The position numbers and the translations under genes were made by a program. From IMG/VR virus record IMGVR_UViG_3300036851_000175, positions 1 to 30,970 of that record: 30,970 nt of DNA; one strand, given 5' to 3'. Shown here piece by piece: positions 1 to 30,970 of the stretch (positions are counted from its first letter, which is position 1; every line of letters starts with the position of its first letter). The DNA comes from a virus. A model generated the notes under the pieces. The model saw nothing but the letters and a program-made list of their open reading frames with translations. It had not been told where the DNA came from and ran no database searches.

Positions 1-79
1 AGTCCGCGCGGGCGCTCACGGCGAGAAAAACCGGCGGTGACCAATTTTCCGGCCCAGGTCCGGGTACGGGGGTTCTCAG

Positions 80-658
80 ATGAGCGCGCCCGGGTCCCGG
101 GCGCGCTGCACCGCCAAAACGCGGATCGGCAAGCGCTGCAGGGCATCGGCGATGCCCGGCACGACCCCGGCGCGCTGCGGAATCCACCTGGGTCGCGTCC
201 GGCGCCGGTCGATCCTCACCGACGACCTGACCAACGAGCTCGCCGAGCTCCTGGAGTGCGGCAACTACGTCGAGACCGCGCTGGCGGCCGTTGGCCTGGG
301 TAAGGCGACCTTCTATGAGTGGCTGGACCGCGGCGATCCGCAGGCCACGAAGCCTGCGGATGCCCCGTACCGGGCGTTTCGGGCGCGCATCGAGCGGGCG
401 CGAGCCAAGGGTGAGGCGCACAACGTCGAGGCGATCGCCGAGGCGGCCGGCGAGGATTGGCGAGCCGCTGCTTGGATGCTCGAGCGCCAGTTCCCCGACC
501 GGTGGGGCCGCCCATCCCAGCGTCCCTCCCCCGGCGGGCAGCCCGTCGCGCCGGCGGCGGTCACGACCGCCGCGCCCGAGGGGGAAGAGGGCGAAGGCGC
601 CGCGACGGTGACCGCGCTGGACGCGATCCGTCGCCGGGCGAGCGCTGCTGGCAGGTAG
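80..658 (+). CDS. Terminase small subunit (probable)
   Basis: 192 residues, first gene of the block and directly upstream of the large terminase. The small subunit recognises phage DNA and hands it to the packaging motor. The N-terminus carries a possible zinc-binding cluster (Cys10, Cys20, Cys33, His36). It is followed by a helix-turn-helix at about residues 48-83 whose second helix reads GLGKATFYEWLDRG, typical of terminase-type HTH domains that bind packaging sites. The middle (about 100-150) is helical and the C-terminus is low-complexity, rich in Pro/Ala/Glu. The start ATG at 80 follows a G-rich stretch but no clear Shine-Dalgarno. The function rests on the HTH and on position, since sequence conservation in this family is low. 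The zinc cluster is an addition I infer from Cys/His spacing alone. Confidence 0.75.
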   Translation: MSAPGSRARCTAKTRIGKRCRASAMPGTTPARCGIHLGRVRRRSILTDDLTNELAELLECGNYVETALAAVGLGKATFYEWLDRGDPQATKPADAPYRAFRARIERARAKGEAHNVEAIAEAAGEDWRAAAWMLERQFPDRWGRPSQRPSPGGQPVAPAAVTTAAPEGEEGEGAATVTALDAIRRRASAAGR

Positions 659-661
659 CGG

Positions 662-2131
662 GTGCGGGGCTTGGACCCCCAGGTCGTCGTCGACTTCCTC
701 GAGCTACTCACGCTCGACAACGGCAAGCGCTGGAAGGTCGAGCCGTTTCAGGGCGACGTCATCGAGGAGCTGTGCGCCGGCGTCCCTGAGACTTGGCTGG
801 AGACCCCCGAGGGCAACGCCAAGTCGACGCTGGGCGCTGGGATCGCGCTCGCCCACGCGCTGCTCGTCCCGCGTGCACGTGTGCTGCTCGCGGCCGCGTC
901 ACGCGACCAGGCCGGCGAGGCGACGTTCGGCCAGGCGCTGGGCCTGGTGATGGCCAGCGAGGACGTCCTCGGGGACACGTTCAAGCTGCAACCCGGCCAC
1001 CGCCGGATCCTCGTCCCGGATATGGGCTCGCGGATCCAGGTCTTCTCGGCGAGCAAGGCCACCGGGCAGGGCGTCATCCCGACGCTGGTGGAGATCGACG
1101 AAGGGCACGTCCTGCCCGACTTCGGCCTGGTGCGGGTGTGGCGCGGCAAGCTGCGCAAGCGCGACGGGCAGATGCTGCTGTTCTCCAACGCCGGCGAACC
1201 GGGCGGCATCTATGAGTCGGTGAAAGCCAGGGCGATCAGCCGCTGCCGCGACGTCCGGCGCGACGGGCCGCACGAGATCGCGCGCGGCGGCCAGTTCACG
1301 CTGCACCGCTGGGCGCTGGAGGAGGGCCAGAACGTCGAGGACCTCGATCTCGTCAAGGCGGCCAACCCGCTGCGCTCGCTGACGCGCGACAAGCTGCAGG
1401 CCGCCCTGGAGTCCGAGTCCTTCGACCGCGCCCACTGGTCGCGGATGGTCTGCGGGGTGCCGGTGCGCGGCGAACAGAGCGCGGTCTCACAGCAGGAATG
1501 GAAGCGGCTGCGCCCCGGTGAGATCCCGGCCGGCGAGCCGATCGTCGCCGGGCTGGACCTCGGATGGCGCCACGACACGACCGCGATCGGCCCCGTGTGG
1601 GTGCCCGCGCTCACACGCCGCGTTATCGGCCGCCCGAAGATCCTGGTACCCCCACGCGACGGAACCAGCCTGCCGTTCACCGACATCAAGGACGCGTTCC
1701 TCGGGGTCCATGAGCGCAACCCGATTGAAATCGTCGCGATGGACCCGTCCGCCGGCGGCCGCGTCGTCGCCGAATGGCTGCAGGACCCCGACGAGGGCAT
1801 CGGCTGCCGAGTCGTCGAGGTCTCGCCGGGCAACATCGCCCAGGCGAAGGTCTACGACACGTGGATGGAGAGCGTGCGCGAGCAGTGGATCGAGCACCCG
1901 CACGACCCCGAGCTCGACGCTCACGTGCTCAACGCGATCGCCAAGCCGATCAGCCACGACCGCTACCGTTTTGACCGCCCCACCCCATCACGGGCGGCGA
2001 AATTCCAGGATCAGCGGGTCATCGACGCGCTGATCGCCTCCAGCGGCGCGCTGTGGGTCGCGATCGCCGAGCTCACCGCCGAACCGGAGCCCGCCCTGAA
2101 CATCGCCGACTACCGCATCGAGCGGCTGTAG
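662..2131 (+). CDS. terL: Terminase large subunit
   Basis: 489 residues, GTG start 3 bases after the small-subunit stop. This is the ATPase-nuclease that pumps DNA into the prohead and cuts it. The N-terminal ATPase has a Walker A-like loop at about 49-56 (PEGNAKST) and a Walker B at about 141-148 (TLVEIDEGH, acidic pair 146-147). The Walker A has Ala where many phages have Gly before the Lys. The C-terminal RNase H-like nuclease shows the expected acidic residues: Asp299 (AGLDLGWRHDTTA), Asp361 (VAMDPSAGG) and Asp455 (QRVIDALIA). The length is normal for an HK97/lambdoid-type TerL. Confidence is high because both catalytic domains and the neighbouring small subunit and portal agree. Confidence 0.95.
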   Translation: MRGLDPQVVVDFLELLTLDNGKRWKVEPFQGDVIEELCAGVPETWLETPEGNAKSTLGAGIALAHALLVPRARVLLAAASRDQAGEATFGQALGLVMASEDVLGDTFKLQPGHRRILVPDMGSRIQVFSASKATGQGVIPTLVEIDEGHVLPDFGLVRVWRGKLRKRDGQMLLFSNAGEPGGIYESVKARAISRCRDVRRDGPHEIARGGQFTLHRWALEEGQNVEDLDLVKAANPLRSLTRDKLQAALESESFDRAHWSRMVCGVPVRGEQSAVSQQEWKRLRPGEIPAGEPIVAGLDLGWRHDTTAIGPVWVPALTRRVIGRPKILVPPRDGTSLPFTDIKDAFLGVHERNPIEIVAMDPSAGGRVVAEWLQDPDEGIGCRVVEVSPGNIAQAKVYDTWMESVREQWIEHPHDPELDAHVLNAIAKPISHDRYRFDRPTPSRAAKFQDQRVIDALIASSGALWVAIAELTAEPEPALNIADYRIERL

Positions 2132-2148
2132 ACCGGGAGGAGGAGCCA

Positions 2149-2367
2149 GTGGTCGATCAACTCGACGTGATGCATCGCTTCTCGTTTCATCCGGCCGACA
2201 CCGAGTATCGCCAGCAGGCGCACGAGGCGGTCCGTGCGCAGTGCCTGCGCCTGGCGGTCGCGCTCAACGACCTGCTGCCCGACGGGCGTGAGAAGTCGCT
2301 GGCGATCACGAACCTCGAGCAGACCATGTTCTGGGCCAACGCCGCGGTCGCGAGGGACACGGCGTGA
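2149..2367 (+). CDS. Acb2/Tad1-hairpin-like protein (candidate anti-CBASS cyclic-nucleotide sponge)
   Basis: 72 residues. The GTG at 2149 follows a strong GGGAGGAGGAG site at 2136-2145. An in-frame upstream start exists but lies inside terL. The C-terminal half contains LLPDGREKSLAITNLEQ followed by TMFWANAAVAR, which I recognise as the signature of the Acb2/Tad1 hairpin family. The N-terminal MHRFSFHPA motif is also common in actinophage members. Known Acb2 proteins form small all-helical oligomers that soak up cyclic di- and trinucleotides made by CBASS (and related) defences, so the effector is not activated. Activity of this copy is inferred from family resemblance only. The stop overlaps the next start (GTGA), so it is co-translated within the packaging module, where expression would be late unless an unseen internal promoter exists. 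Confidence 0.8.
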   Translation: MVDQLDVMHRFSFHPADTEYRQQAHEAVRAQCLRLAVALNDLLPDGREKSLAITNLEQTMFWANAAVARDTA

Positions 2368-2723
2368 CGACCGTCCAATTGATCATCGTGTGCGTGACCG
2401 TGCTGGCGCTGGCGGGGATCGGCGCCATCGCCGTGCTCGCTGCTTTCCCTATCCGCGCGGGCGGGGACGGCGGCGAGGCGGCGTTGGGGGCGATCACCGC
2501 CCGCCCAGGCGAGCTCGTCGTCGTGCACACCCGTGACGAGCGTGCCATCCGCGGCGTGGTCACCGACGACTCCAGCGGTGAGGGTGTGGTCGCGCTCAAG
2601 GAAGCCACCTACCTGGCCAGTGGACAGGAGCAACCGATGGGGGGCGTGGTGCTCGTGCCCGTCGACAACATCGCGCTCACCCAGCACCTCAACCCTGTCC
2701 CGCGCCTGACGAAGGTGGGATAG
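2364..2723 (+). CDS. Membrane-anchored small beta-barrel (LSm/SH3-like) protein
   Basis: 119 residues, GTG start overlapping the previous stop. Residues about 4-30 form one hydrophobic transmembrane segment, followed by a short Gly-rich linker. Residues about 48-112 look like a small beta-barrel: alternating strands around VVVHTRDERAIRGVV, a central ALKEATYL segment and a final VLVPVDNIAL strand. Soluble versions of this LSm-like domain are familiar next to terminase and portal genes in actinophages, where their job is unknown. Fusion to a transmembrane helix is a less common arrangement. No catalytic residues are visible. It could be a nucleic-acid or protein-binding adaptor at the membrane, but nothing here proves it. 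Confidence 0.6.
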   Translation: MTTVQLIIVCVTVLALAGIGAIAVLAAFPIRAGGDGGEAALGAITARPGELVVVHTRDERAIRGVVTDDSSGEGVVALKEATYLASGQEQPMGGVVLVPVDNIALTQHLNPVPRLTKVG

Positions 2724-4382
2724 GTGCCGGCGGGAACGATCAACCTCATCGACCCGTCCGGCAAGCCGGTCGAGATCGCGCCGGGCCGCGGAGACCTGCG
2801 GTACTCCAGCGTTCCATGGTCGCCGCAGTGGCCGTCGAGCGTCGCGCTCGCCGGCGACAAGACGATCAGCTACGCGAAGCTCTTCGAGACCCAGCCATGG
2901 ATCGCCGCCGCAGTCATGCGGATGCTCACCTGGGCGGTCCGCGTGCCGCTGAAGGCCTACCGGCGCACCGGTGACGACAGCCGCGAGCGGCTGCGCTACG
3001 GAGATCATCCGCTCGCCGACGCGATCGTCACCCCGTGGGAGCGCGGGTCGCAGGCCAGCCTGGTGATGTCACTGCTGGGCCCGATGCTCGTCCACGGCAA
3101 CAGCCTGGACGAGGTGCTCAATGGGGCTGGCGACGCGATCCGCTTCCAACCCGCGGACTGGCGGTTCGCACGCCCGATCCGGCCGTGGCGCGACACCATC
3201 AGCGGCTGGGACATCGACCAAGACGATCCGAGTATCCATCGCACCGTGCCCGCCGACACGGTGCTGCACATGGCGTGGTGGTCCCCGCTTGGCCCGCTCG
3301 GCGTGAGCCCGCTGCAGCAGCTCGGCGTGACGCTGAACATCGAGGATGCCGCCCAGCGCTACCAGAAGGCGCTGTTCCAAAACGGCGCGCGGATCCCGTC
3401 GGCGGTCACCGCCTCAGAGCAGTTCCTCGGCCTAGACCAAGCCGAGCGCGGCACGCTGCTACAGAACCTGCGCGACGACATCACCACTCTCTATGCGGGC
3501 CCGGAGAACCAGGGCCGGCCGGCGCTGTTGCCGCCCGGCCTGGACTGGAAGCCGGTCGGCCACAGCGCGGTCGAGGCGGAGCTGATCGATCAGCGCCGGG
3601 TGGCGCGCGAGGAGATCGCTGGCGTCTACCTGATCCCCCCGCCGATGCTCGGGATCCTCGACAAGGCGACCTACTCGAACATCAACACGCAGCGCGAGAT
3701 GGCATACACCGACGCGCTCGGCCCGCCGCTGGTGCTGATCGAGCAGACGATCAACGCCCAGCTCGTCCGGGCGCTGCTGCACGAAGACGACGTGTACGTC
3801 GAGTTCGACTTCGGGCAGGTGCTGCGGGGTGACCGGCTCAAGGAGATCCAGGCATTCCGCGAGGGCATCAGCGCCGGCGTCTACACCCCCAACGAGGCCC
3901 GCGGCGCGCTGAACCTGCCGCGCAGCGACGAACCTACCGCCGACGAGTTGTGGATGCCCTTCAACAATCTGCGGCCCATGAACGAGCCGCCACCGCTCAA
4001 GACCGCACCGCCGCCACCCCCGGCGAAGGCTGACAGCACCGAGGTGGTCACCAAGGCCATCCGCGACGCCGTCGCGTCGCTGCCGCGCGGCCTGGTCGCC
4101 GTCGACGCGCGCACGAGCATTGAGCCCACGCAGGTCACCGTGAACACGCCCGACGTGCACGTCGCGCCGGCGGACGTCCATGTGGACGCGCGCACCGAGA
4201 TCGCCGAGGGCGCCGTGAAAGCGCCCGACGTGCACGTCGCGCCGGCGGACGTCCATGTGGACGCGCGCACCGAGATCGCCGAGGGCGCCGTGAAAGCGCC
4301 GGTGACCGTGGAAGCCCAGCGGCAGTCCCGGCGGGTCGTGCGCGACAAGAACGGCCGGATCAGCGGCGTGGTGGATGAATAG
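2724..4382 (+). CDS. Portal protein (HK97 family)
   Basis: 552 residues, GTG start immediately after the previous stop. The portal is the dodecameric ring at one capsid vertex through which DNA enters and leaves. Residues about 45-420 match the HK97-type portal: an early segment around [24 protein letters not shown], then HPLADAI, a core with [22 protein letters not shown], the [19 protein letters not shown] region and a clip/stem part ending in [12 protein letters not shown]. The last roughly 120 residues are an extra tail with a Pro-rich linker and two identical 25-residue copies containing [20 protein letters not shown]. The end, [15 protein letters not shown], is a common closing motif in phage proteins. 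The tail is unlikely to be needed for the ring itself. Confidence 0.92.
4147..4296 (+). repeat. Two tandem 75-bp direct repeats in the portal C-terminus
   Basis: Two adjacent copies with a period of exactly 75 bases (4147-4221 and 4222-4296) encode 25 residues each. I see no difference between the copies, so the duplication is recent or kept identical by recombination. The unit itself contains a shorter internal echo ([14 protein letters not shown]). Being in frame, the copy number can change without breaking the gene. Confidence 0.9.
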
Positions 4383-4718
4383 GTGGCGCTCACCCCCCCC
4401 GCTATTTCGTTGCTCGCACGCGAGCTCAAGCGTGACGCGGCGACGGTCGGCCTGTTCGTCGGTACGCTCGAGCTCTCTGGCGAGGGTTACGAGCGTGTCC
4501 CCGCGACGTGGATGCAGATTCGCACCGGGCTGGCGAACGCTGAGCCGGTCGAGTTTGCGACCGCGCTAAGCGATTGGGGACGACCAACCGAGTTCGGCGT
4601 GTTCGACGCCGCTGGTCGGCTGCTCATCCGCGAACGCCTCGACCAGCCCACGCTCATCCTTGCCGACGACGTCGCGCGCTTCGACGCGGGTGACCTAACG
4701 ATCGCGATCACCTCATGA
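4383..4718 (+). CDS. Small structural protein, phage tail/head-fibre-like
   Basis: 111 residues, GTG start directly after the portal stop. The pattern VGLFVGTLELSGEGYERVP...DWGRPTEFGVFDAAGRLLIRERLDQPTLILADDVARFDAGDLTIAI resembles a family of small beta-rich phage structural proteins often labelled fibre proteins. Members read like thin beta-sandwich or fibre-tip units with a conserved GYxRV(P) and an xxFGIFDAA segment. No signal peptide or membrane segment is present. Its place between portal and protease suggests a virion decoration role. The precise role is unknown. Confidence 0.6.
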   Translation: MALTPPAISLLARELKRDAATVGLFVGTLELSGEGYERVPATWMQIRTGLANAEPVEFATALSDWGRPTEFGVFDAAGRLLIRERLDQPTLILADDVARFDAGDLTIAITS

Positions 4719-4732
4719 CCCAAGGAGCCGCA

Positions 4733-4777
4733 ATGGCCGAAAGCGCGCTTAGCATCGCCTGGCAACCAGCGGAGTAG
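4733..4777 (+). CDS. Possible 14-residue micro-ORF
   Basis: An ATG preceded by AAGGAG (4722-4727) opens a 14-codon frame ending in TAG at 4775. The ribosome-binding site is among the better ones in this area, yet the frame is tiny. It may be a translated leader that feeds ribosomes to the gene at 4784, or the remnant of a larger protein cut short by a mutation. There is no homology to judge by. Confidence 0.25.
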   Translation: MAESALSIAWQPAE

Positions 4778-4783
4778 CGAATC

Positions 4784-5013
4784 ATGAGGAGTCTCGACGA
4801 GGCGGCGACGGACGCCCGCAAGCGGCTCTCAGGCGATGTGCTGCAGCAGCGCCTGGACGAGATCCGTGGAAGTGCAAGGCCTGTGGACAGACGAACACGC
4901 CGGTCGTTCAGGCGCGCTCGCAGCTGGGCCCGGACGCCGCGTCAGCGCAGTGGGGGAACATCGCGGCGTGCCCGAACGCGGCGTGCCGGATCGTGTTCTT
5001 CGTTCCGGGATAG
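4784..5013 (+). pseudogene. Zinc-ribbon small protein, interrupted by a one-base frame break
   Basis: The frame opening at ATG 4784 gives a plausible helical N-terminus (SLDEAATDARKRL...QQRLDEI) and then turns into Arg/Ser-rich nonsense after about 4864. From 4864 the frame one base back reads PWKCKACGQTNTPV and later ACPNAACRIVFFVPG, ending at TAG 5011-5013. That part has a CxxC...CxxxxC zinc-ribbon pattern but no start codon of its own. Joining the two parts needs one extra base near 4862-4866 and gives a 76-residue zinc-ribbon protein ending 4 bases before the next gene. The site is not a slippery heptamer, so a missing base (sequencing or mutation) is more likely than programmed frameshifting. 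Biological function unknown. Confidence 0.5.
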
Positions 5014-5017
5014 CGCG

Positions 5018-6451
5018 ATGGCGCAGACGACGATCGCTTTCGCGCGGGCGAACACCGATCGGCACGTAGATACGACCGAGGCGGCGTGGACGAACCCGGC
5101 CAACGTCCAGTCGCCCGACGGGACGACCTCACCCGACGACAATGTCGACGCGTCGGGCACCGCGACGCTGCTTGTACCGCTGGGCATCACCGACTGGGCG
5201 CAGTTTCATCTGCTCGCCGCAGAGGCGGGCTCCGTGTTCTCCGGTCTGAAGATCCCGGTCGGCGCGAGCATCCTCGGGCTGCGGTTTCACTTCGAGGTCA
5301 ACCCGGCGTCGGGCACGCCGACGCAGTTCTACCGGGTGCGGGTCGGGGGAGCGACGGTCACCGAGCAGAGCACGACGGCGACCGGGCGGGCGGTCCGCAC
5401 GATCGGCTATGGCACGCTGAGCGCCGGATCGACGCACGCGATGGGCAACACGTTCAACGGTCGCGACCTGTCCACCGAGGCCGGGCAGAGCGCCGCCCGC
5501 GCGGATCTCGCAGACGGCACGCTGGAACTCGGGTCGCGCGGCAGCGACTCCAACGCCGTCACCTCGTCGACGATCGCGCTGGACTACGCCAAGGTCGAGG
5601 TGTCCTGGGTGCTCTACGCCAACGCGACCGGTGGCGCGAAGGCCACCACGACCGCGGCGGACGCGGGCTCAACCCAGCTCGTGACCCGCAGCGGTGGCGC
5701 GAAGGCCACCACGACCGCGGCGGACGCGGGCTCAACCCAGCTCGTGACCCGCAGCGGCGGGGCGAAGGCCACGACGATCGCGGGCGGTTCACCACACCCA
5801 CTGGTCACGCAGCCCGGCGGCGCGAAGGCTGCCGCTGCGACCGCTGGCGATGCCGGGTCCACCCAGCTCGTCACGCAGGCAGGTGGCGCCAAGGCGACTG
5901 CCAGCGCGGCGGCCATAGGCTCGACGCAACTCATAACACCGACCGGTGGCGCCAAGGCCACGACGAAAGCCGGGGGATCGCCGAAGGTGCAGGTGTCCCG
6001 GGGGGCCTCGGGTGCCTACGCCACCGCGACCGCGGGCGGTTCACCACACCCGCTGGTCACGCAGGCTGGCGGCGCGAACGCAGCAACGGCAGGCAGCGAC
6101 GAAGGCTCCACCCAGCTCGTCACGGCTAGCGGCGGCGCCAAGGCCACCACGAAGGCGGGCGCCGGGGAAACGACCGTCGTCAGCTACGCGATCGCCGGGT
6201 ACGCGCGCGACCGCGCGACCGACGCGATCATCACCACCGGCATCCGGGTCGACGTCTACCGCACCTCCAACCACCAGCACATGGGGCGCGTCACGACCGG
6301 CGCGGACGGCAGATATGCGGTCGCGATCCCCCACACCGGCAACGAGACCGAGACGTTCTGGGTGCGCTTCAAGCAGACCGGGAGCCCCGACCGCTTCGCG
6401 ACTGGCCGTGAGGACCTCACGCTGATCTCGACCGTCGTGCAGGCCGCCTGA
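5018..6451 (+). CDS. Repeat-rich virion fibre/decoration protein
   Basis: 477 residues. I start it at ATG 5018 (MAQTTIAFARA) rather than at 4784, because the upstream 78 residues are the wrong frame of the zinc-ribbon gene. Residues about 1-200 form a beta-rich globular domain of jelly-roll appearance. About 205-385 is a run of 8-9 repeats of roughly 18-23 residues with the core GGAKATT...GSTQLVT, predicted to make an extended Ala/Gly/Thr-rich stalk. About 388-477 looks like a carboxypeptidase-regulatory or Ig-like beta-sandwich (GYARDRAT...GIRVDVYRT...VTTGADGRYAVAIP). The position between portal and protease fits a head fibre or surface decoration. There is no catalytic motif. The architecture (head, repeat stalk, binding domain) suggests attachment to a surface, which is inference. 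Confidence 0.65.
   Translation: MAQTTIAFARANTDRHVDTTEAAWTNPANVQSPDGTTSPDDNVDASGTATLLVPLGITDWAQFHLLAAEAGSVFSGLKIPVGASILGLRFHFEVNPASGTPTQFYRVRVGGATVTEQSTTATGRAVRTIGYGTLSAGSTHAMGNTFNGRDLSTEAGQSAARADLADGTLELGSRGSDSNAVTSSTIALDYAKVEVSWVLYANATGGAKATTTAADAGSTQLVTRSGGAKATTTAADAGSTQLVTRSGGAKATTIAGGSPHPLVTQPGGAKAAAATAGDAGSTQLVTQAGGAKATASAAAIGSTQLITPTGGAKATTKAGGSPKVQVSRGASGAYATATAGGSPHPLVTQAGGANAATAGSDEGSTQLVTASGGAKATTKAGAGETTVVSYAIAGYARDRATDAIITTGIRVDVYRTSNHQHMGRVTTGADGRYAVAIPHTGNETETFWVRFKQTGSPDRFATGREDLTLISTVVQAA
5630..5755 (+). repeat. Two identical 63-bp tandem repeats
   Basis: Copies at 5630-5692 and 5693-5755 are identical and encode the 21-residue unit GGAKATTTAADAGSTQLVTR plus Ser. Diverged copies continue to about 6165, with units varying from about 18 to 23 residues. 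The perfect pair next to diverged neighbours suggests recent slippage or unequal recombination. Confidence 0.9.
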
Positions 6452-6867
6452 TGGCGATCTCCGAGTACGACGGCTGGCTCGACGTGCAGCCACCCGCCAC
6501 CACCGCGGGGACCGGGTACGACGGCTACCTCGTGGCCACCGGTCCGACGGGGTCGGTCACCTTCCTCGACGCCACCGGCGGCGCCAAGGCGACCGCGAGC
6601 GCAGGTGGCGCCATCGTCGCGACGGTCACCGCGACCGGCGGCGCGAACGCAACGGCGACCGCGGGCGCGACGGTCATACTGGTGGCGCCGGCGCCCTCCC
6701 CGCAGCCCGCTCCGGTCATCACGCTCGGGGTGCGCATGCTGCCCGAGCGTCGCGCACCACGGATCGTCCGACTGCGTGGCCACGCCACAGTCCGCGTGCT
6801 CGCCACCGGCACGCTGACCGTCGACCTTGAGCCAGCCGACGAGGTCGCGCTGCTGGCACTGCTGTAA
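6451..6867 (+). CDS. Small structural protein sharing the GGAKAT repeat
   Basis: 138 residues. The ATG overlaps the previous stop by one base (TGATG). The middle carries two short copies of the repeat core seen in the upstream fibre protein (ATGGAKATASA and ATGGANATATA). A Pro-rich hinge (APAPSPQPAPVI) follows, then a C-terminal beta-rich segment (VRMLPERRAPRIVRLRGHATVRVLATGTLTVDL). The N-terminus EYDGWLDVQPP is unfamiliar. Sharing repeats with its neighbour suggests the two were shaped by recombination with each other or act in the same fibre. Function not recognised. Confidence 0.6.
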   Translation: MAISEYDGWLDVQPPATTAGTGYDGYLVATGPTGSVTFLDATGGAKATASAGGAIVATVTATGGANATATAGATVILVAPAPSPQPAPVITLGVRMLPERRAPRIVRLRGHATVRVLATGTLTVDLEPADEVALLALL

Positions 6868-6893
6868 CCCTCATCCCGCTACTGGAGGACGCT

Positions 6894-8063
6894 ATGCCCC
6901 CCACGACCGAGACCGTCGCCGACGCCGACGAGCGGCTTGAGCAGGGCGTCCGCCAGGCGGTCAAGCGGATGCCGCTGCTGCACGCCAAGGCGCTGTCGGG
7001 CGACGACAAGCCGGGGACGTTCGAGGCAATCGTCAGCGTGTTCGGCGTCCCTGACATCGTGCGCGACGTGGTGGAGCCCGGCGCGTTTGCGCAGAGCATC
7101 GCCGACGAGCTCCCCAAGGTCGTGTGGTCGCATGACTTCATGACCCCACCGATCGGGGTCACGCTCGAGATGGACGAGCTCGATCTCGCCAAGCTTAAGA
7201 AGCTGGCGCCCGACGGGGTCCCCGAGGGCGCGACGGGCGGGCTGTACGGCAAGGGTCGGCTGCTGATCGACCAAGACAACGGCGAGGACGTCCCGCTCGC
7301 CCGGCACGTATGGGCGAACTTCAACGCCGTCGGCGGCGACGGCCGGCCCGGGCTGGACGAGTTTTCCTGGCGTGGCGCGGTGATGGTCGAGACGATCGAG
7401 CAGCGCGAGGGGATGCTGCCGCTCTATCACCTCGACAAGATCGAGCTCGTCGAGTGGGGGCCGTGCCTGAAGGGCGCCAACCCCGAGACGGCGCTGATCG
7501 CCGCCAAGTCGCTCATCGACACCGGCAAGATCACCGTCGCCGACGCGCGCAAGGCGCTCGGACTCGACCCGACCGGCGCGGACGAGCGCGAGAAGGCCGC
7601 GTTGGCGCTGGCACAGCTGCCGTTCGCCGCGCCCGACCGGCCGTGGGACGCGAGCGCGGCGAAGAACCGGGTGCACGGCTGGGCGGAGAAGCCCGACGGT
7701 GGCTATGACTCGGGCAAGCTCGCCAAGGCGTACCTGTGGCGCGATGGTGGCGCCGACGCATCCCAGGTCACCAGCTACCGCTTCATCGTCTGCGACCTGA
7801 TCGCCGGCGAGCTGAAGTACGTCCCGCGCGGCATCTTCGCCGCGGCCAACGTCCTGCAGGGCGGCCGCGGCGGAACCACCATCGGCGACTCCGGCGTCGC
7901 CGAGCTTAAGAAGTCCGTCGAGCGCCTGTACGCGCAGATGCGCAAGGCCTTCGACGACGACTCGATCGTCGTGCCGTGGGCCGACGACAGCAAGTCGGAC
8001 GGGTCCCGTCCTGGGGCCGCCACCGAGCAGCGCTTGGCAGTCACCGAGCTGCTGCTGCCGTAA
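6894..8063 (+). CDS. Prohead protease (S78/HK97 type) with C-terminal extension
   Basis: 389 residues, ATG start after an ACTGGAGGACGCT site. HK97-type prohead proteases trim scaffold or delta domains from capsid proteins before DNA packaging. Residues about 30-200 are the protease: the likely catalytic His80 sits in VVWSHD, Ser158 in LDEFSWRG, and the conserved acidic strand reads KIELVEWGPCLKGANPET. Residues about 245-360 form a second domain (WAEKPDGGYDSGKLAKAYLWRD...YRFIVCDLIAGELKYVPRGIFAAANVLQGGRGG). I have seen this domain attached to actinophage proteases; its function is unknown. It lies directly before the major capsid gene, as expected. Confidence 0.88.
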   Translation: MPPTTETVADADERLEQGVRQAVKRMPLLHAKALSGDDKPGTFEAIVSVFGVPDIVRDVVEPGAFAQSIADELPKVVWSHDFMTPPIGVTLEMDELDLAKLKKLAPDGVPEGATGGLYGKGRLLIDQDNGEDVPLARHVWANFNAVGGDGRPGLDEFSWRGAVMVETIEQREGMLPLYHLDKIELVEWGPCLKGANPETALIAAKSLIDTGKITVADARKALGLDPTGADEREKAALALAQLPFAAPDRPWDASAAKNRVHGWAEKPDGGYDSGKLAKAYLWRDGGADASQVTSYRFIVCDLIAGELKYVPRGIFAAANVLQGGRGGTTIGDSGVAELKKSVERLYAQMRKAFDDDSIVVPWADDSKSDGSRPGAATEQRLAVTELLLP

Positions 8064-8091
8064 CCAGCCCCCCGAAGGAGGGACATACCCC

Positions 8092-9438
8092 ATGACGTAC
8101 CGTAGAAGCCGGTTTCGTCGGCCCGATGGCACGCTCCCGCCGCTGGCGGGCTGCGACCCGGTTGGCGAGGCCTCCCTGAAGGACAAGCTCAAGGAGGTCG
8201 AGGACGACCTCAGCCGGCTGCGCGAGGAGCGCGCCGAGAAGGTCAAGGACCGCGACGCCGCCAAGCAGGCGTTCGCCGGCACCGACGGCTATGACACCGA
8301 CAGCGACGAGTTCAAGGCCGCCGAGGCCGCGGTGCGCGCCGTCGGCGAGATCGACGACAAGATCGCCGGCGCGCAGAGCGCGCAGGTGGGCATCCTCAAG
8401 ATGCTCGGCCAGTCCGATGAGCGGGTCGCCAAGGCAAACGGCGACCCGCGTAGGCGCAACGGCGCCGAGAACCAGCCAGCGGAAGGGTGGGACTCCAAGT
8501 CGCTGTTCGATCGCGACGGGGTCAGCGAGGCGCTCGAGCGCGCCTCGGCGACCAAGGCGCGGTTCGGGTCGATCGAGCTCGGCCAGGTCGCCGACCGCGA
8601 GGCGATGAAGGCCGATATCGCCCCGACGACGAACATGCGCCGCGGCGAGTTCTACGGGGTGCTGCCCCAGCTGTTCCGGCCGCTGCGCGTCCTGGACCTG
8701 ATCCCGACCGGCACGATGGACGCCAACTCGCTCCCGTACACGCAGGAGTCCGGGTCGTTCCTGGCGGCGGAAACCACGGAGGGCGCGCCCAAGCCGGAGG
8801 ACAGCGTCACCTACACGGATGCGCTGGCGACGGCGCAGACGATCGCGGCGTGGCTGAAGATCCGCAAGCAGGCGCTGTCGGACGTCCCGGCGCTGCGGTC
8901 GATCATCGACAGCCGACTGCGCTACTCGGTGCAGCGGCGCCTGGAGGCGCAGATCCTCGCCGGCAACGGCAGCGACCCCAACATCCGCGGGATCCTGCAG
9001 ACGTCGGGGATTGGCGCGGTCGACTATGACGCCGCCGAGCTGACGGCCGACCAGGTGCTGCGCGCGATCACGACGGTGCTGCTCGCCGACGCCGAGGCGA
9101 CCGGCATCATCGCGCACCCGACCGACTGGCAGAACGCGCTGCTCGCCAAGGCGACCGGGGATGGCCACTACTACAGCGGCGGCCCGTTCAGCGTCACCCC
9201 GCAGGTCATGTGGGGCGTCCCGCTCGTCCCATCGGCGGCGATCGCACAGGGCACCATCCTCGTCGGCGACTTCACGATGGGCGCCCAACTGTTCATCCGC
9301 GAAGGAGTCAACGTCCTGATCAGCGACTCCGACCAGGACGACTTCATCCGCAACCGCGCAACTCTCCTCGGCGAGATGCGGGCCGCGCTGGCGGTCTGGC
9401 GTCCCGCGGCGTTCGCGACCGTCGACCTCACCGCCTAG
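8092..9438 (+). CDS. Major capsid protein (HK97 fold) with N-terminal coiled-coil delta domain
   Basis: 448 residues, ATG start after a GAAGGAGGGA site. Residues about 28-125 are strongly charged and coiled-coil-like (LKDKLKEVEDDLSRLREERAEK), fitting a built-in scaffold (delta domain) removed by the upstream protease. Residues about 145-448 match the HK97 shell fold: GEFYGVLPQLFRPLRVLDLIPTG, an E-loop-like SFLAAETTEGAPKPEDS, the spine-helix region with RLRYSVQRRLEAQILAGNG, and the closing GDFTMGAQLFIREGVNVLISDSD. The cleavage site is not obvious; the 125-150 linker is the likely area. Confidence 0.93.
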   Translation: MTYRRSRFRRPDGTLPPLAGCDPVGEASLKDKLKEVEDDLSRLREERAEKVKDRDAAKQAFAGTDGYDTDSDEFKAAEAAVRAVGEIDDKIAGAQSAQVGILKMLGQSDERVAKANGDPRRRNGAENQPAEGWDSKSLFDRDGVSEALERASATKARFGSIELGQVADREAMKADIAPTTNMRRGEFYGVLPQLFRPLRVLDLIPTGTMDANSLPYTQESGSFLAAETTEGAPKPEDSVTYTDALATAQTIAAWLKIRKQALSDVPALRSIIDSRLRYSVQRRLEAQILAGNGSDPNIRGILQTSGIGAVDYDAAELTADQVLRAITTVLLADAEATGIIAHPTDWQNALLAKATGDGHYYSGGPFSVTPQVMWGVPLVPSAAIAQGTILVGDFTMGAQLFIREGVNVLISDSDQDDFIRNRATLLGEMRAALAVWRPAAFATVDLTA

Positions 9439-9455
9439 AGGGAGGGGCCACACGA

Positions 9456-9827
9456 ATGAGCCCGCTCGACCGGCAAGGCAACTACTACGCCGACGAGGTG
9501 CTGCGCGCGGACGCCGCGGTGGCGTCCGCCGCGCGAACGACGACCGCCACCGGCACGGCGTTCAACGTCGACAACGCCGAATCGTTCGAGGCGTTCCTCA
9601 GCATCACGGCGGCGTCGGGGACCACCCCGACGCTCGACGTGGTCCTGGAGACGACCGTCAACGGCGTCGACTGGTACGAGGTCGACGCTTTCGCGCAGAA
9701 GACTGGCGTCGACGAGGACGCGCGCGCGTTCGGGCCCCTCGGCGACCAGGCCCGCTGGAAGTGGACGATCGGCGGCACGGACACCCCGACGTTCACGTTC
9801 AGCATCGCCGTCGACGAGAAAACCTGA
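9456..9827 (+). CDS. Small beta-rich head protein
   Basis: 123 residues. Start chosen at ATG 9456, preceded by GAGGGAGGGG; the frame is open farther upstream only because it overlaps the capsid gene. The sequence is strand-rich: an early SFEAFLSITAASGTTPTL region, then VVLETTVNGVDWYEVDAF, then WKWTIGGTDTPTFTFSIAV. Such small beta-sandwich proteins right after the capsid gene often decorate the shell or stabilise it, but no specific family is recognised with certainty. There is no signal peptide or membrane segment. Confidence 0.6.
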   Translation: MSPLDRQGNYYADEVLRADAAVASAARTTTATGTAFNVDNAESFEAFLSITAASGTTPTLDVVLETTVNGVDWYEVDAFAQKTGVDEDARAFGPLGDQARWKWTIGGTDTPTFTFSIAVDEKT

Positions 9828-9849
9828 CCCCGAAGGAGACCCACTTACC

Positions 9850-10035
9850 ATGAGCCCGTTCTACGAATCAGGCGATCTCCCGATCGCCACGGAGGATGTG
9901 GTCGTCCACGACGACGCGCTGGGCATCAACCGCAAGATCATCGCGGGGACCCAGGTACCCCCGGATCTGATCGACGCCTACGAGAAGGCGACCGCGCCGA
10001 AGTCGTCCAAGAAGGCGTCGGACGCCGAGAAGTAG
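9850..10035 (+). CDS. Small hypothetical head-region protein
   Basis: 61 residues, ATG start with a GAAGGAG site 12 bases upstream. The sequence has an acidic start (SPFYESGDLP), a short beta-like motif VVVHDDALGINRKIIAGTQVPPDLIDAYEKA and a Lys-rich end (KSSKKASDAEK). Short proteins of this form (a strand pair followed by a helix ending in a basic tail) are common between capsid and connector genes in actinophages. No role is assigned to them. The sequence has a convincing ribosome-binding site and is packed between two genes, so it is probably real. Confidence 0.65.
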   Translation: MSPFYESGDLPIATEDVVVHDDALGINRKIIAGTQVPPDLIDAYEKATAPKSSKKASDAEK

Positions 10036-10041
10036 GACTCG

Positions 10042-10692
10042 ATGCAGGCCGTCGCCTCACAGAGCTTTCAGGCGACGCTGCTGGCGCCCGCCGACGTCGT
10101 CGGTCTCGGCGCGCGCATCGAGCAGCCGGTCACGCGCGCGATCGTGGCCGCGTTCGTGGCTGGCACGAAGGACCCGGTCACCGGCGTGTGGAGCGTCACG
10201 CTCGACGCGCCGGCGACCGCGGGCGACTACCAGCTGGTGTGGCGCACCAGCGACCCCGAGCCCCCCGACTACGAGGTGTTCGTCCCGCTGGTCGTAGTTG
10301 GCGCCGGCAGCGGCGGGGCTGGCGGGTGGACGCCATGGCCGCCACCGGATGTCGATCAGGTCGCCGAGCTGCTGCGCGCCCGCACCAACGTGATGGGCAC
10401 CGAGCACGGCACGTTCGATGACGACACCCGCCCGACCGGCGAGCAGGTCCAGGCGATCATCACCACTGCAGTCGGGGACGTCGCCGCCCGGGTCGGCGCG
10501 GAGATCCCCGCCGACTACCACGCCGACGCGACACGTCTGGCCGCGCTTCGTGCCGCCGCGCTGATCGAGGCGTCGGTCTTTCCCGATCAGCTGGATACCG
10601 ACCGCAGCGCGCATCGCCAGTACACCGCCATGTACCTGTCGGGGGTACAGGCGCTCGCCGCCGCGATCCCGCACGCCATGCGGCTGGCCTGA
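10042..10692 (+). CDS. Head-tail connector/adaptor with N-terminal Ig-like domain
   Basis: 216 residues, ATG 6 bases after the previous stop. Residues about 1-90 form a beta-sandwich (VWSVTLDAPATAGDYQLVWRTSDPE). A Gly-rich hinge (GAGSGGAGG) follows, then a helical domain at about 103-216 with DDTRPTGEQVQAIITTAVGDVAARVG and the AALRAAALIEASVFPDQ helix. The second part resembles the gp6/gp15-type head-tail connectors that bind under the portal. The joined Ig-like domain could bind the capsid or host surface. Position after the capsid genes supports the call. Confidence 0.72.
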   Translation: MQAVASQSFQATLLAPADVVGLGARIEQPVTRAIVAAFVAGTKDPVTGVWSVTLDAPATAGDYQLVWRTSDPEPPDYEVFVPLVVVGAGSGGAGGWTPWPPPDVDQVAELLRARTNVMGTEHGTFDDDTRPTGEQVQAIITTAVGDVAARVGAEIPADYHADATRLAALRAAALIEASVFPDQLDTDRSAHRQYTAMYLSGVQALAAAIPHAMRLA

Positions 10693-10714
10693 GGCTTTCG
10701 GAAGGAGGATTGCG

Positions 10715-11464
10715 TTGGCGCTCGTCCGCAACACGCTCAACCACGAGATCCCGCTCACCGTCGGACAGATCGGCCCCGACGAGGAGCTCAACGTCGACAC
10801 GTCGCTGCCCTACGAGGCATCCCTGCTCGGCGCCGGCACCCTGGTGATCGTCGATCCCAGCACCCCGCCGCCGGCGCCGGCCAGCATGAACGTCGATCTG
10901 CTCGCGAAGGTGCCGTATGCGACGCCAGCGATCCCGTTCGAAGTCGACCTGAGACAGGCGAGCGGTATCGCGACGCTGGACGACAGCGGCAAACTCAAGC
11001 CCGAGCAGGCACCAATCATCGATCTCGCCAACCTCGGGTTCGACCCGGAAACCGAGAGCGAGGCCGGGGTCGCGCACGCAGCGCTGCAGACCCAGATCGA
11101 CGCGAAGATCGCGGCGAGCGAGAAGGGCGCGGCCAACGGCGTGGCGACGCTCGATAGCGCCTTGAAGCTGCCCTCCAGCCAGCTGCCCAGTTCGGTGGTA
11201 AGCAGCAGCGCCAAGCAGCTCGCCGCCGTCCCGGACCTCCTCGTCGCCGGTAGCGGCATCACATACGACAGCAACGGGGTGATCGCCTCCGCCCCGGTTG
11301 TATGGCCCGACGGCGACACTGGCACCTACACGACGACTTCAGCCACGACCGACGGCGTGCTCGCCTACACGGTCACTAAGGGCGCGCTCACCTACACGCA
11401 GCCCGCGATGACCCGCAACAGCGACGGCGCCGTCACGAACCGTCCCGCGATCACGGTGGCCTGA
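10715..11464 (+). CDS. Fibre-like structural protein
   Basis: 249 residues. The start is TTG 10715, chosen because GAAGGAGG lies at 10701-10708 and no ATG or GTG fits. Residues about 1-50 form a small beta domain (IPLTVGQIGPDEELNVDTSLPYEASLLGAGTLVI). It then has two copies of the motif seen in phage fibres and appendages, GIATLDDSGKLKPEQAP and GVATLDSALKLPSSQLP, separated by a helical stretch that may trimerise. The C-terminus is Thr/Ala-rich strands. It probably makes a fibre stem or adaptor for the beta-helix protein encoded next. The location inside the head-to-neck region rather than at the tail-fibre end of the operon is unusual. Confidence 0.65.
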   Translation: MALVRNTLNHEIPLTVGQIGPDEELNVDTSLPYEASLLGAGTLVIVDPSTPPPAPASMNVDLLAKVPYATPAIPFEVDLRQASGIATLDDSGKLKPEQAPIIDLANLGFDPETESEAGVAHAALQTQIDAKIAASEKGAANGVATLDSALKLPSSQLPSSVVSSSAKQLAAVPDLLVAGSGITYDSNGVIASAPVVWPDGDTGTYTTTSATTDGVLAYTVTKGALTYTQPAMTRNSDGAVTNRPAITVA

Positions 11465-11465
11465 C

Positions 11466-13709
11466 ATGGGCATTCTTGACGCCCCCGGCATCAGCAAAAG
11501 AGCGTTCAACTTCGGCACGAGCTTCTTCAGCGCCGGCAGCTACGCCGGTGGCAGCAACGGGGCGGCTGGGCAGATCGCGCAGGCCATCACGGACGCGACG
11601 GCCACCATCACCGCCACCAAAGGCGCCACCGTCTACGTGCCAGCGGGGCTCTGGGACTGCGCCGGTGGCGGATCGATCTCAGGAGTGGTCGCGTCGTTGC
11701 CGCGCAACACCCTCAACTGGCTGCGCATCGTGTTCGACGACGCGGCGTACCTGCGGCTCTCCTCGAACATCCCCCGGCTGTTCGACTTCGGCAAAGTCGC
11801 CGACCACGACACCTTCAACAAGATCCTCATCGAGGGCGGCACCATCGACGTCAACAACGTCGGGGGTCGCCACCACGTCATCCTCGGCACCTACCGCGCC
11901 GCCGCGTTCCAGACGCGCATCAACGTCAAGCATCTCTACGTCCGCGGCGTCGGCACCATCAACGTCCCGGTCGACCCGACCACCACCAACCACCGGCTGA
12001 ACGTCTGGATCGCGCCCTACCACGCCGCGCTCAACGAGGCCACGCAGGACGAGGTCTCAGACGTCCACATCGAGGACTGCCGCTTCGAGGGCGGCAACCA
12101 GGGCGTTGTGATCGGCGGCTCGTGGACCGGCGGTGCGGGTGACGGCGTGAACGTCCTCGTGGACGACATCCACATCGAGCGGTGCTGGCACTCCCTGCTC
12201 ACCGCTCCGACCGGAGCTTCGTCGGGCGCGAACTTCCACGTCGGCGTGCGCGGCAAGGGCGGCAGCGTCACGATCCGCGACTGTTACGGCTACGGGTCCT
12301 CCGACGTCGGCGTTGAGATCGACGCGATGAGCGACGCGAAGATCATCAACACCACCATCGAGGACTGGTGGAACGCCGCCTTCTATCACACCAACTTCCG
12401 CTCCCCGGTCGACGTGGACGGCCAGGTCATCAAGTGGATCGACTGCAAGGGCCGACGGCTCAACGTCACCACCCAAGCCCGCGTGTTCCGCGTCGTCGCA
12501 ACCGAAGACGTTCGCCTTGGAGCGGTCGAGATCCACAACGGCCAGTCCTACAAGAAGGTCAACGAGTTCGAGACCGACGGCGAATGGCTCAGCGTCGATG
12601 GCGGCACCGTCGGGCTCCGGCGGATCGAAGTCAACGGCCTGGAAGGCATCGCCCAGACCACCTACTCGTCGGCATCCAACGTCCAGCCCGTCGCGATCCG
12701 CATCAGCAACGTCGTCAACGGCGGCGTCGTGAAGCTGTGCAACCTCAAGGGCTTCCTGTCCGGCGCTCGCACGGGCAGCGGCTCGATCGACTGGCGCATG
12801 ATCGCCGTCACAGGCGGCGCGCCGTATCTGGAGATCGACGGGCTCTACGTCACGAACACGATGACCGGCTTGAACGCCACCGCCAACCGCATCATCGATC
12901 TCGGGCTCGGCGGGTTCACCACCATCCGCGACGGCGTGATCCGCCGACTCATCATGGGGCCGATCAGCTCGGACAGCGGCCCGGTCGGGATCAACGTGCG
13001 CGGCACCGCCTCGCTGCAGTTCAACGGCATCCTGCGGATCTCGGAGTGCGACTTCTCGCAGGCACCGGGCGGCACGACCGACGTGTTCTTCGTCACCGGC
13101 GACGAGAACAAGAACAAGGTCTTTTTCCACCGCAACCGCTGGCGCATCATGCCGGGCACGGTGAGGGCCGACGACCTCACCCCGCTAGACCGAGACTTCG
13201 GTCAGCCCGGAGTTCTCGCCCCGACCAGTGGACTCGGTGCCGCAACGAACGTGACATTGGTCGCCAATCAGGCGTTCCTCGCCCGGTTCGTGCCGTCGCG
13301 GGACATGACCATCACCAAGATCGCGTTCTCCGTCACCACCGCTGCCGGTGCCGACGACGCCTGCGATGTCGGGATCTTCAGCTCCGACCTCGCCACACTT
13401 CTCGTCTCCAAGGGCGCCACGAACGGGCTGCTCAACGGCACCGGCCGCAAGGTGGTCACGGTCGCGTCGACACAGCTGCTCGCTGGTGTCGTCTACTACG
13501 CAGCGTTCAGTTGCGGAACGCTCGGCGGGTCCGCCGCCGTCGTGCAGGGCTTCAACATCAACTCCGGCAGCGTCGGGCAGCTCTTCGGAGACACCATCCC
13601 GAACCTGCTCCAAGCGATCAAGTCCACCGCGCACCCGCTCGCGACCGGCACGATCGGCTCCCCAGTCGCGACCAACGCGACGGTCCTGCTCGCCATCCGG
13701 GAGAGCTAG
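11466..13709 (+). CDS. Right-handed beta-helix appendage protein, possible receptor-binding depolymerase
   Basis: 747 residues, ATG one base after the fibre gene stop. Residues about 30-90 look like the pectate-lyase-type entry of a right-handed beta-helix (QIAQAITDATATITATKGATVYVPAG). From about 110 to 560 there are many short strand turns rich in Ile/Val, Asn, Gly and Asp (for example VHIEDCRFEGGNQGVVIGG, VTIRDCYGYGSSDVGVEID). Residues about 600-747 form a separate C-terminal beta-sandwich (MTITKIAFSVTTAAGADDACDVGIFSSD). Phage proteins of this shape are usually trimeric tailspikes that bind or cut host surface glycans. I cannot point to catalytic residues, so binding without cleavage remains possible. 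Confidence 0.75.
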   Translation: MGILDAPGISKRAFNFGTSFFSAGSYAGGSNGAAGQIAQAITDATATITATKGATVYVPAGLWDCAGGGSISGVVASLPRNTLNWLRIVFDDAAYLRLSSNIPRLFDFGKVADHDTFNKILIEGGTIDVNNVGGRHHVILGTYRAAAFQTRINVKHLYVRGVGTINVPVDPTTTNHRLNVWIAPYHAALNEATQDEVSDVHIEDCRFEGGNQGVVIGGSWTGGAGDGVNVLVDDIHIERCWHSLLTAPTGASSGANFHVGVRGKGGSVTIRDCYGYGSSDVGVEIDAMSDAKIINTTIEDWWNAAFYHTNFRSPVDVDGQVIKWIDCKGRRLNVTTQARVFRVVATEDVRLGAVEIHNGQSYKKVNEFETDGEWLSVDGGTVGLRRIEVNGLEGIAQTTYSSASNVQPVAIRISNVVNGGVVKLCNLKGFLSGARTGSGSIDWRMIAVTGGAPYLEIDGLYVTNTMTGLNATANRIIDLGLGGFTTIRDGVIRRLIMGPISSDSGPVGINVRGTASLQFNGILRISECDFSQAPGGTTDVFFVTGDENKNKVFFHRNRWRIMPGTVRADDLTPLDRDFGQPGVLAPTSGLGAATNVTLVANQAFLARFVPSRDMTITKIAFSVTTAAGADDACDVGIFSSDLATLLVSKGATNGLLNGTGRKVVTVASTQLLAGVVYYAAFSCGTLGGSAAVVQGFNINSGSVGQLFGDTIPNLLQAIKSTAHPLATGTIGSPVATNATVLLAIRES

Positions 13710-13747
13710 CTGCCGTGTCGGGGAACTAACGACAGTCCGCTTAAGCC

Positions 13748-13876
13748 GTGAACGTCAACCCCAACGCGGTCGTGTTCGTCGGCCTGGCTGCCTGCATCGG
13801 TGCCCTGCTCGGCCACACGATCCTCGCGCTCACGATCGCGCTGAGCGTGCTGCTCGTCCTCGCGGTCGTTCGCTGA
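13748..13876 (+). CDS. 42-residue membrane peptide
   Basis: GTG start at 13748, stop TGA at 13874-13876. The frame codes for MNVNPNAVVFVGLAACIGAL and then a second hydrophobic stretch rich in Leu/Val/Ala ending in VVR. Two short transmembrane segments are likely. There is no clear ribosome-binding site, so it may be poorly expressed. It lies between the beta-helix gene and the recombinase leader. Function unknown; a small holin or a membrane moron are options, neither supported by family resemblance. Confidence 0.5.
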   Translation: MNVNPNAVVFVGLAACIGALLGHTILALTIALSVLLVLAVVR

Positions 13877-13914
13877 AAGCGGCAGGCAAAACGCGCAACT
13901 CCAGCGCCTCAAAC

Positions 13915-13932
13915 GTGTCGATGTAGCGACAC
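13915..13932 (+). promoter_or_regulatory. Inverted repeat upstream of the recombinase
   Basis: GTGTCG and CGACAC arms, 6 bases each, with a 6-base spacer. It lies 62 bases before the recombinase start. It could be an operator or a recombinase binding site, but it is short and could arise by chance in GC-rich DNA. Confidence 0.3.
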
Positions 13933-13937
13933 CACAT

Positions 13938-13994
13938 AGAGCGGCCCGGCGGCGCGTCAACGCCCCGGGCCCGGCACAGGAGATGTGAGCTCCC
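13938..13994 (+). promoter_or_regulatory. Leader shared with the - strand lipoprotein gene (copy 1)
   Basis: The stretch before the recombinase start matches the stretch before the lipoprotein gene on the opposite strand (30754-30810) without gaps up to the ATG. In the last 45 bases, start codon included, I count 37 identities, including an exact 16-base block GGGCCCGGCACAGGAG. It contains the ribosome-binding site (AGGAG at 13978-13982). GGAG (13979-13982) can pair with CTCC (13990-13993), which would partly hide the site. It is likely a shared promoter/leader or operator module. Confidence 0.65.
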
Positions 13995-14729
13995 ATGCAA
14001 CCCGACCCTACCCCGGACACCGTCCGCCTGCTCGACGTCTGTGGGCGTCTACGGTCGCCGGCGACGCTGCCCGGCTTCCACGCTGGGCGCCCACCAGCCA
14101 CGAAGGGCCGACGCTACCCGGCCGATCCGATCGCCGTCGAGGACATCGCCAAGCTGCTGTGGGCGATCAAGCCCGCCAGCGCCGACCGACGCCACCAGCT
14201 CTCCGCGCAGCGCCTGCGCGCGCTGATCGTGCTGCTGTGGCGCTCGGGGCTGCGCATCAGCGAGGCGCTGGCGCTCGAGGAGCGCGACCTCAACCGCGGT
14301 GACTACGCGATCACCGTCCGGCGCGGCAAGGGCGACAAGCGGCGCATCAGCGCCATGGACGACTGGGGCTGGCACGAGCTCCAGGCCTGGCTGGACGTCC
14401 GCCAGCGCCTGCCATTCGGTGCCGTGTTCTGCGTCCTGTCGGGGCCGACGATCGGCCAGCCCCTGTCGTCCACCGATGCTCGCCGGCAGCTGCGCGAGCT
14501 CGGAGCGGCGGCGGGGCTGCGCCGGCGGATCAACCCGCATGCCTTCCGTCACCAACACGCGGTCGAGCTGTGGCGCGAGGGCGTTGACGTGTACGCGATC
14601 CAGCGCCAGCTCGGCCACGCGCGCCTCGACGTGACCGCCGAGTACCTGCGCGGGATCGCGCCGCTCGAGCTGCTCGAGCCGATCGGACGGCGCCGTGCGC
14701 CGACGATGGCGGTGCCGCACGCCGCGTGA
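13995..14729 (+). CDS. Tyrosine recombinase, catalytic domain only
   Basis: 244 residues. ATG 13995 is used because the ATG at 13983 is followed at once by a stop. The protein has all tyrosine-recombinase catalytic residues: Arg87 (SGLRISEAL), a Lys near 113-115 (GKGDKRR), His182 and Arg185 (HAFRH), His208 (QLGHARLD) and the nucleophile Tyr217 (TAEYLRG). The usual N-terminal SAM-like DNA-binding domain is reduced to about 60 residues, and no arm-binding domain is seen. Family members cut and rejoin DNA for integration, dimer resolution or inversion. It lies on the same strand between structural genes, which is odd for a phage integrase. It may be a moron, an integrase moved into the late operon, or an invertase for nearby fibre genes; no invertible repeat was found. 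Confidence 0.85.
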   Translation: MQPDPTPDTVRLLDVCGRLRSPATLPGFHAGRPPATKGRRYPADPIAVEDIAKLLWAIKPASADRRHQLSAQRLRALIVLLWRSGLRISEALALEERDLNRGDYAITVRRGKGDKRRISAMDDWGWHELQAWLDVRQRLPFGAVFCVLSGPTIGQPLSSTDARRQLRELGAAAGLRRRINPHAFRHQHAVELWREGVDVYAIQRQLGHARLDVTAEYLRGIAPLELLEPIGRRRAPTMAVPHAA

Positions 14730-14800
14730 ACCAAATCTGGCGCCCCGACGCTGCGATGGACTAGACGCGGCGCCTGCTTTAAGAGGTGAGGGGGTCGAGC

Positions 14801-15244
14801 ATGCGGGTCGACGTCGTCGTTCGCGGCGCCGAGGAGGCCGCATCGCTGCTCGAGCGCCTCGGACGTCGGCTCGAGGACGGAACGCCTCAGCTACGCAAGC
14901 TGGTGGATCTGCTTGTGGACGCTCAGCTCGAGCGGTTCCACGGCCGCGGGCAGCGATGGCGCAAGCTCGCGAAGTCGACTCTGCGCTGGCACCGCGAGCA
15001 CGGGGCCGGCACGCGGCCCTTGATCCTGACCGGCGAGCTGATGAAGTCGCTGACCGTCCGCGGCGCCCGCGGGCAGGTCGTCCGGGTCACCCCGACTTCG
15101 CTGTCGTTCGGCACGCGCGTCTGGTATGCGCGGTTCCACCACCGCGGGGAGGGGGTGCCGCGGCGCACCGTCGTCGGCCTGACGCGGATCCAGCGCAAGC
15201 GCGTCGTCTATGAGCTGCGTCGCCTTCTCGTGGAGGACCTCTAG
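14801..15244 (+). CDS. Neck/tail completion protein (HK97 gp10-like / virion morphogenesis family)
   Basis: 147 residues. ATG 14801 is preferred over GTG 14786 because the latter sits inside the GAGGTGAGGGG ribosome-binding region. The N-terminus (VDVVVRGAEEAASLLERLGRRLED) is a helical segment. The middle has WRKLAKSTLRWHREHG and LILTGELMKSLTVRG, typical of small tail-completion or virion-morphogenesis proteins. The strand-rich end contains FGTRVWYARFHHRGEG, also frequent in the family. These proteins close the neck between head and tail. Assigned by pattern and by position before the tail terminator. Confidence 0.75.
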   Translation: MRVDVVVRGAEEAASLLERLGRRLEDGTPQLRKLVDLLVDAQLERFHGRGQRWRKLAKSTLRWHREHGAGTRPLILTGELMKSLTVRGARGQVVRVTPTSLSFGTRVWYARFHHRGEGVPRRTVVGLTRIQRKRVVYELRRLLVEDL

Positions 15245-15868
15245 ATGCCGGATGACGTCTTCGGTGACATCATCGACGCCGACACCGTCGAGGGATACGT
15301 GCGCGACACGTTGCGGGCGTGGATCGTGGCGCACCTCGCCCACCAGGAGCGTCGCCGCGGCCTCCCGGCCCGCACGCTGCCCGAGCCCCGGTCGTGGCCG
15401 ACGGTCAGCGAGTTCGACATCGAGGCGCACGAGCAGATGCCCGCGATCGTGCTCGTCTCGCCGGGCACCGCGGGCACCCCCGAGCACGACCGCGGCGTGT
15501 ACCGCACCACCTGGCGCGTCGAGGTCGCGGTCGCGGTCGCTGGGAAGGACGAGACCGAGGGCCGGATGCTCGCCGCGCTGTACCTCGCCGCGATCAAGGG
15601 CGCCCTCATCCAGAACCGCACGCTCGTCGGCAACGTCGAGAACTGCCGCTGGGCCGGCCCGGACGATCACGCCTTCGGGGTCACCGAGCGCGGGGCGCAG
15701 CGCGCGATCTATGGCACGGCATTCGAGGTCACCGTCCGCGACACAGTCAGCAGCCGACTCGGACCACTCGAGCCGCCCGCCGACCCGTACGCGCCGCCCG
15801 ACGCGCCCGAGAACCCCAACGAGGCCGACATCACCGTCATCGCAACCCGGCCGGAGGACACTCCATGA
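15245..15868 (+). CDS. Probable tail terminator / neck protein
   Basis: 207 residues, ATG directly after the preceding stop. Residues about 60-165 alternate strands and helices in the way of tail-terminator (gpU-like) proteins: AIVLVSPGTAGTPEHDRGVYRTTWRVEVAVAV, GRMLAALYLAAIKGAL and a closing AFEVTVRDTV. The last 40 residues are Pro-rich (PPADPYAPPDAPENP) and likely disordered. Tail terminators cap the tube and join it to the neck. The protein is longer than lambda gpU and the match is by pattern only; the place between the completion protein and sheath supports it. Confidence 0.6.
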   Translation: MPDDVFGDIIDADTVEGYVRDTLRAWIVAHLAHQERRRGLPARTLPEPRSWPTVSEFDIEAHEQMPAIVLVSPGTAGTPEHDRGVYRTTWRVEVAVAVAGKDETEGRMLAALYLAAIKGALIQNRTLVGNVENCRWAGPDDHAFGVTERGAQRAIYGTAFEVTVRDTVSSRLGPLEPPADPYAPPDAPENPNEADITVIATRPEDTP

Positions 15869-16056
15869 GCAAGACGTTCCTGTTCGTCGGCGACCACGCA
15901 GAGACTCTCGCGTCGGGGATGCACATCGCTCCCGGTGACGCCGAGATCCCCGCATCGGCCGTCGACCCCGAAGCCGACAAGCGTCTGCTCGATGAGCGGC
16001 TGCTGATCGAGCCCGCCGCCCAGAAGGGCACGAGAGACAAGGAGAGCAGCGCATGA
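15865..16056 (+). CDS. Small hypothetical protein before the sheath gene
   Basis: 63 residues, ATG 15865 overlapping the previous stop (ATGA), and itself overlapping the sheath start. The sequence opens with KTFLFVGDHAETLASGMHIAPGDAEIPASAVDP, a compact beta-type segment, then a Leu/Arg/Asp-rich helix (KRLLDERLLIEPA) and a charged tail. Similar small proteins are common just before sheath genes in actinophage myoviruses; their role is unknown. The overlaps on both sides argue that it is translated. Confidence 0.6.
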   Translation: MSKTFLFVGDHAETLASGMHIAPGDAEIPASAVDPEADKRLLDERLLIEPAAQKGTRDKESSA

Positions 16057-17492
16057 CCCTTCCGGGCTCTGTCGTCGAGATCGTCGACGCGGCACCACCC
16101 GCCACCACGCTGATCGACACCGGGACCGCGTTCGTGGTCGGCCTCTCCGAGCGGGGGGCGATCACCGGACAGCTCACCCCGGATGACGCGGTCCACTCGC
16201 TCGGCGAGTGGGTGGCAGCCTACGGTGACCGTCAGTCCTACAACGGCCTGGAGTACGACACCGTCGAGGCGTTCTTCGCCGACGGCGGCACCCGGCTGTT
16301 CTTCGCGCGCTACGCCGGGCCCGCCGCGGTCAAGGCGTCGCGCGCGGTGCCGACGAGCTCGTCGAAGTTCACGGCCACCGCCGTGAGCGAGGGCGCGTGG
16401 GGCAACGACATCACCGTCGCCGTCGCATCCGGCGTGATCACCGTCAGCGAGGACGGCGTGGTCAAGGAGACCAGCCCGGCGCTCGCCGATATCGCGGCCG
16501 CCCAGGCATGGGCGGCGGCCAGCAGCAGCCTGATCACCATCACACCGCTGACGACCGGGGCGCTCGCCGACTCCGCGGCGCTGGCGCTGCAGGGCGGCGC
16601 CGATGATCGCACGAACGCGACCGATACCGAGCGCACCGCCGCGCTGGCGCGCATGGGTCGTGACCTCGGGCCCGGCGTGGTGCTCATGCCCGGCGACAGC
16701 CGCGGCGCAGCGCACACATTGCTGGCCACCCACGCCCGCGACAACAACCGCTTCGCCTACGGCGACGCTCCCGACTCTCCCACCGCCGCGACGGTCGCGG
16801 CTGCGGGCACCGCGGTGCGCACCCTCGGCCGCGAGCTCGCGCGTCACATCCAGCTGCTCGAGCCGTGGCTGACCGCGCCGGCATTGACTGCCGGGGGCGC
16901 GACCCGCACGATCCCGCCATCGGGGGTGCAGGCGGGGATGGCGGCACGCAACGACGCCGCCGGCAACCCCAACCGGGCGGTCGCCGGGCGCAACGGCGCC
17001 AGCCGCTTCGCCCTCGGGGTGAAGTACGCGCGGCTGGACTCCGAGCGCGAGACGCTCGCCGACGCCGGCGTGACCGTCATCCGCCTCAAGGACGGTCTGG
17101 TGCAGACCTACGACGACGTCACCCCGGTCGATCCAGACGCCGACCCCGAGTGGCTGGGCGCAGCCGGCAACCGGCTGGTGATGCGCATCGTCGCCGACGC
17201 CTACGACATCGCCGACGCGCACATGTTCGGCTCGGTCGCGGGCCCCGTCGATCTGGCCGCGTTCGGGGGGGACCTCACCGGGATGCTGTTGCGCTGGTTC
17301 CAGGTCGGCGCGCTGTATTCCGCCGATGGCACCCCGGCGGGCGCGTTCCGCGTCGAAACTGGCGCTGCGGTGAATACGGCCGAGACTCTCGCCGCGCGGC
17401 AATTGAAGGCGGCGCTCGCGCTGAAGATCAGTCCCAACGCCCGTCAGGTGCTGATCGAGATCACCAACACTCCTGTCGAGTCGGCGGTCTAG
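16053..17492 (+). CDS. Contractile tail sheath protein
   Basis: 479 residues, ATG overlapping the previous stop. The sheath forms the outer contractile layer of a myovirus tail and drives the tube through the host envelope. The N-terminus has the typical opening strand and loop (PGSVVEIVDAAPPATTLIDT, GTAFVVGLSERG), then an inserted subdomain (about 100-190). The conserved C-terminal part includes MRIVADAYDIADAHMFGSV, the LLRWFQVGALYSADGTPAGAF turn and the final strand ISPNARQVLIEITNTPVESAV, used for subunit linking. This gene defines the particle as contractile. Confidence 0.88.
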   Translation: MTLPGSVVEIVDAAPPATTLIDTGTAFVVGLSERGAITGQLTPDDAVHSLGEWVAAYGDRQSYNGLEYDTVEAFFADGGTRLFFARYAGPAAVKASRAVPTSSSKFTATAVSEGAWGNDITVAVASGVITVSEDGVVKETSPALADIAAAQAWAAASSSLITITPLTTGALADSAALALQGGADDRTNATDTERTAALARMGRDLGPGVVLMPGDSRGAAHTLLATHARDNNRFAYGDAPDSPTAATVAAAGTAVRTLGRELARHIQLLEPWLTAPALTAGGATRTIPPSGVQAGMAARNDAAGNPNRAVAGRNGASRFALGVKYARLDSERETLADAGVTVIRLKDGLVQTYDDVTPVDPDADPEWLGAAGNRLVMRIVADAYDIADAHMFGSVAGPVDLAAFGGDLTGMLLRWFQVGALYSADGTPAGAFRVETGAAVNTAETLAARQLKAALALKISPNARQVLIEITNTPVESAV

Positions 17493-17501
17493 GAGGACCC
17501 G

Positions 17502-17906
17502 ATGCCCCGTAGAGACCTCGTTCGCACTACCGCGTCCGTCGACGGCGTGCCGCTTGGCGAGTTCCGCACGTTCACCGGTGGCGCGCTCACCAGCGCTGAG
17601 ATCAAGTCGCCGCGCGGCGCCGGACAGGGCGAAGTCGCCCGCGGTGGCCGCCAGACCGTCGAGAACGTCACGATCGCCCGCGAGGACCAGGGGGAGGTCG
17701 ACCTCAAGTGGCTGGCGTCCCGGCGGGGCCGCGGCCGGATGGTGGTCACCCGCCAGCCGCTCGACGACGATGGCAACCCGCGCGGCAAGGGCATCACCTA
17801 CACGGGCATCCTGTTGCGTGTCGCACCCGGGGAGGGGGACACCGGCTCGGACACCGACCTCGACGAGTTCGAGCTGGAGTGCTCGACTGACAGCGTCATC
17901 GGATGA
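17502..17906 (+). CDS. Tail tube protein
   Basis: 134 residues, ATG after an AGGAGGA site, directly downstream of the sheath gene as in most contractile-tail phages. The sequence is strand-rich: VRTTASVDGVPLGEFRTFTGGALTSAEIKS, then RQTVENVTIARED, GRMVVTRQPLDDDGNP and a final DLDEFELECSTDSV. It fits the T4 gp19-like tube fold, which stacks as hexamer rings under the sheath. Family membership is inferred from order, size and strand pattern. Confidence 0.78.
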   Translation: MPRRDLVRTTASVDGVPLGEFRTFTGGALTSAEIKSPRGAGQGEVARGGRQTVENVTIAREDQGEVDLKWLASRRGRGRMVVTRQPLDDDGNPRGKGITYTGILLRVAPGEGDTGSDTDLDEFELECSTDSVIG

Positions 17907-18379
17907 CCTTCCTCGACGAGCTGCGCGCCGTCCGCGACCAGGTCGTCAAGCACGCCACGCTTGAGGTCCCCGTCCCGCCGGGTGGCCGGCACGTCGTCAG
18001 GTTCCGGCCCCCGCAGGACCGCGACAAGCTCACCGCGGTTGTCGCCGCGTACCGAACGGTCGGGGCGATGTCCGCCGATCAGGAGCGCCAGCTCATCGTC
18101 GACTGCTGCGACGAGATCCTGCGGCGCGACGCGGACACCGGCGAGCTCGTCCCGGCGGAGGAGGGCGGGCCGCTGCGATTCGACGCCGGTGACGAGCGGT
18201 GGGGCGACGACGTGAAGACCGCCCGCGACTGCGTCGCCAAGCTGTACAACCTCGACACCCAGCCGCTCGCGCTCGCGGGGATCGCCGACGCGCTCGTCGA
18301 CTGGCTGCAGGGCATCGACTCCGAGATTGCCGCGAGGATCGAGGAGGCGGGAAAAGCCCAGAGCAACGGGCAACCCTGA
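17903..18379 (+). CDS. Tail assembly chaperone, short product (G-like)
   Basis: 158 residues, ATG overlapping the tube stop. It lies between tube and tape measure genes, where phages encode G/GT chaperones that coat the tape measure during tail assembly. The N-terminus (FLDELRAVRDQVVKHATLEVPVPPGGRHVVRFRPPQ) is followed by a mostly helical body (KTARDCVAKLYNLDTQPLALAGIADALVDWLQ). The 3' end contains the slippery sequence GGGAAAA. Translation without slipping ends at TGA 18377-18379 with a short Ser/Asn/Gln tail. Confidence 0.85.
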   Translation: MTFLDELRAVRDQVVKHATLEVPVPPGGRHVVRFRPPQDRDKLTAVVAAYRTVGAMSADQERQLIVDCCDEILRRDADTGELVPAEEGGPLRFDAGDERWGDDVKTARDCVAKLYNLDTQPLALAGIADALVDWLQGIDSEIAARIEEAGKAQSNGQP

Positions 18380-18528
18380 TCGACGCCGCCCGGCTGCAGA
18401 TGCAGGGCATGGACGGCATGAGGTTCCTCGGCGCCGACCCGTCTCGGCCAGCCGATGACGTCGAGCGCCTCGCGATGGTGCTGCTCAACAACCGGATCGT
18501 CGCGGAGCACAAACGAGGGGAGGGGTGA
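17903..18528 (+). CDS. Tail assembly chaperone, -1 frameshift product (GT-like)
   Basis: About 208 residues, made when ribosomes slip back one base at GGGAAAA (18349-18355). After Lys the product continues SPEQRATLIDAARLQMQG and ends with LNNRIVAEHKRGEG at TGA 18526-18528. The downstream frame has no proper start of its own, stays open past the G stop, and ends exactly at the tape measure start. This is the classical G/GT arrangement. The slippage rate cannot be read from sequence. Confidence 0.85.
18349..18355 (+). promoter_or_regulatory. Programmed -1 ribosomal frameshift site
   Basis: The heptamer is G GGA AAA in the zero frame, a canonical X XXY YYZ slippery sequence. It sits 21 bases before the zero-frame stop. 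No strong downstream pseudoknot was identified by eye. Confidence 0.85.
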
Positions 18529-20192
18529 TGGCCGGCGGCGCGACCGTGGGCGCAGACGGCGTCCTCATCAACATCCGCACCCGCGGCGGCCGTCAGGCCG
18601 CCAAGGAGACCGGGCTCGCCGAGAAGGGCATCCGCCAGATCGGTCGGGCCGCCGAGGCCAGCGGGCGCGGCCTCGACAAGCTCGGGCGTCGGATGATCTC
18701 GACGCCGTTCGGGTTCTTCGCCAACCAGGCCAAGTACGCCGCCTACAGCCTCGAGGCGATCGGCATCTACGCGGTCGGCGCCGGCCTGAAGTTCAACGCG
18801 TCGATGGAGTCCAACGAGATGGCGTTCACGCACTTCCTCGGGAGTGCGCAGGCGGCGCGCAGCGAGCTGACCACCCTCTACAACCTCGCGAAGGTCACCC
18901 CGTTCGAGTTCGCTGACCTCACGCTGGCGACCCGCAAGTTCCTCGCGTTTGGGTTCACCGTGGAGCAGTCCAACGCGATGCTCAAGACGGTCGCCGACAC
19001 CGCCAGCGGACTCGCGCTCGACCAGGGCGGCATCGACCGCATGGTCCTCGCGATCGGCCAGATCAAGTCGAAGGGCACCCTGCAGGCCCAGGACCTGCGC
19101 CAGCTACAGGAGCTCGGCGCCGTCGACATGGCCAAACTCGCCAAGGACCTTGGTGTTACTAGAGAGGAGCTCGGCGACATCGGCAAGCAGCACATCTCCT
19201 CGACGAAGGGGCTGCGCGCGCTCAAGAAGCAGTGGGACGACACGTTCGGCGGGATGAGCGCCAAGCAGGCCAAGACGTTCTCCGGTCAGCTGTCCACGCT
19301 GCGCGACAACGTCAACCAGATGCTCGGCGCGCTCACCGGGCCGCTGTTCAACAAGCTGCGCTCGCGGGTGTTCCCGGCGCTCAACGACACCGCCGAGTCG
19401 ATCCAGCGCATCTTCAACCCGCGCAGCGCCAAGTACGGCAAGCTCGACCTGTCCGAGAAGATCGACCTCAGTCGCGACCGGATCCGCCAGAAGCTCGGCC
19501 CGCTCTGGGACGAGCTCGGCGACGCGATCAAGCGACTCAAGCTCGGAGACAAGCTGTCCGACGCGTTCGAGGCCGCCGCCCCGAAGCTGATGAGCGCAGC
19601 TGGCAAACTCGGCGCCGCGGCGGCCAAAGGGTTCTTCCTCGGCTGGTGGAACGCCGGCATCTACGGAAAGCTGTTCGGGCTCACCGTCCTCACCGCGTGG
19701 CTGGGCGGGTTCCGCGCGCTCGGTCGCCTCGCCGCCGCCGCCTTCCGGCGCGGGTGGCGAAGGCGAATCGGCAAGCTGCCGACCCCCACAGGGATTCCAC
19801 CAATCGGGCCGGGCGGCGGGGGCGGCGGTGTGCCTACCCCGGTTCCCGCCAAGAAGGGGTGGCTCAAGCGCGCCGGCGGCTGGCTCAAGCGCGCCGGCGG
19901 CAGGGTCGTGCGCCTCGGCCCCAAGTTCCTGAAGTGGGGCGGACCCGCCGCGGTGGCCACCGCGGCCGCCGACTTCTTCCTGAACCCCGACGACGCCGGG
20001 CTGCCGCCCGAGGAGGAGCGCGAGCGGTTCCGACGAGCCTCCCGGGCGCGCACCCGCGGCGCACCGGGGCCCCGCGCCCACGCCGGCCGGGCGCGCGGCG
20101 ACATCGTGATCCACACGCACGTAAAGGTCCACGGCCGAGAGGTCGCGAAGGCCACCGACCGCGTCCACGCCGACCAGAAGGCGCGGAGGTAG
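18528..20192 (+). CDS. Tail tape measure protein
   Basis: 554 residues from ATG 18528, overlapping the GT stop (a GTG just before it at 18525 is also possible). The tape measure sets tail length and helps DNA entry. The N-terminal half resembles the tape-measure core (AAYSLEAIGIYAVGAGLKFNASMESNEMAF, then GTLQAQDLRQLQELGAVDMAKLAKDLGV and the SGQLSTLRDNVNQML segment). A hydrophobic part follows at about 365-400, then a Gly/Pro-rich linker and a duplicated GWLKRAGG motif. The C-terminus is basic and ends with VKVHGREVAKATDRVHAD. At 554 residues it is short; by the usual proportionality it implies a tail of roughly 80 nm. Confidence 0.87.
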   Translation: MAGGATVGADGVLINIRTRGGRQAAKETGLAEKGIRQIGRAAEASGRGLDKLGRRMISTPFGFFANQAKYAAYSLEAIGIYAVGAGLKFNASMESNEMAFTHFLGSAQAARSELTTLYNLAKVTPFEFADLTLATRKFLAFGFTVEQSNAMLKTVADTASGLALDQGGIDRMVLAIGQIKSKGTLQAQDLRQLQELGAVDMAKLAKDLGVTREELGDIGKQHISSTKGLRALKKQWDDTFGGMSAKQAKTFSGQLSTLRDNVNQMLGALTGPLFNKLRSRVFPALNDTAESIQRIFNPRSAKYGKLDLSEKIDLSRDRIRQKLGPLWDELGDAIKRLKLGDKLSDAFEAAAPKLMSAAGKLGAAAAKGFFLGWWNAGIYGKLFGLTVLTAWLGGFRALGRLAAAAFRRGWRRRIGKLPTPTGIPPIGPGGGGGGVPTPVPAKKGWLKRAGGWLKRAGGRVVRLGPKFLKWGGPAAVATAAADFFLNPDDAGLPPEEERERFRRASRARTRGAPGPRAHAGRARGDIVIHTHVKVHGREVAKATDRVHADQKARR

Positions 20193-20196
20193 CGCG

Positions 20197-20943
20197 ATGC
20201 CACCGGTGACCGGCGCCGCGTTCGCCGCGGAAACCGTCGACCCCGGCTGGGCGAAGCTCACCGTCGCCGACGACCAGGCGCTCACCCTGATCTGCGAGCT
20301 CGGTGAACGCGCGCCGCTGGTCACGCAGGGCTACGGCGGCTGGGAGGAGGTCGACCGACCGGGCCGCACGTCGCTGACCGCGTGGCGGGGGTTCAAGCCC
20401 GTCGGGGTCAGCCTGCCGCTGATGATCGACAACTACGCCGAGGGCAAGAGCATCGAGGCGGCGCTGACCGTGCTCGAGGCGATGGCCGGCCGCGGCGAAC
20501 ACGAGCACCGCCGCGTCAGCGAGCCCCCACCGATCGTGGTGGACACCGCCGGCGTGATGCCCCACGACTACCACGCCAGCGAGGACAACCGCTGGGTGAT
20601 CACCGACCTCGAGTTCGACGAGGAGAGCGTGATCGTCAACGACGTCTTCCACGAGGGACGCCGGTATGGCAACTGGACGCGCGCCGCGGTCACCGTCAGC
20701 CTGCTGCAGCACGTCACCGACGAGGGGCTCGCCGCGCAGACCGCTCACGCGCGCGAACGCATCCACGCCAAGACGCCCCGGGCGCGCAGCACCTACACCG
20801 CGAAGTCGGGGGACACGCTCACGTCGATCGCGCGCGCCAAGCTCGGCGACGCCGGCCGCTGGCGGGAGCTCGCGACGCTCAACCCGAAGATCCGCGACCC
20901 GCGCCACCGGCTGACCGCCGGCACGCACGTCCGGGTGCCGTAG
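20197..20943 (+). CDS. LysM-domain baseplate/tail-tip protein
   Basis: 248 residues, ATG after a GGAGGTAGCG site. The first 190 residues form a beta-rich domain (LTLICELGERAPLVTQGYGGWEEVDRPGRTSLTAW). About 200-247 is a LysM domain: YTAKSGDTLTSIARAKLGDAGRWRELATLNP, ending RLTAGTHVRVP. Such proteins link the tube to the baseplate hub in contractile tails (T4 gp53 / P2 gpX type), where LysM binds other baseplate parts or peptidoglycan. Position between tape measure and hub agrees. Confidence 0.82.
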   Translation: MPPVTGAAFAAETVDPGWAKLTVADDQALTLICELGERAPLVTQGYGGWEEVDRPGRTSLTAWRGFKPVGVSLPLMIDNYAEGKSIEAALTVLEAMAGRGEHEHRRVSEPPPIVVDTAGVMPHDYHASEDNRWVITDLEFDEESVIVNDVFHEGRRYGNWTRAAVTVSLLQHVTDEGLAAQTAHARERIHAKTPRARSTYTAKSGDTLTSIARAKLGDAGRWRELATLNPKIRDPRHRLTAGTHVRVP

Positions 20944-22857
20944 ATGCCCGTCAGGGACGCCGCACCGGCCTGGTCGTTCGGCGCCCGGCTGCGCCAGGCG
21001 CAGGGCCACGCCGCCGAGCGTGGCGCCGGGATCGACCGGCTGTACCTCAACCCGGTCGCCCGCGGCATCCCCGGCGTCGACGTGCACGAGCGGATCGTCG
21101 CCGCCCGCGCCCGCATGACGATCGAGGGTGCCTCCACGCTCGAGGTGTCCGTGCACGACCCCGACTGGCTGATCGAGGCGTCCCAGCTGCTCGACATCGG
21201 CCACACCGGCCGGATGCACGCCGTCGACGTGCGGCTGGACACGCTCGACTTCCGGCTCGTCAAGGCGTCCCGCCAGGACCCGTCCACACTCGAGCTGACC
21301 TTCGAGGACCGCGTCGTCGCGCTGCTGCGCCAGCACACCAAACCCAAGACCTGGAGGCGCGGCCTCTTCACTCGGGCCGAGGCGATCAAGGCGATGGTCG
21401 ACGAGGTCAAGCTCCTCAAGATCCCGTTCTACAGCCCCGAGAGCAGCCGCCGCCAGCCGATCGCGACCCCCGACTACCCGGACGCCAAGCCGCCGCACGG
21501 CGACACCGGCTTCGACGACGGGGTCAAGCTGAAGATCAAGGGGCAGACGGCCGACGCGCAGCAGATGCGCGAGATGGCGACCGCCCTGACCGTCGCCGAC
21601 CAGATGAACGCCGGGCCGCGTGCCCGACTGGCGATGCTCGTCGCCGGCATCGGCGAGTCCTCGTTCACCGCCATCCCGAACGCGGCGGGCAGCGGGTACG
21701 CCGGGGTGTTCCAGGCCCACCCGAAGAACATCCCGATGAAGGACACCGAGCAGCAGGCCCGCTACTTCCTCAAGGGCGGCAAGGGCTTCCAAGCCGGCGG
21801 GGCGATCAAGCTCGCCCGGGACGAGCCAAACATCAGCCCGGGGGCGATCGCGACCCGCGTCGAGGCGTCGGGGGAGAACCCCAGCTTCTACGACAAGTAC
21901 CGCAAGGAAGCTGATGCGATCCTCGCCGCCTGGAACAAGGGTGACGGCGCCGACACCGACACGGTGACCTACGCCAAGCAGTACCGGTTCATGCGCGGCT
22001 ACCCCGACGGACCCAAGGGCGAGAACAGCTGGGACGCCATGACGCGGCTCGCCGAGCAGGTGCAGTGGCGGCTGTACACCGCCGCCAGCGTCGTGATCTT
22101 CGTCTCCGACGACCTGCTCATTACCACCCCGGCGAGCCTCGTCCTGCACGACCCGCTCGGCGAGGGTCTCATCGACCGCCCGACGTACGACTGGGACCAC
22201 GGAAAGCGCGTCGCCGAGATGGGGCTGCAGGTCCATGCGCGGCGCTGGGAGCTCGTCCCCGGCAGCATCGTCGCGCTGCTCGGCGATAAGTGGGGGCCGG
22301 TGAAGGGCCGGTGGATCGTCAAGGAGGTTGACCAGAACCTCCTCGACCCCACCGACTGCCAGGTGACGCTCACCAAGCCGGTCCCCGCGCTGAAGGAGCC
22401 CGCCCCGGACATCACGACCCGCGACGAGGACGCGTCGTCGACGCGGAAGGTCAAGAGCAAGATCCCCGACGAGACCGTGGAGCGCGACGGCGCCGCCGGG
22501 ATCGTCGACCGATGCGCCGCGATCGCCAAGTCGTTCGGGACGTACGTGTCGTCCGCCTACCGCCCCGGGTCGATCACCACTTCGGGCAACGTGTCGGACC
22601 ACTCCCAGAACAACGCACACATGGCGGCGCGCGACATCGCCGTCAAGGGGATCGACGCGATCACCGGCCCGCCCTCCCCCAAGCTCGACGACGCCGTCGT
22701 GCGGATCGGGTGGGCATTCGGGCGCAACTACACGCTCGGCGAGACGATCGACGCCGACACGTTTCAGTGGCAGGGCTACCGCATCCAGATCATCTGGCGC
22801 ACCCCGAAGTACGGCGGGCACATGGGCCACATCCACGTCGGCGCCCGGAAGGCCTGA
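20944..22857 (+). CDS. Baseplate hub protein with two lysin-like domains
   Basis: 637 residues, starting at once after the LysM gene stop. Residues about 30-135 and 370-480 look like gp27/gpD-type hub segments (DRLYLNPVARGIPGVDVHERIVAARARMTIEG; LLITTPASLVLHDPLGEGL). A lysozyme-like domain is inserted at about 225-335, with a probable catalytic Glu238 in GIGESSFTAIPNAAGSG and the helix YDKYRKEADAILAAW. The C-terminus (about 510-637) resembles an M15-type D,D-peptidase: SSAYRPGS, SDHSQNNAHMAARDIA and GHMGHIHVG give plausible zinc ligands His553, Asp564 and His629 or His631. It probably opens peptidoglycan (sugar and peptide bonds) during infection. Enzyme activity is inferred. Confidence 0.8.
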   Translation: MPVRDAAPAWSFGARLRQAQGHAAERGAGIDRLYLNPVARGIPGVDVHERIVAARARMTIEGASTLEVSVHDPDWLIEASQLLDIGHTGRMHAVDVRLDTLDFRLVKASRQDPSTLELTFEDRVVALLRQHTKPKTWRRGLFTRAEAIKAMVDEVKLLKIPFYSPESSRRQPIATPDYPDAKPPHGDTGFDDGVKLKIKGQTADAQQMREMATALTVADQMNAGPRARLAMLVAGIGESSFTAIPNAAGSGYAGVFQAHPKNIPMKDTEQQARYFLKGGKGFQAGGAIKLARDEPNISPGAIATRVEASGENPSFYDKYRKEADAILAAWNKGDGADTDTVTYAKQYRFMRGYPDGPKGENSWDAMTRLAEQVQWRLYTAASVVIFVSDDLLITTPASLVLHDPLGEGLIDRPTYDWDHGKRVAEMGLQVHARRWELVPGSIVALLGDKWGPVKGRWIVKEVDQNLLDPTDCQVTLTKPVPALKEPAPDITTRDEDASSTRKVKSKIPDETVERDGAAGIVDRCAAIAKSFGTYVSSAYRPGSITTSGNVSDHSQNNAHMAARDIAVKGIDAITGPPSPKLDDAVVRIGWAFGRNYTLGETIDADTFQWQGYRIQIIWRTPKYGGHMGHIHVGARKA

Positions 22858-22860
22858 CCG

Positions 22861-23070
22861 ATGGTTCGGCTGCTGGAGGGGTACGTCGCGAGCGACCCCG
22901 TCGATGGGCTGGTCGACGTGACGATCCCCGCCTTCGACGACGACGAGCAGGAGTTCAGCGAGTGCGTGTACATGCCGCGCGGCGCGCTCGAGCCGACGGC
23001 AGGCGTGCGCTGCCTGGTGGCGTTCGACGAGCAGGGCGGCGCCTGGGTCGTCGCCTGGCAACCCGACTGA
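22861..23070 (+). CDS. Small OB-fold baseplate protein
   Basis: 69 residues, ATG 4 bases after the hub stop. It is strand-rich, with VRLLEGYVASDPVDGLVDVTIPAF and a closing GVRCLVAFDEQGGAWVVAW. This pattern fits the small OB-fold found in gpV/gp5-type baseplate spike proteins, here without the spike. It sits between hub and gp25-like genes, where such a part is expected. It may be an adaptor, or the spike may be supplied elsewhere. Confidence 0.65.
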   Translation: MVRLLEGYVASDPVDGLVDVTIPAFDDDEQEFSECVYMPRGALEPTAGVRCLVAFDEQGGAWVVAWQPD

Positions 23071-23083
23071 GGAGGACGAGCCC

Positions 23084-23392
23084 ATGGCCGACCTGCCGCA
23101 TATGGCGTGGCCGTTCCGCCTGGGCGCGGTCGTCGAGCAGGACTCCGCCGAGGAGCTCCGCGGGTCCGCGGCGGTGATCGCGTGCACACCGCGCGGTCTG
23201 CGCAACGACAACCCCGGATTCGGCGTGACCTCCCCGCTGTTCGAGCAGCGCCCGATCGACGTGGACCGGATGGCCGCCGAGATCCGGCAGTCCGACCCGC
23301 GGCTGTCGCCCACCGTGGACGAGGTCCTCGACCTCCTCAACGCGACGAGGGCCACGATCCGCGTCGACGTCAGCGGGGCGCGGCGTGCCTGA
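23084..23392 (+). CDS. gp25-like baseplate wedge protein
   Basis: 102 residues, ATG after a strong GAGGAGG site. GPW/gp25 family signs: MAWPFRLGAVVEQDSAEELRGS at the start, then CTPRGLRNDNPGFG, the sequence VTSPLFEQRPID, and a closing DEVLDLLNATRATIRVDVSG. In T4 gp25 joins the wedges and helps start sheath assembly. The end of the gene overlaps the HNH start by 8 bases. Confidence 0.85.
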   Translation: MADLPHMAWPFRLGAVVEQDSAEELRGSAAVIACTPRGLRNDNPGFGVTSPLFEQRPIDVDRMAAEIRQSDPRLSPTVDEVLDLLNATRATIRVDVSGARRA

Positions 23393-23855
23393 CCTTGCGA
23401 AGCGGCTGTGGCGGCGGGTCGACCGCCGATCGCAAGACGAGTGCTGGCCGTGGACCGGATCGCTCAACCCCGAGCGGTTACGGGCAGATCCGCACCGGAG
23501 GCCGGGGCGCGCCCCGGATCAATGCCCACCGCCTCGCCTACATCATCGGCGTGGGGGCGATTCCAGACGGGCTGCTCGTCTGCCATCGCTGCGACAACCG
23601 TACCTGCTGCAATCCGGCGCACCTGTTCCTCGGCACCCACAAGGAGAACACCGCCGACATGCTCGACAAGGGCCGCCATCGCGGCGGCCCGCCGTGCGGC
23701 GAGCGGAACCACAAGGCCAAGCTCACGGACGCACAGCGAGCGGACCTCGTGCAGTCCTACCGCTGCGGCGAAAGCCGGGGCTCGCTGGCGCGTCGATACG
23801 GCATCGCGTGGGCATATCCGTCAACGACATCGTCCGGCGCGCGGAAGGGCGGTGA
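23385..23855 (+). pseudogene. HNH endonuclease broken by two compensating indels
   Basis: GTG 23385 overlaps the end of the gp25-like gene. The first part reads LAKRLWRRVDRRSQDECWPWTGSLNP in one frame. From about 23473 the frame one base on continues SGYGQIRTGGRG, INAHRLAYIIGVGAIPDGL, VCHRCDNRTCCNPAHLFLGT and KENTADMLDKGRH, the His-Asn-His core with its zinc cysteines. After about 23811 the original frame resumes (GISVNDIVRRAEGR, stop 23853-23855). So one extra base lies near 23468-23472 and one base is missing near 23809-23813, both in short G or C runs. Repaired, it gives about 156 residues. Such free-standing HNH genes are mobile invaders of phage operons. Either it is decaying or the sequence has errors. 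Confidence 0.8.
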
Positions 23856-25007
23856 TCGGCCATCTCCGACTACATCGACCTCGCCATTACGACCGACGCC
23901 ACCGCCCTCTACGAGGACGGCATCGAGGCGATCCAGGCGCTCGCCGAACCGGGGTGGGCGCCGAGCCCGATCGAGGAGTGGATCCTCATCGCGGTCGCGC
24001 AGATGGCCGTCGAGGTCGCCGTCCTCGCTGGACAGGTGCCGCTCGCGATCTTCACGTACTTCGGGGAGGCGGTGCTCGGCGTCCCCGCGCTCCAGGCCGC
24101 CCAGGCGACCGGCACCGCCACGTTCACGATGGTCGACATTGCCGGATACACGGTGCCGGCCGGCGCGCAGCTCGACATCGACGGCGTCGCATTCCTGACG
24201 ATCGACGATCTCACCGTCGCCGCCGGTTCGAGCAGCGCCAATACCAACATCGAGGCCGTCGACGCCGGCACCCAGGCGAACGACCTGACTGGCGCCACCG
24301 TGACCCTGGTCGCACCGACCTACGTGTTCGTCGAGTCGGTCGCCCTGTCGGGCACCACGGCCGGCGGGACGGACGCCGAGGATCCCACCGACTACGCCGA
24401 CCGGCTCGCCGACGAGCTGCCTACCCTCTCCCCGAAGGCGATCCTCATCGGGGACTTCGAGGCGCTGGCGCGGCGCAACCCGCTCGTCGGCCGGGCGCTG
24501 GCGATCGACAACTACGACCCCGGGCCGCCCATCGACGCCGCGGCCGAGGGGCACGTCACCGTCGCCGTCCACGACACGGCAGGCGAGGCGCTGGGCTCCT
24601 CCCCCAAGGCGGACATCGCCGCCGACCTCGAGGCCAACCGGGTGCTCAACATCGCCGTGCACGTCATCGACCCCACCTACACCACGGTCGACGTCAGCTT
24701 CACCGCCACCGCCTACGACGACTTCGACGCCGCCACCGTCGAGACGGCCGCCGAGCAGGCGATCACCGACTTCCTCGACCCCGCCACCTGGGGCAGACCC
24801 CCGGGCGGCGACGCGACCGCCTGGATCAACGAGACCACGCTGCGGCGCAACGACCTCTTCGGCGTCCTGTACGACGTGGAGGGCATCCGGCACGTCACCG
24901 CGCTCACCCTCGCACTCGGCGGCGGCGCCCAGGACACGGCCGACGTCACCCTCGCCGGGCCCGCCGCCCTACCGCGTGCGGGAGCCATCTCGGGAAGCGT
25001 CTCCTGA
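23852..25007 (+). CDS. Baseplate J-like protein (start lost to a one-base frame break)
   Basis: The intact frame runs to TGA 25005-25007. Its first Met is at 24003 (334 residues), but the same frame upstream (from 23862: ISDYIDLAITTDATALYEDG, then a PGWAPSPIEEWILIAVAQMA motif) is clearly the conserved N-terminus of J/gp47-type wedge proteins. No ATG, GTG or TTG exists in that frame. A GTG at 23852 with a nearby GGAAGG site lies in another frame and would join if one C at 23860-23861 were removed, giving about 384 residues. The body includes LTIDDLTVAAGSSSANTNIEA and the C-terminal YDVEGIRHVTALTL. J-like proteins form the baseplate wedge backbone. The break is probably a sequence error, as the gene should be essential. 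Confidence 0.85.
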
Positions 25008-25600
25008 TGGCTCGCCCCACGGTCCCCGATGTCGCCGAGCAGCTATACGACGAGCTCGGGGTCAGCCAACCCGCCGATGAGAGCCTCGACTGGCCATTCC
25101 TGATCCTGCTCGCCGGGATCGCGAGCGCGATGGGAGAGCTGCCGTCCATCGTGCGCGACACCGATGATGGCCCCGGCTGGTCGGCGGTCCTTGACCCCCC
25201 GCGAGCGCCCGTGTGGGCGCTGCCTTGGCTGGCGCAGTTCGCCGGCGTGCGACTGACGCCCGGCCTCACAGACGACGAGCACCGAGCCGAAATCACCTCG
25301 CCCCCGGCGTTCCAGCGCGGCACACCGGCGGCGATGATCGCCACCGCCGCCCGGTATCTGACCGGCACCAAGCTGGTCGTGTTCCGTGAGCGTGACGGCT
25401 CCGCCTACCGGGTGAGCATCTCCACCCGCACCGCCGAGACCCCGGACCCGGCGGTCGTCGAGGCGGCGCTGCGTAGACAGAAGCCCGCTGGTCTGATCCT
25501 CGCCTACTCGGTCGCCGATGGCCCCACCTGGCCTGAGCCCACCTCCACGTGGGCGACGGCGACTGGCACCTGGCAAGACGCGATGAGCACCGTCCCCTAG
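25007..25600 (+). CDS. Tail protein I-like baseplate protein
   Basis: 197 residues. ATG 25007 overlaps the J stop; the longer open frame upstream is only the shadow of J. It follows J as P2 gpI does. The N-terminus (PDVAEQLYDELGVSQPADESLDWPFLILLAGI) and the tract WLAQFAGVRLTPGLTDDEHRAEI, FQRGTPAAMIATAARYLTG, then EAALRRQKPAGLILAYSV are typical of tail protein I and related actinophage baseplate proteins, which connect the wedge to fibres. The last 20 residues are Trp/Thr-rich (TWPEPTSTWATATGTWQDA), likely a strand that contacts the next protein. Confidence 0.78.
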   Translation: MARPTVPDVAEQLYDELGVSQPADESLDWPFLILLAGIASAMGELPSIVRDTDDGPGWSAVLDPPRAPVWALPWLAQFAGVRLTPGLTDDEHRAEITSPPAFQRGTPAAMIATAARYLTGTKLVVFRERDGSAYRVSISTRTAETPDPAVVEAALRRQKPAGLILAYSVADGPTWPEPTSTWATATGTWQDAMSTVP

Positions 25601-25607
25601 GAGCACG

Positions 25608-26456
25608 ATGCCTGAAACCGCAAGTGCCCGGCTCGGGCTGGTCGGCCCGTCTGCGACCGATCTGGTCAGCCAGGGTGACGACATCATCCGCGCGATCGTC
25701 GCGCAACTTGAAGTCGTCGCCGCCCGCATCGATTACGGCAGCGCCGCGAGTCGCCCGGCTGCAGGGATCGTCAATCGGTTCTACCGTTCGAGCGACACCG
25801 GCGTGCTGTCGCTGGATACCGGCAGCGCATGGATTGACCTCAACCTCAAGGACGCCGCGGCGGCGACCGCGTCGCTGCGCACGCTGGGCACCGGCGCCAA
25901 GCAGGCCGCCGCTGGCTCTCACGCCGCCCAGCACGCCCGTGGCGGCGCAGACGCGATCCCCGGGCTCCCGCCGATCGGCGGGATGCTGCCCTACGCCGGT
26001 AACGGCGATCCCGCTGGCGGGGACTGGCTGCTCGCCGATGGGCGCCTCATCGACCGCACCACTTACTCGGCGTTCTACACCGCCGTCGGGCATATCTACA
26101 ACGGTGGTGTAGACCCCGGCTCCAACAAGGTGCGCATCCCCGACAAGCGCGGTCGCGCCTCCATCGGTGCGGATAACATGGCGACCGCCCAGGGTGCCGC
26201 CGGGCGTCTACCCAACAGCAACCGGGCGCGCGGCGAGAACGGCGGAGAGGAGCGCCACACCCTCACCAGCGCCGAGGTCCCCAACCTCACCGTCGCCACC
26301 GGATCCGCGTCGGTGCCGGAGACCTCGCCGACCGTCACCGTGCTCGCCCAGCCGGGCACCGGCGGGCCCGTCGACCTCACCGCCAGCGGCGGCGGCGGCG
26401 CCCACACCAACATGCAGCCCTACGAGTGCGATAACTGGCTGGTGCGGGTCCTGTGA
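25608..26456 (+). CDS. Tail fibre with phage collar domain
   Basis: 282 residues, ATG after AGGAGCACG. The N-terminal part (LGLVGPSATDLVSQGDDIIRAIVAQLEVVAARIDYG) is helical. A spacer contains the motif GSHAAQHARGGADAI, common in phage fibres. The C-terminus about 123-190 is a tail collar domain: IGGMLPYAG, GGDWLLADGRLIDRTTYSAFY, then IPDKRGRASIGAD. The protein ends HTNMQPYECDNWLVRVL, as collar proteins often do. It is probably a receptor-binding short fibre. Confidence 0.83.
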   Translation: MPETASARLGLVGPSATDLVSQGDDIIRAIVAQLEVVAARIDYGSAASRPAAGIVNRFYRSSDTGVLSLDTGSAWIDLNLKDAAAATASLRTLGTGAKQAAAGSHAAQHARGGADAIPGLPPIGGMLPYAGNGDPAGGDWLLADGRLIDRTTYSAFYTAVGHIYNGGVDPGSNKVRIPDKRGRASIGADNMATAQGAAGRLPNSNRARGENGGEERHTLTSAEVPNLTVATGSASVPETSPTVTVLAQPGTGGPVDLTASGGGGAHTNMQPYECDNWLVRVL

Positions 26457-26794
26457 GCTACGTCGTCATCTCCCACACCCACGATGAGGAAGCCAGCATC
26501 TACCGGCTCATCGTCGGCCGAGAAGTCACAGACGTCGTCCCCATGCTCGACGAAGACGGCCTGGCCATGCTCGACGAGGACGGCGAGGCGCTCACCGAGC
26601 AGCGCGTCATCGCTTACGAGGACGTCCGCGACTACCTATTCGCCGACGACGACAAGCGCTGGCAGCGGCGCAGCCTCGAGGACGTCGCCCGCGTGCAGCG
26701 CGATCTCGTCCGCGAGGCGATCGACACCGCCTCCGCCGCCCCGCCGGCCACGCTCGAGCCGCGCGCGCTGCCCGGGGTCGGCGAGGCGCTCTGA
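26453..26794 (+). CDS. Hypothetical protein after the tail fibre
   Basis: 113 residues, GTG start overlapping the fibre stop (GTGA). The first 30 residues look like strands (VVISHTHDEEASIYRLIVGREV). A near-duplicate motif follows (PMLDEDGLAMLDEDGEALTEQ), then a charged helical part (DKRWQRRSLEDVARVQRDLVREAID) and an Ala/Pro tail. It is acidic overall. Its place after the fibre suggests a fibre accessory or assembly factor, but no family is recognised. Confidence 0.6.
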   Translation: MSYVVISHTHDEEASIYRLIVGREVTDVVPMLDEDGLAMLDEDGEALTEQRVIAYEDVRDYLFADDDKRWQRRSLEDVARVQRDLVREAIDTASAAPPATLEPRALPGVGEAL

Positions 26795-26813
26795 CCCGCG
26801 TCATCGGTGGAGA

Positions 26814-27125
26814 ATGCCCGAGACCGCAGAGTCACGCCTGCTGCGCATAGAGCGGGAGGTGGCGATACTCGCCGAGCGCTTCGTCGACCTGCGCGCCCGC
26901 GTCAACGATCTCCAGCCGCTGGCGCTGAGCGTCACCCGCCTGGAGTCCGCCGCCATCACGCTCGAGCGTGAGGTGACCAGCATCCGCACCGACCTGGCCA
27001 AGCGCGACAACGAGGCCTCAACCGACCGCCGCGCAACCCGCACGGCGCTGTGGGGCCTGACGAGTGCGATCGTGGCCACGATCATCGGGGCGATCGTCGC
27101 CCTCCTCATCGCGGCCCCCCACTGA
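26814..27125 (+). CDS. Coiled-coil protein with C-terminal transmembrane helix (XhlA-like, possible holin partner)
   Basis: 103 residues. ATG 26814 follows GGTGGAGA; the longer open frame upstream is a shadow. Residues about 5-68 are a charged coiled coil (RLLRIEREVAILAERFVDLRARVNDLQ), and about 78-100 is a hydrophobic helix (ALWGLTSAIVATIIGAIVAL). This matches the layout of XhlA-type haemolysin/holin-associated proteins in Gram-positive phages. It opens the lysis region. There is no proof of hole formation; it could equally be a membrane anchor or scaffold. Confidence 0.6.
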   Translation: MPETAESRLLRIEREVAILAERFVDLRARVNDLQPLALSVTRLESAAITLEREVTSIRTDLAKRDNEASTDRRATRTALWGLTSAIVATIIGAIVALLIAAPH

Positions 27126-27144
27126 GGGGGGCTGGGGCCCGCCG

Positions 27145-27477
27145 ATGGATCCCCTCGCGCGTCGTCTCCGCGCTCTGTATGCGGAGGATGAGCGGCTCTC
27201 CGCTCAGATCGCGACATCCGCAGCCTACGTTGAGCGGGTGCGTGTCCGGGCACAGATCGTCGGGCTCGAGAACGGCACGCTCCTGTGGCTGGAGGAACGC
27301 GCGCACCTACCGGATAGGGAGCGCATTCCATCCGTGCTCGCTGACTCGCTCGGGATCGCACTCTCTTCGGCCAACGACCGCCTGAACCGCCTCTGGAGGG
27401 CTGGTGTTGTGGAACGCACGCCGATCTTTCCCGCCCGGGCCGGCAGACGGTGCTACAGCTACAGGGTCCCGACATGA
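27145..27477 (+). CDS. Winged-helix DNA-binding-like protein
   Basis: 110 residues. ATG 27145 is chosen as the first plausible start after the preceding stop, with a GGGGGCTGGGG tract before it. Residues about 1-50 are helical with a coiled-coil feel. About 50-110 looks like a winged helix: a helix around RERIPSVLADSLGI, a recognition helix SSANDRLNRLWRAGVVER and a wing ending GRRCYSYRVP. This resembles MarR/ArsR-type regulators, but the protein has no ligand pocket I can name. The stop overlaps the start of the receiver gene, so the two are translated together. It may regulate transcription or act as a protein-binding partner. Confidence 0.6.
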   Translation: MDPLARRLRALYAEDERLSAQIATSAAYVERVRVRAQIVGLENGTLLWLEERAHLPDRERIPSVLADSLGIALSSANDRLNRLWRAGVVERTPIFPARAGRRCYSYRVPT

Positions 27478-27959
27478 TGCGCCTGTTGGTGGTCGAGGAC
27501 GATCCGCTCGAGCGTGATCTGCTGGCGGCGCTGCTGCGCGACTATGACCTCACGGTCGCGGTGGACGCCGCTGAGGCGCGCCTAGCCTTGGACGGAGCCC
27601 CGTTCGATGTGGCGTTGTGCGACATAGGGCTTCCCGGCGAGTCCGGAATGAGTCTCATGGCCAGCATCCGCCAGCGCTATCCAGGCACCGCCGTCGTGGC
27701 CGTCAGCGGCTACAGCGACACCGCCACGCTGCTGTCCGCGCTCTATGCCGGCGTGGACAGCTACGTCGTCAAGCCCTACCGCCTTGCCGAGTTGAACGAG
27801 GCGATCGAGCTGGCGCTAAGCAAGGCGGCGCCGCGGGTCAAGTGGGAGATGGGCGCCCGCCAGTCCCAGCGTGCCATCCGTGTGGCACTGCTGGCGGCGA
27901 TCACGGTGGTGGCGGTCGACATCCTGGCGGGCCTAGTTCTTCTCGTCCTGCTCTCGTGA
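27474..27959 (+). CDS. CheY-like receiver domain with C-terminal transmembrane helix
   Basis: 161 residues from ATG 27474 (a second ATG at 27477 follows at once). Numbered from 27477, residues 1-115 are a response-regulator receiver: acidic VVEDDP (Asp8/Asp9), phospho-acceptor Asp49 in LCDIGLPGESG, Ser77 in AVSGYS and Lys99 in VVKPYRL. All key residues are present, so phosphorylation looks possible. Instead of a DNA-binding domain, residues about 132-160 are a hydrophobic membrane helix (AIRVALLAAITVVAVDILAG), placing the receiver on the cytoplasmic side if the N-terminus is inside. No histidine kinase is encoded in the window, so the partner would be a host kinase. A receiver fused to a membrane anchor in a phage late operon is unusual. 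Confidence 0.85.
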   Translation: MMRLLVVEDDPLERDLLAALLRDYDLTVAVDAAEARLALDGAPFDVALCDIGLPGESGMSLMASIRQRYPGTAVVAVSGYSDTATLLSALYAGVDSYVVKPYRLAELNEAIELALSKAAPRVKWEMGARQSQRAIRVALLAAITVVAVDILAGLVLLVLLS

Positions 27960-28684
27960 TGCGCTGGGTCCGTCGGCTCGACCTGCAGACCACGTTGATC
28001 GTGGTGCTGAGCTTCGTCCTCGGCGCGCTCGCCGTCACCGGCGTCGTGCTGGCGATCCTCACTCAAGGCAGGCTCGGCCAGCAGGTCGCCCAGCTCGAGC
28101 GAGTGACCAAGGAGAACCGGGCGCTCATCGAGCGCGTCGACGACAACACCCAGCGGATCTTTGAGCTGCGCCGCGCGCAGATCGACGGGCTGCGCGCCAG
28201 CCTGACTCGCGCCTGCCGGTTCACCAACCGCTCCAACCGGGTGGTCGGCGACCTCGTGAACGTCGCGATCGCCCTGCTGAGCGATCCCGCCTATGCAGGT
28301 GTCACCGAGCGCCAGCGCACCATCCTGCTGCGCCAATACCGCCGGTCCCTGCGCGATCTGCGACCCCGTGACTGCAAGGCGCTGGGCGAGCGCGCGGGCG
28401 GGCAGCTCCCGCCCTCATCATCGTTCGCCCTACCGCCCCCGAACCTACAGCGTGCCCGCGCGCCCACGGAAACCCCGGGGACTCCGGGCCCACGCGGCAG
28501 GACGGGAGCCCGGGGACCACGGGGCAAGCCGGGAGCGGACGGGCAACGCGGCCCACGCGGACCGACCGGCCCCATGGGTCCGCCGGGACCGACCATCGAT
28601 GACCTTGCCGCCCAGGTGCGCGTCCTGATCTGCGACCTGCTGCGCCAACTGCCGGGCAGCCTCGCGCGCCGTCTGCCGTGCTGA
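27959..28684 (+). CDS. Membrane protein with coiled coil and collagen-like repeats
   Basis: 241 residues, ATG overlapping the receiver stop (TGATG). Residues about 10-35 form one transmembrane helix (TTLIVVLSFVLGALAVTGVV). About 38-80 is a coiled coil (LGQQVAQLERVTKENRALIERV). About 80-150 is helical. About 174-212 is a collagen-like run of 13 uninterrupted Gly-X-Y triplets, rich in GPR and GPP. The end (about 213-241) is amphipathic with two Cys (Cys225, Cys241). Collagen triplets in phages are usually trimeric fibre parts; attached to a membrane anchor they suggest a cell-surface trimer exported from the lysogen or host cell, or a membrane-to-wall link. Function not known. Confidence 0.8.
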   Translation: MRWVRRLDLQTTLIVVLSFVLGALAVTGVVLAILTQGRLGQQVAQLERVTKENRALIERVDDNTQRIFELRRAQIDGLRASLTRACRFTNRSNRVVGDLVNVAIALLSDPAYAGVTERQRTILLRQYRRSLRDLRPRDCKALGERAGGQLPPSSSFALPPPNLQRARAPTETPGTPGPRGRTGARGPRGKPGADGQRGPRGPTGPMGPPGPTIDDLAAQVRVLICDLLRQLPGSLARRLPC

Positions 28685-28702
28685 CCTAATCAGGAGGTAG
28701 CC

Positions 28703-28831
28703 ATGTCTCCCCCCGACGACCGGCCCGCGGGCCGAGGCGTCTTCGGTTTCCTGTCCTCGACGGTGTGGGTGGTCGGCCTGATCGTCATTGCCGTCATCGT
28801 GGCGCTCGTCCTGCTCCTCGGCGGCTGCTGA
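28703..28831 (+). CDS. 42-residue single-pass membrane peptide
   Basis: ATG 28703 with AGGAGG (28692-28697) in good position; the stop overlaps the amidase start (TGATG). The frame reads MSPPDDRPAGRGVFGF, then a hydrophobic helix (STVWVVGLIVIAVIVALVLL) and GGC at the end. It lies directly before the endolysin gene, so a small holin or holin regulator is a reasonable guess. Too short for family assignment. Confidence 0.65.
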   Translation: MSPPDDRPAGRGVFGFLSSTVWVVGLIVIAVIVALVLLLGGC

Positions 28832-29889
28832 TGCGCCGCGTTCTCGCTGCGCTCGTCCTGGGCCTCGCGGTCGTCGCGCTGGGTGGCTGTTCGCTCACAT
28901 CCAAGGAGGAGAAGAAGAAGAGCGAAACCCAGCAGGGCGGTCAGCAGGGCAAGGGCGTCGTCGTCGTCAACCTCGACGGCTCCGACGCCAACAAGACGCC
29001 GGACCACACGCTCACCGTCCCCAAGATCGCGGTCAAGCAGCAGGCCCGCCAGAACGAGGACACCGGGGGCAAGGACGAGACCCCGCCCGGCGTGCCCAAG
29101 GCTGACATCGAGGCCGGCCAAGAGCAGCAGAAGCGCCTCGCGCTCAAGGACCTCCTGCCGCTCAACTTGCCGTTCGCCGCGCCATCGACGCCTGGGTGCC
29201 GGTCGAACTTCGTGGCGAACCACAGCTCCCGCAACGGGGTCGCGCCGCACGTGATCTTCATGCACTGGACGGGCTCCGCGAACACCAAGGGCTGGGGGGA
29301 TGTCAACGCGATCACCGCGTGGTTCAACCAGGCCCGGTCGCAGGCGAGCTCCAACTACATCGTGGACGCCGAGGGCAAGTGCAACTACATCGTCCGCGAG
29401 GCCGACAAGAGCTGGACGCAAGCCGCGCTGAACCCGGTCGGCATCAGCTTCGAGATCGTCCACCCCGGCGGGCCGAACGAGCCGTACTGCCCGGGCGCAT
29501 GCCGACGCAAGGTGGCGCACGTCATCGCCGGGATCTCCAAGCGCTGGAAGATCCCGCTGCAGCGCGCGATCGTGCGCGACTGCCGCGTCATCCGGCCTGG
29601 CATCACTGACCACAGGGCGGGTGGGGCGTGCGCCGGCGGACACCCCGACGTGAGTTCGGCTGGGTTCTCCGTGGACCCGATCATCCAGCTCGCCCGCAAG
29701 TACGCCGGGCAAGTCAAGCACCGCTACAAGCCGACCGCCACGGACCGGGTGACGTGCCGGAAGCTCAACTTCTGGAGGACGCATGGCCGACACCATGGCA
29801 AGGCCGAGCGCAACGCCGTGCGCCGCAAGAAGGCGCTGGCCAGACGCGGCGTGGTCTGTACCCGACGAGGCCCACTGAGGACACGATGA
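28831..29889 (+). CDS. Lipoprotein N-acetylmuramoyl-L-alanine amidase (endolysin)
   Basis: 352 residues. ATG 28831 overlaps the previous stop. Residues 1-20 are a lipoprotein signal (RRVLAALVLGLAVVALGGC), with lipobox Cys20. About 21-120 is a charged, Gln/Lys-rich linker. About 125-285 is an Amidase_2/PGRP-type domain: His145 (FMHWTG), the strand SNYIVDAEGKCNYIVRE, GISFEIVHPGG, His261 (GITDHRAGG) and the HPD at 271-273 as candidate zinc ligands. The last 60 residues are basic (RKLNFWRTHGRHHGK...RRKKALARRG), likely cell-wall or DNA-binding. This enzyme cuts the glycan-peptide amide bond. If the signal works, it is exported and lipid-anchored before lysis, so lysis would not need holin transport. 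Confidence 0.85.
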   Translation: MRRVLAALVLGLAVVALGGCSLTSKEEKKKSETQQGGQQGKGVVVVNLDGSDANKTPDHTLTVPKIAVKQQARQNEDTGGKDETPPGVPKADIEAGQEQQKRLALKDLLPLNLPFAAPSTPGCRSNFVANHSSRNGVAPHVIFMHWTGSANTKGWGDVNAITAWFNQARSQASSNYIVDAEGKCNYIVREADKSWTQAALNPVGISFEIVHPGGPNEPYCPGACRRKVAHVIAGISKRWKIPLQRAIVRDCRVIRPGITDHRAGGACAGGHPDVSSAGFSVDPIIQLARKYAGQVKHRYKPTATDRVTCRKLNFWRTHGRHHGKAERNAVRRKKALARRGVVCTRRGPLRTR

Positions 29890-30068
29890 GACTGCCGAGA
29901 ATCCGCCGCCGACCGACGCCAACACTGCGCGACCGGGTCGTGACAGCGGCCACGCCGACCCCGCGCAAGAACGCGATCGTCGCCGTGCTCCTAGCGCTGC
30001 TGCCGGTCGCCGCGCGTCTGATCGCCAGCCGCCGATTCACAACCCCCGACCAGGAGGAATCGAAATGA
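29886..30068 (+). CDS. Small basic membrane protein
   Basis: 60 residues. ATG 29886 overlaps the amidase stop (ATGA). The N-terminus is Arg-rich (RLPRIRRRPTPTLRDR), then one hydrophobic segment (NAIVAVLLALLPVAARLIA) and a short charged end. Position after the endolysin suits a holin-like or lysis accessory protein, but the hydrophobic part is short and the assignment is tentative. Confidence 0.6.
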   Translation: MRLPRIRRRPTPTLRDRVVTAATPTPRKNAIVAVLLALLPVAARLIASRRFTTPDQEESK

Positions 30069-30154
30069 TCCACGCGGAAACCCCGCAGCCGGACCCGGAC
30101 GACCCCGTCCCCGGCGAGCCGGAGCCTGAGCCGGAGCCCGAACCGGCCGAATAG
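30065..30154 (+). CDS. 29-residue acidic Pro/Glu-rich peptide
   Basis: ATG 30065 has a good ribosome-binding site (CAGGAGGAATCG). The stop is at 30152-30154. The product MIHAETPQPDPDDPVPGEPE continues with repeated Glu-Pro. It overlaps the end of the previous gene. Such short EP repeats are stiff and highly acidic. It may not be functional as a protein, but the start site is as good as any in the window. Confidence 0.45.
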   Translation: MIHAETPQPDPDDPVPGEPEPEPEPEPAE

Positions 30155-30193
30155 CGTCAACCGGACCAACCCCCCATCCGGAACGACGAACCA

Positions 30194-30225
30194 GAGCGCC
30201 CCGGCCGAACCAGGCCGGGGCGCTC
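30194..30225 (+). terminator. Hairpin terminator at the end of the late operon
   Basis: A 13-base arm (GAGCGCCCCGGCC) pairs perfectly with its complement across a 6-base loop (GAACCA). The T tract after it is weak (GTCATTTC), as is common in high-GC actinobacterial terminators. It lies 39 bases after the last + strand stop. The symmetric stem could also stop the opposing - strand transcript. The rest of 30155-30321 shows no gene. Confidence 0.85.
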
Positions 30226-30321
30226 GTCATTTCAGGGCGCCCTACTCGTCGTCGATTCGCCATATCATGGTGGTGGCGACGATCGCCGCGAACGTCCCCC
30301 CCGTTTTTGAGCGCGCGCGGC

Positions 30322-30753
30322 TCATTTGCGGTCGAGGCACATCGCCACGGACTTCGTGTAATGCAGCGGGTCCTTGCCCTTGAGCGGGCCAGTCACGGAG
30401 TACTTCCCAGCCACGTACGCCTCGATTGCGGAGACCCAGGAGATGGCTTCGATGGCATCTGCTTCGGAACGCTCGCGTTGGACGATGATCGCCGTGCCGT
30501 TGATCGGGTTCATTCCGCGCCACATCGTCGACATGCGCTGTTCGGGGTCCATCGTGCCCTGCTTACGCAGGCAGCCCATCGGACTCGGACGGTGGGGCTT
30601 GGGCGAGGTTCGGCCCATCGGCGCGCTGTGCTCACGATCTGTGACGCGCTGCTCGCTCGCCGACGGCAGGGAATCGCTGGCGCAGCCAGCACTGAACGCG
30701 GCGGCCGCGGTGATCAGGGCGAGCATGGTGGCTCGCGTACCCTTGGTGTGCAT
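30322..30753 (-). CDS. Small secreted lipoprotein of unknown function
   Basis: 143 residues, ATG at 30753 reading leftward, with AGGAGG (complement of 30765-30770) 11 bases before it. The N-terminus is a lipoprotein signal (ATMLALITAAAAFSAGC, lipobox Cys24). The mature part starts Ser/Asp-rich and has a Met/Pro-rich segment. It ends in a mixed domain (NGTAIIVQRERSEADAIEAISWVSAIEAYVAGKYSV). No family is recognised. It is the only convincing - strand gene, faces the late operon and has its own leader shared with the recombinase, so it is likely expressed separately, perhaps from the lysogen as a surface-modifying or exclusion factor. It could be a host gene if the phage ends near 30230. Confidence 0.7.
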   Translation of the reverse strand: MHTKGTRATMLALITAAAAFSAGCASDSLPSASEQRVTDREHSAPMGRTSPKPHRPSPMGCLRKQGTMDPEQRMSTMWRGMNPINGTAIIVQRERSEADAIEAISWVSAIEAYVAGKYSVTGPLKGKDPLHYTKSVAMCLDRK

Positions 30754-30810
30754 GGGAGATATCTCCTCCTGTGCCGGGCCCCGGACGTTGGCGCGTCGCG
30801 GGGCCGACGG
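30754..30810 (-). promoter_or_regulatory. Leader shared with the recombinase gene (copy 2)
   Basis: Reverse complement of the region upstream of the lipoprotein start; aligns without gaps with 13938-13994. It includes the exact block GGGCCCGGCACAGGAG and the ribosome-binding site. A perfect 12-base palindrome GGAGATATCTCC lies at 30755-30766, just before the start codon, and overlaps the end of the ribosome-binding site. No convincing -35/-10 pair could be chosen by eye. Confidence 0.65.
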
Positions 30811-30923
30811 TGGCCCGAGCGTCGGGGCCCTACAGTCCGCCCCTCGATCAAGTATCGGCCGTTTCGCGCCCGGCCTGAACTACTAGCGTTGATGCGCCAG
30901 GTTCTCGGCGACCGGGAGGATTT

Positions 30924-30961
30924 CGACCCGTGCCGTGTCGCGTTTGCGAACGCACGGGTCG
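30924..30961. repeat. Inverted repeat at the window edge
   Basis: Arms CGACCCGTGC (30924-30933) and GCACGGGTCG (30952-30961) pair perfectly over an 18-base loop. The loop holds a smaller inverted pair (TCGC / GCGA around GTTT). The T-rich run expected of a terminator is missing. It could be a small RNA element, an operator or part of an attachment site. The region 30811-30970 otherwise shows no gene. Confidence 0.45.
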
Positions 30962-30970
30962 TATCACATT

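Follow-up and report, generated by a model that had tools for sequence, protein, structure and literature searches.

The timing of phage lysis is usually described as internal to the phage, in terms of holins, antiholins and membrane potential, and XhlA-type proteins are known from the lysis modules of PBSX. A receiver placed in a lysis region would link host signalling directly with the exit of the phage or with the envelope. The available parts of the published sources describe other systems that come close to the locus analysed here. Single-helix lysis proteins are known in the form of LysF1b, from the Mycobacterium phages Girr and NBJ, and LysZ (CL31 and Cog), and LysF1b has an N-terminal helix in the N-out/C-in orientation (PMC13056207). 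EPclA, from an EHEC prophage, is a phage collagen-like fibre protein with tail-fibre and trimerisation domains (PMC3368898). In phiCDHM1 the agr genes follow the lysis genes, the tail/lysis boundary being a known place for accessory genes (PMC3901668). In the literature covered, which leaves out most subscription journals, phage-encoded histidine kinases, response regulators or two-component systems were not found named, and none of the matches listed dealt with receivers in phage lysis regions.

The whole stretch of DNA analysed (the window; 30,970 nt) is the IMG/VR record IMGVR_UViG_3300036851_000175, from a phage for which environmental DNA is the only source. At positions 27145-28684, within the lysis region of this contractile-tailed phage, three genes (the trio) encode a winged-helix protein (P0001), a CheY-like receiver with a hydrophobic helix (P0002) and an N-anchored collagen membrane protein (P0003). 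As had been claimed from the letters of the DNA, these genes are consecutive and their frames overlap, by 4 nt between P0001 and P0002 (ATGA) and by 1 nt between P0002 and P0003 (TGATG). The trio is preceded by tail-collar and XhlA-like genes and followed by genes for a membrane protein of 42 aa and an amidase with a lipobox (Table 1). All nine frames between 25608 and 30068 point the same way, spaced by -4 to +19 nt, and neither a sigma-70-like promoter nor an intrinsic terminator was found in 25500-30300 with a scan blind to other promoter types. This packed reading direction, shared with the lysis genes, agrees with the original prediction that the three proteins are probably made together.

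Table 1. Features of the gene block that contains the trio (window coordinates).
Feature	Position	Strand	Evidence
Tail-collar domain protein; no further tail gene recognised between it and the cassette	25608..26456	+	PF07484 E 3.8e-10; PHROG tail families
113-aa protein, no assigned function	26453..26794	+	no Pfam match; single PHROG match E 0.069
P0005, XhlA-like, heptad-rich N-terminal part and C-terminal membrane helix	26814..27125	+	phrog_1193 'hemolysin' E 2.8e-4
P0001, winged-helix DNA-binding-like protein, 110 aa	27145..27477	+	HTH_24 E 2.1e-5
P0002, orphan CheY-like receiver with C-terminal membrane helix, 161 aa	27474..27959	+	PF00072 E 2e-21, active-site residues, hydropathy, fold matches
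P0003, 241 aa: membrane helix at the N-terminus, ectodomain, 13 collagen triplets, C-terminus with Cys	27959..28684	+	PF01391 E 4e-7
42-aa single-helix membrane protein, pinholin-sized	28703..28831	+	hydrophobic window 21-39, mean 3.38
P0004, Amidase_2 endolysin, N-terminal lipobox (LGGC, by eye)	28831..29889	+	PF01510 E 3.4e-12
60-aa single-helix membrane protein	29886..30068	+	hydrophobic window 30-48; 4-nt overlap with amidase gene

Transmembrane assignments throughout are based on hydropathy, and the lipobox, HNH and topology labels, together with that of the OmpR-like tail of one viral receiver (L053, see below), were given by eye. P0005 combines the phrog_1193 profile match with a fitting layout and has no Pfam match; its hydrophobic window spans residues 82-100, and its heptad score was equalled by 22 of 5000 shuffles. 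The motif AGGAGG precedes the gene of the 42-aa protein, whose match to Phage_holin_2 was under the cut-off (E 0.0046). P0004 matched 17 phage records, all annotated as endolysins, from Streptomyces, Curtobacterium or Microbacterium phages. The phage also encodes a tyrosine recombinase (PF00589), and no tRNA gene was present in the two stretches scanned. A known defence system was ruled out for the trio, since P0001-P0005 gave no match to the PADLOC defence profiles at E 0.01.

PF00072, the sole Pfam family above cut-off in P0002, covers residues 5-112, and the active site is intact, with the acidic pair E8/D9, the phospho-acceptor D50, S78, Y97 and K100. A CheY-type receiver with all phosphorylation residues had been proposed, and this stands; the phospho-acceptor that had been given as Asp49 is present but is numbered D50, and becomes D49 only if translation starts at the second ATG. 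The best 19-residue hydrophobic window lies at 142-160 (mean 2.82, reached in 46 of 5000 shuffled versions of P0002), and no DNA-binding output domain above the Pfam cut-off was found in the chain, in line with the helix proposed to replace it. In the AlphaFold2 single-sequence model, with a mean pLDDT of only 64, strands and helices are ordered much as in a receiver and followed by a helix at 130-160, and Foldseek searches with this model matched receivers with E down to 3e-10. The best NCBIfam matches were OmpR-type. By these sequence criteria, P0002 is a receiver whose active site is intact and in which a hydrophobic helix takes the place of an output domain; its phosphorylation is predicted. 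It is the one receiver contained in the phage records, and no histidine kinase match (PF02518) was obtained in the window record or in those of G001, L048 or L049; hence, the phosphate donor would be host-derived or a small molecule, which fits the host kinase originally suggested as source and also allows a small-molecule donor. In a tblastn search of 50,697 phage records, P0002 matched 51 records partially, none of them over 80% of the query; these matches were dropped as evidence, since among the 30 of 51 listed most were unannotated and the rest were annotated as ordinary bacterial regulators.

The winged-helix claim for P0001 was retained in part: the HTH_24 match reached 24.4 bits (cut-off 21.9), but the single-sequence model contains no clean winged helix. 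Matches to Sta1 and Lrs14 were far under their cut-offs, and no relatives were found by tblastn in phages (50,697 records) or plasmids at E 0.1. An OmpR-type regulator split over two genes was ruled out, Trans_reg_C being absent from the six Pfam matches of P0001.

For P0003, the predicted membrane helix (window 13-31, mean 2.78, equalled by 1 of 5000 shuffles) and the 13 collagen triplets were recovered, the latter as an uninterrupted G-X-Y run at residues 174-212, the longest run in 2000 shuffles being 5. The coiled coil was not upheld, since the crude heptad score of residues 35-80 was equalled by 2289 of 5000 shuffles. The protein has four Cys, and no fibre domain was found outside the collagen stretch with Pfam and PHROG. 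Neither P0003 nor its N-terminal two thirds matched the phage records, in searches where the BLAST low-complexity filter may hide the collagen part. P0003 may be the surface part, as had been proposed. It may also be an ordinary part of the lysis module, because in an unrelated phage record (L007) a membrane-anchored collagen protein is encoded directly before an amidase-like gene. The match between these two proteins was not taken as proof of a shared family, as it is confined to the collagen stretch and a short segment that follows; the L007 protein had no match in the phage records.

Pattern-based scans of viral sequences with P0001, P0002 and P0003, in which distant relatives are missed, located the trio in one phage only (two identical contigs), and the same trio was not found in another, unrelated phage either by these scans or by tblastn against the 50,697 phage records. 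The three-gene order thus failed to hold as a conserved system, but the accompanying search for co-occurrence did reveal receivers without a DNA-binding domain that overlap small membrane-protein genes in unrelated phage records. The terminase of the window phage gave no match in the phage records. A related phage, G003, has the sheath (55% identity), tube, tape measure, baseplate J (56%) and amidase (35%) genes in order, and at the corresponding site just a 64-aa frame lies between a 267-aa frame and the amidase. Since 11 of the 31 window proteins match G003 at E 1e-3, with terminase and capsid among the non-matching ones, the absence of the trio applies to that site and record only. The third-position GC (GC3) of P0001 is 0.755 (z -4.2), below that of 21 of 21 reference genes whose frames were chosen by the analyst, and those of P0002 (0.857) and P0003 (0.855) are mildly low. 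On account of the G003 site and the outlying value of P0001, the trio is probably an insertion.

These same observations, together with the tyrosine recombinase and the signal genes beside the lysis genes of phiCDHM1 (in the available part of that source, PMC3901668), would also fit a moron, that is, a lysogenic-conversion cassette at an insertion hot spot that alters the lysogen surface (collagen stalk, superinfection exclusion, adhesion), with P0001 and P0002 as its regulators. This alternative is somewhat unlikely: within the scan for sigma-70-type promoters the trio has none of its own, and it is packed with the late genes with no terminator, so expression in the lysogen is not evident.

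The ten other viral receivers used for comparison are not a random sample and include two close relatives, L044 and L045, whose coil proteins are 84% identical. Four of them (L044, L045, L048 and L049) have no DNA-binding domain, as judged by Pfam for L044, L048 and L049 and by likeness to L044 for L045, and overlap a small membrane-protein gene. In L048 (IMGVR_UViG_3300021225_000362), a receiver with a C-terminal membrane helix overlaps by 4 nt the gene of a 105-aa N-anchored membrane protein, and a PG_binding_1 protein with an endolysin PHROG match starts about 1.2 kb after the receiver gene, the lysis label of this locus being this one endolysin-like neighbour. In L049, past the head and tail genes, the gene of a stand-alone receiver overlaps one for a membrane protein with two helices, and on the other side of the receiver comes a CHAT protein that has a membrane helix at its C-terminus. 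The order in L044 and L045 is kinase, receiver, receiver and a coil-plus-membrane-helix gene, all overlapping, and the same four-gene order occurs in Microcoleus phage My-WqHQDG (L050), with 33% identity to L044 over 252 aa for the kinases and 39% over 109 aa for the second receivers. The coil proteins of L044 and L050 gave no match to one another and are thus no proof of a shared family. For the L044 coil protein, the top PHROG family has no known function (E 4.5e-7), the matches to holin (E 0.0017) and hemolysin (E 0.0048) both being weak, and no lysis gene could be recognised near the receivers of L044, L045 and L050.

The other six of the ten look like ordinary OmpR-type regulators: L043, L046, L054 and L055 carry Trans_reg_C, L047 is cut by the contig end and L053 is OmpR-like by eye. 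Because L053, L054 and L055 adjoin membrane sensor kinases, adjacency to a membrane protein is in itself unremarkable, and only overlap with a small non-kinase one stands out. A second receiver scan of viral contigs contributed three of the ten loci, all ordinary-looking. No membrane helix after the receiver was seen in 67 distinct receiver ORFs from 58 cellular loci (some cut by locus ends). A scan of genome contigs gave 18 receivers, none with such a helix and none from genomes titled actinobacterial. With the query left out, the viral proportion (1/14, including the truncated L047 and the L053 frame, which lay outside the helix test) does not differ significantly from 0/67 (Fisher P 0.17); with the query included it is 2/15 (P 0.03). 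The best NCBIfam matches of the L048 receiver are NarL-type and those of P0002 OmpR-type, so these similar arrangements seem to have arisen separately; as the subfamilies differ, the likeness of P0002 to the other viral receiver couplings would be one of analogy, not descent. It is conceivable, if doubtful, that phages have repeatedly and independently captured bacterial two-component receivers, lost or replaced the DNA-binding output and coupled them to small phage membrane proteins of lysis or the envelope, as a phospho-signal input to their own membrane machinery, the window phage having the receiver-in-membrane form.

The couplings in L048 and L049 and the 1-4 nt overlaps among the three genes speak against a chance pile-up of unrelated accessory genes acting separately, with P0003 as a single-helix protein of the kind often found in actinophage lysis cassettes. 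This explanation is unlikely, in spite of the presence of the trio in one phage only, the collagen membrane protein directly before an amidase-like gene in L007 and the precedent of LysF1b and LysZ (in the available part of PMC13056207). A phosphate decoy, in which the tethered receiver takes phosphate from a host kinase for envelope stress, leaving the host blind as it is lysed, while P0003 is an ordinary lysis-region membrane protein, would suit an intact receiver lacking an output domain in phage records without a kinase match, and tethering would put P0002 beside membrane kinases, but it leaves the overlap with the P0003 gene and the winged-helix gene unexplained, its host kinase partner is only putative, and we consider it more improbable still.

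We tentatively prefer to read the trio as an accessory cassette that entered the lysis region of this contractile-tailed phage, whose host is probably an actinobacterium, and as an orphan membrane switch, phosphorylated by the host, that would act on proteins of lysis or of the envelope. P0002 would be anchored on the inner side of the membrane through its C-terminal helix, and Asp50 would be phosphorylated by host kinases or acetyl phosphate. The usual receiver rearrangement may then change the oligomeric state of P0002 and that of putative membrane partners made with it, namely P0003, whose start overlaps the P0002 stop, with P0005, the XhlA-like protein, and the 42-aa protein as further possible candidates. 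In this way a host signal could tune lysis timing or envelope weakening through P0002; the collagen stalk of P0003 would extend outward into the wall, and P0001 may adjust transcription of the late operon. Counted in favour of the switch were the packed one-direction gene position, the intact active site despite the missing output domain, the couplings in L048, L049 and L044/L045, and the lack of a membrane helix in all 67 cellular receivers. Counted against it were the restriction of the trio to one phage, the six ordinary viral receivers, the non-significant helix excess without the query, and partner membrane proteins that cannot be aligned or align only over collagen and a short stretch; so was the tail/lysis boundary as a known site of accessory genes (PMC3901668, available part). 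The presence of a receiver among lysis genes suggests that a host signal may influence phage exit or the cell envelope.

Compared with CheY/OmpR-type regulators, P0002 has the same fold matches, acidic pair, phospho-acceptor Asp, Ser and Lys, but differs in the hydrophobic C-terminal helix that replaces the output domain and in phage records without a kinase match. Like XhlA-type proteins, P0005 has a coil and a C-terminal helix, whereas P0002 has a receiver where the coil would be. P0002 and P0003 share with LysF1b and LysZ a single membrane helix and a place among the lysis genes of phages that infect Gram-positive bacteria; unlike LysF1b, P0002 has its helix at the C-terminus and looks N-in/C-out by charge, and P0003, whose single helix is N-terminal, also looks N-in/C-out by charge, its positively charged N-terminus reading N-in by eye, the available part of the source making no mention of a receiver or collagen with LysF1b or LysZ (PMC13056207). 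P0003 resembles EPclA, as far as the latter is described in the available part of its source, in being phage-encoded and in combining a collagen segment with a further helical segment, and differs in its N-terminal membrane helix and in having no fibre domain found outside the collagen (PMC3368898). The agr genes of phiCDHM1, like the trio, are signal-transduction genes beside phage lysis genes, but include, in the part of the source available, a kinase-type gene without a response regulator, whereas the trio has a receiver without a kinase, and the families differ (PMC3901668). The L048 locus differs from that of P0002 in its NarL-type receiver (29% identity to P0002 over 56 residues), in its GC of 28% and in that neither a collagen nor a winged-helix gene was seen next to it; both have a receiver with a membrane helix, encoded by a gene that overlaps that of an N-anchored membrane protein.

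The winged-helix-like protein P0001, the CheY-like receiver P0002 and the membrane-anchored collagen protein P0003 gave profile matches to HTH_24, the receiver family and collagen, respectively, and these matches mark all three genes as genuinely coding. The coordinates, overlaps and residues of the original prediction all agreed with our re-analysis. The residue proposed as phospho-acceptor, Asp49, was found, and it becomes Asp50 when the first of two ATGs is taken as the start; the coiled coil proposed for P0003 was not confirmed by a crude heptad test. The intact active site of P0002 without an output domain, its hydrophobic tail, the overlap with the P0003 gene and the location among lysis genes together point to a receiver acting at the membrane, and we infer everything beyond an intact receiver with a hydrophobic tail. 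As the preferred, though tentative, mechanism, host kinases would phosphorylate P0002, and the phosphorylated switch would alter its membrane partners.

The record (30,970 bases, GC content about 70%) contains portal, prohead protease, capsid, tape-measure, sheath, tube and baseplate J genes, a structural set that identifies a contractile-tailed phage; the terminase match was borderline. The same sequence (100% identity over the compared stretches of 11.5-11.8 kb) is present in IMG/VR contig IMGVR_UViG_3300036850_000081 (41,338 bases), which reaches about 10 kb beyond it. The host is probably an actinobacterium, since the 17 phage-record matches of the amidase P0004 were endolysins of Streptomyces, Curtobacterium and Microbacterium phages and the best 12 of 1,436 portal matches belonged to Arthrobacter phages. 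The split HNH-like reading amid the tail genes may reflect either a homing endonuclease that has decayed or an error in sequencing.

Location of features in the phage record (window) and in other viral records
Record	Positions	Strand	Feature
Window	4784-6451		Frame in which GGAKAT...STQLVT-like segments recur, located between the portal and protease genes
Window	13995-14729		Gene for a tyrosine recombinase (PF00589 E 1.2e-26), among structural genes, between beta-helix-like protein and sheath
Window	23385-23855 and 23107-24198		HNH-endonuclease-like reading (by eye), split across two frames amid tail genes
Window	25608-30068	+	Nine successive frames, in order: tail collar, 113-aa protein, XhlA-like P0005, P0001, P0002, P0003, 42-aa membrane protein, amidase P0004, 60-aa membrane protein
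Window	26814-27125	+	P0005
Window	27145-27477	+	P0001
Window	27474-27959	+	P0002
Window	27959-28684	+	P0003
Window	28831-29889	+	P0004
L007 (unrelated 90-kb phage record)	7392-8330		Membrane-anchored collagen protein, directly 5' of a gene read by eye as an amidase-like endolysin
L044	3119-6204		Kinase-receiver-receiver-membrane protein row
L045	3119-6210		Kinase-receiver-receiver-membrane protein row
L049 (53-kb phage record)	4705-5988		Gene of a two-helix 97-aa membrane protein overlapping a stand-alone receiver, then a CHAT-domain protein, 3' of head and tail genes
L050 (Microcoleus phage My-WqHQDG)	5967-9057		Kinase-receiver-receiver-membrane protein row

The trio most likely sits within the lysis region, because the frames are packed with the amidase on one strand (gaps of -4 to +19 nt) and neither a sigma-70-like promoter nor an intrinsic terminator was found between 25500 and 30300. 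A lipobox was read by eye at the N-terminus of P0004, which has more than 100 extra N-terminal residues that its relative in a phage with related tail genes (G003, IMGVR_UViG_3300047409_000506; 35% identity) starts without, and P0004 is possibly a lipid-anchored endolysin. Such an exported, anchored enzyme would need control after export, which would fit the five single-helix membrane proteins predicted in this region.

Matches in G003 were obtained for 11 of the 31 window proteins, with collinear sheath (55%), tube (38%), tape measure (45%), a 637-aa tail-region protein (45%), baseplate J (56%) and amidase. There, a 267-aa frame without PHROG match and a 64-aa frame precede the amidase, which matched 15 PHROG families (endolysin or amidase in 13 of the names among those listed); the contig stops inside this gene, and the absence of the trio covers the sequence before it. 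Third-position GC of P0001 (0.755) was below that of all 21 reference genes (z -4.2), and those of P0002 (0.857) and P0003 (0.855) were each below 19 of the 21; without its collagen part, P0003 (0.884) was below 18. The trio is probably an inserted, non-ancestral cassette. That it serves as a conversion cassette is somewhat doubtful, and yet this reading is nearly as good as the membrane switch, because signal genes beside lysis genes have already been recorded as a phage insertion (agr of phiCDHM1, PMC3901668). A chance pile-up of genes is improbable, and a role of P0002 as a phosphate decoy slightly more so.

Relatives of the trio were scarce. A tblastn search (E 0.1) of 50,697 phage records and 72,556 plasmid records gave no match to P0001; P0003, whether whole or as its first 162 residues, likewise had none in the phage records. 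P0002 gave only partial receiver matches, in 51 phage records and 1,324 plasmid records, and coverage reached 80% in none of them. In pattern scans of IMG/VR the identical contig was the sole source of each protein, except for a collagen-stretch match in L007. A genome-contig scan yielded 18 cellular receivers, none from genomes titled actinobacterial. A membrane helix after the receiver was found in none of 67 distinct receiver ORFs from 58 cellular loci (L014-L041 and L069-L098, not a random sample) and, leaving out the query, in one of 14 other receivers from viral or phage records (L047 being truncated and L053 outside the helix test), which supports the rarity of membrane-tailed receivers; enrichment in phages was not significant (Fisher P 0.17), and only when the query was counted did P drop to 0.03.

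Ten other viral receivers were collected, seven from a receiver-alignment scan and three from a second scan. An OmpR-type output domain (Trans_reg_C) is present in L043, L046, L054 and L055; L053 is OmpR-like by eye and L047 is cut off by the contig end. Since L053, L054 and L055 adjoin membrane sensor kinases, in apparent host DNA, merely lying next to a membrane protein is not unusual. Four of the ten had no recognised DNA-binding domain and overlapped a gene for a small non-kinase membrane protein; loss of the output domain plus such an overlap is the feature common to these four and the window.

The 210-aa receiver of L048 carries a C-terminal membrane helix (177-195), and its gene overlaps by 4 nt that of a 105-aa protein whose N-terminus forms a predicted membrane helix. 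About 1.2 kb past the receiver gene starts a protein that has a peptidoglycan-binding domain, with endolysin-PHROG matches in that region. The best NCBIfam matches of P0002 and L048 are different receiver subfamilies, with 29% identity over 56 residues, so we read their resemblance as convergence. Next after the L049 receiver comes a protein that combines a CHAT domain (PF12770 E 2.7e-7) with a membrane helix at its C-terminus. L044 and L045 (195-kb records) encode, with head-to-tail overlaps, a PAS-kinase, a receiver with an additional sub-threshold cREC match, a long-tailed receiver and a coil-plus-membrane-helix protein (best PHROG of unknown function, E 4.5e-7; weak holin, E 0.0017, and hemolysin, E 0.0048, matches). 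The same overlapping order, membrane-helix protein last, occurs in My-WqHQDG (OR578706), beside primase and helicase rather than lysis genes; its kinase and second receiver share 33% and 39% identity with those of L044, and the membrane proteins are not alignable. These rows are possibly a phage two-component module in its own right. The PF02518 kinase domain was found in three of eight records (L044, L045 and L050); the window, G001, L048, L049 and L043 records gave no match.

Among known systems, deletion of LysF1b, which has a single helix and occurs in two Mycobacterium phages, changes lysis timing, and LysZ is discussed alongside it (PMC13056207); Gordonia phage lysis cassettes have several holin-like proteins each (PMC9671378); the passages on these proteins and cassettes contain no receiver, and the word collagen has no occurrence in the text of the Gordonia paper. 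In the relevant passage of a jumbo-phage survey, a divergent receiver domain is tied to NAD-processing enzymes and never to histidine kinases (PMC7824862), whereas P0002 is standard by profile and has no NAD-processing neighbour. Collagen is described as a fibre material of phages (PMC3368898). Set against these single-helix lysis proteins, holin-like cassettes, jumbo-phage receivers and fibre collagen, the trio receiver appears not as a proven new system but as an accessory membrane protein of the lysis region with a new architecture.
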